64,000 bases of DNA, from assembly GCF_024298845.1 (NCBI RefSeq), contig NZ_CP101156.1:620001-684000 (forward strand), in the 5' to 3' direction. Made by a program: the position numbers and the translations under genes. Below the pieces are notes generated by a model. It saw only the letters and a program-made list of their open reading frames with translations, was not told the origin of the DNA and did no database searches. Source of the stretch: Natronosalvus amylolyticus (GTDB lineage Archaea; Halobacteriota; Halobacteria; Halobacteriales; Natrialbaceae). Shown one piece after another: positions 1 through 64,000 of this stretch; positions within the stretch are counted from its first letter, which is position 1; each line of letters begins with the position of its first letter.

Positions 1-1044
1 GTAACCGATGGTGGGTCGGCGACAACGGTTTCCTCGGACGAGCGAGACGGGGCAGGTGAGCGGCCCCCATCGAGTAAGACGGTCTCTGAGGTGACAGAGG
101 ACGATTCGGGCACGAAAGATGTGGCCACTGATTCGACGTCGGCCCAGGGATCGTCAGCTGCTGTGAACACTGGTGAGTCCGCCACCGAGATGGCTTCGAC
201 CGAGTCCGCCGCTGAACCGACACCCGAAGCGTCGACCGAAGCTGACACTGTGGAAACCACGACTGTTCCACGCATCATCCCGATACGACACGAAGTCAAT
301 CGCGGGGTCGGTGGTGCAATCAAGACGGGATACGAACACGCACTCGAGGACGAGATCGACATCGTTGCAGTGATGGCCGGGGACGGGCAGATGGACCCCG
401 AACAGTTACACCGACTCCTGGACCCCATCGTCGACGGGGAAGCCGCATATGCCAAAGGCAATCGACTCGGCCGAAGTGAGGAACACGCCTCGATGTCGAG
501 CTGGCGGCTCTTTGGCAACGTCCTGTTGACAATCTTGACGAAAATCGCCAGCGGCTACTGGGAGATGATGGATCCACAGAACGGCTATACGGCACTGTCG
601 ACCTCGGTTTTGGAGACGGTCGATCTCGAGGGGCTGTACGAGGAGTACGGGTTTGCAAACGACTTGCTCGTCGAACTCAACACCGCAGGCTACCACATTG
701 CCGACGTCTCGATGCCAGCAGTGTACGGCGACGAACACAGCCACATCGAGTATCGAACGTTCGTCCCACGGTTGTCCTCCCTGTTACTGTTCGGGTTCTT
801 CCGACGGTTGCGCCGTCGCTACGTGGTCCGGGAGTTCCATCCGATGGTCTGTCTGTACGGACTCGGTATCGTCGGGTGGCTGCTCGCCACGGCAGGCGTC
901 ACCCGGGCCATTGCTCGACGCACCGACGACGAGAGCGGGCGATCCAATAGCGTGTTGTATGGGTTTCTAGCGTCGATCTGTCTCGCCGTTGCGATGGTGT
1001 ACGACCGTGAGTATAACGACGGCAGCGTGGTGAGGGTCCGATGA
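1..1044 (+). CDS. Family 2 glycosyltransferase (dolichol-phosphate-mannose-synthase-like), 5' end outside window
   Basis: Transfers a sugar from a nucleotide-sugar, probably to a lipid or polyisoprenyl carrier at the membrane. The reading frame is open from base 1, so the true start lies upstream; a GTG at 91 is only an internal candidate. The visible part holds the GT2 core: RHEVNRGVGGAIKTGYEHAL, then the DGQMDPE acceptor/metal region and AYAKGNRLGR. The C-terminus has hydrophobic segments (VCLYGLGIVGWLLATAGV and LYGFLASICLAVAMVY) that look like membrane anchors. About 85 residues rich in Ser, Thr, Glu and Ala separate VTDGGS, which resembles the usual DDGSTD motif, from IRHE, so a disordered insert seems to sit inside the GT-A fold. 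The stop overlaps the next gene by 4 nt (ATGA), implying a cell-surface glycan operon. Confidence 0.85.
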   Translation, partial: VTDGGSATTVSSDERDGAGERPPSSKTVSEVTEDDSGTKDVATDSTSAQGSSAAVNTGESATEMASTESAAEPTPEASTEADTVETTTVPRIIPIRHEVNRGVGGAIKTGYEHALEDEIDIVAVMAGDGQMDPEQLHRLLDPIVDGEAAYAKGNRLGRSEEHASMSSWRLFGNVLLTILTKIASGYWEMMDPQNGYTALSTSVLETVDLEGLYEEYGFANDLLVELNTAGYHIADVSMPAVYGDEHSHIEYRTFVPRLSSLLLFGFFRRLRRRYVVREFHPMVCLYGLGIVGWLLATAGVTRAIARRTDDESGRSNSVLYGFLASICLAVAMVYDREYNDGSVVRVR

Positions 1045-2186
1045 AAGTCGTCGTCACTATCCAGCACCCAGCACACGTCCACTTCTACAAGTACGTCATC
1101 GACGAACTCGAGGCCCGCGGGCACGACGTGTACGTCTTCGCCCGCGAGAACGACCTTGCAATCCCCTTACTCAACGCCTACGGGATCCCACACGAGGTGC
1201 TGGCTGGCCCACAAAACTCCCTTTCGGAACTCGTGCAGGTGCAACTGTGCTACGAACTCCGTTTACTCGAGCGAACTCGCCGAATCAACCCGGACGTCAT
1301 GACCGCTATCGGTGGCGTGGCGGTCTCCCACGTCGCACCACTGGTCGGCGCCCGAAGCGTGGTGTTCATCGACAACGAAGGCACCAGTTCACATCGAGTG
1401 ACGACCCCGTTTGCCCACGTGGTCGCGACCCCTCGAAATCACGATGTCGAGTACGGCTCCAATCACGTCAGATACGATGGGTTCCACGAGCTGGCCTATC
1501 TCGATCCGGCGTATTTCGAACCCGACCCCGAGCGGTTACGAGCAGCCGGCGTCGACCCCGACGAACGGTATTTCGTACTCCGGTTTCGGAAGTGGGACGC
1601 TTTACACGACGTCGGTGAAGCAGGCCTCTCACTCGAGGGCAAGCGAACGCTGGTGTCGGTACTGGCCGAACACGGTACCGTCTACATAACGAGCACGGAC
1701 CCCCTGCCCGAGGACCTCGAGCAATACGCGTTACCGGTTTCCCCGACGCACATCCACGACCTCTTGTATTACGCTGACTGCTATGCTGGTGACTCGGCGA
1801 CGATGGCAACTGAGGCGGCCTTGCTGGGTACGCCGACCGTTCGCATCCAGTCCTTCGCCGCACGAGGGACAGACATGACCAACTTCATCGAACTCGAGGA
1901 GACCTACGACCTGCTACGGTCGACGGCCGACGAAACCGAGGGGATCGAACTGGTTCGCGAAATCGTCGCCGACGACCGAACACCCGAACGCTGGCGGAGC
2001 CGTCGTGAACGCCTGTTCGAGGAGAAAATCGACGTCACCGCGTACGTTACGGAGCTCCTCTGTGCCCAAGGTGGTGCCCGGACGTATTCGGCACTCGAGC
2101 GAACGCAAACGAAAGCGCCGCCAGAAGGGGAACCGTCGCCCTCCACACAGCCGACACAGCCCGATATCACGGCGATGGACGACTGA
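1041..2186 (+). CDS. DUF354 family protein (glycosyltransferase-like, GT-B fold)
   Basis: 381 residues. The N-terminus (VVVTIQHPAHVHFYKYVID, then ELEARGHDVYVFARE) is typical of the DUF354 family, which resembles UDP-GlcNAc 2-epimerase and GT-B glycosyltransferases and often sits in polysaccharide clusters. Further family-like parts are TAIGGVAVSHVAPLVGARSVVFIDNE and DCYAGDSATMATEAALLGTPTVR, the latter resembling the nucleotide-sugar binding loop of GT-B enzymes. The Pro/Ser/Thr-rich C-terminal 35 residues look disordered. It starts inside the stop codon of the upstream glycosyltransferase, so the two are probably cotranscribed. The substrate is unknown. The last 23 bases of the gene, including the stop, are repeated directly downstream. 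Confidence 0.8.
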   Translation: MKVVVTIQHPAHVHFYKYVIDELEARGHDVYVFARENDLAIPLLNAYGIPHEVLAGPQNSLSELVQVQLCYELRLLERTRRINPDVMTAIGGVAVSHVAPLVGARSVVFIDNEGTSSHRVTTPFAHVVATPRNHDVEYGSNHVRYDGFHELAYLDPAYFEPDPERLRAAGVDPDERYFVLRFRKWDALHDVGEAGLSLEGKRTLVSVLAEHGTVYITSTDPLPEDLEQYALPVSPTHIHDLLYYADCYAGDSATMATEAALLGTPTVRIQSFAARGTDMTNFIELEETYDLLRSTADETEGIELVREIVADDRTPERWRSRRERLFEEKIDVTAYVTELLCAQGGARTYSALERTQTKAPPEGEPSPSTQPTQPDITAMDD

Positions 2187-2215
2187 TAGATATCACAGCG
2201 ATGGACGACTGATAG
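2163..2215. repeat. Tandem duplication of a gene end (2 x 27 bp)
   Basis: Copy 1 spans 2163-2189 and covers the last codons and TGA stop of the DUF354 gene. Copy 2 spans 2189-2215. The copies differ at one base and have a period of 26, so the second is out of frame and non-coding. Confidence 0.9.
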
Positions 2216-2563
2216 GTTTCGTCGTGGCGGTGGACGTTCGGTCCGGGGTGGTCGCTGACCGGTACTCCATCGATTTTTGCGTCTTTACAGAATTACAAGG
2301 CGAACGCCGCGGGGCTTGACCCCCGAGGCACTTCACAGCCGTGTGATGATTTCCGTCTGACGTCGTGGGAGTTCGTCGTCTCCGATTCAGGGGTGTACTC
2401 GAGTACAAATATAGTAGCCAGTGACAGTCAGTGCACACCCTCTCGCAAGCGGACGTCGCGGTAGGTGTGTCAATCGTTTCACTGGCTACTATAGAAGTGG
2501 CTTCCACAGTCTGCACTGGTAACCGTTATCCAGTTTCGACCAGGGATCGACGTTTGGAGGGAA
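2216..2563. other. Intergenic scar region
   Basis: About 350 bp without a credible gene, between the DUF354 gene and the recombinase-like gene that converges on it. It contains the 83-bp inverted-repeat structure at 2410-2493 and a 12-bp palindrome centred on CTCGAG at 2395-2406. Around 2280-2330 a short GC-rich stretch with an open reading end (FTELQGERRGA) looks like the tail of a decayed insertion sequence, but I could not confirm a family. Confidence 0.4.
2410..2493. repeat. Inverted-repeat element, MITE-like
   Basis: Perfect 15-bp inverted repeat: 2410-2424 (TATAGTAGCCAGTGA) pairs with 2479-2493 (TCACTGGCTACTATA). The inner flanks are also partly complementary (GTGCACACC against GGTGTGTC), so nearly the whole 84 bp can fold. 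There is no ORF inside. It fits a miniature transposable element or a stripped IS; no target-site duplication is obvious. Confidence 0.55.
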
Positions 2564-3712
2564 CTAGGTGTCCGTATCGGAACTGTTCGCGTCCGATGCG
2601 TCAAGCGACGAAAGGTCTTCGATCACGGCGATTGATTGCTCGAGGGGTTGCTCGCGAAGGGCGGTTTCGGCTGTTGCCTGCTCGGTCGGGTAGGTCCGTT
2701 CACCCAGGCCGGGACGCGCCCCACGAGGCGTCAAATAGTCACCACCGACGTCGATCTCCGCAGCGTCACACAATCGTTTGAGAATCGACCGTGCGCCTTC
2801 GGTCGTGATTGCCGGTGGGGCAATCGCATACCGCCGAGAGAGTTCCGCGGCGGTATGTGCATTGGACAGCGCTTCGATCTCGTCCTCGCTAAATCCGCGC
2901 TCGCCGAGGACGGTCCGGACACGTTTGGCAACCGACGGGGCGTGTCGAGTCGGAAACAACGGCCACTCGTTAGTCGGCGGGTCCTGGACGACCCGATAGC
3001 GACGCAGCGGTTTCCGTGCCGCTGCCGGAAGGGGAACGTCCTCGAGTCGTTGGGATTTGCCCAGCACGCGGATGGTGCCCGAGTAGAAGTCGACGTCCTC
3101 CCAGGTGGCACCGGTCCGACGGTCGTCTTCGGGCACTCGAAACAGCTCCGACCCGCGAACGCCCGAGTGAGCTAACACCACAACCATCGCGTGCTCTCTG
3201 AGTCTGGCGAGGCGCTCGTCCCGTGATGCGTCCTCGGCGGCATCGGCCCGGTCCCTGACGTAGGATTCGAGGCGCTCGCGCTGAGCCGGCGTCCAGAAAT
3301 TGTCGGACCCGGATTTGGGTTCCGGCGTCGGTAACGCCGATTCGACGTCGGACGAGGTCGCGGGATTGGACTCGAGGATGCCGCCACGAACGCACCACGA
3401 GAGAAACGCTCGAACGACGGCGAAGTACGTCCCCGCAGTCGAGGCCGTATACTCGCCACTGTCGGTTCGTCTGGCGAGTTCCTCCGCGTAAGCGCGCATG
3501 TGTGGTTCCTGTAGGTCGAACAGTGATCCGGTCTGGTGTTCGCGCTCGAGCCACTCGACCCATCGTCGGAGAATCGATTCTGCGTTAGCGGCGTACGTGC
3601 CAGCACCAGGTCCGTCGGGGTTGCCGACGGATTTTCGCTGCAGGTAGGCGTCGACGGCGTCTCCGACGCGGACGTCGATATCGACGTTGTCGGTGGGGTG
3701 ATGGTCCGTCAC
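2564..3712 (-). CDS. Tyrosine recombinase-like (XerC/D, phage-integrase fold) protein with degenerate catalytic C-terminus
   Basis: 382 residues from a GTG start. Residues about 10-120 form a SAM-like core-binding domain (EHQTGSLFDLQEPHMRAYAEELARR, then TYFAVVRAFLSWCVRGGI). A catalytic-like domain follows: the first arginine is present in HSGVRGSELFR and the beta-hairpin lysine in VLGKSQRLEDVPLP. The C-terminal motifs are altered. The usual HxxR reads RGAR, the position of the second His (normally LRH) reads LRE, and the expected nucleophilic Tyr is replaced in SIAVIEDLS. As drawn, the protein should not cut DNA and may only bind it; a frameshift is not needed to explain this. A TATA-like ATTTAT lies near 3850 on this strand. 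No att sites were identified. Confidence 0.75.
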   Translation of the reverse strand: MTDHHPTDNVDIDVRVGDAVDAYLQRKSVGNPDGPGAGTYAANAESILRRWVEWLEREHQTGSLFDLQEPHMRAYAEELARRTDSGEYTASTAGTYFAVVRAFLSWCVRGGILESNPATSSDVESALPTPEPKSGSDNFWTPAQRERLESYVRDRADAAEDASRDERLARLREHAMVVVLAHSGVRGSELFRVPEDDRRTGATWEDVDFYSGTIRVLGKSQRLEDVPLPAAARKPLRRYRVVQDPPTNEWPLFPTRHAPSVAKRVRTVLGERGFSEDEIEALSNAHTAAELSRRYAIAPPAITTEGARSILKRLCDAAEIDVGGDYLTPRGARPGLGERTYPTEQATAETALREQPLEQSIAVIEDLSSLDASDANSSDTDT

Positions 3713-3981
3713 AGCCCCCTCACCCGCTGTGTTATGCGACAGTTCTTTTGGTGTGCACCCCTGACTCGAGGGACGAACGACCCATCGGGTCCAAAAGAGT
3801 CAGTTTCCCGAACGCAGTCGTACGTCATCTACCCAACGGTACTCCCCCCGGATAAATTTGCTTTGCGGTCACGACTCAACAGAAAGAAAGTATTGCCGCC
3901 GGAGAAACGCCGTGACCCGTCCTCAGTTGATTGCTCGATCTCGGTCGCAAAGGTACAGCGAGTGTGTACAACCAACAGCTA

Positions 3982-5505
3982 TCAATCGTCCGCCGTCGGC
4001 GTATCCGGGCGATACGACCGGCTGATCTGCTTCCACTTGCCAGTGGTAAAGCGATAGTAGTTGATGCCCGCTGGGACGGCTGTTTCGGCGATAAATGCCA
4101 GGTACAACCCCCAGAGACCAAGGGCCGGAATCGAGATCCCGGGCACCGTCATTGTGAGGTCGATCAGGGGAACGGTCCACTCGAGTGTCGGGACCTCGAG
4201 GCCACGGGCACCGAGATAGGCCAGCGGAATCGAGCAGCCGAACATTCCAACTAACTGGCTGTAAAACGGCCAGCGGGTGTCGCCGCTGGCGTTCAGCGGG
4301 CCAGCCGCGCCGCCGGACACGCCCCGAAGGACGACGGCCAGGCAGGCGGCATACACGAGTGAGACGGCGATCGGTACCGACGGATCGTTCGGATCGTCTG
4401 TGAACAACATCGTGATGGGTTCGGCGAAGACGAACACGAGGAGCGCGGAGACGGCATAGACGGCGACAGCGAATCGGATGATTTCCCGGCCGTACTGTTC
4501 GGCCGTCCGCTCGTCACCCGTCCCGAGTTCTTGACCGACGAGACTCGAGGAGGCCAGGCTGAATCCCCAGCCAGGGGTGTTCATGATTCCCCAGATACGA
4601 CGGGCGATCACGTACGCTGCTGCCGTGTTCTCGCCGAAGATATCGACGATGGAGAGCATCGGTAGTTCCGCAACCGTCCAGACGAGGTTGGTCCCGAAGA
4701 CGGGCAGGCCGATGGTAATGAGATCGGTCAGCGTCTCTCGGTGGAAATAGGTGCCGAACGGATCGACGGTCACGGGGAAGGTTTTGGCCCCCGGCAGGCG
4801 ACCCGCAACCAAGCCGATAGCGAACACGACAGTGACCGCGACGTTCGACAGGACGGTACCCATAGCTGCCCCGACGACACCGTAGTTGAGCCCGAAAATC
4901 AATACGATGCTGAGCCCGATGTTCATGACGGCACCGCCGGCACGGACGACCATCGGTGTCCAGGCATCGTCCATGCCGACGAAGACCCTGCTCCCGATCA
5001 GGTTCAGCCCCGCAAACGGAATGCCGAGGGCGACGATTTGTAAGTAGTCTGCACCGAACTCGATGACGGCCGGGTTGTTCGTAATCAGTGAAATGAACCA
5101 TTCGGCATGGAACCAGAACGTAGCCACGAGCGGCGCTGAGGCGACGATAACGAGGACAACGCTCGAGCGAACCGCCTGGCCGAGCTGTTCGTAGGCCTCG
5201 GCACCGTACCGTTGTGAGACCAGCGCAATCGTGCCGCCTGCAACGCCACCGCCGACCGAGAAGGCGAGTCCCCAGAACGGGCCTGCATATCCCACCCCTG
5301 CGATAGCAGCCGAGCCAAGTGCAATCCCGACCAGTGCGACGTCGACCGCACTTTTCGACATGCGTGCGATCCCGGTGACGATACGAGGCCACGCCAAATC
5401 GGTCGTCCGCCGTGCGCGCTCCCGGTCGATAAGCCCCGCTCGAGCCAGCGCGTAGCCGATCCAGAGGATCAGGAGCCGAAACGGGTTCGGGAAGCGAGAG
5501 TCCAC
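3982..5505 (-). CDS. MATE family multidrug/cation antiporter
   Basis: 507 residues from GTG, with about 12 hydrophobic segments arranged in two related halves. Typical MATE features are SKSAVDVALVGIALGSAAIAGVGYAGP in the first helices, then NPAVIEFGADYLQIVALGIPF and a second-half repeat (GLPVFGTNLVWTVAELPMLSIVDIFG). The family exports cationic drugs or metabolites in exchange for Na+ or H+ across the cytoplasmic membrane. Length is slightly above the 450-500 usual for the family because of a short N-terminal extension and a charged C-terminus. It stands alone. An internal ATG at residue 49 would remove the first helix and is less likely. Confidence 0.88.
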   Translation of the reverse strand: MDSRFPNPFRLLILWIGYALARAGLIDRERARRTTDLAWPRIVTGIARMSKSAVDVALVGIALGSAAIAGVGYAGPFWGLAFSVGGGVAGGTIALVSQRYGAEAYEQLGQAVRSSVVLVIVASAPLVATFWFHAEWFISLITNNPAVIEFGADYLQIVALGIPFAGLNLIGSRVFVGMDDAWTPMVVRAGGAVMNIGLSIVLIFGLNYGVVGAAMGTVLSNVAVTVVFAIGLVAGRLPGAKTFPVTVDPFGTYFHRETLTDLITIGLPVFGTNLVWTVAELPMLSIVDIFGENTAAAYVIARRIWGIMNTPGWGFSLASSSLVGQELGTGDERTAEQYGREIIRFAVAVYAVSALLVFVFAEPITMLFTDDPNDPSVPIAVSLVYAACLAVVLRGVSGGAAGPLNASGDTRWPFYSQLVGMFGCSIPLAYLGARGLEVPTLEWTVPLIDLTMTVPGISIPALGLWGLYLAFIAETAVPAGINYYRFTTGKWKQISRSYRPDTPTADD

Positions 5506-5777
5506 GAGAACTGGCGGCTTCTAATCAACCACGGGTAAAAGCACTTCTCGAGGCGGCAGGCACAACCGGTTTCGATTCGAAACCATTACCCATGGGTTTG
5601 GGTAGCATGGGTGGCGAAGTGAATGTCCTTCAGAAGGGCTGAGATGGAAGAAATCGACCAATATGGCCGGATTGCTGTTCTCGAACATTGATTCCCAGCT
5701 AGCGGTGTCCTTTATACCGATCCGTCACACCTCGAGCCTTCGATACGATCGAACCCTCACTGGTCGGTACTCGGTGG

Positions 5778-6098
5778 TCACTGCTTCGGATTCGACTCCG
5801 CAGAACCCGGCGTATCCTGCGTCTCGAGGCGCCGTTCGTACTTCGAGAGTGACTCTTCGAGGACGCTCGAGGCGTCGACGTTTAATTCCACACAGAGCGA
5901 GAGCAGAGCGAAGAAAACGTCTCCCAGTTCGTCACGGGCGACCGCAACGTCCCCGGGGTCCGATCCATACCCCGTCGACTCGTTGATCTCCTTGGTTACT
6001 TCGCCAACCTCCGAAACGAGGTCGAGGGTTCGATATGCCGGGTCAGTGTGCAGGTCGTGTCGCTCGAGAAAGTCGGCGACACGTTGTTGTTCGTCCAT
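5778..6098 (-). CDS. MazG-like nucleotide pyrophosphohydrolase
   Basis: 106 residues. The MazG/all-alpha NTP pyrophosphatase signature is present: VSEVGEVTKEIN supplies the first metal-binding glutamates and ARDELGDVFFALLSLC the ExxD-type motif on the next helix. Such proteins hydrolyse nucleoside triphosphates, often non-canonical or dCTP-like, to monophosphate and pyrophosphate, and need Mg2+. The C-terminal 25 residues are polar and poorly conserved in appearance. The gene stands alone and is divergent from the small membrane protein at 6279. The ATG at 6098 matches the expected N-terminus (DEQQRVADFLERH). Confidence 0.85.
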   Translation of the reverse strand: MDEQQRVADFLERHDLHTDPAYRTLDLVSEVGEVTKEINESTGYGSDPGDVAVARDELGDVFFALLSLCVELNVDASSVLEESLSKYERRLETQDTPGSAESNPKQ

Positions 6099-6278
6099 AC
6101 GAAAGCGTGAGACGGTGGATCACAAAAATCACTGTGTTTTGACCTATCGGCACACGAGCGTACATGGCGTTCCACTGTCGTCTCTTGGTGACCGGGTCGC
6201 TAATCGCCGATAAAGAGTTACAGGGGACACTATCAGTCGATACGTTTAGGCCGCTCTGGCTCCCTTCTTCGACACTGA

Positions 6279-6539
6279 ATGCGTGATAATTCGGATCCGG
6301 AAACTGACAGCGACACACCCGATGAGACGGGTTCGACGCTACTCGAGCGAGTGCCTCTGGTTCTCCGAACAGCGGCGTTCGTTCTGGTACCGGTTGGGTT
6401 TCTTGGCTTTCTGACGACCGAAACGACCGCGTTTGCCACCGACTCCGTATTTACGCTGGTCTTTGGTCTCGGAATCGTCTGTGCGATCAGTTCGATCTAT
6501 CTTGGCATATTACTTCACGACCCGACTCGAGCGGACTGA
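6279..6539 (+). CDS. Small two-helix membrane protein, function unknown
   Basis: 86 residues. An acidic Asp/Ser/Thr-rich N-terminus of about 20 residues is followed by two hydrophobic segments (TAAFVLVPVGFLGFL and VFTLVFGLGIVCAISSIYLGILL), so it should be a small integral membrane protein. I do not recognise a family. Its last 53 bases overlap the end of the convergent HalOD1 gene. Confidence 0.6.
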   Translation: MRDNSDPETDSDTPDETGSTLLERVPLVLRTAAFVLVPVGFLGFLTTETTAFATDSVFTLVFGLGIVCAISSIYLGILLHDPTRAD

Positions 6540-6756
6540 TTTCGACCGTGTCGGGACACTGAACGTCGACTCTGTATGATCGGTAGGTGAACGAGACTGT
6601 AACGTCCGTCTCTGCAGTGGTTGACTCACAGAGTGTTTCGAGTGCATCAGTATCGATAACGTTTGCAAGTGGTGGGCTGAGCGTCCGCGTATCACTGCCT
6701 TCTCGTTTAGCGATTTCGTCGACGATCTCAAAGACGATGTCCCCCTGCGTGCTCAT
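6487..6756 (-). CDS. HalOD1 (halobacterial output domain 1) protein
   Basis: 89 residues from ATG at 6756. The pattern fits HalOD1: an N-terminal helix (DIVFEIVDEIAKREGSDT), the LSPPLANVIDTDALETL segment, and a C-terminal beta region (DVTVSFTYRSYRVDVQCPDTVEI). The domain is found alone or at the end of haloarchaeal response regulators and is presumed to act in signal output; its biochemical activity is unknown. The same frame stays open far upstream, but that part is antisense to ilvD and is ignored. The 3' end overlaps the small membrane protein gene on the other strand. Confidence 0.8.
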   Translation of the reverse strand: MSTQGDIVFEIVDEIAKREGSDTRTLSPPLANVIDTDALETLCESTTAETDVTVSFTYRSYRVDVQCPDTVEISPLESGREVICQDRSN

Positions 6757-6976
6757 ATCTACCGATGCCACCAACCGGTGTATTAAATCAGTGTGAAAGT
6801 GGATTGATAGCTGTCTGACGGGCGTCTGTCGCAGGGCTGACCGAAGCCGACTCATGGGGGACGGTGTGACGATATACTGTCGTAATCTAACTTCGAAGCG
6901 GGCGATGGCCGGCACGTGATGATAACGACGGCTATCAGCAACTGACGAACCTGCAACGCTTGACAAAGTGGGGTGA

Positions 6977-6986
6977 CTTATGCATA
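6977..6986 (+). promoter_or_regulatory. TATA-like box of ilvD
   Basis: CTTATGCATA is centred about 24 nt before the ATG at 7006. This spacing predicts a leaderless transcript and favours 7006 over an upstream GTG at 6973, which would lie inside the box. Confidence 0.55.
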
Positions 6987-7005
6987 CTCGAGTCAAGGTC
7001 CGAGC

Positions 7006-8745
7006 ATGAGCAGTGACGACGTGTTCGACCACGGGAAAGACGAGCGACTGCAGAGTCGCGACGTGACAGAGGGTGCAGAACGGGCGCCACACAGAGCGAT
7101 GTTCCGCGCCATGGGCTTTGACGACGAAGACCTCGGTTCGCCGATGATCGGCGTACCGAATCCCGCAGCCGACATCACTCCCTGTAACGTGCACCTGGAT
7201 GACGTCGCTGATGCCGCCCTCGAGGGTGTCGACGACGCTGGCGGCATGCCGATCGAGTTCGGGACGATTACCATCTCCGACGCCATCTCGATGGGGACCG
7301 AGGGAATGAAAGCGTCGTTGATCTCGCGAGAGCTGATCGCCGACAGCGTCGAACTCGTGAGTTTTGGCGAACGGATGGACGGCCTGGTTACCGTCGCTGG
7401 CTGTGACAAGAATCTCCCGGGGATGATGATGGCCGCCATCCGCACCGACCTCCCGAGCGTATTTCTCTACGGTGGCTCGATCATGCCCGGCCAGCACGAG
7501 GGCCGAGACGTTACCATCGTCCAGGTGTTCGAAGGCGTTGGCTCCTACGCCACGGGCGAGATGGACGCCGACGAACTCGACGACCTCGAGCGCCACGCCT
7601 GTCCCGGAGCCGGTTCCTGTGGCGGCATGTTCACGGCCAACACCATGGCCTCGATATCGGAGGCACTCGGCATGGCCCCCCTGGGGAGCGCCTCACCACC
7701 AGCCGAAGACGAAGGTCGCTACGAAGTCGCCCGGCGTGCTGGCGAACTCGCCCTCGAGTGCGTCGAGGAAGACCGCCGACCATCCGATATCCTCTCCCGA
7801 AAATCCTTCGAGAACGCGATCGCCCTCCAGACGGCAATCGGCGGTTCGACCAACGGCGTCCTCCACTTGCTCGCGCTCGCCCGCGAAGCCGACGTCGACC
7901 TCGAGATCGAGGACTTCGACGAGATTTCGAAACGAACGCCGAAAATCGCTGACCTGCAGCCCGGTGGCACCCGCGTGATGAACGATCTCCACGAACTGGG
8001 CGGCGTTCCCGTCGTCATCCGCCGTCTGCTCGAGGCAGGACTGTTCCACGGCGACGCCGAAACCGTCACCGGTCGAACCATCGCCGAAGAACTGGCCCAC
8101 CTCGAAGCCAGTGGGGAACTCCACGACGACGAGGACCTCGAGGCCGACTTCCTCTATTCGGTGGACGACCCCAAGGAGAAAGAAGGGGCCATCAAGATAC
8201 TCGAGGGGAACCTGGCACCCGACGGAGCCGTGCTCAAAGTTACCGGGGACGATGCCTTCTACCACGAAGGACCCGCCCGAATTTTCGAAGACGAAGAGAA
8301 CGCCATGGCCTACGTCCAGGAAGGGCACATCGAGAGTGGCGACGTGATCGTCATCCGCAACGAGGGGCCAAAAGGCGGCCCCGGAATGCGTGAAATGCTC
8401 GGCGTCACCGCCGCCGTCGTCGGAGCGGGCCACGAAGAGGACGTCGCGCTGATCACCGACGGGCGCTTCTCCGGGGGCACTCGCGGCCCGATGATCGGTC
8501 ACGTCGCTCCAGAAGCGTTCGTCGGCGGTCCGATCGGATTGCTCGAGGAAGGCGACACCGTCACCGTAGACATTCCGGAGCGAACGCTCGAGGTGGACGT
8601 TGATGCCGACGAACTGACGGCCCGACGTGAGGCCTGGGAACAACCCGAACCAGTCTACGACGGCGGCGTACTGGCCAAATACTGTCGGGACTTCGATTCG
8701 GCAGCTAACGGTGCCGTGACGAACCCGCGGCTGACTCGAGATTGA
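7006..8745 (+). CDS. ilvD: Dihydroxy-acid dehydratase
   Basis: 579 residues. Dehydrates 2,3-dihydroxyisovalerate and 2,3-dihydroxy-3-methylvalerate to the 2-keto acids in valine, isoleucine and leucine synthesis. The three cluster cysteines are visible in [23 protein letters not shown] and [34 protein letters not shown] is the conserved C-terminal signature holding the catalytic serine region. Length is normal for the IlvD/Edd family, and the motifs favour IlvD over Edd. The start at 7006 gives [17 protein letters not shown] and is supported by the TATA spacing. No other ilv genes are in the window. Confidence 0.97.
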
Positions 8746-8868
8746 CGTTTTCTCGATCCACTCTCTTTTCCCGAATCTCTGTGTTTTCCAAAACCGCTGC
8801 GTTTTCGCGACACTTTCGCAGATTCGAAGCTGGCACTCGAGGAAGCAGCGACGTGAAAATAACAGTGA

Positions 8869-8921
8869 GTCGTTATTCTGTGACGCGAAAAGGACAGAGG
8901 GTCGTTATTCCGTGACGCGAA
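8869..8921. repeat. Duplicated 3' end of the beta-propeller gene (2 x 21 bp)
   Basis: GTCGTTATTCCGTGACGCGAA at 8901-8921, read on the minus strand, holds the last codons and TAA stop of the adjacent gene. It recurs at 8869-8889 with one mismatch, just beyond the stop. This is the same kind of terminus duplication as at 2163-2215. Confidence 0.85.
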
Positions 8922-10137
8922 CGCCGATCCCGTGGAAGTCGCTGTCCTCGTTGCCCTCGTCGGGTTCGATAACTGTGACGATTTCGCGGTCTTCGACACT
9001 CAGAACGGAGAACCCCGGCGTTTCGCCCTCAGCAGCGTGTGGGTCGCCGGAGAGCGGGTCCGGTCCGCGGAGGGTGACGAACATGTACTCGTCGTCCGGC
9101 GATCCCCACATGATGTCCGGTGCTGGACCGTAGTCCTCGATCTCGTCGATAACCTCGTTGGTTTCCGGGTCGACGACGAGTCCGTTGTCGGTCTCTCGGT
9201 TGAGAATCCAGAGCTCCTCGCCACCGGCAGTGAACCAGAAACCGTGTGCGTCGTAGCCGTCAGTGTCTCGAGCCACGTCTTCGGCTGAAAAGTCATCGAC
9301 CGGCTCGTTCGTCTCGGGATCGAGCGGCAGGTTCGTCTCGGTGTCGAGTGCGTACCACTCACCGACGCCGCCCGTCTCTTCGTGGTTGCTGGGCGCGCCT
9401 GCAGTGAAGTAGAAGGTCTCCTCGTCGGGGCTAGCCATCGTGCCACAGTTCGACCGAATCTCTCCCGGGCTGAACACCTGTTCGATCTCGAAGGCATCGT
9501 AGTCGACGACCACAACACCTGCGAAGTCGACGGACGGACCGAGCGTGTGATAGGAGTGTCCGTTCGCGTAATCGTGACAGATCGGTCGACCGCGGACGCC
9601 GTCGCCGTCAGCTGGGAACTCTTCGGCGCGGTCGGCGAATGCGGGTGCGTCGTCGATAACGATTTCGTCGACGATGTCGAACGATTCGTCCTCGAGGTCG
9701 GCGTCGACACGAACGATTGCGCCCTCGCCGATGGCGTCGACCTGGATGTACTCGTCGTCGGGCGTGAACCCGGCGAAGTGTGAGCCGGCACCGGTATCGA
9801 GATTCGCCACGAGTTCTCGGTCTTCGGTTCGGTAGACCAGCGTTTTGGCACCGGCCGTACAGGCGACGGCGGCGTACTCGTAATCAGCGCTGAAGTCGAC
9901 CATGTGTGGAACCTGGCCGAACTCGTCGACGTCCTCGTTGACGTCGATTTCGGCTACTGCTTCGAATTCGTCGTCACCGTCCGGTTCGTAGATGTAGATC
10001 TGGTCGGTCCCCTGATCGAGTGCCCATACTTCGTAGCTTGTGCCATCCGCATCGTCGCTGCCGAGACAGCCGGCGGCCGCAGTCAGGGTTGCCCCAGCTG
10101 TGCCGGCTAGAAACGAGCGTCGAGTTGTTTGCTTCAT
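8905..10137 (-). CDS. Tat-exported lipoprotein with YncE-like beta-propeller
   Basis: 410 residues. The N-terminus carries a twin-arginine signal (TRRSFLAGTAGATLTAA) followed by a lipobox-like AAGCLG, so the protein should be folded inside, exported by Tat and anchored by a lipid-modified cysteine at about residue 24. The rest is a series of blade-like repeats (EVWALDQGTDQIYIYEPDG, ACTAGAKTLVYRTEDRELVANLDTGAG, WILNRETDNGLVVDPETNEVIDEI) resembling YncE/cytochrome-D1-type propellers. A conserved-looking HFAGFTPD precedes a run of acidic loops. No heme motif is visible, so a binding or scaffold role is more likely than electron transfer. The ligand is unknown. The gene is monocistronic. Confidence 0.8.
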   Translation of the reverse strand: MKQTTRRSFLAGTAGATLTAAAGCLGSDDADGTSYEVWALDQGTDQIYIYEPDGDDEFEAVAEIDVNEDVDEFGQVPHMVDFSADYEYAAVACTAGAKTLVYRTEDRELVANLDTGAGSHFAGFTPDDEYIQVDAIGEGAIVRVDADLEDESFDIVDEIVIDDAPAFADRAEEFPADGDGVRGRPICHDYANGHSYHTLGPSVDFAGVVVVDYDAFEIEQVFSPGEIRSNCGTMASPDEETFYFTAGAPSNHEETGGVGEWYALDTETNLPLDPETNEPVDDFSAEDVARDTDGYDAHGFWFTAGGEELWILNRETDNGLVVDPETNEVIDEIEDYGPAPDIMWGSPDDEYMFVTLRGPDPLSGDPHAAEGETPGFSVLSVEDREIVTVIEPDEGNEDSDFHGIGVRVTE

Positions 10138-10357
10138 TCCTGTCTCAGTCTGAGAACTCGATAGCTAAAAGTTTGCGGGTTTCAGACTCTCTACCTGGCG
10201 AATATGGGGTTTTAACGTAGATGTAGGCAAAACTTGTGAGGAGTTTTCAGGGCTCGATTTTCACGCTGGTGTGCAGCGGCACACGCGCTCAAATCGGGGT
10301 GTTTGCTCGAGTCGGAACAGTAAATTTTGCCGTGTTCTGTGACAGTCGGGGCGTCGA

Positions 10358-11152
10358 CTATCGCTGCCCGGGCACACCAACGCTTTCGACGAACGATTCT
10401 CCCTCGAGCGCGCATCTGTACGCCGGTTTGTACATCATATTCGTCCCGCCGGCTTCGATAGCCCAGTCGTCGCGGAGTTCCTCGCGCAAATAATACTGTG
10501 CTCGTTCGTTACCCGGCTTCACGCGGTACTCGCTCATACGAATCGGGTCGGCGTCGAAGAGCCCGCCAGGTTCCCGCCCGTCGATCAGCACGACTGATTT
10601 GTCGGACAGATAGAGTTCCCCGTCCCCAGCCCGTTTCGTGTGTGCGTTTTCGGGGTGGGCCTCGAGAATCGCCGTCACGTCGTCGGCCGACAGGTCCGGC
10701 GTCACGACGTCGACCCGGTTCACGGTCATGTACCCGATCAGGTACCGATGGGCTCGTGCCTCCGGGTCGTCCTCACGACGGAGCCCGGCATAGAACCCGA
10801 CGACGTCCCCAGCCTCGAGTGTGCGAAGTCGTGATACGTAGCCGCTCGTTCGATGTTCGCCGTAGGTGAGTGCGTCGAAATTCGGGTCGTGGTGCAGTGG
10901 CCAATCCTCGAGTTCCTCGCCCGATATGGTGACGTCACCGTCTTGCACGGGTTGCGGGTGAATCCGGTTCGTCAGCGAGGCCGCACAGTCGTCGCGATAG
11001 CGAAAGGCCCAGGTGCCAAGCGTCTGCGTCTCCATCGTTGCTCGCGTTTTTTCCGGGATGGGCACGTATTCGAACGTCCCATCCGCGTACATCGGCCCAA
11101 GCGCCCCAACGTTGGTCGTATCAGAACCGATTCCTGCGAGGACAACAGTCAT
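10358..11152 (-). CDS. Nmad3-like putative nucleotide-modification-associated protein
   Basis: 264 residues from ATG at 11152. The N-terminus (TVVLAGIGSDTTNVGALGPMYADG, then FEYVPIPE) matches what I recall of Nmad3 (nucleotide modification associated domain 3): an initial strand, a small polar loop, and the FxYVPIPE signature. Later parts include HHDPNFDALTYGEH, LEAGDVVGFYAGLR and a basic C-terminal YYLREELRDDW. Nmad domains were defined by context with DNA hypermodification genes; the activity of Nmad3 is not established. Here no modification genes are adjacent; the neighbours are tRNA-Pro and a tRNA-trailing repeat, a common landing place for transferred DNA. The longer frame to 11377 runs through that repeat and is not coding. 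Confidence 0.6.
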   Translation of the reverse strand: MTVVLAGIGSDTTNVGALGPMYADGTFEYVPIPEKTRATMETQTLGTWAFRYRDDCAASLTNRIHPQPVQDGDVTISGEELEDWPLHHDPNFDALTYGEHRTSGYVSRLRTLEAGDVVGFYAGLRREDDPEARAHRYLIGYMTVNRVDVVTPDLSADDVTAILEAHPENAHTKRAGDGELYLSDKSVVLIDGREPGGLFDADPIRMSEYRVKPGNERAQYYLREELRDDWAIEAGGTNMMYKPAYRCALEGESFVESVGVPGQR

Positions 11153-11210
11153 GGTTAGGCGTCGGTTCGCTCGAGTCAAAACACTCGTGATTTCGCGGGC
11201 TGACTCGGAT

Positions 11211-11413
11211 GTAACGAGTGAATGAAGTGGGACCACGGTCGCAGCAAGGCTGCTCCCTGCTCCCATTTTCACGACGAAGCAAGCGAAGGAGCGAAGCGAC
11301 TGTAGCGAGCGAGAAGTGAAAATGGGACCGCCGAGATTGAGCAAACCCAACGGGTTTGCGATGTACGGCGGTCTCACGAATGAACGAGTGTAACGAGTGA
11401 ATGAAGTGGGACC
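11211..11413. repeat. tRNA-Pro-trailing mini-element bounded by 24-bp direct repeats
   Basis: GTAACGAGTGAATGAAGTGG and the following GACC occur at 11211-11234 and again at 11390-11413, the latter running into the 3' end of tRNA-Pro. Between them lie a hairpin core (11232-11259), an inverted pair TCCCATTTTCAC/GTGAAAATGGGA, and a further copy of the tRNA 3' end (GGGACCGCCGAGA) near 11330. A related unit follows tRNA-Thr. Confidence 0.75.
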
Positions 11414-11477
11414 GCCGAGAGTCGAACTCGAGTCCTACGGACCCCATCCGCAGAGGATACCACTACCCCACGGTCCC
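11408..11477 (-). tRNA. tRNA-Pro (anticodon GGG)
   Basis: On the minus strand the acceptor arms GGGACCG and CGGTCCC pair fully. The anticodon stem TGCGG/CCGTA encloses loop ATGGGGT, giving anticodon GGG, which reads CCC/CCU proline codons. The T-arm has loop TTCGACT with stem TCGAG/CTCGG. Length is 70 nt, with no intron and no encoded CCA. The 3' side is followed by copies of its own terminus (see the repeat at 11211-11413). Confidence 0.92.
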
Positions 11478-11524
11478 GCATTTGCATCGAGGCCGGTCGG
11501 TCGTTTAAGCGTGTCGTTTCTCGA

Positions 11525-12586
11525 TTAGGATCGCGGTGCGACGAGGTCGCCCTCGTCTCGAACTGCCAGGCTCGCCACCGCATCGTTTTCGTAGGTCGTG
11601 GGTGCACGCCAGCCGAGGACGTACCCGTCGTGCGGGGCCTCGAGCGTCTCGCGTACCGTCCCGTGGGGGGAGACGACGTCGGCGAGCACGTCACCCGCCT
11701 CGAACGGCACCCCCGTCTCCACACGTGGCCGGCAGAAGCCAGCTACGGAAGCCCGTGGACCCACGAATCGACGAACTGGATACGACACGGGCGACTCGAG
11801 TGTCGGTGTCTCACCTTTCATGTCCGGCATCTCGGGGAGCATCTCGAGATGAACCATCGCATGATACACGCCAGCTACCCCCGCTGCTCGATAGGGGTCT
11901 TCGATCGCGTGGTGGCTCCCGAGTTCGAACGTCAGCGCGGGAATCCCTGCCTCGTTCAACACCGCACCGGCGTTCGATCGGTGTAAGTTGCGGTCGGCGT
12001 ACTCTGTCGCGGGATACTCGTTCACGAGCGGAAGGGCCGTCGCTCGAGCCAGGGCCTCGAGTCTCGCTGCGAGCGCCGTTGCTTCAGACTCCGTGCGGGC
12101 CTCCCCGTAGAGAACGCGGTCTCGAATGACGAACGGTTCCGACCCAACCTGGGCGGTGTGCAGGTCGAGCAAGGCGTCGGCGGACTCGACGATCGTCTCG
12201 TACAGTCGTTCGTCGATCAGTTCCTGCACCCGACGGCCGGTGGTGTCGCCGGCATCGGTCGCTGGAAAGAACCGGTTTGGGTCGTCGTCGTGATAGTACG
12301 AGTGTCGGTTCGTCCGTCGAATCCCGGCCGGGTTACACATTGGCATACAGACGACCGTTCCGGAAAGCCCCTCGGGGACGCTCGAGCCGAGTACATCCTG
12401 CACGGCGGCGATACCCGTCGATTCGTTTCCGTGGACGCCACCGGTCACCCACAGCGTCGGCCCCGATTGCTCGCCACGCGCGATGGTCACTGGCAGTCGT
12501 TCGCTCCCGCCAGTTGGCAAGTCCGTCACCTCGAGATACCCGTGCTCGAGTTCCCCACGCTCTGCAGTCGCGGTTCCAATTTGCAT
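11525..12586 (-). CDS. Succinylglutamate desuccinylase/aspartoacylase family zinc hydrolase
   Basis: 353 residues from ATG at 12586; a longer frame would need a TTG at 12613. The zinc-carboxypeptidase-like site is visible: His and Glu in VHGNESTG (about residues 52 and 55), the third ligand His in LLDLHTAQ (about 143), and the likely catalytic Glu in ALTFELGSH. The C-terminal part (EAGDVLADVVSPHGTVRETLEAPHDGYVLGW) is a lipoyl/biotin-like beta barrel often seen in this family. Such enzymes deacylate N-acyl amino acids; the exact substrate cannot be read from sequence. There are no arginine-catabolism genes nearby, so AstE function is not implied. Confidence 0.82.
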   Translation of the reverse strand: MQIGTATAERGELEHGYLEVTDLPTGGSERLPVTIARGEQSGPTLWVTGGVHGNESTGIAAVQDVLGSSVPEGLSGTVVCMPMCNPAGIRRTNRHSYYHDDDPNRFFPATDAGDTTGRRVQELIDERLYETIVESADALLDLHTAQVGSEPFVIRDRVLYGEARTESEATALAARLEALARATALPLVNEYPATEYADRNLHRSNAGAVLNEAGIPALTFELGSHHAIEDPYRAAGVAGVYHAMVHLEMLPEMPDMKGETPTLESPVSYPVRRFVGPRASVAGFCRPRVETGVPFEAGDVLADVVSPHGTVRETLEAPHDGYVLGWRAPTTYENDAVASLAVRDEGDLVAPRS

Positions 12587-12765
12587 ACGCTCGGTCTCGA
12601 GTGGATCGACCAAAAGCTACCGACTCGGGCCGAAGGTGCATTCATCCATTATAGCAGGCCGCTATTGATACATATATAATAGTGTCTTGATAGATTTTTA
12701 GGAGTTAAACCAACAACCGCCCCGAATTTCGTCACCGTTTTGCAGGCCACCACCAAGGAACCGGT

Positions 12766-13755
12766 ATGCAAAGCGCATTCGTTATCGGCGGAACCCGTTT
12801 CATCGGCCGCCATCTCGTCGAGGACCTCCTCGAGCACGAGTACGACGTGACGATTTTCAACCGTGGCAACCACGACAACCCCTTCGCCGACGAAGACCGG
12901 GTCGACGCTATCGAAGGCGACCGGACGAACGATTCGGCACTCGAGGCGGCCGCAGAGACGGTCGACCCCGACGCCGTTTTCGACTGTGTCGCTTACTATC
13001 CGCGTGACGTCCGCGTCGCGACCGAGGTGTTCGCAGACGCCGAGGCCTACGTCTACATCTCGAGTGGTGACGCCTACGGCCGCGAAGAAATCCCCAAGCG
13101 GGAAGACGAAACGCCGATGCGCCCGTGTACGAGCGAACAGGCAACGGACGAGTCGGGCGACACGTACGGCAATCGAAAGGCGGAAGGTGACCGTGCGGTG
13201 GTCGAAGCCGCCGAACGGGGCGTCAACGCGATGTCCGTCCGTCCCTGTATCGTCTACGGCCCCTACGATTACACCGAGCGACTCGATTTCTGGATCGACC
13301 GCGTGCTCGAGCACGACCGCCTCGTCGTTCCCGGTGACGGCACCAACATCTGGCACCGAGCCTACGTCGAAGACGTCGCCAGCGCCCTTCGAATCGTCGC
13401 CGAGCGTGGTACTCCTGGAGAGTTCTACAACGTGGGTGACCGTCGACTCGTCACCCTCGAGGAGATGATCAACCTCATCGCAGACGCTGCCGACACAGCA
13501 GTCGAAGTAGTCCACGCGGGCCCGCGAGAACTCGAGGCCGGTGGCCTCTCGAGTGAGGACTACATCCTCTATCGGGAGTACCCACACGTGCTTTCGACCG
13601 CCAAACTTGCCGCCCTCGGCTGGGAATCGACGCCGCTCGAGGAGGCGATGGCCCGAACCGTCGAAGGACATCGCGAGAGTGACCGTGACGGGAGCGACCA
13701 CGACCCCGGCCGTGAGCGAGAAGAGCGGGTGCTCGGTATCCTCGACACGCTGTAG
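12766..13755 (+). CDS. NAD-dependent epimerase/dehydratase (extended SDR)
   Basis: 329 residues. The Rossmann nucleotide loop is GGTRFIGRHL at residues 8-17. The catalytic YxxxK is DTYGNRKAEGD, with a preceding ISSGDAYG serine, and VRPCIVYGPYDYTERLDFWIDR is the substrate-side segment. The overall pattern is closer to the atypical SDRs related to nucleoside-diphosphate-sugar epimerases and chloroplast CSP41-type proteins than to classical GalE. The C-terminus is charged and variable. It may act on a sugar nucleotide, but the substrate is unknown. The gene is followed by the right end of a TnpB element about 30 bp after its stop. Confidence 0.85.
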   Translation: MQSAFVIGGTRFIGRHLVEDLLEHEYDVTIFNRGNHDNPFADEDRVDAIEGDRTNDSALEAAAETVDPDAVFDCVAYYPRDVRVATEVFADAEAYVYISSGDAYGREEIPKREDETPMRPCTSEQATDESGDTYGNRKAEGDRAVVEAAERGVNAMSVRPCIVYGPYDYTERLDFWIDRVLEHDRLVVPGDGTNIWHRAYVEDVASALRIVAERGTPGEFYNVGDRRLVTLEEMINLIADAADTAVEVVHAGPRELEAGGLSSEDYILYREYPHVLSTAKLAALGWESTPLEEAMARTVEGHRESDRDGSDHDPGREREERVLGILDTL

Positions 13756-13783
13756 TTCGACGCTCGAGTCCTTCCGCATATTT

Positions 13784-13822
13784 GTGACATCCTCCCCGCG
13801 GTGAACGGCGGGGCTTCCCGTA
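13784..13822 (-). ncRNA. Predicted right-end/omega-RNA hairpin of TnpB element 1
   Basis: On the minus strand the tnpB 3' end runs into a hairpin (stem 13794-13799 with 13808-13813, CCCCGC/GCGGGG) and ends GGAGGATGTCAC. By analogy with other IS605-type ends this is the transposon right end and RNA scaffold, and bases from 13783 downward would be the guide, starting AAATATGCGG. The boundary is inferred from comparison with the other two TnpB loci. Confidence 0.5.
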
Positions 13823-13836
13823 CCGCGTTGGGATAT

Positions 13837-15141
13837 TTACGGTTTGCAGATGCTCGCTTGTTCAGCGAACGTCCCCTGTCCACTACTCGGGTCGTGTTCT
13901 CCACGACGGAACAGGTTGACCGCAGGACGTGCCACACGCCCGCTACTCCTATCCCCGGAAGACCGGGGATTCAGAGTTACCTTTTCTGCTTGGTCTAACC
14001 GACGCCGAATGTTTTCTGCACCATTCGAGTCGGCATTCATCACGGCGTTACACCCACGACAAACGTACAATCCGCGTTCTACACGATTTGCCTTCCGCTT
14101 CTGTCCACAGCACGAACACGTCTTCGACGTATCTCGTTCACTCACTATGACTACGGCAATGCCTTCGGCTTTCGCCTTGTACGTGAGCAAGTTCGTGAAG
14201 CGGTCGAACGCCCAGCCGTGCAAGCCTTCGTTCCCACGGTCGCCCCAGTTTCGAACCTCGCCAGTTTCGTCGTCTTCACGGACGCCTTCGAGGTTGCCGA
14301 CAGCAATCGTTCCGACACCTCGTTCGACGCACTCTGTGACGATGTGTCTGGTGACGGCGTGGAGGTAGTGCGACCGACGCTCGGAACGCTTTCGGCGGAT
14401 TCGGAGTGCCTTGTTCGACCGAGATGAGTTGCACTTCGCTATCTCCTTGGCGAAGTACCGTTCGTCAGTCTTGAGAGCGTTCCCCGGATACAACTCGTGG
14501 TCGCCCGTGGAGTACGAGACGGCGGCGAAGTTCTTGATGCCGAGGTCGATACCAGCGGTTTCGTTGCCGGGAGAGTCGGCCTCAATTTCGTGCTTGCACA
14601 CGAGGTGGAGTTCCCATTCGTCGCCATTCCAGACGGCTCGAACTTGGCGAACATTCTCAACAACAACGTCTGGTCGGGTTTCGATTTCACAGAGGATGAA
14701 GTCCGACCAGTGTTCTTTCAGATTTCGACCTTTGGAGAGGCGAATCCGGTTGTTCTTCGAGTCGTGTTTAAAACCGTCTTCTTTGAACGTGACCGTGGAG
14801 CGTGGGTGGTCGCCGTTGTGTTTTCGGTACTTCGGTGGGTTTGCGCGGTCGTCCCCGTTTCGGCGCTTGGCGTACCACCCTTTGAACGCTTCAGCGAGTT
14901 CTTCTATGACTCGCTGACTCGACTGAGAATTGAGGTCGGCGTAGCGTTCGTGGTTTTTTAGGTACGCTTTGAGCGGTCCATCCTCGGGGATTGTCCCTGT
15001 TTCACTCCAGATTCGGTCGCACGTCCAGCGTGCAATGTTCCAGAGTTTCGAGGCGGCGAACCCGAGCGAATCCAAATCACTCTTGACCTGTTGCTGATTC
15101 CTGATGGAAGCAACGTAGGTACGAGTGACCTGAATCGCCAT
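13837..15141 (-). CDS. tnpB: TnpB, RNA-guided nuclease of an IS1341-type (IS605 family) element, copy 1
   Basis: 434 residues. The RuvC-like active site is complete: Asp about 199 (AGIDLGIKNFA), Glu about 285 (VGNLEGV) and Asp about 371 (NADSNGAEN). A zinc ribbon lies between the last two (Cys 342, 345, 361, 364). TnpB proteins use an RNA made from their own 3' end to cut DNA. No TnpA transposase lies nearby, so the element is non-autonomous (IS1341 type). It belongs to a different subgroup from the two copies at 39.6 and 48.2 kb: the N-terminus (AIQVTRTYVASIRNQQQVKS) and right end differ. It looks intact and potentially active. Confidence 0.93.
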   Translation of the reverse strand: MAIQVTRTYVASIRNQQQVKSDLDSLGFAASKLWNIARWTCDRIWSETGTIPEDGPLKAYLKNHERYADLNSQSSQRVIEELAEAFKGWYAKRRNGDDRANPPKYRKHNGDHPRSTVTFKEDGFKHDSKNNRIRLSKGRNLKEHWSDFILCEIETRPDVVVENVRQVRAVWNGDEWELHLVCKHEIEADSPGNETAGIDLGIKNFAAVSYSTGDHELYPGNALKTDERYFAKEIAKCNSSRSNKALRIRRKRSERRSHYLHAVTRHIVTECVERGVGTIAVGNLEGVREDDETGEVRNWGDRGNEGLHGWAFDRFTNLLTYKAKAEGIAVVIVSERDTSKTCSCCGQKRKANRVERGLYVCRGCNAVMNADSNGAENIRRRLDQAEKVTLNPRSSGDRSSGRVARPAVNLFRRGEHDPSSGQGTFAEQASICKP

Positions 15142-15470
15142 ACATAGGCTATGTAAACAAACCTACTTAATGGTTCGGATTGACGTTGAATATCCAGCCT
15201 GCCATCGGCGGTGGACTGTGTGGAAGTGGCCGGATTCACTCCCGCCGTAAACGGCGGGATTCTCTCCTCGCAGAAAGATAGCAGATACCGAAGCAAGCGC
15301 CCGCCATGTCCTGACTAGTGATCCTGTGACGGGGCAGCGGTCGTGTGACCAACACGTCATAGGGATTGTTGTAACCGATTGCCAGTGAGCCCTGTCTCTC
15401 GTTTGACCTCGCACGGGTACAGAAGACAACAGATCGTAGCAGTGCTCGAGGCCGGTCACCAGTTCGCTAT
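15142..15470. other. Intergenic region upstream of tnpB 1
   Basis: About 330 bp, AT-richer next to tnpB, where TTTACATA/TTAAGTAGG on the minus strand could serve as its promoter. It holds the hairpin at 15241-15258 and, at 15359-15372, the 14-mer ATAGGGATTGTTGT that recurs upstream of hyuA at 19290-19303. No gene was seen. The left end of TnpB element 1 probably lies between 15150 and 15270. Confidence 0.5.
15241..15258. repeat. IS605-type terminal hairpin upstream of tnpB 1
   Basis: CCCGCCGTAAACGGCGGG forms a perfect 7-bp stem with a 4-base loop. The same stem type occurs at the element right end (13794-13813) and in the solo end at 42438-42457, so it is either the left-end hairpin or a relic of another copy. 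Confidence 0.6.
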
Positions 15471-17204
15471 TCACTCGGGGTTCGAAGCGTTCTGAGGCCG
15501 TGAGTCCTCGAGTTCGTGGCCGTACGCCTCGCGTGCCATCTCGAGGCTGACCTTCTCGAGCTCGATATCGCGTTCGATCTTCGACCGTGGTCGTTCAGCA
15601 GGATCTCCGTAGCCACCACCTCCGGGCGTGCGGATGCTGAGGACGTCGCCCGGTTCCAGCGTCAGTGATGACTTTGCCTCGAGAGCGCGTTCAGCCCCAT
15701 CCCGAAACAGGTGATCGCTTCCTCGAGAACCAGGTTGGCCACCCTGGATGCCGTACGGATGGTGTCGCCGTCGCTCGCCGATGAGGCTACAGGTCGCCTC
15801 GTGGCCTCGAACCTTGATGTCGCGACGGAGTCCCAGGCCACCGCGATGGGTACCCGCCCCACCGGTATCGGGCCGGTATTCGTATCGCTCGACCGAGAGT
15901 GGATACACGGTCTGGAGGACTTCTGCGGGCGTGTTGAGCGTGTTGCTCATGTGGACGTGCACGCCATCCATACCGTCGCCGCTTGCGCTGGCTCCGAACC
16001 CGCCAGCCTGCGTTTCGTAGAACGTGTACGGTCTCCCATCTCGGGGGTCCGTTCCGCCGAGGGTGACGTTGTTCATGGTCCCCTGACCAGCGGCGACGGC
16101 TCGTTCGGGGACGACCGGTGCCAGTGCGCCGAGGATGACGTCAGTTACACGTTGAGAGACCTCGAGGTTCCCGCCGACGACGGCTGCTGGAGGCTCGGCG
16201 TTGACGACCGTTCCTGCCGGCGCCGAAATTTCGATCGGGCGGTAGGCACCGGCGTTAAGCGGAATTTCGGGGTCTGTTAGACACCGAATCGCGTAGTACG
16301 TGGCCGAAGCCGTCACGGCAAAGACGGCGTTGATCGCACTGGGTGTCTGTGGGGCAGACCCCGAGAAATCGACCGAAACAGTGTCGCCGTCGATAGTGAC
16401 AGTGGCCTCGATAGCTACGTTTTCGTTCCCCTGCCCGTCGTCGTCCAGTCGGTCGGCGAATTCGTAGGTCCCATCGGGCAGGGCCTCGAGTTCGTGACGC
16501 ATTCGCCGTTCGGCATACGTCTGTATTGCGGCCACGGCGGTTTCGAACGTCTCGAGTCCGTATCGTTTCGCAAGTGCTTGCATCCTGTTTCGACCGGTTT
16601 CGTTCGCGGCCTGCTGGGCGCGGAGATCGCCGCGGCGCTCGTCGGGGGTCCGGACGTTTGCGAGGATAATCTCCATAACGTCCTCGACCAGTGTTCCGCC
16701 TTCGTACAGTTTCACAGGCGGGAGGCGTAGTCCCTCCTGGTAGATTTCAGTCGAATCGGCGGCGACGCTCCCGGCTCTCGCCCCGCCGACGTCCGCGTGG
16801 TGGGCCCGATTCGCCGTGAACCCGATTGGACGGTCTTTTTCGTCGTCATCAGCGTCGAGAAATACCGGCGTGACGAGCGTCAAGTCCGGCAGGTGAGCCC
16901 CGCCGTGGAACGGATCGTTGACGAGGATGGCGTCACCGGGTTCGAGCGTTGACGGTGGAAATCGCTCGAGCGCCGAACGAACCGAAAACGGCATCGCGCC
17001 GAGGTGCACCGGCATGGTCTCGGCCTGGCTGCACATCTCGCCGTTCGAATCGAAAACGGCACAGGAACAATCACGTCGTTCCTTGATGTTCGGCGAGTAA
17101 CTCGTTCGAACCAGCGTCGCGTTCATCTCCTCGGCGAGCGCTCGAGACGCGTTGCGAACCACCTCGAGCGTCACGGGGTCGACGTTCTGACTCGAGTCAG
17201 CCAT
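15471..17204 (-). CDS. hyuB: Hydantoinase B/oxoprolinase family protein, HyuB subunit
   Basis: 577 residues from ATG at 17204. Features of the HyuB family are VTLEVVRNASRALAEEMNATLVRTSYSPN at the N-terminus, the DPFHGGAHLPDLTLV metal-site region, VVGGNLEVSQRVTDVILGALAP, and the glycine-rich RTPGGGGYGDP near the C-terminus. With HyuA it forms an ATP-dependent cyclic-amide hydrolase: 5-oxoproline, N-methylhydantoin or related lactams, or ketone carboxylation in some relatives; the substrate is not determinable here. The start overlaps the hyuA stop by one base (TGATG), so the two are translationally coupled. Confidence 0.88.
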   Translation of the reverse strand: MADSSQNVDPVTLEVVRNASRALAEEMNATLVRTSYSPNIKERRDCSCAVFDSNGEMCSQAETMPVHLGAMPFSVRSALERFPPSTLEPGDAILVNDPFHGGAHLPDLTLVTPVFLDADDDEKDRPIGFTANRAHHADVGGARAGSVAADSTEIYQEGLRLPPVKLYEGGTLVEDVMEIILANVRTPDERRGDLRAQQAANETGRNRMQALAKRYGLETFETAVAAIQTYAERRMRHELEALPDGTYEFADRLDDDGQGNENVAIEATVTIDGDTVSVDFSGSAPQTPSAINAVFAVTASATYYAIRCLTDPEIPLNAGAYRPIEISAPAGTVVNAEPPAAVVGGNLEVSQRVTDVILGALAPVVPERAVAAGQGTMNNVTLGGTDPRDGRPYTFYETQAGGFGASASGDGMDGVHVHMSNTLNTPAEVLQTVYPLSVERYEYRPDTGGAGTHRGGLGLRRDIKVRGHEATCSLIGERRRHHPYGIQGGQPGSRGSDHLFRDGAERALEAKSSLTLEPGDVLSIRTPGGGGYGDPAERPRSKIERDIELEKVSLEMAREAYGHELEDSRPQNASNPE

Positions 17205-19264
17205 CACTCGTTCACCTCGATGATGAGGGTCCCGTCGTCCTCGACACGGGCCCTCTGCCCCGGCCGTAACACGGTCGTACTGCCCGCCCCCTCGAAGATA
17301 CCGGGACCGCTCACGGTAACGTCCGCTGCGAGCGCGGTTCGATCATACACGGGCGTTTCGTAGCTAGTGTCTTCGAACAGTACGGAGCGCTCGTCGGTGA
17401 CTGCATCCGCCGCACTCGATTCCCCCGTTCGATCCGTCAATGCCGGCGGGTCGACGTCTTCACGGGTTCGGGTTCGGAGCGTGACGATCTCGAGCGGTTC
17501 CTCGGGAGCGGCGTGTCCGTAGCGCCGTTCGTGTGTACGGTGAAACCGATCGGTAACCGTTTCGAGGACCGCAGACGTGAGGGGGTCGTCGGGCAACTCG
17601 ATGGTGAGATCGAACGACTGGCCGACGTACCGAAGGTCGAGCGCTCGTTCGAACGTGAGGCGCTCCGTATCGACGTCGGTACCCAGTTTCTCGCGACTTT
17701 CCCGTTCGAAGCGCTCGAAGCGAGCGTCGAGATCCGACGGCTCGATTTCCTCAAGTCGCCGGACCATCGAAGCGCTTTGCTCGGTGATTCTGTCGGTCAC
17801 GAGTAGGCCGAGTGCGGAGAGAACGCCCGCACTGTGCGGGACCACGACGGTCGGTATTTCGAGTGACTCGGCGAGCACGGTGGCATGGAGCGGACCCGCA
17901 CCGCCGAAGGCGACCAGGGCGAACGACCGCGGGTCGTAACCCCGTTCGACGCTCATCACGCGAAGCGCGCGTTCCATCGATGCGTTCGCGACCTCGAGTA
18001 TGCCTGCCGCAGCGGCTTCGACCTCCATCTCGAGGGGGTCGGCCAGTTTGTCGGCAACCTGAGCTTCGATGTGCGCTTGTGTAACGTCCCGCTCGCCAGT
18101 TTCGAACGAGTCGGGGTCGAGGCGACCGAGGATGGCGTGGGCATCACTGACCGTCGGGTCGGTCCCGCCACGTCCGTAACAGATGGGGCCGGGCACCGCA
18201 CCTGCAGACTCTGGTCCGACGCGAAGCGCGCCGCCGTCGTCGATCCAGCCGACGGAGCCACCGCCAGCGCCGATAGTGTGAATCGAGATCATCGGCAGCG
18301 CGATCGGATACTCGCCGATCTCGAGATCGGTCGCTCGAACGGGCGTCCCGTCACGAACGAGTGAGACGTCACAGGAGGTGCCACCCATGTCCATCGTGAG
18401 AGCGGTGTCGAAGCCGTGGCTCGCCGCAATGTGCGCGGCCGCCTGCACGCCCGCTGCTGGGCCCGAAAGCAGCGTTCGAACGGGTTGTTCGCGTACCTGC
18501 GTGGCCTCGAGAACGCCGCCGTTCGATTGCATGATCTGCAATGGAGCAGTGATACCGAGCGAATCCAGTCCCTTCTCGAGGTTCCCGATATAGGAGTCGA
18601 CCCGCGGCTTGAGGGCCGCGTTTAGTGCGGTGAGTAGCGTGCGTTCGTACTCTCTGATCTCGGGGTGGACGTCACAGGAAAGCGAAAACGAGGCGTCGAT
18701 ACCTGATCGCTCGAGAACGGTTTTGACCAGTCGTTCGTGGTCGTCGTTTTCGAACGAAAAGAGGAGTGCGATGGCGATGCTGTCGACGTCGGTGGTTTCG
18801 AGCGCCTCCGCGACGGCTTCGACGCTTTCGATTGATAGCGGTGTCTCGACGGTGCCTCGTTCGTCCAGTCGCTCGGACACTTCGTAGCGCCGGTCGCGGC
18901 CGACGATCGGGTCCGGTTTGCTCGTAGCCAGGTCGTACATCGCGGGTCGCGCCTGTCGCCCGATCTCGAGGACGTCTCGGAACCCCTCGGTCGTAATCAA
19001 GGCAGTATCGGCCCAGTCACGCTCGAGAACGGCGTTCGTGGCAACAGTCGTCCCGTGAGCAACGGTTTCGAGGGCTGCGTACGGGGTGTCACCAGTCGTT
19101 TCCACTTGCGCTTCTTCGGTACCGCGGAGAACGGCACGCGATGGGTCCTGAGGCGATGACGGTGTCTTGATGACGTCGATCGCACCATCCGAAACGGTAA
19201 CCACGTCGGTAAACGTGCCGCCAACATCGACCCCGAGTCGCCACGGAGTCGGCGAAGCTGTCAT
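17204..19264 (-). CDS. hyuA: Hydantoinase A/oxoprolinase family protein, HyuA subunit
   Basis: 686 residues from ATG at 19264. The N-terminal GVDVGGTFTDVVTV is the phosphate-1 loop of the ASKHA ATPase fold. TVAHGTTVATNAVLER, LTMDMGGTSCDVSLV (phosphate 2), IGAGGGSVGWID and ALVAFGGAGPLHA (adenosine motif) follow in the expected order. Length matches the 650-700 usual for the family. It is the ATP-using partner of HyuB in ring opening of hydantoin/oxoproline-like substrates. The open frame upstream of 19264 is an arginine-rich shadow and was excluded. hyuA and hyuB form a two-gene operon with overlapping stop and start. Confidence 0.9.
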   Translation of the reverse strand: MTASPTPWRLGVDVGGTFTDVVTVSDGAIDVIKTPSSPQDPSRAVLRGTEEAQVETTGDTPYAALETVAHGTTVATNAVLERDWADTALITTEGFRDVLEIGRQARPAMYDLATSKPDPIVGRDRRYEVSERLDERGTVETPLSIESVEAVAEALETTDVDSIAIALLFSFENDDHERLVKTVLERSGIDASFSLSCDVHPEIREYERTLLTALNAALKPRVDSYIGNLEKGLDSLGITAPLQIMQSNGGVLEATQVREQPVRTLLSGPAAGVQAAAHIAASHGFDTALTMDMGGTSCDVSLVRDGTPVRATDLEIGEYPIALPMISIHTIGAGGGSVGWIDDGGALRVGPESAGAVPGPICYGRGGTDPTVSDAHAILGRLDPDSFETGERDVTQAHIEAQVADKLADPLEMEVEAAAAGILEVANASMERALRVMSVERGYDPRSFALVAFGGAGPLHATVLAESLEIPTVVVPHSAGVLSALGLLVTDRITEQSASMVRRLEEIEPSDLDARFERFERESREKLGTDVDTERLTFERALDLRYVGQSFDLTIELPDDPLTSAVLETVTDRFHRTHERRYGHAAPEEPLEIVTLRTRTREDVDPPALTDRTGESSAADAVTDERSVLFEDTSYETPVYDRTALAADVTVSGPGIFEGAGSTTVLRPGQRARVEDDGTLIIEVNE

Positions 19265-19348
19265 ATCTCCGGGGTTGGCTCGAAGTGATATAGGGATTGT
19301 TGTCGTCACCCGGCCAGAGGGTCGATAGCCGTCGGACAGGGAACGCCT

Positions 19349-19356
19349 TTTATAAT
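19349..19356 (+). promoter_or_regulatory. TATA box of egsA
   Basis: TTTATAAT is centred 26 nt before the ATG at 19378. This suggests a leaderless mRNA beginning at MFEKSTW and argues against longer starts. Confidence 0.6.
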
Positions 19357-19377
19357 GTCGGTAACCTGATGACCAGT

Positions 19378-20439
19378 ATGTTCGAAAAGTCGACGTGGAT
19401 CCGACTGCCGCGAAACGTCGTCGTCGGCCACGGAGTCCTCTCACAGACCGTCGACGTCGTCGACGATCTGCATCTCGAGGGCCGGCCGCTGCTGGTGACG
19501 AGTCCAACGCCGCGAAAGCTGGCTGCCGAACCGATCGCGGCCGACTTCGAGGAGCGCGGAATCGACCCGGCTATAGTTACCATCGAAGAGGCGACGTTCG
19601 ATGCGGTCGAGGCCGTACTCGAGGCGGCCGAACGCGAGGACGTCTCCTATCTCATCGGCGTCGGTGGTGGGAAAGCGATCGACATCGCGAAGATGGCAAC
19701 CGACCACCTCAACGCTGGCTTTCTCTCCGTCCCCACGGCCGCGAGCCACGACGGTATCGTGAGCAACCGTGGTTCGGTTCCGGACGGCAACACGCGCCAC
19801 AGCGTGGCTGCCGAACCGCCGCTTGCCGTCGTCGCCGATACGACGATTCTGGCGAACGCCCCGTGGGAGTTGACGACTGCGGGGTGTGCCGACATCATCT
19901 CGAACTATACGGCCGTGATGGACTGGCGACTCGCTCACCGGCTGAAAAACGTCCAGTACTCCGAGTACGCGGCTGCACTGGCCGAGATGACGGCCGAAAT
20001 CCTGGTCGGAAACGCGGATATGATTCGCCCAGGGCTCGAGGATTCGGCCTGGATCGTCACGAAAGCGCTCGTCTCCTCCGGCGTGGCAATGTCGATTGCA
20101 GGGTCCTCGCGCCCGGCCAGCGGTGCCGAGCACCTGTTTTCACACCAGCTGGACCGATTGGTCCCCGGCGCAGCCTTACACGGCCATCAGGTCGGCGTCG
20201 GCTCGATCATGACCGCCTATCTCCACGGCGGCGAGCGCGGCTTCTGGACGGAGATTCGGTCTGCACTCTCGAGCATCGACGCGCCGACGACGGCCGCCGA
20301 GTTGGGTATCGACGACGAGGTGGTCATCGAAGCGCTGACGACCTGTCACGAAATCCGTGATCGGTACACGATACTGGGTGATGGGATGGACGAACACGCC
20401 GCTCGAGAAGTCGCGCGAAAAACCGGTGTCATCTCGTAG
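19378..20439 (+). CDS. egsA: sn-Glycerol-1-phosphate dehydrogenase
   Basis: 353 residues. Reduces dihydroxyacetone phosphate to sn-glycerol-1-phosphate with NAD(P)H, the step that sets the archaeal ether-lipid backbone stereochemistry. Visible features are the nucleotide loop VGGGKAIDIAKMA, PTAASHDGIVSNRGS in the substrate region, and the zinc ligands Asp (GCADIIS), His (GAEHLFSH) and His (ALHGHQVG). Length is normal. MTS at 19369 is a possible alternative start three codons upstream, but the TATA spacing fits 19378. It is a strong archaeal marker. Confidence 0.96.
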   Translation: MFEKSTWIRLPRNVVVGHGVLSQTVDVVDDLHLEGRPLLVTSPTPRKLAAEPIAADFEERGIDPAIVTIEEATFDAVEAVLEAAEREDVSYLIGVGGGKAIDIAKMATDHLNAGFLSVPTAASHDGIVSNRGSVPDGNTRHSVAAEPPLAVVADTTILANAPWELTTAGCADIISNYTAVMDWRLAHRLKNVQYSEYAAALAEMTAEILVGNADMIRPGLEDSAWIVTKALVSSGVAMSIAGSSRPASGAEHLFSHQLDRLVPGAALHGHQVGVGSIMTAYLHGGERGFWTEIRSALSSIDAPTTAAELGIDDEVVIEALTTCHEIRDRYTILGDGMDEHAAREVARKTGVIS

Positions 20440-20448
20440 CGGTGGGGA

Positions 20449-21477
20449 TCACACGGTAATCGTCCGTTTGCCACGAATCGAGAGATACCACGCGCCGGCA
20501 CCACAGACAGTGACGTGCAACCAGTAGGTGCTCAGGCGAAAGAGAAGTGCACTCGCCGTTGCACTCTCGAGGGAGAGTCCACCAACGGTAACCAACAACG
20601 AGACGAGGACGGTTTCGATTCCGCCTGTTCCGCCGGGCAGTGGGAGAATCCCACCGAACGATGCGAGCGGTGCACAGAGGAGTGCGAGAACGAATCCTCC
20701 CTCGATGCCGAGTGCGAGAAACGCGAAATACAGCGGGAGCACGTTGATGAACCAGCTCGAGAGCGCGAGTGCGAACGCAACCACGAGTGTTCGTCTGGCC
20801 GCGCCCACGGTCCCGAGCGTTCGAAGGAAATTCTCGAGGCGGCGAGAAACCGGGTCAGGTGTCCGAACGCGGGGTCGGCCGTGGAGCAAGGAATCGAGTC
20901 CACGAGCCCCTCGAGTCATCAGCCGTCGGACGTATCCGTCTCGAGTCAATCCGACGACCGTTCCGGCGACGATCAATCCAGCCAGGATTCCGACAGACAG
21001 GCTGTATACGACAGTCGATGCCGTTTCTTCGGTTCGGAGAAGGTCGATATCGAGGTAGAGCAAGCCACCAGCCAGAGCGATGATGATGCTGGCCAGAAAG
21101 GCAAACACCTCCGCGAGGCTAATCGCTGCCAGGGTGTCTTCTGGTTCGGCGTCGCTGTTCGCCGCCAGGAGAAAGGCCATTACGGGCGCTCCCGTCGATC
21201 GACCCCATGGGAGGACGCTCCTGGCGAAGTATCCAGCGAGGAACGGCACGGCGAACGCCACCCCTCGGGGAGCGCCTGCGACGGGACGGAGCAACCGCTC
21301 GAGGACGAGCCCACGAACGAGCAAGATTCCGCCACCGGCGAGAACGGCTCCCGCAACGTACTGAGGTTTTGCTTCACTGAGGAGGGCCAGGACCTCCTGC
21401 CACCCGACACCGTACACGAGCAAGCCGACGAGCGCGAGTGCAATCGCGAGTCCCACGAGCGTCTGTCGTCGGCGCAT
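20449..21477 (-). CDS. Lysylphosphatidylglycerol synthase-TM/UPF0104 family membrane protein
   Basis: 342 residues with about eight hydrophobic segments, beginning QTLVGLAIALALVGLLVYGVG. The family hallmarks are a conserved loop near PFLAGYFARSVLPWGRSTGAPV and, near the C-terminus, GILPLPGGTGGIETVLV. Archaeal relatives include AglD-like proteins and proteins of unknown function; members are thought to move or synthesise lipids or glycolipids in the cytoplasmic membrane. It lies immediately after egsA on the opposite strand with only 9 bases between the stops, so their ends are convergent. Confidence 0.8.
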   Translation of the reverse strand: MRRRQTLVGLAIALALVGLLVYGVGWQEVLALLSEAKPQYVAGAVLAGGGILLVRGLVLERLLRPVAGAPRGVAFAVPFLAGYFARSVLPWGRSTGAPVMAFLLAANSDAEPEDTLAAISLAEVFAFLASIIIALAGGLLYLDIDLLRTEETASTVVYSLSVGILAGLIVAGTVVGLTRDGYVRRLMTRGARGLDSLLHGRPRVRTPDPVSRRLENFLRTLGTVGAARRTLVVAFALALSSWFINVLPLYFAFLALGIEGGFVLALLCAPLASFGGILPLPGGTGGIETVLVSLLVTVGGLSLESATASALLFRLSTYWLHVTVCGAGAWYLSIRGKRTITV

Positions 21478-21600
21478 AGCTGGTAGAGAGGGTGGGAGCG
21501 CGATAAACGGTGCGTGTTCGTTTCAGGGCACAGGCAGTTGTGAGTCTGTGACACACAACGGGCGAGGGACAATATCCTCTTTGCATGGAATACCAACCGC

Positions 21601-22077
21601 ATGTCTACAGAAACGACAACATCGGCGGAAATCGAAGACGAATCGCTCCCGGGTAACTGGAAAGCCGGCCTCGTTGGCGGCATCGTAGGTGGTATCGCCT
21701 TCGGGGTGATGATGACGATGATGATGACCAATATCATGGAGATGGCAATCCCCGTAATGTACGGGATCGAAGGCCCAGCCGGAGCCCTCGGCTGGGTCAT
21801 CCACATGGCTCACGCGGCGATTCTGGGCGTCGTCTTCGCCGCAATCGTCGGTTTCGGTGGCCTCGAGGGAGCTTCCGCACAAAAGCTGGTCGGTGCTGGA
21901 ATCGCCTACGGGATCGTGTTGACGATCGTGCTCGCGTGGATCGTGATGCCGGCATGGGTGGGTGCGATGGGGCCGATGAATCCACCAGTTCCAGACATCA
22001 ATCCGATGAGCCTGGTCGGACACGCCGTTTACGGAGCGCTCCTGGGAACAGTCTATTACGCGCTCGAGGGAGTCTGA
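21601..22077 (+). CDS. Four-helix membrane protein, haloarchaeal, function unknown
   Basis: 158 residues. A polar N-terminus of about 17 residues is followed by hydrophobic segments AGLVGGIVGGIAFGVMMTMMM, LGWVIHMAHAAILGVVFAAIVGF, LVGAGIAYGIVLTIVLAWIVM and LVGHAVYGALLGTVYYAL. A Met-rich stretch in the first helix and paired histidines in the second (IHMAHA) stand out. Similar haloarchaeal proteins have sometimes been labelled histidine kinases; nothing here supports that. No operon partner. Confidence 0.65.
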   Translation: MSTETTTSAEIEDESLPGNWKAGLVGGIVGGIAFGVMMTMMMTNIMEMAIPVMYGIEGPAGALGWVIHMAHAAILGVVFAAIVGFGGLEGASAQKLVGAGIAYGIVLTIVLAWIVMPAWVGAMGPMNPPVPDINPMSLVGHAVYGALLGTVYYALEGV

Positions 22078-22239
22078 TACGGCATATCGAAGCGTCTCAA
22101 CGCTGCTCGAGGAAATCGTGACGGCAATCACCGTTACAAAGTTCCAGTAACCGCTCCAGTACCTTCACAAACGTCGACCGGTGAGTGAGATCATGCAGTG
22201 CGGTTCGATTTCACTCACAGCTGCAGGTTTGGGAAGCCA

Positions 22240-24060
22240 CTAGACGTATTCGTCCAGGAACGCCGCAATCTCGCTGTAGGCTTCGATACGGTTCTCGAGT
22301 TTCGAGAACCCGTGGCCTTCGTCCTCGAAGATGAGTTTGCGGACCGGCACACCCTGTTCACGGGCCGCCTCGACGACTTGTTCGGCTTCCCCGACCGGAA
22401 CCCGCGGATCGTTCTCCCCGTGAAGGACGAACAACGGCGCCTCGATCGCCTCGATGGTGTTGATCGGGGAGATTGACTCGAGGAACTCCCGGTCGTCCTC
22501 GAGGTTGCCGTACTCGGCTTCTCTGAGTTCGCGTCGCCAGTCGCCGGTGTTCTCGAGGAACGTCACGAAGTTGGCGATCCCGACGATATCGATACCGGCA
22601 GCCCACAGGTCGGGATACTCGGTCAGGGAGGCGAGGACCATGAAGCCGCCGTAAGAACCGCCCATCGCGACGATACGGTCGGGATCGATTGCGTCGTGAT
22701 CGCCGAGCCAGGCGACACAGGCCGCGATGTCTCGCACGGAGTCCATCCGCTTTTCCACGTCGTCCAGGCTCGCGTACTCGCTCCCGTAGCCGGAGGAACC
22801 GCGCACGTTCGGTTCGAAGTACGCGTAGCCCCGATTCAGGAAGTACTGTTTGATGCTGGAGAACGACGGTCGTCGCTGGCTTTCGGGACCGCCGTGTATG
22901 TCGACGATGACGGGAAGCCCGCCGTCTGTCGAGGATGGCTGATCGTCGGGAAGGGTCAGAAAGCCAGGGACCTCGAGGCCGTCGAAACTCTCCACGTGGA
23001 CGAGTTCGGACGACTGAAAGGTTTCCGATGGGATACCCGCCGTCGGGGCGAGCGTCCACTGTTGGGCCTCGCCGGTTTCGACGTCCACGAGGAACACGTT
23101 GGTGTTGACGGCATCGCCCGTCGTCGAGCAGGCAAACGTCGACCCATCGGGACCGAAGGACACGCCACCGGAGATGCCTCCCGGGAGTGATGGGGCTGGG
23201 AACGTCTCGAACGCAGTTGGATCGTCTCCGGTGAGTTCACCCACGCAGAGTTCCGTGTACCCGTCGACGTTCCGTGAGTAGACGAAGCGGCCAGTGTCGT
23301 CGTCGAGGGCGATGCCGTCGATGTTCCACTCGCCGCCATCCTCGACGACGGTGAGCTCCCGTGACTCGAGGTCGAGGTAAGCCAGATACAGGGTGTCGGC
23401 CCCGTCGTCGGTGACGAGATAGACGCCGTTACCGTCCGGTGCCCAGGCGGCGCTCTGATAGCGAACGTCGCCCTCGTGGGGTGTGAGATGGGTAATATCA
23501 CCGGTTTCGATCTCGAGCGTGTAGAGGTCCTGGTCGAAGTTCGAGTACGCCTGTGAGACGAGCAGGTGCGTGTCATCCGGATGCCAGCCACTCAGCGTGA
23601 GCCAGCCGTCGCCCTCGTGGACGAGTTCGGCCTCGTCGCCGACGGCGTCACGGTCCTGGACGTAGACGTCGAACACGGACTCATCGCGTCGGTTCGAGGT
23701 GAAAGCGAAACGCTCTCCATCGTGACTCCAGCCACCCCACCGGTGTTTCGCGTCGGGCAGTGCCGTCAGGTTCATTATTTCACCCGTAGCCGCATCGAGA
23801 CGGAACAATTGGGCGCGTTCGTTCCCGCCTTCGTCCATCCCAAAGGCCAGTTCGTGACGCTCGGGCGACCAGGTCGCGAACGTCACGCGTTCGTCGTAGA
23901 ACGTGCGCTGTTCCGGCCAGGACTGTGCACCTTCGAGTGTCCAGACCTGCGGCGTGCCCGTCGTATTCATCAAGAACGAGAGTCGGTCACCGTCGGGACC
24001 GAGAGATGCCCCATACGCACTCCGAATGTTGAGATAGCGTTCGATGTCGTACGTTGCCAT
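22240..24060 (-). CDS. S9 family (prolyl oligopeptidase/acylaminoacyl peptidase-like) serine peptidase
   Basis: 606 residues. The N-terminal two thirds (about 1-350) is a WD/TolB-like beta-propeller with repeated segments such as ATWSPERHELAFG and WSHDGERFAFTSNRRDESVFDVYV. The C-terminal alpha/beta hydrolase domain contains the catalytic triad: Ser in GGSYGGFMV (about 468), Asp in HGENDPRVP (about 551) and His in DEGHGF (about 584). No signal peptide, so cytoplasmic; such enzymes trim short peptides or N-acylated peptides. It is divergent from the downstream GT4 gene, sharing a 115-bp promoter region. Confidence 0.9.
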   Translation of the reverse strand: MATYDIERYLNIRSAYGASLGPDGDRLSFLMNTTGTPQVWTLEGAQSWPEQRTFYDERVTFATWSPERHELAFGMDEGGNERAQLFRLDAATGEIMNLTALPDAKHRWGGWSHDGERFAFTSNRRDESVFDVYVQDRDAVGDEAELVHEGDGWLTLSGWHPDDTHLLVSQAYSNFDQDLYTLEIETGDITHLTPHEGDVRYQSAAWAPDGNGVYLVTDDGADTLYLAYLDLESRELTVVEDGGEWNIDGIALDDDTGRFVYSRNVDGYTELCVGELTGDDPTAFETFPAPSLPGGISGGVSFGPDGSTFACSTTGDAVNTNVFLVDVETGEAQQWTLAPTAGIPSETFQSSELVHVESFDGLEVPGFLTLPDDQPSSTDGGLPVIVDIHGGPESQRRPSFSSIKQYFLNRGYAYFEPNVRGSSGYGSEYASLDDVEKRMDSVRDIAACVAWLGDHDAIDPDRIVAMGGSYGGFMVLASLTEYPDLWAAGIDIVGIANFVTFLENTGDWRRELREAEYGNLEDDREFLESISPINTIEAIEAPLFVLHGENDPRVPVGEAEQVVEAAREQGVPVRKLIFEDEGHGFSKLENRIEAYSEIAAFLDEYV

Positions 24061-24143
24061 ACGACAACTGTATCGATTCGAAATGGTAATCGTTTCGGCT
24101 CGAGGTGGCGTACCACTCGAGGGCGACGTGAAAAAGCTGTGAT

Positions 24144-24150
24144 TTTTTAA
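24144..24150 (+). promoter_or_regulatory. TATA-like box of the GT4 gene
   Basis: TTTTTAA is centred 29 nt before the ATG at 24176 and supports that start over a GTG at 24152. Confidence 0.45.
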
Positions 24151-24175
24151 CGTGGGGGTGCGTCCCCTCGGTCAT

Positions 24176-25264
24176 ATGCGTCTGGCGTTCGTCTCTTACG
24201 AAACGGTTTTTCACCGCGACAACGAGACGAACCGTCGCCTGCAGACGGTACTGGAGTTGCTTCACGAGCGAGGTCACGAGGTCCACGTCTGCTGTGTTGC
24301 CTTCTGGGATTCGAATCTCGACACGTTCGAAAAAGACGGTATCGTCTATCACGGTGTCGCCGACAGCCTCGAGTCCGGTCGCACCTTCATGCTTCGATTA
24401 CCGTTCACCCTCTGGTCGATTGGCCCCGACATCGTTCACACGGCCAGTGAGCCACCGGGCCAGGTACACGCCGCAAGCTGGGGCGCTTCGCTCGCTCGAG
24501 CCCCGTTGCTGACTGAGTGGTACGGCGAAATCGACCCTCCAGACGAACCGACGACCGTCGGAATTCCGACCGGACGATGGTACGACGGTGCGATTACCAA
24601 ACCCGACCGTGTGATCGCTCCGTCACGAATGGTCGGCACCTGGGTGCGCGAACGCGGCGCGACGAACGGACAGGTCGCGATCCTGCCGAACCCCATCGAC
24701 CTCGAGCGAATCAGCGACACCCCGCCTGGAGCGAACGTCGACGTCGTCTACGCCCGACGCCTGGACGAGGGCGCGAACCTCGAGAGCCTGTTACTCGGCC
24801 TGGCCGAACTCAGAGACCGAAACTGGAACGCCTCGATACTGGGTGATGGTCCACACCGGGAAAATTACGAATCGTTGACGCGAGACCTGCGTATCGACGA
24901 CCGGGTGACGTTCGTCGGCGACATCACGCTCGAGGAGCGAATCGCGGCCTACCGAAGCGCACACGTCTTCGTCCAGACGGCAACCGAATGCGTGTACCCG
25001 ACGGAACTGGCCTGGGCGCTCGGTGCTGGCTGTATCGGCATCGTCGAGTACCACACCGACTCTGCGGCCCACGAACTCGTCGAAGGACGTGAACGCGGTT
25101 TTCGAACGACCAGCGAACAGGAACTCGCCGACGCCATTTTGGAGGCGGGGGGCCTCGACCACCTGACTATCGACGACTCGTATGCTCATCTGGGTCGGTC
25201 GAAGGTGATCGACCGGTACCTCGAGTTATACGAGGAACTACAGGAATCGAACGGACTGCTGTAG
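24176..25264 (+). CDS. Family 4 glycosyltransferase
   Basis: 362 residues from ATG at 24176. GT-B architecture: an N-terminal Rossmann domain (RLAFVSYETVFHRDNETNRRLQTVLELLHERGHEVHVCCV, then IVHTASEPPGQVHAA) and a C-terminal nucleotide-sugar domain (VAILPNPIDLERI, ASILGDGPHRENYESL, RIDDRVTFVGDI). The usual ExxxxxxxE motif appears as TECVYPTELAWALGAGCIGIVEY. The family moves sugars from nucleotide donors to glycans or lipids at the cytoplasmic face of the membrane; the acceptor is unknown. The gene stands alone, convergent with the folate gene across a 370-bp gap. Confidence 0.88.
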   Translation: MRLAFVSYETVFHRDNETNRRLQTVLELLHERGHEVHVCCVAFWDSNLDTFEKDGIVYHGVADSLESGRTFMLRLPFTLWSIGPDIVHTASEPPGQVHAASWGASLARAPLLTEWYGEIDPPDEPTTVGIPTGRWYDGAITKPDRVIAPSRMVGTWVRERGATNGQVAILPNPIDLERISDTPPGANVDVVYARRLDEGANLESLLLGLAELRDRNWNASILGDGPHRENYESLTRDLRIDDRVTFVGDITLEERIAAYRSAHVFVQTATECVYPTELAWALGAGCIGIVEYHTDSAAHELVEGRERGFRTTSEQELADAILEAGGLDHLTIDDSYAHLGRSKVIDRYLELYEELQESNGLL

Positions 25265-25633
25265 TTCTCGGCTGGCAGTGAACGCTTTGACCCACAATTC
25301 GGAATGACTACCGTACCCTCGGAACGAAGAGAGTCCCGTAGCTCTCAGGCCACAAGAAGTGATTTACACTCTCACTACCTGATAAGAGAAGCCTGCTGCA
25401 TACAGAGAATGGGTGCAGCACGACGACTCGATTTATTTCACTCACAACTTAAATTCGTTCGCTAAGCTCAAAAAGTCAGTTTACCTATCGACGTCTGGTA
25501 TCTATATACCCTGTACTGACCGGCCACTACCTTTCGCAAATCGGGCCAGATGATGTGCGACATTCGCGCTGTATAGTCAGCACAGTTGCTGAAACCTATC
25601 ACTGATTGAGGATTTCAACAAGGCCTCTCTCGA
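25265..25633. other. Convergent intergenic gap, AT-richer
   Basis: Lies between the stops of the GT4 and folCP genes. No ORF with coding character was seen. It contains an imperfect hairpin (25586-25597 with 25610-25621, 9 of 12 positions paired) and AT-rich runs, consistent with termination signals or a decayed mobile element. Confidence 0.4.
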
Positions 25634-28078
25634 TTATTTCGCGTTTCGGAGCGCTCGAGCGGTCTCGAGTGCGGCGACGTTTTCGTCGACGTCGTGGACG
25701 CGAACGATGTCGGCTCCGCGGTCGACTGCCAGGGCCGTCGCCGCAATCGTGGGCTCGAGGCGATGGCCGTGCTCGCGGTCCACGTGGGCGAACATCGATT
25801 TGTGTGAGTGACCGACTAGCAGTGGACAGCCGAGCGCCTGCAGTTCCTGGAGTCGCCCGAGTAGTTCGAAACTCTCTGGTGCAGTCTTGCCGAACCCGAG
25901 ACCTGGATCGATAACGATCTGTTCGCGATCCAGCCCAGCCTTCTCCGCCAGCAGGACGCGTTCGGTCAGCTGATCGATCACGTCGTCGACGACGTCGTCG
26001 TACTCGATATCGCGGTCGGGCACGACCGGCGCGTCGATGCTGTGCATGAGCACGATGGGGACGTCGTGATCGGCAGCCACGAACCGCATTTCCGGGTCAC
26101 CCAGTCCGGTGACGTCGTTGATGATGTCGGCGCCGGCCTCGAGTGCCGCCTCGGCGACCGCGGCTTTCCGGGTATCGACCGAGACCAGTGCCTCGAGATC
26201 GCCAGCGCTCAACCGCTCGATTACCGGGACGACGCGGTCGATTTCGTCTTGGGTGGAAACGGGGTCCGCGCCGGGTCGTGTCGACTCGCCGCCAACGTCG
26301 ATGATCGTTGCGCCGGCGTCGACCATCGCGCTGGCTCGCTCGAGTGCATCCTCCAGGCGCTCGTACTCGCCACCGTCGTGGAAGCTATCGGGCGTGACGT
26401 TCAAAATCCCCATCACACAGGGGCCGGCTTGCCAGGGATACCGTGGTTCGGTGTCGGCTCGCTCGAGGTCGAGCGTGTCTCGAAGATGGGTCCCGACTTC
26501 GACCAGCCCGTCGTCACGGGCGGTGAGGCGGTCGACGAGACTATCGAACTGCGCGAGCGTGCCCATCAACACCGTTTCGACGGGTTCGTCGGTGACGCGA
26601 ACGCTCGAGGTGATTCCGTTACCGCCAAGGCGAACCAGTTCGCGCTCGACGATGGCTGCCTGCCGAGCGGGGAGCCCGATGGTGATGACTCGGTGGACGC
26701 CGCTCCCGGCTACTCGTGTGGCTCTGCTCCCGTCTACGTTGGTTCGCTCGAGGATTGCTCGTTCATCCTCCAGCGTTTCGATATCGTGGGGCGTCGCCGT
26801 TCTGGTCCAGTGACGTCGGGCTTCGGCCACGGCGAACAGCGACCCGGTTACGAGCACACAATCGTCCGGCCCTGCTCGCTCGAGTGCGTGTGCAACGGCA
26901 CCGCTCACCGACGGAATCGAGCGGACGGTTTCGACGCCCGAATCCTCGAGCACGGTCGCGAGGACGTTGCCGTCTGCCGCACGGTCGAGTTCGGGTTCAC
27001 AGACGATTGCACCACTCGGCGTCGGCAGCGCGTCGACCATCTCGCGGTGGTCCTTATCGTGCATCGCACCGAACACGAGATGGAGGTCGTCGTACTCGAA
27101 CGACTCGAGGGTTTCTGCGAGCCGTTCACAGGCCCCCGGGTTGTGCGCCCCGTCGAGAACGGTCAACGGTGCGGTGTTCATCACTTCGAAGCGGCCGGGC
27201 CAGTGAGCGTTTCGCAATCCGCGCTCGAGGTCACGCTGGGAGACGTCAGTGACCTGTCCCGCGAGCGTCGCCGCGATCCCAGCGTTTTCGGCCTGGTGGG
27301 CACCGATCACGGGAATGCGCGTCTCGACCGACCACTCAGGCCCGGCGAGTGAAACGGCGGCTTCTGCGTGATTGGTCGGCCCGTGGTACGTAACGCCGAC
27401 GTCGGGACGCTCGCCCTCTCGATTCGCTTTCCCAACGGTGACGATATCACCGACTTCCGCCCGAATCGTCTCGAGGGCGGCCCCCGTCGTCCCGGTAACC
27501 AGCGGGTTCTCGGTCGAGGCGACCTGCGCTTTGTCCGCCGCGATTTCCTCGACGGTGTCGCCGATGACGCTCGTGTGCTCGAGGCTCACGCTCGTGACGG
27601 CGCTGGCGACTGGGTCGACGACGCTGGTCGCATCGTAGCGACCGCCGATACCCACCTCGAGAACGGCCACGTCGACGTCGGCACGGCCGAATTGCCAGAG
27701 CGCGAGCGTGGTAATCGCCTCGAAGAAGGTTGGTGACTGGCCGTCTGCGGCCTGTCGGGTCACGTACTCGTGTGTGGTGTCGACGAACTCCCGCACGGCG
27801 GCTTTCGAAATCTTGCGTCCGTCGACACGAATTCGCTCCCGCAGGTCCTCGAGATGTGGTGAGGTGAACAGGCCGACGGTCAGTCCGTGTTCTCGTAACG
27901 TCGACTCGAGCATCCGGGCGGTGCTCCCTTTTCCGTTCGAGCCGGCGACTTGCACGAACGAGACGTCCTCGTGGGGATTCTCGAGGGACTCGAGAAACGC
28001 CCGGGTCGATTCGGTGCCGGGACTGGGCCGAAATCGACGAAGTGAGAAGAGGAACTCCGCCGCCTCGTGGTACTCCAT
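25634..28078 (-). CDS. folCP: FolC-FolP fusion: dihydrofolate synthase/folylpolyglutamate synthase joined to dihydropteroate synthase
   Basis: 814 residues from ATG at 28078. Residues about 1-420 are a Mur-ligase-like FolC: the ATP loop is VAGSNGKGSTARML, with SPHLEDLRERIRVDG, VGIGGRYDATSVVDP and LTVLDGAHNPGACERL. Residues about 530-814 are FolP: MGILNVTPDSFHDGG, VDAGATIIDVGGESTRPGADPV, INDVTGLGDP, DPGLGFGKT and VGHSHKSMF. Between them lies a linker of about 110 residues with no folate signature. The fusion couples pterin-pABA condensation to glutamylation and is known from haloarchaea such as Haloferax. The start is supported by a TATA-like box 26 nt upstream. Confidence 0.95.
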   Translation of the reverse strand: MEYHEAAEFLFSLRRFRPSPGTESTRAFLESLENPHEDVSFVQVAGSNGKGSTARMLESTLREHGLTVGLFTSPHLEDLRERIRVDGRKISKAAVREFVDTTHEYVTRQAADGQSPTFFEAITTLALWQFGRADVDVAVLEVGIGGRYDATSVVDPVASAVTSVSLEHTSVIGDTVEEIAADKAQVASTENPLVTGTTGAALETIRAEVGDIVTVGKANREGERPDVGVTYHGPTNHAEAAVSLAGPEWSVETRIPVIGAHQAENAGIAATLAGQVTDVSQRDLERGLRNAHWPGRFEVMNTAPLTVLDGAHNPGACERLAETLESFEYDDLHLVFGAMHDKDHREMVDALPTPSGAIVCEPELDRAADGNVLATVLEDSGVETVRSIPSVSGAVAHALERAGPDDCVLVTGSLFAVAEARRHWTRTATPHDIETLEDERAILERTNVDGSRATRVAGSGVHRVITIGLPARQAAIVERELVRLGGNGITSSVRVTDEPVETVLMGTLAQFDSLVDRLTARDDGLVEVGTHLRDTLDLERADTEPRYPWQAGPCVMGILNVTPDSFHDGGEYERLEDALERASAMVDAGATIIDVGGESTRPGADPVSTQDEIDRVVPVIERLSAGDLEALVSVDTRKAAVAEAALEAGADIINDVTGLGDPEMRFVAADHDVPIVLMHSIDAPVVPDRDIEYDDVVDDVIDQLTERVLLAEKAGLDREQIVIDPGLGFGKTAPESFELLGRLQELQALGCPLLVGHSHKSMFAHVDREHGHRLEPTIAATALAVDRGADIVRVHDVDENVAALETARALRNAK

Positions 28079-28100
28079 ACTGGATTCTCTGAGGCGGGCC

Positions 28101-28108
28101 GCTTTAGG
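28101..28108 (-). promoter_or_regulatory. TATA-like box of folCP
   Basis: On the minus strand this reads CCTAAAGC, centred 26 nt upstream of the ATG at 28078; it supports that start. Confidence 0.4.
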
Positions 28109-28250
28109 GTGTCGAACCTGAGTCGACACGTCCATGTGTCTGTGTCATATTACTATCGACACCATAGTTAACAGATTCAGTAACGGTACTCGATACAATA
28201 AGCGTATTTTTTGTTATCTCGGTAGAGACTTCCCACATCTGCACCGATGT

Positions 28251-28299
28251 TGTGAAAACGATCCCGGGCGTCCGGTTTCACGCAAGGGTCGACAGTTGG
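28251..28299. repeat. Dispersed hairpin repeat, copy 1
   Basis: TGTGAAAAC near 28251 can pair with GGTTTCACG near 28274. The 30-base right half, starting GTCCGGTTTCACGCAAGGGT at 28270, matches 39534-39563 at all but two positions. It lies downstream of carB, in the gap before folCP. Confidence 0.6.
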
Positions 28300-28315
28300 A
28301 CGGTGACGAGCGTCC

Positions 28316-31501
<3,186 letters not shown>

Positions 31502-31531
31502 TGGTCGTTGTCCTTCCGAAGTGTGCACATC

Positions 31532-31539
31532 GTAATAAG
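31532..31539 (-). promoter_or_regulatory. Possible TATA box of carB
   Basis: Minus-strand CTTATTAC is centred about 34 nt before the ATG, followed by a purine-rich GGAAGGA that could act as a ribosome binding site on a short leader. Confidence 0.35.
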
Positions 31540-31639
31540 CACCACGAAATAGTGCGAATCTCGAAATGGAGTTTCGAAATTCGTATATCGGGCGCGAGTA
31601 CACCGGAGACATGCGTGACGCGTCCAATAGGGCATGACC

Positions 31640-31695
31640 GTAGGACGCTTCACAGAGACGGTCGATCCGTGGGACGCTTCACAGAGAGTGTCGAT
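31640..31695. repeat. Tandem 27-bp repeat in the carB/histidine-kinase intergenic region
   Basis: 31640-31666 and 31669-31695 match at 24 of 27 positions (core GGACGCTTCACAGAGA), with a period of 29. The end of copy 2 (AGTGTCGATGGCCGA) recurs with one change at 31745-31759, inside the start of the kinase gene. It could be a regulator site or a short replication-slip duplication. Confidence 0.7.
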
Positions 31696-31740
31696 GGCCG
31701 AATATCTTATACCACTTCCCAATAAGATATGGACAGCTAA

Positions 31741-34521
31741 ATGGTCAGTGTCGATGACCGATGCAGGGTATCCCGTGAAACGACCAGCCTCGTCTACGTC
31801 GACACTGAGACGAACCGCGCCGTTGAGACGGGTGAACGGCTGGAAGCCGACCTCGATGTCGTCGTCGAAGCCGCGACCGATGTGAATACGGTGCTGTCTA
31901 TTCTCGAGGAACACGAATTCGAGTGCCTGATAACGACAGAGAAATCCTCCGATGGTGATGGTCTCTCGCTCGTTCGAGCCGTCCGCCGTCGCTTCCCACA
32001 GTTACCGATCATTTTTGCCCCACTCGAGGGAAGTGAAACACTGGCGAGTGAGGCAATCGAGGCGGGGGTTAGTGCCTACGTTCCGTCAACAACTACACTC
32101 GACGGTACGGAATCGGGAAGCCGACTCGAGACCCTCTCTGCAAAAGTTTCGACGGTTCTCGATCAGTACGCAGAAGACCGATTTCGAGACGTCGACGCGA
32201 TGCACGACGTCGCCATCGAATTCGAAACCTGCAACACCGAAGAGGGGGCGTATCAACTGGCAGTCGACGCCATGGTGCACGTCCTCGAGAGTGATGCAAG
32301 TGCCCTGTACATCGAACGAGACGGGCTGTTGTGGCCGTCTGCAGTCTCCGGCGACATTGCCGAGGAGTCCGAACCCTATGGACTCGACGAAGGCGTGGTC
32401 GGTCGGACGTATCAACACCACGAGTCTTCCATCGCCAATAACATCGAACACGACCACGGCGAGGAAGCGAAACCGATAGACGACACCATTCGGGCCGGCA
32501 TCAGCATTCCAGTTGGCACCATCGGCGTCTTACAGGCAGTCTCCTCTACGCCGGGGGCGTTTAGCGAGCGCGATATGACGCTCGCCGAACTGCTCGCCGC
32601 CCACGTCTCCGCCGCCATCTCGCGGATTCGATCCGAACGAGCGGTTCGCCGTGAGCGAGACCGTTTCGCCGCACTATTCGAGAACGTACCCGACGGCGTG
32701 GTATTTACCGGAGAGGTTGGCAATAATACCATCGTCGATGTCAACCCGGCGTTCGAATCCATGTTCGGCTTCGACCGAGAGGCCTTACTCGGTAACTCAC
32801 TCGATTCGATGATCGTTCCGGACGACGACGACCCCGTCGATATCTACGAAACTGCAGGTCTCGATTCGCTCATCACTCGAGAAGTAACGAGGCTCACGGC
32901 AAACGGGCCTCGAGAATTCCTCGGCCACGGGTTTGCAATCGAACTCGAGGACACCATCCACGAGTACGCCATATATACTGACATTACCGAACGAAAACAA
33001 CGGGAGCGTGAGCTCGAACAGTATCATACGCTCGTCGAAACGGTTGGTGACCCGATGTATATTCTCGGTCCCGAGGGGACCATCGATGTCGTGAACGATG
33101 CTATGGTGGATGCACTCGGCGTCAGTCGGCGAGACGTGGTCGGACAGCACGTCTCACAGTTCTTGCCGGAGGAGTCTGTCGAAGAAGCGATCAAAACCCT
33201 CTCCGAGATTCTGACAGACGACGAGCAAGAATGGGGAACCTTCGAGCTCGAGTTCATGACCGCTGACAGCGAACCCCGGGTCGTCGAGGCGAACGTCGCC
33301 CCGATCACCGACGATGGTGAGATGGTTGGCAGTGTGGGCGTGTTTCGGGATATCGGCGACAGAAAACGACGCGAACGCCGTATCCGTGCCCTTCACGATG
33401 GAACGCGACAATTGATGGCTGCAGCGGACGCCGAAGAAGTGGCCCACGTTGGCTGTTCGATCGCGACCGAAGTACTCGATTACAAAATAAACGGCGTTCA
33501 CTGGTACGACGAAGAACGTGACGCGCTCGTTCCGGTTGCCGTCTCAGAACACGTAAGCGACGTGCTCGGTGAGCCACCGGTCATCAATCGGAACGAAGGG
33601 CTCGCCTGGGACGCCTTCGAAGCAGGTGAACCGATGGCTCACGGCGACGTTCGATTCCGTGACGGCGTACGCAACCCGGAGACCTCGGTCAAGAGCGAGG
33701 CACACTTGCCACTCGGAGAGTATGGTGTCCTCGTCGTGGCGTCCACCGAACGCAACGACTTCGACCGTGAATCACTGGCCCTCGCAAATATTCTCGCCGC
33801 AAACATCGAAGCCGCAATGGAGCGAGCCGAACGCGAAGGCGAACTCGAGGCTCGTCGGGCCGAACTTGAGCGACAGAACAACCGCCTCGAATCGTTCGCC
33901 GGAACGGTCTCACACGATCTCAGGAACCCGATAACGCTCGCCACGGGACACCTCGAGCTAGCCCTCGAGGCGGCCGACGACCCCATCGAAGGACACCTCG
34001 AGGAAGTCGACTGGGCGCTCGGTCGGATGAACGACCTGATCGACGACGTGCTCGCGCTGGCCAGAAGCGGAAAGGAGTTGTCCGAGACCGAAGCGGTCGA
34101 TCTGAAATCGGTGACAACCGAAGCCGCGCGGACGGTCGATCCGGACCTTGCCGTGTCGATCGATGACTCGTTACCAACGATACAGGCCGATAGAAACCGG
34201 CTGCTCGTCCTGTTCGAAAACCTGTTCCGAAACAGTATCGAACACGGCGGCGAGGCGGTCACGGTTACTGTCGGTCCCACCTCCGATGGGTTTTACGTGG
34301 CTGACGATGGACCCGGCATTCCCGAAAACGAACGCGAAAAGGTCCTCGAGTCCGGCTATACGACCCATCCAGAAGGAACCGGCTTTGGGCTCGCCATCGT
34401 TTCTGAAGTCGTCGACGCACACGACTGGTCGATTTCGATTGCGAACAGCGACGCCGGCGGTGCCCGGTTCGATATCGACGTCGAAGGGCGTCACTCGGAT
34501 CGACGAGCCGGTGACGACTGA
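31741..34521 (+). CDS. Multi-sensor histidine kinase (pseudo-receiver, GAF, PAS, PAS, GAF, HisKA, HATPase)
   Basis: 926 residues, soluble, no membrane segment. In order: a receiver-like domain (about 15-145) in which the phospho-acceptor region reads CLITTEKSSDGDGL, so the expected Asp is absent; a GAF domain (about 160-300); a PAS domain (DRFAALFENVPDGVVFTGE, about 305-425); a second PAS (YHTLVETVGDPMYILGPEG, about 428-545); a second GAF (about 550-700); HisKA with the phosphorylated His in FAGTVSHDLRNPITLA (about 725); and HATPase with N box ENLFRNSIEHGG, G1 VADDGPGIP and G2 GTGFGLAIV. It should sense intracellular cues, possibly redox or light; no partner regulator is adjacent. Haloarchaea have many such orphan kinases. 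Confidence 0.9.
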   Translation: MVSVDDRCRVSRETTSLVYVDTETNRAVETGERLEADLDVVVEAATDVNTVLSILEEHEFECLITTEKSSDGDGLSLVRAVRRRFPQLPIIFAPLEGSETLASEAIEAGVSAYVPSTTTLDGTESGSRLETLSAKVSTVLDQYAEDRFRDVDAMHDVAIEFETCNTEEGAYQLAVDAMVHVLESDASALYIERDGLLWPSAVSGDIAEESEPYGLDEGVVGRTYQHHESSIANNIEHDHGEEAKPIDDTIRAGISIPVGTIGVLQAVSSTPGAFSERDMTLAELLAAHVSAAISRIRSERAVRRERDRFAALFENVPDGVVFTGEVGNNTIVDVNPAFESMFGFDREALLGNSLDSMIVPDDDDPVDIYETAGLDSLITREVTRLTANGPREFLGHGFAIELEDTIHEYAIYTDITERKQRERELEQYHTLVETVGDPMYILGPEGTIDVVNDAMVDALGVSRRDVVGQHVSQFLPEESVEEAIKTLSEILTDDEQEWGTFELEFMTADSEPRVVEANVAPITDDGEMVGSVGVFRDIGDRKRRERRIRALHDGTRQLMAAADAEEVAHVGCSIATEVLDYKINGVHWYDEERDALVPVAVSEHVSDVLGEPPVINRNEGLAWDAFEAGEPMAHGDVRFRDGVRNPETSVKSEAHLPLGEYGVLVVASTERNDFDRESLALANILAANIEAAMERAEREGELEARRAELERQNNRLESFAGTVSHDLRNPITLATGHLELALEAADDPIEGHLEEVDWALGRMNDLIDDVLALARSGKELSETEAVDLKSVTTEAARTVDPDLAVSIDDSLPTIQADRNRLLVLFENLFRNSIEHGGEAVTVTVGPTSDGFYVADDGPGIPENEREKVLESGYTTHPEGTGFGLAIVSEVVDAHDWSISIANSDAGGARFDIDVEGRHSDRRAGDD

Positions 34522-34658
34522 TCTCCCCCGTTGTGGTGTATATCGTTACCGATCATTCCCGACTTGAGGAGGTCGGCTCGAGAGACGGCCCCTCAGAGCA
34601 CGGCTGTTGAGGAAGGATATCGACGGTTGACGGATACGACCTATCGAACTCCCCGATT

Positions 34659-35192
34659 CTAGACCGGGGTGTCGAACTCGTCTGAGAAATCACGCATGTC
34701 GCGATACTGGTCGACGAATGCCTCGACGTCGAACTCCCGCATCTGTTGTTCGAACTCCGAAGTCGTGGTGTCGTCTTCGGCGTGGCTCACCGCATGCTCC
34801 ATCAACTCGACGAGCAACTCGACGATGATGACGTGTACTCGTCGGGCTCGAAAGTCGGTGACCCACAACAAGGTGTAGCCGACTGCCCCATCTTCTGCAG
34901 CGTCGTGAACGACGACGTCGTCGGGGAATTCTTCCATGACGATGCCCATGATGTGTGGCGTGCCGAACTCGTCGAAGTCGTCTGCTGTCTCGACGGTCTC
35001 TCGCAAGATCGAAACGAGGGACTCCGGGACGAATCGAGACGGTGGATGGACGTCTGTCACCACGGCGTGTCGTTCGCCACAGGTGCAACTGTACTCGCGC
35101 ATCCCCAGGTCGATATCGTGTGGGTCGAGCGTCTCTCCACAGGGCAACTCGAGACGGGTGGTATCGCCACCTGGGACGCGGGGTTCGGCCAT
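34659..35192 (-). CDS. Conserved haloarchaeal protein (DUF5815-like)
   Basis: 177 residues from ATG at 35192. Near the N-terminus ELPCGETLDPHDIDLGMREYSCTCGERHAVV holds three cysteines (PCG and CTCG) and a histidine that could bind zinc. Then comes VHPPSRFVPESLVSILRETVETADDFDEFGTPHIMGIVMEEFPDDVV, and a helical C-terminus including VELLVELMEHAVSHAEDD. It matches a family I recall as DUF5815, of unknown function. The reading frame continues upstream to 35408 but that part lacks haloarchaeal composition. Confidence 0.65.
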   Translation of the reverse strand: MAEPRVPGGDTTRLELPCGETLDPHDIDLGMREYSCTCGERHAVVTDVHPPSRFVPESLVSILRETVETADDFDEFGTPHIMGIVMEEFPDDVVVHDAAEDGAVGYTLLWVTDFRARRVHVIIVELLVELMEHAVSHAEDDTTTSEFEQQMREFDVEAFVDQYRDMRDFSDEFDTPV

Positions 35193-35409
35193 TAGGGTGA
35201 TTTTGGCCGCGTTCCTCATAAGCCCGACGACTGCACGACAACGGAGTGGACAACACAGCCGATCTACAGGGGAACAAGGCGAGTGCCTCGGGACCGTTCG
35301 GAGGATCTTCCGTGACTGAGCGAAGCAAAGATTCACGATGTCCGCGAAACCGATGGTTTCGCTTGAAACGAGACGCTCCGCGTCTCGAGCCACTCGAGCC
35401 CGAGGCAAT

Positions 35410-36453
35410 TCACGGGAGCAACTCGTCGTCGATACCGTCCCACTTCTCCGCCTGCGTCGCTCGGTATCGACGAACCTGATCGAAGCCGCTCGAGAGCAAT
35501 GCCAGCGCGTAGCCCCACGCGAGTGCGCCGAAGGCGACGTTGATCAGTTCACCCACAACAGGATAGGCCTCGAGAGCGAGGACGAACATCGCGCCCACGG
35601 AGCTGATGGTGACGTAACTCAGGACGATGGCTGCCACCAGTGCGAACGTTCGGAGCCAGGATTCACGCGTCGTCTCGAAGCTCCGTTTCATCGCTTCGAG
35701 GACTCCGATACGTTCGGTCGCCAGATAGGGGTGGGTGAACGCGAACGCCGTCGCCAGGAAGAGCCCGGGAAGGATGAAAAGTGCGAGCCCAACACCCACG
35801 ATGAAGGCACCGACGATCGCAGCACCGACACCTACCAGTGTGGTTCGACCGATCGACGCGTTCCACGTCAGGCTACCGTCCTGCTCTGCCAACGGCTTCG
35901 ACGCTCGTTCCTCAAATGGGTTGGCAGCCTTAGATTGGGTTTCCCAGTCGTTCGGTGCTGGTGAATCCCAGTCTGAAAGGACTTCGCTGGATGTCGACGA
36001 GGATGCGGTCGAATCAGCCGGCTGGTGTGCTTGCTCAGCTGGACGTGGCTCCTCACTCGAGGTGGGTTCACCGCCTTCGTGACCATCGTTGGGTCCTTGT
36101 TTTCGACCATCCGTACTGCCATCTTCACGGCCGTCCATGGAGGGTGACTCTGCCAGCACACGGAAGAACACCATCGAGACGGTAACCCCACCGACGAGCA
36201 TCACCAGCCAGAGCACCATCGACAATCCGAGCGGAATGTCGAGCGCCATCGGTAACACCTCCGGAGCGACTTCCTCACCCAGTGGCAGTTCGGTTTCCTC
36301 GAGGAGCTCTCGCTGGGCTGCAAGCTGGCTCTGGAGTCCGACGAGCATGAGTAACTGCACTGCAAACAGTGCGCCGAGACCGACCAGGGCCTCGCGGGTG
36401 CTGAGTCGCGAAAAGCCGTCGTCAATCGCTTCGAGAACCGATAGCGGTGCCAT
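35410..36453 (-). CDS. Integral membrane protein with an acidic disordered insert (DUF7847-like)
   Basis: 347 residues from ATG at 36453. An N-terminal helix (EALVGLGALFAVQLLMLVG) and a second (LGLSMVLWLVMLVGGVTVSMVFFRVLA) are followed by about 90 residues rich in Ser, Glu, Asp and Pro (about 115-205), then helices VGVGAAIVGAFIVGVGLALFILPGLFLATAF, ALVAAIVLSYVTISSVGAMFVLAL and INVAFGALAWGYALALL. The segment FAFTHPYLATERIGVLEAMKRSFETTRE resembles the membrane domain seen in DUF7847/glycerophosphodiester-phosphodiesterase-associated families. No catalytic domain is present. It starts 2 bases after the preceding gene, so the pair is an operon. Confidence 0.6.
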   Translation of the reverse strand: MAPLSVLEAIDDGFSRLSTREALVGLGALFAVQLLMLVGLQSQLAAQRELLEETELPLGEEVAPEVLPMALDIPLGLSMVLWLVMLVGGVTVSMVFFRVLAESPSMDGREDGSTDGRKQGPNDGHEGGEPTSSEEPRPAEQAHQPADSTASSSTSSEVLSDWDSPAPNDWETQSKAANPFEERASKPLAEQDGSLTWNASIGRTTLVGVGAAIVGAFIVGVGLALFILPGLFLATAFAFTHPYLATERIGVLEAMKRSFETTRESWLRTFALVAAIVLSYVTISSVGAMFVLALEAYPVVGELINVAFGALAWGYALALLSSGFDQVRRYRATQAEKWDGIDDELLP

Positions 36454-36455
36454 CC

Positions 36456-36866
36456 CTATGGCCAGTCGTCTCGGACGTCTTCGTCTGCTCTCTCCCCTGC
36501 GCTTGACTCCTCCGTGAGGGTCCACTCGGCGGCTTCGGCCGCATCTTCGACGTGCAAGAATTCCCAGTCGACTTCATCCGCCAGCGCTTCGTCGTCTTCG
36601 TCGACGCCCACGAATACGTGGCGCTCGGTGTCGAACTGGCCTTTGACGCTCTCGAGGCTTTCGGCTTTGCCCCGCGGTCCCGAGAAGAAATCCTGTCGAA
36701 CCCGATTCTTTCGCGTGAAGTTCGTGACGACGTACGTCGGTTCCTCGGAAACGACGCCGACGTATTTGCTCCAGCCACGTGCATCGTCGAACACCGCTTC
36801 GGGGGAAGCGAGTGCTTTCAGGGCCTCGAGTTCGAACGCGAGTGTCATATCGCTGCCGCCGTTCAT
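36456..36866 (-). CDS. Conserved haloarchaeal protein (DUF7124-like)
   Basis: 136 residues from ATG at 36866; a start at 36848 (TLAFELEALKALASP) is also possible. The conserved part reads AVFDDARGWSKYVGVVSEEPTYVVTNFTRKNRVRQDFFSGPRG, then FDTERHVFVGV and WEFLHVEDAAEAAEWTL. The pattern matches a family I associate with DUF7124, haloarchaeal and without known function. The C-terminal 20 residues are acidic and variable. It is coupled to the downstream membrane protein gene, which begins 2 bases after its stop. Confidence 0.65.
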   Translation of the reverse strand: MNGGSDMTLAFELEALKALASPEAVFDDARGWSKYVGVVSEEPTYVVTNFTRKNRVRQDFFSGPRGKAESLESVKGQFDTERHVFVGVDEDDEALADEVDWEFLHVEDAAEAAEWTLTEESSAGERADEDVRDDWP

Positions 36867-36956
36867 ACTCGAGCGGTGTCGCTCACCCGGCAAAACCGCT
36901 TCGATACACCACTCGAACGCGTATTTGTGGCCACCACTCGCACGCGTGATTGTGTC

Positions 36957-37190
36957 TTATAAACCAGCGACGGTGTAATACTCGGTGTACACGATGGTTT
37001 CTCCCTCGATAAGGTCGTGATCACCCGGGTCGATCATCGATTTCCCCTCGAGGAGGGCCAGAACGGTCGTCAGCGTCTCGTCCGGGAGCTGGTCGATGTG
37101 ACGAACGCGCGGTGTGGGAGTTCCCGCATTCGTCTGATGGAGACGAACTGATCCCTGATCGTGATTCGTGTCACTCGTAGCCATGTTCAT
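36957..37190 (-). CDS. Small acidic protein, function unknown
   Basis: 77 residues from ATG at 37190 (37184 is an alternative; a TTG at 37199 is less likely). The polar N-terminus is followed by VRHIDQLPDETLTTVLALLEGKSMI, a helix-rich segment, and a C-terminal YTEYYTVAGL. I do not recognise the family; the composition and the helix support a real gene. Its stop lies 90 bases from the start of the DUF7124-like gene on the same strand, so they may be cotranscribed. Confidence 0.5.
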   Translation of the reverse strand: MNMATSDTNHDQGSVRLHQTNAGTPTPRVRHIDQLPDETLTTVLALLEGKSMIDPGDHDLIEGETIVYTEYYTVAGL

Positions 37191-37262
37191 TGTTAGCAAT
37201 GGTTCTGGCGATGCATAAATGTTCGCCTCTCGGCCGGTGACACGAACGAAGAGAAAAGAGCG

Positions 37263-38501
37263 TTACTGTCCCTGGGTCGGCGCGAGATTGTCGAGATCGA
37301 CCTGTTTCTCGAGGAGGACGTCCGCCTGATCGGCGACGACGCGTTGCTCGCGCATCAGTTGCTTGAGTTTACTCTGGGCAGACAGGTCACCGATGAGGAC
37401 GCCGCCGACCACTTTGCCGTCTTTGAACGCGATACGCCGCCACTCGGTATCGGAGTACCGCCGTTCTGCGTGGTCGTCACCGATGGTCGGGTGACCAAAC
37501 GAGAGGAATGGGAAGTCAAAGTGTGTGATCGAGTACGAGGAGACCCATTCGAAGGCTTCCGCTTCGTCGTCTGCAGCCATGTTGGTGCCCGCGACACGAC
37601 CCTGTTCTTTGGCCGAGCCCCACGATCCGTTCTGGGCCTGGTCACCAACCAGAACGTCGTAAAACCGGGTGAGATCGCCGGCTGCGTACACGTCCTCGAC
37701 GTTCGTTTGCATGAACTCGTCGACGACGATGCCGTTGTCCTGTTCGATGTCGGTATCCCGAAGGAACTCTGTGTTGAACGTCAACCCGATAGCGACGCCG
37801 GCAAAGTCACACGGATAGTGCTCTCCGTTGGCGTCGATAGCCGCCTCGACGTGGCCTTCGTCGTCGACTTCGAACTCGCTGACGCCGCTGTCGAAAACCG
37901 GTTCGACGCCGACGTCACGCATCCCTTCGTGCATAATTTCGGCACCGTCGGCAGAGAGTGCATAGCGCCACCAGCGGTCACCGCGCATGATGTATTTGCC
38001 GTCGACGTCCTGGGAGCCACAGACGGCAGCGAAATCGATGCCGAGCAGTCCGGCACCGACGATAACGGCGTCATCGGCTGCTTCGGCGCTCTCGCGGATT
38101 TTGCGGGCATCCTGGAACGTCCAGAAGTGGTGAATGCCCTCGGCGTCACTGTTCTCGACGGGCAACTGCGTCGGCGTCCCACCCGTCGCGATCAGGAGTT
38201 TGTCGTAGGGGATGTCGTCTTTTTCGTGGGTCCGAACGATGTGTTCGTCCGTATCGACGGTCACGACGTGAGTGTTCAATGAAAGCTCGATATCGCGCTC
38301 TTCGTACCACTCCTCGTCGTGGATCGAGATCGGCGCCTCCGGCAGTTTGCCCTTTGCGTGTTCTTTGATCAGAATGCGATTGTACAGTGGCTCACCCTCA
38401 TCGGTAATGACGGTTATCGAAGACTCCGGGTCCTCCTCCCGAAGTGTCTCTGCAGCCGAGCTGCCAGAGATACCGTCCCCGATGATGACGTACTCGGTCA
38501 T
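37263..38501 (-). CDS. FAD/NAD(P)-dependent oxidoreductase (pyridine nucleotide-disulfide type)
   Basis: 412 residues. The FAD dinucleotide loop is VIIGDGISGSSAAETL at the N-terminus, the NAD(P) loop region is DDAVIVGAGLLGIDFA, and the second FAD motif is VYAAGDLTRF. LLIATGGTPTQLP is the conserved ATG motif. No CxxxxC redox pair is seen, so it resembles rubredoxin/ferredoxin reductase and NirB/NasB-type flavoproteins rather than disulfide reductases. The C-terminal domain (WRRIAFKDGKVVGGVLIGDLSAQSKLKQLMRE) is typical of that group. The electron acceptor is unknown and no ferredoxin or nitrite-reductase gene is adjacent. Confidence 0.86.
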   Translation of the reverse strand: MTEYVIIGDGISGSSAAETLREEDPESSITVITDEGEPLYNRILIKEHAKGKLPEAPISIHDEEWYEERDIELSLNTHVVTVDTDEHIVRTHEKDDIPYDKLLIATGGTPTQLPVENSDAEGIHHFWTFQDARKIRESAEAADDAVIVGAGLLGIDFAAVCGSQDVDGKYIMRGDRWWRYALSADGAEIMHEGMRDVGVEPVFDSGVSEFEVDDEGHVEAAIDANGEHYPCDFAGVAIGLTFNTEFLRDTDIEQDNGIVVDEFMQTNVEDVYAAGDLTRFYDVLVGDQAQNGSWGSAKEQGRVAGTNMAADDEAEAFEWVSSYSITHFDFPFLSFGHPTIGDDHAERRYSDTEWRRIAFKDGKVVGGVLIGDLSAQSKLKQLMREQRVVADQADVLLEKQVDLDNLAPTQGQ

Positions 38502-38837
38502 ACCCGGAATCTTTGCAATGGGGGTTAAAGTGGGTTGCTATCTGATTCATCGTTTCGAGTACTGATTTCGTGTACATATTGCCACTTTATACCGCACAAA
38601 GGGATCGAGAGACGGATACCTGCCTGGTCGGGTTGTCCTCCTAATGTCTGCTCTGGTCCGGGCGGCGCACACTTACTTTCATTATTTGTGTATTTTACTA
38701 TGATTACCTAACCAAAGGCGACGTGAATTACGCTTTATGTATACTGATTCCTCGTGACCGGCTTTCGTCTCAAACGAGTCAAATTCCTGGCTTTCCCACT
38801 CCACATCGCTCAATAGTGTTCGATACATAGTGGGCAT
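38502..38837. other. Intergenic region between divergent genes
   Basis: 336 bp, notably AT-rich around 38660-38750, with several TATA-like runs. On the plus strand GATACATA at 38821-38828 lies just before the ATG at 38838. A 60-residue minus-strand ORF (38682-38864) crosses the start of the DUF6149-like gene and has no coding character. No RNA gene recognised. Confidence 0.45.
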
Positions 38838-39434
38838 ATGAAGCTCCGCCAAAACGCACGCCATTTCGCCTCGAGAAAAGCCCTCGAGACGCCAGTTATC
38901 CGATCAGTTGCCGTGTCCGGACTCGTCCGCCTCCATACGTCGGTTTTCTCGAAAAAGGCCGATCCGGAACACGCCGAAGAACGAAAAGACCACCTCGATG
39001 GGCTGTTCGAAGCGACGATGGACACCTACCTCGAGGCACTCCGGGCGGGGTACTCAGAGGCCGAAGCGCGTGAGATCACCCACATTCAGGCGAACTTCGA
39101 CTTCTACAACCACGGCTGGACCGAAATGATGGAGTTCCCAGCCGACGAACTCGAGGCGCACTACGATCGCTATCATGACTTTTTCGACACCTGGGGAATC
39201 ACCATCGCCGAACCCCTCGGTGAGTTCAAACCGGACGGCGGCCTGCCGTTTGCACCCTCGACGCCCGAGAAACTCGAGAATCCCGTCCACCCACACGCAG
39301 AAGGCGGCTTCGCCGACGACGCGTACGTCGAAGGTCCCGACGGCGAGTTGATCGTTGGCGGTCAGGACGAACCCGAAGACGTCGACGTCTCGAAAGCCGT
39401 CGGCGTCAACGAGGGCGACCTCGAGGACGAGTAA
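38838..39434 (+). CDS. Conserved haloarchaeal protein (DUF6149-like)
   Basis: 198 residues. A basic amphipathic N-terminus (KLRQNARHFASRKALETPVIRS) is followed by a helical domain with DGLFEATMDTYLEALRAGYSEAEAREITHIQANFDFYNHGWTEMMEFP and DRYHDFFDTWGITIAEPLGEF, and an acidic C-terminus of about 55 residues. It resembles a haloarchaeal family I recall as DUF6149, function unknown. Probably cytoplasmic, with no membrane segment. It stands alone; the next feature is a TnpB element in the opposite orientation. Confidence 0.65.
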   Translation: MKLRQNARHFASRKALETPVIRSVAVSGLVRLHTSVFSKKADPEHAEERKDHLDGLFEATMDTYLEALRAGYSEAEAREITHIQANFDFYNHGWTEMMEFPADELEAHYDRYHDFFDTWGITIAEPLGEFKPDGGLPFAPSTPEKLENPVHPHAEGGFADDAYVEGPDGELIVGGQDEPEDVDVSKAVGVNEGDLEDE

Positions 39435-39513
39435 ACCCCGTTTTTGTATTTGATGACCGGCATTCCCAGCTATTCTGCTGTGGAACTGAGTGGCCTCCCA
39501 AACCTGCACGGGT

Positions 39514-39563
39514 GCGTGAAACCGTTTGCTGTTGTCCGGTTTCACGCATGGGTCGACGGTTGG
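39514..39563. repeat. Dispersed hairpin repeat, copy 2
   Basis: Perfect 10-bp inverted repeat GCGTGAAACC (39514-39523) and GGTTTCACGC (39538-39547) with a 14-base loop, followed by ATGGGTCGACGGTTGG. It is about 93% identical over its right 30 bases to 28270-28299. Confidence 0.65.
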
Positions 39564-39599
39564 GAGGTACTGAGCGGCGGCCACAATCATCTCAACAGA

Positions 39600-39665
39600 G
39601 TGAACTACCCCGCCCTACTCAGCAACGCTTCGCGTTGCTTCCTTGAGGGCGGGGCTTCCTGCTTC
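39600..39665 (-). ncRNA. Predicted omega-RNA scaffold of TnpB element 2
   Basis: At the tnpB 3' end a long stem CCCCGCCC/GGGCGGGG (39608-39615 with 39647-39654) encloses a second hairpin GCAACGC/GCGTTGC (39622-39628 with 39632-39638). The stop codon lies within the structure. The scaffold ends GTAGTTCAC at 39600; the adjoining bases, beginning TCTGTTGAGATG on the minus strand, would be the guide. Comparison with TnpB 3 shows compensatory changes. Confidence 0.65.
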
Positions 39666-40907
39666 TGTGACGCGACTTGCATCTACAACGATGGACGAAT
39701 ACTCGCCACCGTCAGTAGACACAGCGGTCGCAGTCTCCACAGACGTTTCTTCGGAGTGAACCACTCCTAGTTTCGAGAGTCCTCGTGAGAGGACGTTCAG
39801 AGCCGCATTCCAATCCCTATCGAGTTCGAACCCACACGTCGGGCACGAATGTTCACGAACCCACAACGGTTTCCGCGTCTCCATGCCGCACGACGCGCAT
39901 TCCTTAGTCGTCCCACGAGGATTAACGGACACGACGTGACATCCGTTCTTGTCGCCGTGGTGTTCGAGGATGGTGATAAAGTCTCGCCAGCCAACTTCGG
40001 CCTTGTTCCGCGCATTCTCCTGAGATTCGAGCATCCCCTTGACGTTGAGGTTCTCGACGATCACGGCATCGTACTCAGTGGTGTAGAAGTGTGCGAGCTT
40101 GTGTTTGTAATCGCGTTTCATGTTCGACATTCGCGCGTGGATCTCCGCAACGCGACGCCGTTGTCTCTCCCAGTTGTTGGACTCGTACTCCTTGCGGGAG
40201 AGCGAGCGTTGCTCGCGTTCGAGCCGTTCTCGGTCAGCCGAGAGGTCAAGTCGTCCTATCGAACGTCCGTCAGAGTCGTGAATGAAGTGAAGTACGCCGA
40301 GGTCGAGTCCCACAGTATTCTCGGCGTCGATGCCTTCAGCATCCGGTTTCTCGGGTTCTTTGGTCTTGATACAGAATGAGACGTACCACGCCCCCGTGGG
40401 TTCTTTCTTGAGCGTGACTTCTTTGATTTGCTCGTGGTCTGGAAGGTCACGATGGAGACGGATTGGAATCTCGCGGGTTTCTCCCTTGAGTTTCTTGAGT
40501 GTGAGGAGTCCGCGACCAGTCGGGCCACTCTTCTTGTCGAGTTCGAAGCCTGATTGTCGGTACGTGAAACTCCTGTACTCTCGCGGTTTCTTCCAGTTCA
40601 ACGACCCCACGTCGTATCCTTTGGCTTTGAGCTTTCCGAGGTTCTGGATGTTGTCGCGGATACGCTCAACAGCCTTCTGGAGAACAGTGGAGTAGACCTG
40701 TTTCAGGTCTGTCCACCATTCTTTCATCGCGGGGAGCGTGTCTCTGACCATCCAGACACGCTGGCGGAGCGTGCCCGCGTCTTCGGGTATCTGGGCAAAC
40801 TCGTTGAGAGCGTGGTTGTACAGTTGTCGCACGGTGTTTCGTTGCCAGTCCATCGCTTCGCGTTGCTCCGTGGTGGGGAGCAAGCGGTAGCGGGGACTGT
40901 ACATCAT
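39615..40907 (-). CDS. tnpB: TnpB, RNA-guided nuclease of IS1341-type element, copy 2
   Basis: 430 residues from ATG at 40907. The full active site is present: Asp 202 (VGLDLGVLHF), Glu 285 (VIVENLNVK) and Asp about 365 (DRDWNAALN), with zinc ribbon Cys 337, 340, 355 and 358. The N-terminal RNA-binding part includes YRLLPTTEQREAMDWQRNTVRQLYNHAL. The C-terminus is translated into the right-end RNA structure. It is closely related to copy 3 at 48183 (about three quarters identical by eye) and only distantly to copy 1. No TnpA is nearby. It is likely functional as a nuclease if expressed. Confidence 0.94.
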   Translation of the reverse strand: MMYSPRYRLLPTTEQREAMDWQRNTVRQLYNHALNEFAQIPEDAGTLRQRVWMVRDTLPAMKEWWTDLKQVYSTVLQKAVERIRDNIQNLGKLKAKGYDVGSLNWKKPREYRSFTYRQSGFELDKKSGPTGRGLLTLKKLKGETREIPIRLHRDLPDHEQIKEVTLKKEPTGAWYVSFCIKTKEPEKPDAEGIDAENTVGLDLGVLHFIHDSDGRSIGRLDLSADRERLEREQRSLSRKEYESNNWERQRRRVAEIHARMSNMKRDYKHKLAHFYTTEYDAVIVENLNVKGMLESQENARNKAEVGWRDFITILEHHGDKNGCHVVSVNPRGTTKECASCGMETRKPLWVREHSCPTCGFELDRDWNAALNVLSRGLSKLGVVHSEETSVETATAVSTDGGEYSSIVVDASRVTEAGSPALKEATRSVAE

Positions 40908-41127
40908 ACGACGTGTCAATCCGTACGAAGTGCGGTGTATTAATAATGCGGATTGGCGTGTCTGTGAACCGTACGGGCGCTGTATCCCCTCCCTACTCCC
41001 TCTCTACCGTTCGCTCCTTGAGGAAGGGGGCTTAGCGCCCTCTCTTTCAGCTAACCCGAGTGACGATGCCGATTTCCACACCGCTAAGTAGTCTGGCGCC
41101 AGCCGTTGGGATAGAATACACGCCCGT

Positions 41128-42423
41128 ATGTCACTCAATTCGAACGATCGATCGATTGCCGGCTTCACGATGGCCGGGCACGCGCTGGTTCACTGGTTCG
41201 AAACCGCAATCCCCATCTTTCTGGTCGTCTGGTTGGCCGAGTTCGACGTCTCGGTCGTTCTGATCGGCCTCATCGTTGCGCTCGGCTATGCCCCGTTCGG
41301 TCTCGGCGCCCTTCCGGGCGGCATCCTTGCCGACCGATACGGGCCGAAACGACTCATCGTCCTCTGTCTCGCCGGGATGAGCCTCGCTTTCGGGGTGCTT
41401 GCCGCCGCTTCCCTGCTCGAGTCGATTTACGCCATCGCCGTCGGGTTGCTTCTGTGGGGAATCGCCGCCAGTATCTACCATCCCGCCGGTCTCGCCCTGA
41501 TCAGTACGGGCGTCGAAGAGCGGGGCACTGTCTTCGCCTGGCACGGCATCGCCGGCAACGTCGGCATCGCGCTCGGTCCCTTCGTCGCCGCGACGCTGTT
41601 GATTTTCCTCGAGTGGCCCGTCGTCGCCGCCTTGCTCGCGATTCCCGGCATACTGGCCGTCGTATACGGATTGGCGGCCCAGTTCGATTCGACCGCAGCG
41701 GTCGCAGACGATGTCGACGCCGGTCCTGACGAGGCGCTCTCGCTCTCGGATCTCGTCACGAATTCCCGGGCTCTCTTCGCCAGCGCCTTCGCCATCGTGT
41801 TCGTCATCGTCACCTTCGAAGGCCTGTTCTACCGTGGTGTGCTCACCTACCTTCCCGAGATCATGCACGGGCTACCTGCTATCGAGGGACTGGTCGTTCC
41901 GGACGCCCTCGAGGCCTACGATATCGAGCCAGAGTTCTACATTTACGTCGGCTTGCTCGTCGTCGGTATGGGTGGACAGTACGCTGGCGGGAAACTGACC
42001 GATACGATCCCGGCTGCCCGTGGACTGGCTGGCATGTTCGCCATCCTTGCCGTACTCGCGTTAGCGTTCGTTCCCGTCTCCAATCTCGGACTGGGTCCGC
42101 TGCTCATCCTCTGTGCTGTACTGGGATTTTTCCTATTTGCGATTCAACCGTTCTATCAGAACGCAGTCGCCGTCTACACCCCGCCTGATACGCGCGGGCT
42201 CTCTTACGGCTACACCTACCTCGGCGAGTTCGGACTCGGTGCCGCCAGCATCGCCATCGGTGGCTTCGTCCTCGGGGAGTTGAGCGTGACCGCTTTCTTC
42301 GTCGTTATCTCGAGTTTCGCCCTCGCCGGTAGCGCGTTGTCGGTCGCGCTGGCACTCGGCCTCGACCGTATGTTCGACCGCTTCGAGACGGAACCGGCAG
42401 CCGAAGCCGAGGCCGAGGCCTAA
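41128..42423 (+). CDS. MFS transporter
   Basis: 431 residues with 12 hydrophobic segments. The first-half MFS signature is GGILADRYGPKRLIVLCLAG, between helices 2 and 3, and GPFVAATLLIFLEWPVVAALLAIPGILAVVYGLAAQ closes the first half. An acidic central loop (VADDVDAGPDEALSLSDL) links to the second six helices. The overall pattern is close to the fosmidomycin-resistance-like branch, but the substrate is unknown. The Glu/Ala-rich C-terminus is unstructured. The gene sits between the left end of TnpB element 2 and a solo IS end at 42430, so it is flanked by mobile debris. Confidence 0.86.
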   Translation: MSLNSNDRSIAGFTMAGHALVHWFETAIPIFLVVWLAEFDVSVVLIGLIVALGYAPFGLGALPGGILADRYGPKRLIVLCLAGMSLAFGVLAAASLLESIYAIAVGLLLWGIAASIYHPAGLALISTGVEERGTVFAWHGIAGNVGIALGPFVAATLLIFLEWPVVAALLAIPGILAVVYGLAAQFDSTAAVADDVDAGPDEALSLSDLVTNSRALFASAFAIVFVIVTFEGLFYRGVLTYLPEIMHGLPAIEGLVVPDALEAYDIEPEFYIYVGLLVVGMGGQYAGGKLTDTIPAARGLAGMFAILAVLALAFVPVSNLGLGPLLILCAVLGFFLFAIQPFYQNAVAVYTPPDTRGLSYGYTYLGEFGLGAASIAIGGFVLGELSVTAFFVVISSFALAGSALSVALALGLDRMFDRFETEPAAEAEAEA

Positions 42424-42429
42424 AGCATT

Positions 42430-42462
42430 GACATCCTCCCGCGCCTGAAGACGCGGGTATGC
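42430..42462 (-). mobile_element. Solo right end of an IS605-type element (relic)
   Basis: A hairpin with stem CCCGCG/CGCGGG (42438-42443 with 42452-42457) is followed on the minus strand by GGAGGATGTCAA. This matches the right end of TnpB element 1 (GGAGGATGTCAC at 13784). No tnpB is attached, so this is a solo end or remnant 7 bases after the MFS stop. Confidence 0.65.
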
Positions 42463-42617
42463 GCTCGCACTATGTATCAGCGAGAATTCCACGAGCCCGA
42501 CCCCTAGTCGTTCACCAGCAGTTGTACCGACACCCCGGACTCGAGAGTCGAGTCTGGACCGATTGATTCGAGTCGTGCACCAATCGTTTTTTGTGGCCCA
42601 CACGCTCAGTATCTGTT

Positions 42618-42995
42618 ATGAGCGATTCCACGAAACAAGCACTGACGGTCGGGATGGCGATTGGCGGTGTTCTGGTCCTGCTCGGTATCCTCGCGTACGT
42701 GATAACTGATTTCGCCAGTATAACTGCGCTCATCCCCGCCTTCTTTGGCGCCGTGTTTGTCGCCATCGGTGCTCTGGGTGACAAAACCGTTGGCGTGAAA
42801 CCAGCACTCTACGCCCTTGGTGGCCTCTCCGCACTCGCGATAGCGGGCAGTCTTCGAGGTGTACCGGACATGCTCGAGCTCGCAACGGGTGGGAGTGTCG
42901 ATGCACCCGTCGCAATCGCGGCCCAGGGGGCGATGATCCTCTGTAGCTTGATCATGTTGGTGTTCGTAATCAAAGCACTTGCGAAAGAACAGTAG
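42618..42995 (+). CDS. Small four-helix membrane protein, function unknown
   Basis: 125 residues. Hydrophobic segments are TVGMAIGGVLVLLGILAYVIT, ITALIPAFFGAVFVAIGALGD, ALYALGGLSALAIAGSLRGV and IAAQGAMILCSLIMLVFVIKAL. No catalytic motif. The pattern is common for haloarchaeal small membrane proteins without assigned function. It lies 62 bases upstream of the NUDIX gene on the same strand. Confidence 0.65.
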   Translation: MSDSTKQALTVGMAIGGVLVLLGILAYVITDFASITALIPAFFGAVFVAIGALGDKTVGVKPALYALGGLSALAIAGSLRGVPDMLELATGGSVDAPVAIAAQGAMILCSLIMLVFVIKALAKEQ

Positions 42996-43056
42996 GCGCC
43001 CACGGGACCCAACCAGAGACCAAACCAGTTTTCTCAACTCACCCGAAGGCAGGAGT

Positions 43057-43542
43057 ATGATCGAATCCACGCTCTGTTTCGTCCTCGAGGACGAACAGGT
43101 CCTGTTGATCGAAAAGCGTCGTGGCCTGGGTGAAGGGTGGTACAACGGTCCCGGCGGTAAACTCGAGAACGGCGAGACGCCTCGCGAGTGCGCCGTGCGA
43201 GAAGTTAAAGAGGAAGTCGGACTCGAGGTCCCACTCGAGAGTGTAGAAAAAGCGGGGCACCTGACGTTCACGCTCGACGGCGAGGATCACATCGAGACCC
43301 ACGTGTTTCGCACGTGGGAGTACGCCGGAACACCGCAAACGACACCCGAGGCGTACCCCGAGTGGGTCCCGTTCGAAGACGTTCCCTACGACCAGATGTG
43401 GGACGATGACAGATACTGGCTCCCAGAGGTTCTCGAGGGAGATACCGTCGAAGCCACGTTCGAATTCGAAGGGGGTGCACCGCTGGACGAAGCAGATCTC
43501 GTCGCACAGGACCTCGAGTTTGGAGTCGATTTCGAGGTGTAA
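43057..43542 (+). CDS. NUDIX hydrolase (MutT-like, 8-oxo-dGTP diphosphatase family)
   Basis: 161 residues. The Nudix box GxxxxxExxxxxxxREVxEExGL is complete at residues 34-56 (GKLENGETPRECAVREVKEEVGL). The N-terminal part, LCFVLEDEQVLLIEKRRGLGEGWYNGPGG, is typical of the MTH1/8-oxo-dGTP branch. The C-terminal region carries YPEWVPFEDVPYDQMWDDDRYWLPEVL, as in that branch, where it shapes the substrate pocket. It probably sanitises oxidised nucleotides; other substrates are possible. Cytoplasmic, no signal peptide. Confidence 0.9.
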   Translation: MIESTLCFVLEDEQVLLIEKRRGLGEGWYNGPGGKLENGETPRECAVREVKEEVGLEVPLESVEKAGHLTFTLDGEDHIETHVFRTWEYAGTPQTTPEAYPEWVPFEDVPYDQMWDDDRYWLPEVLEGDTVEATFEFEGGAPLDEADLVAQDLEFGVDFEV

Positions 43543-43566
43543 CCGGAACGCACCGGCTCGAATCCT

Positions 43567-44547
43567 CTACGGGACGAGGACGACTTTCCCCGTACTCTTT
43601 CGGTCCTCGATGAACTGGTGCGCCTCGGCCGCCTCCTCGAGGGCGAAGGTTTCGCCGACGATGACCTCGAGTTCGCCGTCGCTGAGCCCCTGTGTCAGGT
43701 CTGGAATCGCCTTCATGATCCGGTTTGGATCGTGGCGCGAGGCTTGACCGAGATGGAATCCGATTACGGATTTGTTCTCGAACAACAATCGCTGGTTCTG
43801 TGCACTCGCGGGGACGCCGCTGGCAACCCCGTAGGTGACGAGTCGACCGAAGTGGGCGAGTGCATCGAGGCTGTGATCGAACACGTCGTCGCCCACGCTC
43901 TCGAGAACCAGGTCGACACCCACGCCATCCGTTTCGGCGTCTACGACGTCACGGAAGTCCGTCTCCGTGTACTGGATCGGGTGATCGCAGCCGAGGTCTG
44001 CCGCAAGCTCGAGTTTCTGCTCCGTGCTGGCCGTCCCAAACACTGTCGCGCCCGCTCTCGAGGCCAACTGGACCGCAGCCGTGCCAACGCCACCGGCAGC
44101 GGCCTGGATGAGGACGGATTCGCCTTCCTCGAGGCCGCCCCACTCGAACAGACAGGAGTGGGCCGTCAGAAACTGAACGGGGAAGCCGGCGGCTTCCTCG
44201 AAACTCATCCCGTCGGGGATGGGCAAGAGCATCTGTGCGTTTGCCGTCACGTACTCGGCGTAGCCGCCCCCGTTGAGCATTCCGACGACTCGGTCGCCTT
44301 CGCTCAATCCGACACCATCACCCGTCGCGTGAACGGTTCCGGCGGCCTCCATGCCTGGCACGTAGGCTGGTTCTGGTCCACCGGGGTACAGTCCCCGACG
44401 CTGCATTATGTCTGCAAAGTTGATTCCCGCCGCCTCGACCTCGATACGCACTTCCCCAGGTCCGGGCTCTGGAATATCGCGTTCGACGACCTCGAGCACG
44501 TCGCTATCACCGTAGGAGCCGACTTCGATTGCGTCCATTGGAGACAT
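43567..44547 (-). CDS. Quinone oxidoreductase-like protein (MDR superfamily, zinc-free)
   Basis: 326 residues. N-terminal GroES-like domain with EVRIEVEAAGINFADIMQRRGLYPGG, typical of quinone oxidoreductases. The cofactor loop LIQAAAGGVGTAAVQLASRAGATVFGTAS is the NADPH AAxxGxG motif. Zinc-site cysteines of true alcohol dehydrogenases are absent. It should reduce quinones or enones with NADPH. A second start codon at 44538 (MDAIEVG) is possible. The gene is convergent with the NUDIX gene, with a 24-base gap between stops. Confidence 0.88.
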   Translation of the reverse strand: MSPMDAIEVGSYGDSDVLEVVERDIPEPGPGEVRIEVEAAGINFADIMQRRGLYPGGPEPAYVPGMEAAGTVHATGDGVGLSEGDRVVGMLNGGGYAEYVTANAQMLLPIPDGMSFEEAAGFPVQFLTAHSCLFEWGGLEEGESVLIQAAAGGVGTAAVQLASRAGATVFGTASTEQKLELAADLGCDHPIQYTETDFRDVVDAETDGVGVDLVLESVGDDVFDHSLDALAHFGRLVTYGVASGVPASAQNQRLLFENKSVIGFHLGQASRHDPNRIMKAIPDLTQGLSDGELEVIVGETFALEEAAEAHQFIEDRKSTGKVVLVP

Positions 44548-44701
44548 ACTGAAACCTATCTATACGGTGTGGTTTCGACGCTCATAAAGAACAGAGAACC
44601 GGAGAAAACCGGTGTACTGTTGGGTTGTTCGCGTAATCGATCGTCTTCGAGGATATCGTCGTCGACCTCCCAATTTCCCGCCACCAACGTCGTCCCGCCG
44701 C

Positions 44702-46120
44702 CTATCGTTGTCCAGGGGGCGCGTACATGACCCATTCCTGTGCCCCCACCTCGAGTGAGACGGTTCCGTCCGAGTCGACATTGCGGTCCGGCCCGTGGTT
44801 AGTATAGTCCGTGAGGCGCTGGTCACGCCAGCTCGTTTCGACGGTGACCTCGAGCGGTTCGGTTCCGGTATTGATTCCGGCCAAGAGGTTACCATCCCGC
44901 TCGAAGACGTACGAATCGGCATCGAGATGTCGGTCTATCGCTTCCCCTTCCGCCAGTTGCTGTTTGACCCAAATGAGGTCCTGCAGGCCGTCGTCGTCCA
45001 GGTCAGCGCGGAACAACATCGGAAGCCCTGGATAGGAGAGGAGGTACGCATGAGCCAGTTCGATTTCGATTCCCTCCGGCGAATCCGGGCCGACACCGGG
45101 GCCGTTGATATCGTGATTCTGAGCGAACGTGACGGCAACGTCTGGCCGGTGGTGCACGACACCTTGTCCATTGGATTTCGAAAGCTGTTCCATTCGACCC
45201 CCATCGAATGCAGAGACGATAGCGCTGTGTAACGGGAAATCGAAGACCGTCATCCCGGTATCGGCGAACTCGAGCAGTTCGTCGACGTCGTCAGACCAGA
45301 CCTCACCGACCCGCCAGAGTCCGAGATCGGCCGCTAAGGGGTTGATCTCCTCATCGAAGTACCACGGCCAGATGTGCTTGGCCGCATCGTAGCGGAGTCC
45401 ATCCGCACCGGTTGCCGCCAGGGTTCTCAGGTAGTCGCGATGGGCGGCCTGGACCTCGGGGTGTTCGACATCTAGGGTTGGTAATCCAAGCAGGTCACAC
45501 TCGTATTCGGCTGCTGGCTGGTCCAGTTGGCAGTCACCGCCCAGCGTGCCGTAGTCGTGGAAGTGCTCGTCTTCGAACTGCGGAAATTCGACCGGTCCGA
45601 GTGGACCCGGCGAATTGGCCATATGATTCAACACGGTGTCGAGGACGACCTCGATACCGTGATCGTGAGCCGTTTCGATCATCGACTCGAGTTCCTCGCG
45701 GGTGCCGTACTCGGAGTCGAAATCCCGCAGGTCAATCGGCTGATAGCCAAGTGGGGGATGGGGCTCGAGATGCCCGTAATGTGGGTGTTCGCTCTCGTAA
45801 AACCCCTCCTGGTCAGCGGTCGCCTGATCTTCCCAGCGGAGTTTCGATTGTGCTGGCTGTGGTACCCAGAGCAGGTCGATCCCAGCGTCAGCAACCCGCT
45901 CGATATCGGCTTCTATCTCGTTCCACGGGGTGTGAAAATACTGATAGCCCACTCGTTCGTCGGCCCTGACACTCGTGTCGGACCCGTGTGGGGCACCCAT
46001 CGCAGAGAGAAGCCCACTGATCGCACCGAACCCGGCGAGTCCACCTGCAGTGTATCCGATAAATTCTCGACGGGTCGGCGCACTCGAGTTCGTGATATCG
46101 CGACGCTCCCTTGCACACAT
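44702..46120 (-). CDS. Tat-exported GH13 alpha-amylase-family glycoside hydrolase
   Basis: 472 residues. The N-terminus carries a twin-arginine signal (TRREFIGYTAGGLAGFGAISGLLSAMG), so it is exported folded. The catalytic (beta/alpha)8 residues are visible: nucleophile Asp in GLRYDAAKH (about 241), acid/base Glu in GEVWSD (about 273) and transition-state Asp in AQNHDI (about 336); the region-I motif is VVLDTVLNH. The barrel is followed by a short C-terminal beta domain (ADSYVFERDGNLLAGINTG, then EVGAQEWVMYAPP). It should hydrolyse alpha-1,4-glucans such as starch outside the cell. No lipobox is clear. The gene is divergent from proS. Confidence 0.9.
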   Translation of the reverse strand: MCARERRDITNSSAPTRREFIGYTAGGLAGFGAISGLLSAMGAPHGSDTSVRADERVGYQYFHTPWNEIEADIERVADAGIDLLWVPQPAQSKLRWEDQATADQEGFYESEHPHYGHLEPHPPLGYQPIDLRDFDSEYGTREELESMIETAHDHGIEVVLDTVLNHMANSPGPLGPVEFPQFEDEHFHDYGTLGGDCQLDQPAAEYECDLLGLPTLDVEHPEVQAAHRDYLRTLAATGADGLRYDAAKHIWPWYFDEEINPLAADLGLWRVGEVWSDDVDELLEFADTGMTVFDFPLHSAIVSAFDGGRMEQLSKSNGQGVVHHRPDVAVTFAQNHDINGPGVGPDSPEGIEIELAHAYLLSYPGLPMLFRADLDDDGLQDLIWVKQQLAEGEAIDRHLDADSYVFERDGNLLAGINTGTEPLEVTVETSWRDQRLTDYTNHGPDRNVDSDGTVSLEVGAQEWVMYAPPGQR

Positions 46121-46515
46121 ACGACGTAATTCAATTGGGAGGTACTATTTCATAACGTTTTCCATCAGATGCTGCCGATAAACCGGTTCGGTACCCGCAG
46201 TCGGGGTCGATTGTGATGGCGGTAGTGTCGTATCGACTGGATTGGCGATTCACCCAGCGGTTGAAATACCAGAATGATCGAACTGTGGTGACTTTACTTT
46301 CGTTTTCACGACGCTCGAGCACAGCAGACGTTGAAACACATTTTCCCTGCTACCTTTCCAAACGTCGAGCGATGCGTGGAACGAATACTTGCAATCGGTT
46401 GCACGCATCGGCTCAGGTGTAGAATGCTGGTCGTGGTCAGGGGCCGGTGCCGTGAGACGCAAATCGTCCACACACCTTCGCATGGTTTAAGAGCACGCTG
46501 GCAGACTGACGAAGT
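46121..46515. other. Divergent promoter region between the GH13 gene and proS
   Basis: 395 bp. An 8-bp inverted repeat GATGCGTG (46371-46378) and CACGCATC (46402-46409) lies about 110 bp before proS, and the TATA-like GTTTAAG at 46485-46491 precedes the proS start by 28 nt. Small ORFs on both strands lack coding character. Confidence 0.5.
46485..46491 (+). promoter_or_regulatory. TATA-like box of proS
   Basis: GTTTAAG is centred 28 nt before the ATG at 46516; this fits a leaderless or very short leader transcript. Confidence 0.45.
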
Positions 46516-48003
46516 ATGAGCAACGAATCTCAGGAACTCGGCATTACCGAGTCCAAGAATCATCGACCCGGTGAGTGGTACGCCGAGGTCGTTCAAAAGG
46601 CAGACCTGGCCGACTACGCGCCCATGGGCGGATTTATCGTCACGAAACCTCGTGGCTACGCCCTCTGGGAATCGATTCAGGACACGCTCGACGGCTGGTT
46701 CAAAGACACCGGCGTCACGAACGCGTACTTCCCCCTGTTCATCCCCGAAAGCTACCTCGAGCGGGAGAAAGACATCGTCGAAGGATTCGACCCCGAGGTT
46801 GCCTGGGTCACCCAGGGTGGGCACAACGAACTCGAGGAACGACTCGCTGTGCGCCCGACGAGCGAGTCCATCATCGCACCGTTTATGTCTCAGTGGACGC
46901 GGAGCCACCGCGACCTGCCGATGCGACTCAACCAGTGGTGCTCGGTGGTTCGGTGGGAGGCGACGGACACCAAACCCTTCTTCCGCACCAAGGAGTTCCT
47001 CTGGCAGGAAGGCCACACCGCCCACGAGACCGACCAGGAGGCCTGGGACGAGGTCTGGACTCGACTCGAGCAGTACGCCGACCTCTACGAAGAGCATCTC
47101 GCGATTCCTGTCTTGAAAGGGAAAAAGCCCGAACACGACAAGTTCCCCGGCGCGGATACGACGACGACCGTCGAGTGTCTGATGCCCGACGGCAAATCGG
47201 TCCAGGGCGGGACGAGTCATCACCTCGGGCAGAGCTTTGCCGACGCGTTCGACATCACGTTCGCCGACGAAGACGAAACCGAACAAACCGCCTACACCAC
47301 CTCCTGGGGACTGTCCTGGCGGGCACTCGGGGCACTCATTATGACCCACTCGGACGATCAGGGCCTCGTGTTGCCACCAACCATCGCACCCACGCAGGTC
47401 GTCATCGTCCCAATCTGGCAAGCTGACAACGAAGACGAAGTGCTCGCGTACGCAAATGAGGTTGCCGAAGAACTCGAGGAAGCAGGTATCCGCGTCGAAC
47501 TCGACGACCGCGACGAGCGCAATCCCGGCTTCAAGTTCAACGAACACGAACTCGAGGGGGTCCCGCTGCGGATTGAGATCGGCCCGAACGAGGCTACAGA
47601 CGGCGAGGTAACGCTCGTTCACCGTCCGGATAACGAGAAAGTCGTCGAGAGTCGCAAGGGCGTCGCCGAAACCGTCGACGACCACCTCGAGACGGTCTAC
47701 GACAAACTCTACACGGCGGCCGAAGAAACCCTCGAGGCAAACGTCCGGACCGCAGACAGCCCCGAAGACATTATGGGAACGATCGGACGACACGGCGGCT
47801 ACGTCAAAGTCCCGTGGTGTGGCGATCAGGCGTGTGAAGAAGTGATCAAAGAGAAAGTGGCCGCCGAAATCGTCCTCCAGCCCCTGGCTGAAGAGAGCCC
47901 GGAAACTGACGGAACGCCGGTAGCACCCGAGGACGACGACGCCTGCTGTACGATCTGCGGGGAGTCTGCAGATCAGGTTGCCTATTTCGCGCGCACCTAC
48001 TAA
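46516..48003 (+). CDS. proS: Proline-tRNA ligase (archaeal/eukaryotic type)
   Basis: 495 residues. Class II synthetase: motif 1 region GWFKDTGVTNAYFPLFIPESY, motif 2 RLNQWCSVVRWEATDTKPFFRTKEFLWQEGHTAH, motif 3 TTSWGLSWRALGALIMTHSDDQGLVLPP. The anticodon domain begins TQVVIVPIWQADNEDEVL. The C-terminal zinc-binding extension typical of archaeal/eukaryotic ProRS is present: VPWCGDQACEE and DACCTICGESADQVAYFARTY. It charges tRNA-Pro with proline; the window also has a tRNA-Pro(GGG) gene at 11408. No insertion editing domain. Confidence 0.97.
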   Translation: MSNESQELGITESKNHRPGEWYAEVVQKADLADYAPMGGFIVTKPRGYALWESIQDTLDGWFKDTGVTNAYFPLFIPESYLEREKDIVEGFDPEVAWVTQGGHNELEERLAVRPTSESIIAPFMSQWTRSHRDLPMRLNQWCSVVRWEATDTKPFFRTKEFLWQEGHTAHETDQEAWDEVWTRLEQYADLYEEHLAIPVLKGKKPEHDKFPGADTTTTVECLMPDGKSVQGGTSHHLGQSFADAFDITFADEDETEQTAYTTSWGLSWRALGALIMTHSDDQGLVLPPTIAPTQVVIVPIWQADNEDEVLAYANEVAEELEEAGIRVELDDRDERNPGFKFNEHELEGVPLRIEIGPNEATDGEVTLVHRPDNEKVVESRKGVAETVDDHLETVYDKLYTAAEETLEANVRTADSPEDIMGTIGRHGGYVKVPWCGDQACEEVIKEKVAAEIVLQPLAEESPETDGTPVAPEDDDACCTICGESADQVAYFARTY

Positions 48004-48182
48004 CGCGCTCGATTAGGCTATTCGAAGGTATGGGTTAGCTGAAGTAGAGGGCGCTAAGCCCCCTTCCTCAGGGAACGAGCCGAAGGCGAGTGAGCAGGGA
48101 GGGGATACAGTGCCCGCCCGACTCACAACCACTCTAATCAGAGCAGTTAACTAACTATAATCCAAAGACGAAAGCAAGTCGC

Positions 48183-49493
48183 ATGAAGTACAGTCCAAAA
48201 TATCGACTCTTCCCGACGAGCGAACAGCGGGAGAGACTCGACTGGACTCGTAACACCGTGCGACAACTCTACAACCACGCACTCCACGAATTCAACAAGA
48301 TACCAGAAGACGACGGAACGCTTCGACAGCGTGTCTGGCAAGTCCGAGACGACCTACCCAGACTCAAACAACAGTGGAACGACCTGAAACAAGTCTACTC
48401 CACCGTGTTACAGAAAGCCGTCGAACGCATCCGAACCAACATCAACAACCTCGGCAAACTGAAAGCCAAAGGATACAGCGTTGGCTCGTTGAACTGGAAG
48501 AAACCACGTGAGTACCGGAGTTTCACGTATCGGCAATCGGGCTTCGAACTCGACACCAAGAGTGGCCCGAGAGACCGAGCAATTCTGAGACTCAAAAAGG
48601 TTCGCGGTGAAACCCTCGAAATACCAATCCGACTCCACCGAAACCTCCCAAAGCACGACGCTATCAAAGAGGTCACGGTGAAGAAAGAGCCGACTGGCGC
48701 GTGGTACGTCTCGTTCTGCATCAGTACTGAGGAACCAGAGAAACCAGACCCAGAAGCCATCGATGCAGAGGACACGGTTGGTCTCGACCTCGGTGTGCTC
48801 AACTTCGTTCACGATTCTGACGGGCTTTCCATTGGGCGACTCGACTTATCAGATGAGCGAGAGCGACTCGAACACGAGCAACGCTCGCTCTCTCGCAAGC
48901 AATATGAGTCGAACAACTGGGAGAAACAACGCCGTCGAGTGGCCGAGGTTCACGCTCGAATGTCGAACAAGAAGCGCGATTACAAGCACAAGCTCGCGCA
49001 CTTTTACGCGACAGCGTACGACGCTGTGTTCGTTGAGAACCTCGACGTGAAGTCGATGCTCGAATCCGAGGGGAACGCTCGGAACAAATCCGAGGTCGGA
49101 TGGAGCGATTTCCGTTCGATTCTTGAACACCACTGTGACAAGCACGGCACACACTACGTGGAAGTGACTGCTCGCGGCACGACGAAAGAATGTGCGTGTT
49201 GTGGGGTAGAGACTGCGAAGCCGCTGTGGGTTCGCGAACACTCGTGCCCATCGTGTGGGTTCGAGTTGGATAGAGATTGGAACGCCGCATTGAACGTGAA
49301 ATCGCGTGGTCTGGAGAAACTAGGAGTGGTTCACTCCAAAGGTACGCCTGTGAAGACTGCGACCGTCCTCAGAACCGTCGGTTCTGATGGGCCGCACGAG
49401 AACGGAGTTCTCGTGGACGCTGTGGACGCTCGTTCTGTGTCTGCAAGTCGTGTCGTTGAAACAGGAAGCTCCTGCCTCAAGGAAGCCGTGTAA
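48183..49493 (+). CDS. tnpB: TnpB, RNA-guided nuclease of IS1341-type element, copy 3
   Basis: 436 residues. Active site intact: Asp 202 (VGLDLGVLNF), Glu 285 (VFVENLDVK) and Asp about 365 (DRDWNAALN), with zinc ribbon Cys 337, 340, 355 and 358. Co-linear with copy 2 over almost its whole length; the C-terminus diverges and the stop TAA lies in the hairpin loop of the right-end RNA, whereas copy 2 reads through to a later TAG. No companion TnpA is present. Confidence 0.94.
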   Translation: MKYSPKYRLFPTSEQRERLDWTRNTVRQLYNHALHEFNKIPEDDGTLRQRVWQVRDDLPRLKQQWNDLKQVYSTVLQKAVERIRTNINNLGKLKAKGYSVGSLNWKKPREYRSFTYRQSGFELDTKSGPRDRAILRLKKVRGETLEIPIRLHRNLPKHDAIKEVTVKKEPTGAWYVSFCISTEEPEKPDPEAIDAEDTVGLDLGVLNFVHDSDGLSIGRLDLSDERERLEHEQRSLSRKQYESNNWEKQRRRVAEVHARMSNKKRDYKHKLAHFYATAYDAVFVENLDVKSMLESEGNARNKSEVGWSDFRSILEHHCDKHGTHYVEVTARGTTKECACCGVETAKPLWVREHSCPSCGFELDRDWNAALNVKSRGLEKLGVVHSKGTPVKTATVLRTVGSDGPHENGVLVDAVDARSVSASRVVETGSSCLKEAV

Positions 49494-49520
49494 GCGGCAG
49501 AGTAGGCAGGAGTAGTTCAC
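49459..49520 (+). ncRNA. Predicted omega-RNA scaffold of TnpB element 3
   Basis: Stem CTCCTGCC (49469-49476) with GGCAGGAG (49505-49512), enclosing a small hairpin GCCG/CGGC (49485-49488 with 49495-49498). It ends GTAGTTCAC at 49520; the following bases CAGACAGAATCGAGAGCAAG would form the guide. Compared with element 2, three stem pairs change on both sides while pairing is kept. Confidence 0.65.
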
Positions 49521-50000
49521 CAGACAGAATCGAGAGCAAGTTTGCTACCCATTCTCGTGAAATAATCACCGACCCTAATTCTTTAGCCCCATAATGGATA
49601 AGGTCCTAACTCACTCTTTCAAACGTGGTGTTCATCCAATGGGTGGACACTACGTGCCTCTGACACTTTCTGCGTGGGTGTAGTAGACTCGAGCGATGAG
49701 CCTGTAGTGAGAACAACACGATATGATCTCGTGTGGGTTTTGACGACTATGCCACGTTTCCTATCAGCCAATAAATATTTCTCAACCATCTCCACACAAT
49801 GGTTGACATAAATAATGCGGAATGTCGAATGTGACGAAACTACCACCCCCGTCCCAGGGAGAGCTGTTTATCCACACTCGAGTGAATCTTTGCTGTACGT
49901 TCGTCCGATACCCATACACCTTATACACGCTTATATGTGTTATTAATACCCTTAGCCATTATGGAGTAACGTCTTATCCCAGGATTGGCCAGTAGTTTGT
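49521..50000. other. AT-rich region upstream of gltB
   Basis: 480 bp of unusually low GC content. It has several TATA-like motifs near 49918-49950 (TTATACAC, TTATATGTG, TATTAATAC), the last about 50 bases before the gltB start, suggesting a regulated promoter. No ORF, RNA gene or clear repeat was recognised. Confidence 0.5.
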
Positions 50001-53000
50001 ATGCCACAGCCACACATATCCGACGATACGTCCCAGGGTCTCGCCGATCCCCAGGACGACCGCTCGAACTGCGGCGTCGGGGTCATCATGGATCTCGATG
50101 GCGGGTCGAGTCACGAAACCGTCTCAGACGCACTCGACTTGCTCATCAATCTCGAACATCGCGGCACTACGGGGGCGGAGAAAGACACCGGCGACGGGGC
50201 CGGAATCATGGTACAGACCCCGGACGCGTTTTTCCAGCACGTTCTCGATATCGACCTCCCTGATCTGTATGCTGTCGGTTCACTGTTTCTTCCGTCTGAT
50301 GATGCCGCTCGAGAAGCCATCGTCCCGATCGTGGAAACAGTGTTCGAGGAGTACGGTCTCGATGTGCTAACCTGGCGTGACGTCCCGACGAACAACGACG
50401 GCCTGGGAAAGACGGCTCTCGAGTCGGAACCTGACGTCTGGCAAGTGGTGGTTGTACCCGATGATACAATCGACCGCGAAACGTTCGACCGCCGCCTGTA
50501 CGTCGCCCGTCGAGCAGTGGAAAATCGCATCGAAGCGAGCGAAATCGACAACAGCGAACGGTTCTACATCTGCTCGCTCGATTCGAAAACGCTCGTCTAC
50601 AAAGGCCTGCTCAAGGGCGAACAGGTCCCGACGTACTATCCCGACCTCTCCGATGACCGATTCGCGTCGACGTTTGCCATGGTTCACGAGCGATTCTCGA
50701 CGAACACGCTCGGAGCCTGGCACCTGGCCCACCCATACCGGAACGTCGTCCACAACGGTGAGTTCAACACCATTCAGGGGAACGTCAACTGGATGCGCGC
50801 ACGAGAAACCGATCTCGAGAGCGAGGTTATCGACGATCTCGAGGCCGTCAAACCCATAATCAACGATCCGGACCAGTCGGACACGGCAAGCGTTGACAAC
50901 GCCCTCGAGTTGCTCATGCAAGACGGCCGTGACCTGGCACACGCCCTGCGGATGCTCGTTCCGGAGGCGTGGCGCGGTGACGACTCGATGGACCGGGCAC
51001 GCAAAGACTGGTACGACTTCCACGCCTCGCTCATCGAGCCCTGGGACGGCCCTGCACTGGTCGCCGCAACGGACGGCGAGCGCGTCGGTGCCGTCCTCGA
51101 CCGCAACGGACTTCGCCCCTGTCGGTACGACATCACGACGGACAACACACTGATCGTCGCCAGTGAAGCGGGCGCACTCGAGACCCCACCCGAACAGATC
51201 GAGTCGCGTGGTCGACTCCAGCCGGGACAGCTCTTCCTGGCCGATCCAGCGGAAGGTCGCGTGATTCCGGACGACGAAGTGTTCGAGGACCTCGTCGACG
51301 ACCGCTACGGCGAGTGGGTTCACGATCAACAGGTACACATCGACGAAATCACCGGCTCGAGTGAGCGAGCGCCCCAAAAAGCAGTTCCAGCGCTTCGGCC
51401 ACACCAGGCCGCCTTCGGCTACACCTACGACGAACTCGAGAATATGATCGAGCCGATGACCCAGAAAGGGAAAGACCCAGTCGGGTCGATGGGCGATGAC
51501 ACGCCGCTTTCGGTACTGACGGAGTTCAACCGACCGCTGTTCTCGTACTTCAAGCAGCTGTTCGCCCAGGTGACGAATCCGCCGCTCGATTACATCCGGG
51601 AGGAACTCGTCACTTCGATGGAATCGCGTATCGGTCACCAGCGTAACCTACTCGCAGAATCGTCCGAGCACGCCCGCCAACTGGTCGTCGATTCGCCGGT
51701 GCTGACGGACACCCAGTTCGAAGCCCTCTGCGACTGCGATCGAAACGACATCACGGCTGCGACGGTCGACATCACGTACGAGCGAGCTGACATCGACACC
51801 GAAGACGGTGTGACCGGCAAAGCGCTCGAGGCCGCAATAGAACGCGCCAGAGCCGACGCCGTCGAAGCAATCGAAGCCGGACACGACGTCGTCGTTCTCT
51901 CAGACCGTGGCGTCGACGCGGACCGGGTCGCGGTCCCGAGCTTGCTCGCGACCGGAGCCGTCCACCACCACCTCGTTCGGAACGGCCTCCGAAACCACGC
52001 CGGTATCGTCGTCGAATCCGCAGATCCACGAACGGTCCACCAGTTCGCGACGCTCGTCGGCTACGGGGCGGACGCGATAAACCCGTACCTCGCCTACCAG
52101 ACAATCGAAGACATCACTGCAGGGCCTGACGGCGCAGACATCGAGGTGGCCATCGACGCCTACGTGGGCGCACTCGAAGACGGCATCCTCAAGACGATGG
52201 CCAAGATGGGCATCTCGACCATCGAGAGCTACCAGGGTGCCCAGATTTTCGAAGCCGTCGGCCTCGACTCGAGTCTCGTGGACGAATACTTCGAAGGCAC
52301 GGAGAACCGGACCGAAGGTATCGGACTAGCCGAAATCGAGGCTGACCTCCTCGAGCGTCACGACGCAGCGTTCGACGTCGACGAAACCAAACTCGAGCGC
52401 CAGGGCGAATTCGAACACCGAACGGACGGCATCAAACATCAGTGGAACCCACAGACCGTCGGTACGCTCCAGCAAGCCGTCCGGTCGGGCGATTACGAGC
52501 GCTACCAGGAGTTCGCCGAACTGATCAACGACCAGTCGACGGAGTTACAGACGCTTCGGGGCCTGCTCGAATTCGACTCCGACCGAGACCCGATTCCGAT
52601 CGAGGAAGTCGAACCGGTGACTGATATCGTCGAACGATTCTCGACGGCCGCAATGAGCCTTGGCAGCCTCTCACCGGAGGCTCACGAGAACAACTCGGTC
52701 GCGATGAACCGAATCGGCGGTAAGTCCAACTCCGGCGAAGGTGGCGAGCCGCCGGAACGATTCGGCACCGAACGCGAGTGTAACGTCAAGCAGGTCGCCT
52801 CAGGACGATTCGGCGTCACGAGTACGTACCTCTCGAGTGCCGACGAGCTACAGATCAAGATGGCACAGGGCTCGAAACCCGGCGAAGGTGGCCACCTCCC
52901 CGGTTCGAAGGTCAACGAGATGATCGCTCACGTCAGGAAATCGACTCCAGGCGTTGGCCTCATTTCTCCGCCGCCCTTGCACGACATCTACTCTATCGAG

Positions 53001-54560
53001 GACCTCAAACAGCTGATTCACGACCTCAAAACCGCAAACGAGGACGCAGATATCAACGTCAAACTGGTTTCCGAAGCGGGCATTGGGACCATCGCAGCGG
53101 GCGTCGCCAAAGCGAACGCAGACGTCGTCCACATCTCCGGTCACTCGGGCGGCACCGGGGCGTCGCCGCGCACCTCGATCAAACACGCCGGCCTCCCGTG
53201 GGAACTCGGATTGGCCGAAGCCAACCAGATGCTCTGTGCAACCGGGCTACGTGATCGAATCCGCGTCTCCACCGACGGCGGGATGAAAACGGGCCGTGAC
53301 GTCGCTGTTGCCGCCCTGCTCGGCGCAGAGGAGTACATCTTCGGGACCGCCAGTCTCGTCGCGGAGGGATGTGTGATGGCCCGTCAGTGCCACAAAAACA
53401 CCTGCCCGGTCGGCATCGCGACCCAGCGTGGCGACCTCCGGAAGCGCTTCCCGGGCGAACCCGACAACGTGATCAACTACATGACGTTCATCGCCCAGGA
53501 ACTGCGCGAGATCATGGCCGAACTCGGCTTCCAAACCGTCGAGGAGATGATCGGTCACGTCGAGGTTCTCTCACAGCGCGAGGATGTTGCGCATCCGAAA
53601 GCACGACGCGTCGACCTCTCCGGTGTCCTCGCCACCCCGGAAGGCGACGTCAGAACCAAGATCAGCGAACAGGACCACGAACTCGAGGACCAACTCGACC
53701 GGACGCTCATCGATCAGGCACGCGATGCGATCGATACCCAGGAGCCCACCACGCTCTCGACGTCGATTTCGAACGTCGACCGCGCCGTCGGAGCCATGCT
53801 CTCGAACCGGGTTACGAGTCGCTATGGCGAACCCGGGCTCCCCGAGGATACGCTCACGATCGACCTCGAAGGCACGGCCGGGCAGAGTTTCGGCGCGTTC
53901 CTCGCCAACGGCGTCTCCCTCCACCTCGAGGGAAGTGCCAACGACTACGTCGGCAAGGGACTCTCCGGCGGCAAGGTAACCGTTCGGACTCCCGAAACGG
54001 CGACGTACGACCCACTGGAGAACGTCGCCATCGGCAACGTTGCTCTGTACGGCGCCACTGGTGGTGAAGCCTACATCAACGGCGTTGCCGGCGAACGGTT
54101 CGCCGTCCGTAACTCCGCCGCGAAGGCCGTCGTCGAAGGCGTCGGTGACCACGGCTGTGAGTACATGACTGGCGGGGTCGTCGCCGTACTCGGTGAAACT
54201 GGCAAGAACTTCGCCGCCGGTATGTCCGGCGGTGTGGCCTACGTGTTCGATCCGGAATCGGAACTCGCAGCCAAAGCCAACACCGGCATGGTGTCGCTCT
54301 ACGACGAACTGGACGAATCCGACGAGGCCATCCTCGAGCGACTCATCGAGAACCACGTCGCCTACACCGGCTCCGAACGCGGCCAGGCCCTGCTCGAAGA
54401 CTGGGATGGCGCACTCGAGGCGTTCGTGAAGGTCATGCCCGACGCCTACCACCAGGCGATCACCGAAGACGGTCGTGACGACGTCCGCGCTGAGCTGCCA
54501 GAAACGCCAGAAACGCCAGTCCAACCCGAGTCGACCGGCTACGCGGCCAGCGACGACTGA
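50001..54560 (+). CDS. gltB: Glutamate synthase large subunit (alpha)
   Basis: 1519 residues. Transfers the amide of glutamine to 2-oxoglutarate to give two glutamates. The N-terminal glutaminase domain has the nucleophile Cys 24 in SNCGVGVIMDL, after a 23-residue presequence that must be removed, and EHRGTTGAEKDTGDGAG follows. The central domain precedes the FMN-binding synthase barrel (EAHENNSVAMNRIGGKSNSGEGGEPPERF, SGHSGGTGASP). The 3Fe-4S cysteines are in CVMARQCHKNTCPVG (about 1124-1136). The C-terminal GXGXG beta-helix domain has repeated GGxxG motifs. The NADPH-binding small subunit gltD is not adjacent; it may use ferredoxin or a distant partner. Confidence 0.96.
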   Translation: MPQPHISDDTSQGLADPQDDRSNCGVGVIMDLDGGSSHETVSDALDLLINLEHRGTTGAEKDTGDGAGIMVQTPDAFFQHVLDIDLPDLYAVGSLFLPSDDAAREAIVPIVETVFEEYGLDVLTWRDVPTNNDGLGKTALESEPDVWQVVVVPDDTIDRETFDRRLYVARRAVENRIEASEIDNSERFYICSLDSKTLVYKGLLKGEQVPTYYPDLSDDRFASTFAMVHERFSTNTLGAWHLAHPYRNVVHNGEFNTIQGNVNWMRARETDLESEVIDDLEAVKPIINDPDQSDTASVDNALELLMQDGRDLAHALRMLVPEAWRGDDSMDRARKDWYDFHASLIEPWDGPALVAATDGERVGAVLDRNGLRPCRYDITTDNTLIVASEAGALETPPEQIESRGRLQPGQLFLADPAEGRVIPDDEVFEDLVDDRYGEWVHDQQVHIDEITGSSERAPQKAVPALRPHQAAFGYTYDELENMIEPMTQKGKDPVGSMGDDTPLSVLTEFNRPLFSYFKQLFAQVTNPPLDYIREELVTSMESRIGHQRNLLAESSEHARQLVVDSPVLTDTQFEALCDCDRNDITAATVDITYERADIDTEDGVTGKALEAAIERARADAVEAIEAGHDVVVLSDRGVDADRVAVPSLLATGAVHHHLVRNGLRNHAGIVVESADPRTVHQFATLVGYGADAINPYLAYQTIEDITAGPDGADIEVAIDAYVGALEDGILKTMAKMGISTIESYQGAQIFEAVGLDSSLVDEYFEGTENRTEGIGLAEIEADLLERHDAAFDVDETKLERQGEFEHRTDGIKHQWNPQTVGTLQQAVRSGDYERYQEFAELINDQSTELQTLRGLLEFDSDRDPIPIEEVEPVTDIVERFSTAAMSLGSLSPEAHENNSVAMNRIGGKSNSGEGGEPPERFGTERECNVKQVASGRFGVTSTYLSSADELQIKMAQGSKPGEGGHLPGSKVNEMIAHVRKSTPGVGLISPPPLHDIYSIEDLKQLIHDLKTANEDADINVKLVSEAGIGTIAAGVAKANADVVHISGHSGGTGASPRTSIKHAGLPWELGLAEANQMLCATGLRDRIRVSTDGGMKTGRDVAVAALLGAEEYIFGTASLVAEGCVMARQCHKNTCPVGIATQRGDLRKRFPGEPDNVINYMTFIAQELREIMAELGFQTVEEMIGHVEVLSQREDVAHPKARRVDLSGVLATPEGDVRTKISEQDHELEDQLDRTLIDQARDAIDTQEPTTLSTSISNVDRAVGAMLSNRVTSRYGEPGLPEDTLTIDLEGTAGQSFGAFLANGVSLHLEGSANDYVGKGLSGGKVTVRTPETATYDPLENVAIGNVALYGATGGEAYINGVAGERFAVRNSAAKAVVEGVGDHGCEYMTGGVVAVLGETGKNFAAGMSGGVAYVFDPESELAAKANTGMVSLYDELDESDEAILERLIENHVAYTGSERGQALLEDWDGALEAFVKVMPDAYHQAITEDGRDDVRAELPETPETPVQPESTGYAASDD

Positions 54561-54617
54561 GACGGTATACTGTCTTCTCTCCCGTCAGCCTCCGTTCTTG
54601 TTTCCCTCGAGCAACGA

Positions 54618-57600
54618 TTACCCACCCGTCTGTTCATCGGGGAGTTCCGCACAGCCAAGTGAGTGATGGGTACAAAACCGACAGGCATGCCCCGGATTGG
54701 TCTCGTCGTATCTCGGATCGTCGACCGCCTCGAGCGTGTCCAGGACCGATTCCCACGAGGGGATCTCCTCGAGCGAAACGTGATCGACCCGTGTCGAATC
54801 GACATCTCCAACGTAGACGTATCCGACGGCATCGACCGGCTCGTCGAACTGTCGCGCACAGGCTCGAGCGTACAGCGATAACTGGGTTGCCATCGCGGGC
54901 TCGATTCGCTCGCCAACCGTCTTGTAATCGAAGACGCCGAGTCGGCCGTCGGGAAGTCGCCGCACGGTGTCGATGTAGCCGATGACAGCGCCGTCGATAC
55001 CGGGAACGTCGTCGACTTCGAACGCCAACTCGGCGGCCAGTTCGTCCCACTCGTGAAACGGGACGTCGAACGCAGGTGTCGTGGCCTCGAAGTAACGGTC
55101 GATACAGCGTTGGACGGCTTCTTCGTGCCCTCGCTCACCTCGAGCCGTGAGTTCCCTGGTGGCTGCCTCGTGCCACGCTTCGGGAGTATTCTCGTTGCGA
55201 TAAAAGGCCGCTTCGGCGACCGCGTGAAAGACCGTCCCGACCAGACGGGCATTTCCATCGGCCCGTGATGGAGGGGGAGCCGTGTCAGCTTCACCACCAT
55301 TCGCCTGTGCCTGTACGCCTGCTACCGAGTCGTCGAAGGCCCCCACCACGTGGTCGAGATAGTGCTTTCGCGGACACTCCGCGTGGGTCTCGAGTGCGCT
55401 GTAACTGTGTCTGAGTGCGCCGGGGATCGTCGAATCGCCAAGTGAACTGACGTCAGTGACCGAGAAGCGAGTGGCGGCATCGACAGTGGCACCGAGGCGT
55501 CTCGTTTTCGGCACGTCGAAGGCTTCGGTGTATGGCGCGGCGTCCGCCGCTGGGAGCAACCGACGGGACCGAAGGTGGGCCCCAAGGGTAGTTATCGTCT
55601 CCAGCGCTTCAGGGGTCGATACCATCGTCTCCCCGTCATCGTAGGAGACCATTCCACCAACCGACGCATCGGCCTCTGCGAGTTCGGCGGTCGCGTCGAC
55701 GACGCTTTCTGGGTATTCGGCCTCGAGACGTTCGAAACTCGCGGTGAGGGCTGGCCAGAGGTCCATTCGCTCGCCAGCGACCGACCACTCGAGATCCGCT
55801 GCCAGACATGCCTCGACGACACTGCGGCCGAGTGCGTTCTCATCTCCTTCGTAATCGTACTCAGATCCGAAGACGAACAGATGATCTTCTGCTCGAGTCA
55901 ATGCGACGTGAAGCACGCGCCAGGCTTCGGCGAGTGGCTCGGTCGCCAGATCGCTTGCCAGCGGTGTGTCAATCGCGGGATCGAGCGCGGCGCTCAACAG
56001 CCGATGTCTGGAACTGTAGGCGTAATCGCCACGGACACACCAGTGCTCGTCGGAGAGAAACGGCACCAGGACCGTATCGAACTGCAGGCCTTTGGCCTGA
56101 TGGACGGTCATAATGTCGACCGAATCAGTCGAGGTGGTCCCCTGCTGTCGGTCACTCGACCCCGAACGCAATACGCTCTCGAGTGCATCGACGACTCGCG
56201 GCGAAAGCGAGCCGAGAACGTCACCGCCATCGTAGGCGTCGACAAAACGATGTAACCGATCGAGTGCCCGGTCATCGTCCGGGCCCAGAAACCACTTCAT
56301 ACGCGTCCGTTCTTCGAACCGCTCGAGAAATGGCGAGAGTGGGTAGGCGTCTCTGTCTGCAACGAGCGACCGTAAGTGGATCCTGGCCCGCTCGATACGT
56401 TCCGGTTCATCAACCCGTTCAGGATCGGTCTCAAGCAACGCGCTATACAACCCATCGGTATCGAGTTCGTGAAGGCGTTCGAGGTCCGTTTCGGACAATC
56501 GATACCGAAGCAACAAGACGCGACGGAGGTGGGTATCGTTCTCTGACGGCTCGGCGATCACCCGGAGATACGACAGGAGGGTCTGGACTCCCGGCGAGAC
56601 GGTGCCGGCGGGTGAACCCGACTGTTCGTACGGGATCTGGCGCGCCTCGAGTTCGTCCGCGACTGCACTCGCCTGGGCGTTCGTCCGAACGATGACGGCG
56701 ATATCCTCGAGTCGGCGCTTTGCAACGCCGTCGAACTCGTCGGTCAACAGGCGAGCAACCGTCATCCCAACTTGCTCCGGCGTAGACCAACCCAGTTCGT
56801 CGCTATCGACTTTGACGACGTGTCGGGTGGAATCGGTGTCTTTGCTCGAGACCGGTGCCGTCGATCCGTCAGGTTTCCGTCCGTACTCGCGGAGCGTTTT
56901 CGACGAGTGACCGCCGTAGTCACAGTAGTTCGTCAGATCGAGTATTTCCTGTTTCGAACGGTAGTTGAGGCCGAGTTCGACAGACTCGTGATCAGTGTAG
57001 GCATCACCCAACCGCTCGAGTCCGTGCGGATCGGTGCCGCGCCATCCGTATATCGCTTGGTCAGTATCACCGATAGCGAGGAGTTCGGGTCGGTCTGGAC
57101 CCGTCGTCAGTTCCGACACCAACTGGTACTGGGTTCGGTCGGTATCCTGAAATTCGTCACAGTATACGTGCGTATACTCGGCCGCGATTTCGTCGGCGAC
57201 CGTCTCGTCAGAAAGCAGGCGGGTCGCTGTCCGGACGAGTTCGTCGAAATCGAGCGTTCCTTCCTCGGCCTGCAGTTCCCGGTAATCGCGATAGATAGCC
57301 GTGTACTGTCTCGCCTCGCGCAGGACGCCAATGTAGTGTTCGAGTCGACCGATCGGGGTTTGCTCGATGGTAGCCGTCTGTTCTCGCCAGAGTTGATTTC
57401 GAAACAACACTGGGGCGAGATGCTTCGTCGTCGGGTCATCGAGCGTGAGCGATTCGTGGACGTTCGTCACACAGGATTGGAGCGAGCGAAGATACCGTTC
57501 GACGTCTCGGACGACCCCATCCTCTCGAAAATCTGCCGGCGCTTCGGCGATTTTCTCCCGGCAGAACGTCAGCAACTTCCCGTACTCGACCAGTGCGCCA

Positions 57601-58262
57601 CGGGCATCCTCGAGGTGTTCGTCTCGATTGAAAAATCGAAACGCCTCGTTGTCAAACGACAGCCCACTGGCTGCTTCCTGGCGAAGCCACAACAGCAGTT
57701 CGTCGAGAAGATCGATCGTCCGTGCATCGGGGAGGTGACCCTCGAGCGTGTCTGGGTCGATATCGTCTCGGCTCATTACGGCGATAAATTCGTCGACCGC
57801 GTCGGCCAGCGTCTCAGGGGTGGCGCCTTCGCTCGAGCCCGCGGTTTCGTCGACGAATGCGTAATCACGCTCGGTGAGCAGTCGTCTGACCAGTCGATAC
57901 CGATCTCGCTCGGTGACGATATCGAACGATGGAGACAACCCGAGATAGTAGGCATACTCACGAACCAGTCGGTGACAGAACGAATGATAGGTGTAGACGT
58001 CGATTTCGGCAGCGATCGCAGGGTCGAGTCGGTTCGCTATCGACGACCGGATGTTCGAGGCCGCTTCGTTAGCGAACGTTAACACGAGAATATCGCTGGG
58101 ATCAGTACCTTCGTCAGCGAGCGTTCGCTCGAGTCGCATGAGCATCGTCGTCGTTTTCCCCGTACCGGCACCGGCATCGACGGAGATACACGCGGCATCG
58201 CTGTCGATGACCGCCGGCTGATTGCCACGGGGAACGCTGGGTTCGCCCTCCTTATCTGCCAT
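54618..58262 (-). CDS. UvrD/AddA-like helicase with C-terminal PD-(D/E)XK nuclease and Fe-S type cysteines
   Basis: 1214 residues. SF1 helicase motifs: Q motif near NQPAVID, Walker A GAGTGKTT (31-38), motif II VYCDEFQDTD (about 367-375), motif III IGDTDQAIYGWRG, motif IV LNYRSKQEI, motif V TVHQAKGLQFDTV, motif VI LHVALTRAED. The C-terminal 270 residues form a RecB-like nuclease: ECPRKHYLDHVV, FHAVAEAAF (metal His), GYIDTVRRLPDGRLGVFDYKT (Asp and DxK) and, at the end, CRFCTHHSLGC. The four cysteines, one early and three late, match the iron-sulfur clasp known from AddB/Cas4/Dna2-type nucleases. It probably resects DNA ends with the two upstream partners, whose genes overlap it. Confidence 0.9.
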   Translation of the reverse strand: MADKEGEPSVPRGNQPAVIDSDAACISVDAGAGTGKTTTMLMRLERTLADEGTDPSDILVLTFANEAASNIRSSIANRLDPAIAAEIDVYTYHSFCHRLVREYAYYLGLSPSFDIVTERDRYRLVRRLLTERDYAFVDETAGSSEGATPETLADAVDEFIAVMSRDDIDPDTLEGHLPDARTIDLLDELLLWLRQEAASGLSFDNEAFRFFNRDEHLEDARGALVEYGKLLTFCREKIAEAPADFREDGVVRDVERYLRSLQSCVTNVHESLTLDDPTTKHLAPVLFRNQLWREQTATIEQTPIGRLEHYIGVLREARQYTAIYRDYRELQAEEGTLDFDELVRTATRLLSDETVADEIAAEYTHVYCDEFQDTDRTQYQLVSELTTGPDRPELLAIGDTDQAIYGWRGTDPHGLERLGDAYTDHESVELGLNYRSKQEILDLTNYCDYGGHSSKTLREYGRKPDGSTAPVSSKDTDSTRHVVKVDSDELGWSTPEQVGMTVARLLTDEFDGVAKRRLEDIAVIVRTNAQASAVADELEARQIPYEQSGSPAGTVSPGVQTLLSYLRVIAEPSENDTHLRRVLLLRYRLSETDLERLHELDTDGLYSALLETDPERVDEPERIERARIHLRSLVADRDAYPLSPFLERFEERTRMKWFLGPDDDRALDRLHRFVDAYDGGDVLGSLSPRVVDALESVLRSGSSDRQQGTTSTDSVDIMTVHQAKGLQFDTVLVPFLSDEHWCVRGDYAYSSRHRLLSAALDPAIDTPLASDLATEPLAEAWRVLHVALTRAEDHLFVFGSEYDYEGDENALGRSVVEACLAADLEWSVAGERMDLWPALTASFERLEAEYPESVVDATAELAEADASVGGMVSYDDGETMVSTPEALETITTLGAHLRSRRLLPAADAAPYTEAFDVPKTRRLGATVDAATRFSVTDVSSLGDSTIPGALRHSYSALETHAECPRKHYLDHVVGAFDDSVAGVQAQANGGEADTAPPPSRADGNARLVGTVFHAVAEAAFYRNENTPEAWHEAATRELTARGERGHEEAVQRCIDRYFEATTPAFDVPFHEWDELAAELAFEVDDVPGIDGAVIGYIDTVRRLPDGRLGVFDYKTVGERIEPAMATQLSLYARACARQFDEPVDAVGYVYVGDVDSTRVDHVSLEEIPSWESVLDTLEAVDDPRYDETNPGHACRFCTHHSLGCAELPDEQTGG

Positions 58263-59388
58263 CGAATCGCACCTCCGCTTCGATGTAGTCGCTACAGCAG
58301 ACGGTGTACGGGCACTCCGAACAGGATTCCCGTCGAATTAGCTCCCAGGGAACGGGTTCGTACTCGTCGTCGATAGCGCGACGAGCGACGGTTTGCAGTC
58401 GATCGTCGACCGTTCGGTTCCGGTGTTCGTGTGTCAGTCCAAACGTGTGATGGTCGAGATATCGGTCGGTGAGGTCTATCGATTCGAGCTCGACAGAAAT
58501 CTGATCTCGAAACCGGTTGATCGTTCGATTCTGGCGGTCCACCAGCGGAACCTGCACGTATCGGCAGGTTCGAACCGAGTCGAGATTGGCCTGGTCGCGG
58601 AGGGTTCGTAGCCCGCCGAGCACCACCGAAATCTCGAAAAGACTCGAGACCAGTCCGGGGTCGAACGTTTCGGTTTCCGAATCGAAATGATCGAGAAAAG
58701 CCTGTTCGACGTCGCCGTCCCATCGGTTTCGATACCGAAGCAAGCCGAGGTGCGCCGGGGTCGGCACGAGTTTGACTCCGACGAGCGTTGATCCCTCGAC
58801 CGTGGCGTAATCGATCTCGGCCGTGAGTCGAGCCGTCGAATGCTGGTCTAGCGCCGATTCCTCCTCGGATGCCTCCTCTGGCAGGTTGTGCCCAATCTGT
58901 ACCGTCGTGGCCACTGGCAACGTCGGACCGATGAGTTCCCTGGCGGTCGATTGGGTAGACAAGGACGCGATCCCCTCGAGATGCTCGGCTCCACAGTGGT
59001 CGACGTAGGCCTCGAGTGTCGCCTCCATCACGCGATGTTCGTGACGACGCTGGACAGCAGAGTGAAACCGTTCGGTGTGTCCTTCCCACAGCGTTCGGAA
59101 TCGATTTTGGATGTGACGAATCAACTGCTCTGGGTCGTCGGTAGCTCCATCATCCGTGGTTGCCGCCCAGCGAAATCCATCACAGATCGCGGTTCGGAGT
59201 AACTCGAGTCGGTCGACGGCAGTGTCGTCGGGTGGTGACCTGAGCGATCGCTCGTGTGCGAACTGGAATTTGCGTGGGCACTCGAGATACGCACCCAGAC
59301 CCTCGACGGTCAGCGTGGGTTGTCCGGTGTCCTGGGGGTGCGCTGGCTGCTCACCCCCCGAAGCGTCGGATCGGGGCGATTCAGTCAT
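58252..59388 (-). CDS. Four-cysteine PD-(D/E)XK-like protein with degenerate catalytic core
   Basis: 378 residues. It resembles the C-terminal nuclease half of AddB: an early cysteine in GLGAYLECPRKFQFAHE (Cys 37) and a late cluster CSECPYTVCCSDYI (Cys 356, 359, 364, 365) like an iron-sulfur clasp. The middle holds AEIDYATVEGSTLVGVKLVP where a nuclease would have Asp then D/E-x-K; the Asp and Lys remain but the acidic residue before Lys is missing, so activity is doubtful. Its stop overlaps the start of the helicase gene by 11 bases and its start overlaps the preceding stop by 4 bases. Confidence 0.75.
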   Translation of the reverse strand: MTESPRSDASGGEQPAHPQDTGQPTLTVEGLGAYLECPRKFQFAHERSLRSPPDDTAVDRLELLRTAICDGFRWAATTDDGATDDPEQLIRHIQNRFRTLWEGHTERFHSAVQRRHEHRVMEATLEAYVDHCGAEHLEGIASLSTQSTARELIGPTLPVATTVQIGHNLPEEASEEESALDQHSTARLTAEIDYATVEGSTLVGVKLVPTPAHLGLLRYRNRWDGDVEQAFLDHFDSETETFDPGLVSSLFEISVVLGGLRTLRDQANLDSVRTCRYVQVPLVDRQNRTINRFRDQISVELESIDLTDRYLDHHTFGLTHEHRNRTVDDRLQTVARRAIDDEYEPVPWELIRRESCSECPYTVCCSDYIEAEVRFDGR

Positions 59389-61637
59389 CGACGCACCTCG
59401 CCTGCGGCGAACTCGAACTGCGTGCGGATCGCTTCCCGCAGCGTCGGATCGAGCCCATCGTCTTCGAGCAACAGGGCCATCTCCTGGAAGTGTGACTCGG
59501 TTTCGGCCAGGTCGACCGGTTCACCCATCGAGGCCCGTCGGCGAACGCGCTCGAGTTCGCCCCACGGCTCACCAAGCAACGACTCGAGGGTACGCTGTGG
59601 GCCATAGACCCGGCCGTCCTGTGTGGTTGACTCGACGTCTGCGATCCTGATCGAACTCGAAGCCTTGAGTTCTCGCACATATCGTGATTCGTCGTGGGTT
59701 CGACGCAATCCATCCGTCTCGCGTTCGTAGGAGCAAAAATACAGCCGGTCAGTCGCGGCCCTCGAAGCCAGTGCGAGCCGTCGTCGGCCTCGCTCGACGT
59801 GATAGGTTTCGAACCGGTCACTGACGCTTTCGGGATCGGTGACCGTCTCGAACGTCTCCTCGAGTTCCCCAATGGTGGGGTCGGTGACTGCCGGAAACGC
59901 ATCCATCGATCGAACCCACGCGGTCGGGAACAGCGACGTCAAAAACTGTGAGCCGGGATAGACGGTGTCGTTGCAATCGAGGACGAACACCGCGTTGGCC
60001 GTGGCGTAGGCGAGTTCGTCGACGGGACAGACGGTGACACCACCCTCGGCCGTGCTCGAGTCGATCGTGTGGACGTGGGGAGCGTCGTACTCGATCGTTC
60101 GCGCAACCATGCGCTGGAGCCCGTCCCAGTCGGGTGAAACGAGATCCGTCCGTTCGACGAAACGTGCGATCTCACGTATTCGTTCGACGCTGTCGAACTG
60201 CTCGCGAGCATCGACCCACGATTCTCCGTCCGCGATTCGCCCCTTGAGAGCCGTTCGTTCGATCCAGCGATCGAGCGTCGTGTGGACGGCGTGGTCTCGA
60301 CACTCGACCAGTAACTCCGGACTGAACGAATCGACGCGTGCCTCCAGACGTCGGAGAACAGCCTCGTCCCAGTCGATAGCGTCGGTCGGTGTCTCTGCAC
60401 CGATTTCGGTAGCCTCGTGCTCGAGGGTCTGTTGGGCTCGGATGACGGCGTACAGCTCGGACACTGCAGGGTCCGTGGCTAACGACGGTGTGCCAATAGT
60501 CGCAGTTGGAACGCCGGCTTCCCGGAGTCGCCGTCGAGCCCAGGGAACGCGTTCGGCCCGAGACACACCGACGACGAACTCGTCGAACGACCAGTCGTGA
60601 CGATCACGGAGTGAGCCGATTTCCGTGGCCACCAGCCGCGTCTGTTCGCGAGCGGTTTCGGTGCGAATACGGAACGCGTGTGGCTGCACCCCTGTCCCGG
60701 ATTTTCCCGAGCTTGTGTCAGCAGCTTGCACCGACCGGTGGCAGTCACTGTGCGCGTCGTCAACGGAACCGGTCGCGAGCCAGTTGATGATCGGCCGATG
60801 GCGTACTCCGGACGGGGCAGAACGTGCTGGGTGGCGGTGTTCGAGTGAGTCGGCTATCGTCTCGAGCGAACCAGGTTCGACCCGCGTCCGCTCGACGCTG
60901 GCGTGGCGCTGGCCGACACAGACCAGCTCAGTGTCACCCGTTAACGCCGCGAGATACCGGCGGTCGAGTTCGCGAAACTCCTCGAACTGGACCGTGAGGA
61001 CGGCATCGACGCCCGCCGTGATACGGTCACGGACACCGTCTGCATTGTCCTCGAGTACGTCGACTGCGCGTGGAATAACGTCTGCGCGTTCGATGAACCC
61101 TCGAGCGTCAAGTTCGGCGTGGAACCGATCGTTCATCGCGTAGAGGAACTCGAGGCAGGGATGCATGTCGTCACCGTTCCCAGCTGTCGAGTGGGTGTGT
61201 CGCTGTCTGGTGACCTCGAGCAACAACTGTCCGACGTCACGAGCGAAGCTCTCGTGCTCGCGTGCCCGCTCGAGATAGGGTGGGATATCGCGTTTGGCAC
61301 CGGCGATGACGAGCGAGATCAGTTCGATTCGCTCTTCGTACTCGAGGCGGTCGATGGTCGGGTCGAACGCTTCGATGACTTTGGAGGCGTGTTCGGGGAG
61401 CGATTCGACGTTCGGCGCTGGCACCAAGCCCGCATCGCGACTTGCGCTGGCGAGGGTTCGCTCGAGTTCCTCGAGTCCGGCCGGATGGCGTTTCACCACG
61501 AGCACGTTTTTCGCCCCGTGGGCCGCCGCCAGCCGGGTGTATGCTTCGGCTACACACTCGAGGACGTCGGTACGAGGATACTCGAGGGCAATGAGTGTCC
61601 CCTCGAGTGTGGATGCGGAGGAACCTGGTGGGGACAT
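59385..61637 (-). CDS. AddB/RecC-like inactivated helicase-fold protein
   Basis: 750 residues from ATG at 61637; a GTG at 61649 is possible. There is no Walker A: the N-terminal segment reads STLEGTLIALEYPRTDVLECVAEAY where GxGKT would sit. Yet the order of segments resembles an SF1 fold: VKRHPAGLEELERTL, ITAGVDAVLTVQFEEFRELDRRYL in the place of motif II, and VFVLDCNDTVYPGSQFLTSLFP followed by SRAATDRLYFCSY near the end. This matches AddB and RecC, which lost ATPase but scan DNA for Chi-like signals. The protein ends where a normal AddB would continue into its nuclease domain; that part seems to be the next gene. First gene of the three-gene operon. Confidence 0.7.
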   Translation of the reverse strand: MSPPGSSASTLEGTLIALEYPRTDVLECVAEAYTRLAAAHGAKNVLVVKRHPAGLEELERTLASASRDAGLVPAPNVESLPEHASKVIEAFDPTIDRLEYEERIELISLVIAGAKRDIPPYLERAREHESFARDVGQLLLEVTRQRHTHSTAGNGDDMHPCLEFLYAMNDRFHAELDARGFIERADVIPRAVDVLEDNADGVRDRITAGVDAVLTVQFEEFRELDRRYLAALTGDTELVCVGQRHASVERTRVEPGSLETIADSLEHRHPARSAPSGVRHRPIINWLATGSVDDAHSDCHRSVQAADTSSGKSGTGVQPHAFRIRTETAREQTRLVATEIGSLRDRHDWSFDEFVVGVSRAERVPWARRRLREAGVPTATIGTPSLATDPAVSELYAVIRAQQTLEHEATEIGAETPTDAIDWDEAVLRRLEARVDSFSPELLVECRDHAVHTTLDRWIERTALKGRIADGESWVDAREQFDSVERIREIARFVERTDLVSPDWDGLQRMVARTIEYDAPHVHTIDSSTAEGGVTVCPVDELAYATANAVFVLDCNDTVYPGSQFLTSLFPTAWVRSMDAFPAVTDPTIGELEETFETVTDPESVSDRFETYHVERGRRRLALASRAATDRLYFCSYERETDGLRRTHDESRYVRELKASSSIRIADVESTTQDGRVYGPQRTLESLLGEPWGELERVRRRASMGEPVDLAETESHFQEMALLLEDDGLDPTLREAIRTQFEFAAGEVRR

Positions 61638-61665
61638 CGGGTATGACACCGAATAGTGGCAGGAT

Positions 61666-61677
61666 GATATTTAAAGA
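61666..61677 (-). promoter_or_regulatory. TATA-like box of the AddAB-like operon
   Basis: Minus-strand TCTTTAAATATC is centred 23 nt before the GTG at 61649 and 35 nt before the ATG at 61637. A leaderless transcript would favour the GTG start. Confidence 0.45.
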
Positions 61678-61927
61678 TGTACCTACCCGAGAATCATCAT
61701 CACTTCGTATACCATGGACGTGCTACCGACAGCTGTCGCTTCGTTCACTCCATGTGAGGGACCGATATCCGTTTGAGGGTTCTGTATCGAGGTCCGTCTC
61801 TGAGCGCTCGAGCGTGTTATTCAGCGAACGTATCGTTACTGTGACCGATTCAATAATGAGGAGATGCGGTCGTTCGACCAAACACCGCTGTCGATAATCC
61901 CCATGCCGGAGAAAGCCCGGATAGGAT

Positions 61928-62404
61928 TCACGACGCCTCGAGCACCGTGAGATAGGCTACGTAGACGACTGCTGCAACCACCAGTGACAGTGCAACGACG
62001 GTGACGCCGACGAAGTTATCGAGGAACACCTCCGGCTGGTCCCAGATGTATGCACCGCCTTCGACTGCCAGAATAAACAATGCGCCGTACACTGCAGCGA
62101 CGGCGATCCCTCGAGCGACGGCGATAGCCAACCCGGCCCGACGACTGTTCAAGAGTTCGATGACGAACAGAAAAGCCAGGGCGAGCAGGTAAAACGGCTC
62201 CGGCAAGGCCTGTCCGAGCATCCGTGGCCCACGAATGCTCAGCCACCCGTAGTAAGCCAACGCGAGTAAGATGCCCGCGACGAAGGTCATCGCGACGCCA
62301 TATCCGCTCGTGTTCTCGACACGCGGGGCCACACCGCTGTTTGCCGAGGAGCCAGCGTCGGACTCCGACCGATCCGACGCGTCACTCGAATCCCCATCGG
62401 TCAT
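61928..62404 (-). CDS. Four-helix membrane protein, function unknown
   Basis: 158 residues. An acidic, Ser-rich N-terminus of about 35 residues is followed by AMTFVAGILLALAYYGWLSI, FYLLALAFLFVIELLNS, GIAVAAVYGALFILAVEGGAYIW and VGVTVVALSLVVAAVVYVAYLTVL. No motif I recognise; such proteins are frequent in haloarchaea. It stands alone, divergent from the CBS gene across 170 bp. Confidence 0.65.
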   Translation of the reverse strand: MTDGDSSDASDRSESDAGSSANSGVAPRVENTSGYGVAMTFVAGILLALAYYGWLSIRGPRMLGQALPEPFYLLALAFLFVIELLNSRRAGLAIAVARGIAVAAVYGALFILAVEGGAYIWDQPEVFLDNFVGVTVVALSLVVAAVVYVAYLTVLEAS

Positions 62405-62545
62405 GGGTGACCTCCCTCGAGCAGCACTAAAGTTATCGTCCTCGTATTTTCACTCACAACGTCGCTCGAGGGGCGCTTCCCTTTCGGGTCGTTCCTCGAG
62501 TACTGCAACGAACGGGACACACAGAACCACTCGACGTCACCAATG

Positions 62546-62551
62546 TTTATA
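62546..62551 (+). promoter_or_regulatory. TATA box of the CBS-domain gene
   Basis: TTTATA is centred about 26 nt before the ATG at 62575, a typical leaderless spacing. Confidence 0.55.
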
Positions 62552-62574
62552 GGGAATCGCCGTCACCTCCACGT

Positions 62575-62961
62575 ATGGACGACATTTTCGTTGCCCGACT
62601 GATGACCTCGGAGCCAGTGACGATCAGTGCCGACACGCTCGTCGAAGACGCCGGACAGACCATGCTCGAGAACGGTATCGGCTCGCTCATCGTCGTCGAC
62701 GATGACGGCCACCTCGAGGGAATCTTGACGACGACCGACTTCGTCACCATCGTCGCCGAAAGCTTCCCGAAAGCACAGACGACCGTCTCACGCTACATGT
62801 CTACCGAAGTCGAAACCGCTTCGCCCCAACAGCCGATTCTCGAGGTTGCCGACGCGATGCTCGAGCACGGCTTCCACCACATGCCCGTGACGGATAAAGA
62901 CGGCAGCGTCGTCGGTATCATCTCGACGACCGATCTGGCCGGCTACCTTTCGAAGATATAG
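62575..62961 (+). CDS. Two-CBS-domain protein
   Basis: 128 residues, almost entirely a Bateman module. CBS 1 spans about 3-60 (ARLMTSEPVTISADTLVEDAGQTMLENGIGSLIVVDDDGHLEGILTTTDF) and CBS 2 about 66-128 (SRYMSTEVETASPQQPILEVADAMLEHGFHHMPVTDKDGSVVGIISTTDLAGYLSKI). Such stand-alone proteins bind adenine nucleotides or related ligands and regulate partner proteins; the partner is unknown. A strong TATA box upstream and compact size suggest leaderless expression. Confidence 0.92.
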   Translation: MDDIFVARLMTSEPVTISADTLVEDAGQTMLENGIGSLIVVDDDGHLEGILTTTDFVTIVAESFPKAQTTVSRYMSTEVETASPQQPILEVADAMLEHGFHHMPVTDKDGSVVGIISTTDLAGYLSKI

Positions 62962-63104
62962 CGTCGCTCTCGAGCACCTTTGTTCTGCATGTGCTCGCCT
63001 TTCACCCCTCTCGAGAGGCAGTCGTGATTCACACATAGCGTGCTGGAGGTTGTGACCACGAGTGCTTCCAATACGTGATGCTGGTCGCAAAAGAAAAGCA
63101 GACG

Positions 63105-63215
63105 GGGATTTGAACCACGGTCGGAGCAAAGCTCCTCCCTGATTCAAATCCCTCCAGTCGCTCCTTTACTCTCACTTGCGTTCGAACAGAAAGAGCCGGT
63201 GGAGGGATTTGAACC
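63105..63215. repeat. tRNA-Thr-trailing mini-element
   Basis: GGGATTTGAACC at 63105-63116 repeats the T-arm region of tRNA-Thr (63204-63215) with a period of 99. The unit contains the core ACCACGGTCGGAGCAAAGCT followed by CCTCCCTG at 63114-63141, and an inverted tRNA copy (TTCAAATCCCTCC). The core matches that after tRNA-Pro (11232-11259) at 25 of 28 positions, with a compensatory change in its small hairpin. Confidence 0.75.
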
Positions 63216-63267
63216 CTCGACCTAATCCTTACGAAGGATTCGCTCTGCCAGTCTGAGCTACACCGGC
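63194..63267 (-). tRNA. tRNA-Thr (anticodon CGT)
   Basis: Minus-strand acceptor arms GCCGGTG and CACCGGC pair fully with discriminator T. The anticodon stem AATCC/GGATT encloses loop TTCGTAA, so the anticodon is CGT, reading ACG. The T-arm has loop TTCAAAT with stem GAGGG/CCCTC. No intron and no encoded CCA. Confidence 0.93.
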
Positions 63268-63384
63268 GCGGATCTCGCGTCCACTTCTACGTACGTTCGA
63301 TAGCCGGCATAAGGATTGCGAATCGAATCGGTCCGTGTGTGGCCCTCGCAGTGGTCGGTTTAGGGAGCACCGTTTCTCGACCGA

Positions 63385-64000
63385 TCACGAGTTGCGGCGC
63401 TCGAGCACGACGTCGAGACAGACGTTGAGTTCGTGCGGAGCGTACGACCGGACGGTTCGACGGGTCTCGACTACGACCTCGTACTCTGGCGCTGCGGCCT
63501 CTCGAATGGCGCGTTCGCCCGGGCCGAACGGATCGTCTTCGTGCTGGATGTCGTAGTAGTGCAGCGTACAGCTGTCACCTGCAATCGTAACCGCCGACTC
63601 GAGGAACTCGTCAGCGCTGTGTGGGAGGTTCATCACGATTCGGTCGGCCCAGCCCTCGTATTCAGGAGCGATTTCTCGGACATCCGCACAGTGGGCGGTA
63701 ACGCGATCAGCCACACCGTTTGTGGTCGCGTTGCGTTCCAGATATTCGATTGCAGCCTCGTTAATGTCGACGCCGACGCACTCCGCGCCACGTTTGGCGA
63801 ACGGAATAACGAACGGGCCGACACCCGCGAACATGTCGAAGGCATGCTCGCCGGGTTCGACCTGCTCGGCGACGCGATGGCGCTCGGTGGCGAGTCGCGG
63901 CGAGAAGTACATGGCCGCGAGATCGAGTTCGAACGTACAGCCGTACTCCCGGTGAACGACCGTCGTTCCGTCGCCCTCAAGCACGTCCCAGTCGCGAACG
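63385..64000 (-). CDS. trm5: tRNA (guanine37-N1)-methyltransferase, Trm5 family, 5' end outside window
   Basis: The reading frame continues past base 64000 (WDVLEGDGTTVVHREYG), so only the C-terminal catalytic domain is seen. SAM-binding motif I is FDMFAGVGPFVIPFAKRG and motif II is CVGVDINEAAIEYLERNA. The Trm5 NPP-type motif appears as VMNLPHSADEFL, and YFSPRLATERHRVAEQ precedes the Rossmann fold. It methylates G37 next to the anticodon, preventing frameshifts. The domain matches archaeal Trm5; Tyw2, a related acp-transferase, lacks this NLPHSA form. Confidence 0.9.
   Translation of the reverse strand, partial: VRDWDVLEGDGTTVVHREYGCTFELDLAAMYFSPRLATERHRVAEQVEPGEHAFDMFAGVGPFVIPFAKRGAECVGVDINEAAIEYLERNATTNGVADRVTAHCADVREIAPEYEGWADRIVMNLPHSADEFLESAVTIAGDSCTLHYYDIQHEDDPFGPGERAIREAAAPEYEVVVETRRTVRSYAPHELNVCLDVVLERRNS

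Follow-up and report, generated by a model that had tools for sequence, protein, structure and literature searches.

Three linked haloarchaeal genes with the sequence features of an AddAB/RecBCD-type machine whose partner subunit is split

RESULTS

Organization of the B-N-A locus

The window analyzed here is the whole 64-kb stretch of DNA at positions 620001 to 684000 of contig C1, part of a 4.2-Mb genome in five contigs. It contains three minus-strand open reading frames in the order B, N, A, whose coordinates match those of a preliminary description of this DNA. B and N overlap by 4 bases, and N and A by 11 bases. The features of the three genes are listed below, with the evidence for each in parentheses.

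59385..61649, minus strand: B, AddB/RecC-type helicase-like subunit, 754 aa (AlphaFold, Foldseek, PDB profile, hhalign)
58252..59388, minus strand: N, RecB/Cas4-like nuclease-fold subunit with four cysteines and catalytic residues lost, 378 aa (PDDEXK_1, AlphaFold, Foldseek, motif table of 127 loci)
59278..59280, minus strand: N, Cys37, first cysteine of the predicted Fe-S clasp (invariant in 127/127)
58810..58812, minus strand: N, Asp193, the sole catalytic-site acid left, motif II (motif table)
58294..58323, minus strand: N, Cys356, Cys359, and Cys365, rest of the predicted Fe-S clasp (invariant in 127/127)
54618..58262, minus strand: A, UvrD-type SF1 helicase with an intact Fe-S type PD-(D/E)XK nuclease, 1214 aa (Pfam, motif conservation)
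57003..58199, minus strand: A, N-terminal domain of the UvrD helicase, with GAGTGKT (Walker A) at residue 31 and DEFQD at 369 (Pfam)
55869..56978, minus strand: A, UvrD helicase C-terminal domain (Pfam)
54660..55406, minus strand: A, PD-(D/E)XK nuclease domain with H 1013, D 1098, DYK 1112-1114, and QxxxY (Pfam, motifs)
55374..55376, minus strand: A, Cys963, first cysteine of the predicted Fe-S clasp (invariant in 121/121)
54651..54683, minus strand: A, Cys1194, Cys1197, and Cys1204, rest of the predicted Fe-S clasp (invariant in 121/121)

Open reading frames and domain matches agree with the preliminary reading of the locus as three overlapping genes for a helicase-fold protein, a four-cysteine protein, and a full helicase-nuclease, and the clasp cysteines were indeed found in both N and A. 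An alternative start for B is the ATG at 61637. The operon neighbors encode GltB, a membrane protein, a CBS protein, and a methyltransferase; the convergent gene at the end of A (50001-54560) was recognized by eye, and we take it to be gltB, encoding glutamate synthase. No gene for a RecD 5'-3' motor was found among the genes adjoining the operon.

A carries intact motor and nuclease motifs

In Pfam, A matched the UvrD N domain (5e-53), the UvrD C domain (2e-23), and PDDEXK_1 (1e-18). The motifs of both the helicase and the nuclease, along with the four cysteines, were intact in all 121 relatives, except for the motif-I glutamate in two of them. Against the addA_Gpos equivalog it scored 138 bits, far under 707.65, and in a tree of A the haloarchaeal proteins were separate from both outgroups. 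The motor scored higher with AddA than with UvrD-Cas4 in hhalign (460 versus 394); by the same method, the nuclease domain had its closest counterpart in the Cas4-like domain of solo UvrD fusions and not in the AddA or AddB nucleases, and AdnA was the first match of the nuclease HMM. A also scored to models of GajB, the Gabija helicase, but we rejected this identification as generic UvrD similarity, B and N matching no GajA model.

B resembles the helicase half of AddB

B matched no Pfam family and not the curated NCBIfam equivalog model of AddB, and single-sequence PDB searches with B and with N gave no matches, profiles being needed. No Walker A was found in B, and eight of 127 relatives had loose G-rich strings elsewhere. 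The preliminary description stood or fell with an SF1 fold for the product of 59385-61637, and structure prediction bore this out: the AlphaFold model (pLDDT 85.6) had Foldseek matches with E values down to 9e-21 (UvrD), while the best query-normalized TM-scores, 0.63 to 0.64, were all to AddB chains. Searching the PDB with a B profile recovered UvrD1 (7e-9), AddB (1.3e-7), PcrA (8e-6), and AdnA (2e-3). When AddB, UvrD-Cas4, AddA, and haloarchaeal A were compared by hhalign, the best partner of B was the motor of methanogen AddB (E value of 1.4e-11, versus 3.9e-8 for UvrD-Cas4), along which B aligned from residue 15 (P of 97.8). The model thus predicts for B the SF1 fold of an AddB helicase half.

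The methanogen genes used here (L207-L215) form addB-addA operons of the ordinary two-gene kind, with a gene order matching that of B-N-A. Methanogen AddB is one protein of about 1020 to 1050 aa whose nuclease motifs are intact and which has four cysteines; methanogen AddA is devoid of the four-cysteine clasp. The five hits L202-L206 had been considered as an unsplit AddB, but by profile they are of the solo UvrD-Cas4 type, which leaves L207-L215 as the only addB-addA pairs.

Two states of N

N of the window matched PDDEXK_1 at the bare Pfam cut-off (22 bits). Its AlphaFold model had a pLDDT of 86.6, and the nearest Foldseek matches were AdnA, Cas4, and RecE with modest E values, the best being AdnA at 1.8e-3 and none falling below 1e-3. 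An N profile gave only chance zinc-finger matches in the PDB. The start of N corresponds to the start of the AddB nuclease half, at AddB residues 708 to 760 (P of 92).

We scored the state of N on twelve diagnostic columns in 127 loci and obtained a clean two-way split. Fifty loci, called N-live here, read C-H-E-D-D-Y-K-Q-Y-C-C-C, with every nuclease residue intact; judging from these residues, N of this clade can probably still cut. The N-dead group includes the window and nearly all Natrialbaceae. The motif-II aspartate and all four cysteines are present in each of its 77 loci, and none keeps the H, the E, the DxK aspartate, the Q, or the Y. The DxK lysine is mostly replaced by arginine in this group and is a lysine in the window protein, whose motif III reads VGVKL where active relatives have DYK. 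The preliminary description had N seemingly lose its catalytic acid, which is correct for the DxK aspartate but understates the loss, as N also lacks the QxxxY pair and, in motif I, the H and E. Similarly, the inactivation of N proposed there holds for the window clade and not for the whole family of loci, given the 50 intact ones.

In a tree built from A alone, the two states fell in two clades (support of 98 and 99), with one state change. On these sequences, the inactivation of N belongs to one large clade with a nuclease-live sister clade, and because the homologous nucleases are intact, we infer that loss of catalysis is the derived state. One could regard such an N, with all catalytic residues but one lost, as a functionless, decaying relic on its way out. 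We consider this very improbable: the loss occurred once on the tree, the frame is open in all 77 loci, and the four cysteines and Asp193 are invariant. Moreover, dN/dS of N was 0.11 to 0.39 in eleven pairs of the dead clade, only somewhat above the values for B and A, indicating purifying selection, and on these values we rejected the relic or pseudogene reading. Retention of the cysteines after catalytic loss suggests that the Fe-S clasp has a job of its own.

Possible origins of the two-protein partner

The alignment of B, the start of N, and the AddB gene order together have, at the sequence level, the appearance of a split AddB. However, in hhalign the N-live nuclease matched the Cas4-like domain found in UvrD-Cas4 fusions (E value of 1e-13) better than the AddB nuclease (2.5e-4), so that N may be a nuclease recruited into the AddB position and not a split-off AddB half.

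A further-reaching alternative is that B plus N and A both descend from duplicated UvrD-Cas4-like fusions, an independent invention of an AdnAB-like arrangement, with B coming to resemble AddB as inactivated SF1 helicases converged. The nuclease domains of N and A, which best match the solo UvrD-Cas4 nuclease of methanogens, would fit such an origin, as would the rank of UvrD1 above AddB in the PDB profile search and an hmmsearch with the B profile, which reached 1e-21 with solo fusions versus 1e-9 with AddB. We nevertheless regard it as unlikely, since hhalign favors AddB for B and AddA for the motor of A, the highest TM-scores of the B model are to AddB, and the gene order copies addB-addA. 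An AddB-like ancestry of the helicase-like partner is the reading that we follow below.

Distribution and linkage

B, N, and A lay on a single strand, in the same order and with overlapping genes, in all 127 complete loci (111 distinct, as the two source collections partly repeat). This constant linkage is well beyond chance, and it answers the proposal that orthologues should share the three-gene arrangement, universal among those found. All 127 loci are from Halobacteria. Scanning 84,980 species genomes yielded 93 relatives, and each of the 80 listed is haloarchaeal. No relative of B was found in a viral contig scan or a phage collection, and a phage origin is thus not supported. The distribution across Halobacteria, a check suggested earlier, was uneven: in a class-wide sample, B was present in 54 of 145 genomes and was concentrated in Natrialbaceae, the family of the window (32 of 36, counted from the table and including the window's own genome), with 22 of 109 genomes outside it.

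Genomic context of the two clades

N-dead loci adjoin a CBS-domain gene in 49 of 77 cases, and nearly every sampled member of the family has the N-dead form, a sequence-level pattern such as a chromosomal core gene would have. The N-live clade is scattered. It was found on 15 haloarchaeal plasmid records, eight of which, from eight genera, are at 90 to 98% identity, and a VirB4-type gene lies near the locus on one plasmid. A second, N-live copy is present in the window's own genome, on the 99-kb contig C4, which we take to be a plasmid. Neighbors of N-live loci include BREX-5 PglZ, a type III R-M-like pair, TmtA, an N6-methyltransferase, and Mrr. The N-live genes bear generic database names, e.g., "DNA helicase UvrD" or "PD-(D/E)XK nuclease family protein."

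In 14 of the 50 N-live loci (11 of 41 distinct), a co-directional Argonaute-PLD pair precedes B, giving a five-gene Argonaute-PLD-B-N-A run in which the spacing from PLD to B is 5 bases in 13 of 14 cases. The APAP system of haloarchaea, formed by an Argonaute and the PLD protein AgaP, restricts plasmids and an ssDNA virus (PMC11442185). The APAP study mentions a helicase gene in the vicinity of some ago-agaP operons but does not describe the three-gene machine (PMC11442185). From gene type and arrangement, the pair at N-live loci is most likely APAP. Taken together, the gene neighborhoods of the N-live form point to defense.

The chromosomal system itself could likewise be an antiplasmid or antivirus defense that destroys invading linear DNA, the loss of N catalysis tuning this destructive activity. 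In favor of this are the defense islands of the sister clade and the GajB scores of A. We find it improbable, though deserving some weight: none of the 77 N-dead loci has an Argonaute or PLD gene, the N-dead form is a near-constant member of one family and often lies beside the same CBS gene, and the GajB matches are such as any UvrD helicase would give, with no GajA adjoining.

Relation to other end-resection enzymes

Haloarchaeal end resection has been described in terms of Mre11-Rad50, and HerA-NurA is known from thermophiles. The genome of the window has HerA-, NurA-, Rad50-, and Mre11-like genes side by side (C1, 1363.7 to 1371.5 kb), and B-N-A would thus be additional to these enzymes and not a replacement for them. 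NurA profile matches were obtained in 140 of 141 Halobacteria; given these and the four-gene cluster, we rejected the idea that B-N-A replaces a missing HerA-NurA. The profile also matches the Haloferax volcanii genome, contrary to a review stating that this species is without HerA and NurA (PMC7776575).

DISCUSSION

Proposed function

We consider it fairly probable that the three genes encode one DNA-end processing machine of the AddAB/RecBCD type, with the chromosomal form probably serving in housekeeping and the N-live form in defense. A would be the single SF1 motor, presumably of 3'-5' polarity, and the sole active nuclease. By analogy, B would be an inactivated helicase serving as an AddB/RecC-like channel and scaffold that guides a strand, and N would occupy the position of the AddB nuclease half as a separate protein, which in the window form may act as a clasped structural element. 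We envisage that the complex loads on a double-strand end, that A unwinds it, and that the nuclease of A alone cuts the emerging strand. The chromosomal system would hence have one motor, one live nuclease, two predicted Fe-S clasps, and a RecC-like dead partner. In the preliminary description, the locus was likewise a split AddB with two four-cysteine modules and one intact motor and nuclease, a reading that holds at the sequence level. Assembly of the complex, cluster binding, polarity, substrate, and role are what we infer from these comparisons. Most likely, the chromosomal form acts in housekeeping end processing or linear-DNA degradation alongside Mre11-Rad50-HerA-NurA, while its N-live sister on plasmids would work in defense islands, partly with the Argonaute-PLD system.

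The two clades may also be two versions of a single split AddAB-like machine: a mobile two-nuclease form in a five-gene Argonaute-PLD immune system, and a chromosomal form domesticated by loss of the second nuclease with its clasp kept, independently repeating the step proposed from an AddAB-like enzyme to RecBCD. We offer this combined scenario tentatively and lean slightly against it. An earlier proposal places AddAB at an intermediate stage in the evolution of RecBCD; in RecC, the inactivated nuclease domain makes up a passage for a strand (PMC1185551).

A third machine, of the AddAB/RecBCD type, in nearly a whole family would change the picture of haloarchaeal end resection, and the association with Argonaute-PLD suggests a specific candidate for the helicase that these Argonautes presumably require. 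The system is under-described: we found no description of the three genes in a phrase search of the open-access literature, which an earlier annotation may have escaped.

Comparison with known systems

AddAB has one SF1A motor and two nucleases, one per strand, and the dead helicase of AddB reads Chi (PMC4824097). In bacteria and methanogens alike, AddAB (RexAB) pairs an SF1A motor-nuclease with a helicase-dead, four-cysteine-nuclease partner encoded by adjacent, overlapping genes in the same order as here. A has the corresponding SF1A UvrD-type motor and C-terminal RecB-type nuclease, motifs intact, and B has the predicted helicase fold of the partner without working ATPase motifs. However, the AddAB partner is one polypeptide ending in a nuclease, whereas B and N are separate genes in 127 of 127 loci. 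Its nuclease is intact in AddAB, whereas here 77 loci, that of the window among them, have lost it and the 50 sister loci have it intact. Finally, the clasp of AddAB lies on the partner nuclease and not on the motor, whereas here N and A both have the four cysteines.

RecBCD is similar in that RecC combines an inactive helicase with an inactive nuclease-like domain, as B and N appear to do as two proteins, and RecB, like A, is a helicase with the only active nuclease beside a dead partner. It differs in its RecD motor; in B-N-A, moreover, the dead nuclease is a separate protein with the four cysteines retained. AdnAB of actinobacteria shares UvrD-like motors and RecB-like nucleases, but AdnA and AdnB are both full length with live nucleases, while here only A is full length and the partner is split and helicase-dead. 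UvrD-Cas4-like fusions have the same domain order as A and the nuclease closest to that of A, whose motor is nearer AddA. Such fusions are often defense associated and have been described as standing alone or with R-M genes, without a B/N partner (Hudaiberdiev et al. 2017, PMC5704561). Gabija has the OLD nuclease GajA beside the GajB helicase, and no GajA adjoins B-N-A. The Argonaute-PLD pair of APAP is probably the same as that preceding N-live B-N-A and is absent from loci of the window clade. Overall, B-N-A is, on its sequences, a variant of the AddAB/RecBCD class that is strictly not a member of AddAB, being set apart by a split partner, a predicted clasp on both nuclease modules, and a dead second nuclease.

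Neighborhoods and relatives of the B-N-A set

The genome of Natronosalvus amylolyticus was found to harbor a second B-N-A set, which belongs to the nuclease-live clade.

L046, 5242-11649, contig C4 (99,460 bp): second B-N-A set

Contig C4 is probably a plasmid, and the B protein encoded there is 98% identical to the B on pAArc1-01 of Natrarchaeobaculum sulfurireducens. This set is flanked by a divergent AAA-DUF4143 ATPase, a convergent 375-aa protein, and a PLD protein. Across haloarchaeal genera, we found strong conservation of the five-gene run Argonaute-PLD-B-N-A together with its divergent AAA-DUF4143 ATPase (loci L146, L149, L151, L153, L159, L160, and L171).

The most divergent of the plasmid-borne sets is that of Haloplanus rubicundus, which adjoins a BREX-5 PglZ gene and several restriction-modification genes.

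L220, 1-12000: Haloplanus rubicundus plasmid set

Beside the operon of the window lies a CBS-domain gene, which is retained next to B-N-A in 49 of the 77 nuclease-dead loci and could be either functionally linked or merely a stable neighbor.

Window, 62575-62961: CBS-domain protein gene

The nearest relatives found for the haloarchaeal nuclease domains were solo UvrD-Cas4-like fusions of methanogens (L202 to L206; about 1020 to 1046 aa).

Other nuclease-related genes of the same genome

L047, 1022-6771, contig C5, about 411-417 kb: overlapping gene pair distinct from B-N-A
L089, C1 24810-25505: additional PDDEXK_1 domain within a 940-codon open frame
L225, 1742-9531, C1 about 1363.7-1371.5 kb: adjacent HerA-, NurA-, Rad50-, and Mre11-like genes

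The L047 pair, possibly a further helicase-nuclease system, encodes a 934-aa protein with a mid-protein PD-(D/E)XK domain, which received no name from PADLOC or NCBIfam, and a 982-aa UvrD-nuclease. The L089 domain lies about 600 kb from the window.

The NurA profile had matches in 140 of 141 Halobacteria. Haloferax volcanii was likewise matched, in contrast to a review that gives HerA and NurA as absent from this species (PMC7776575).
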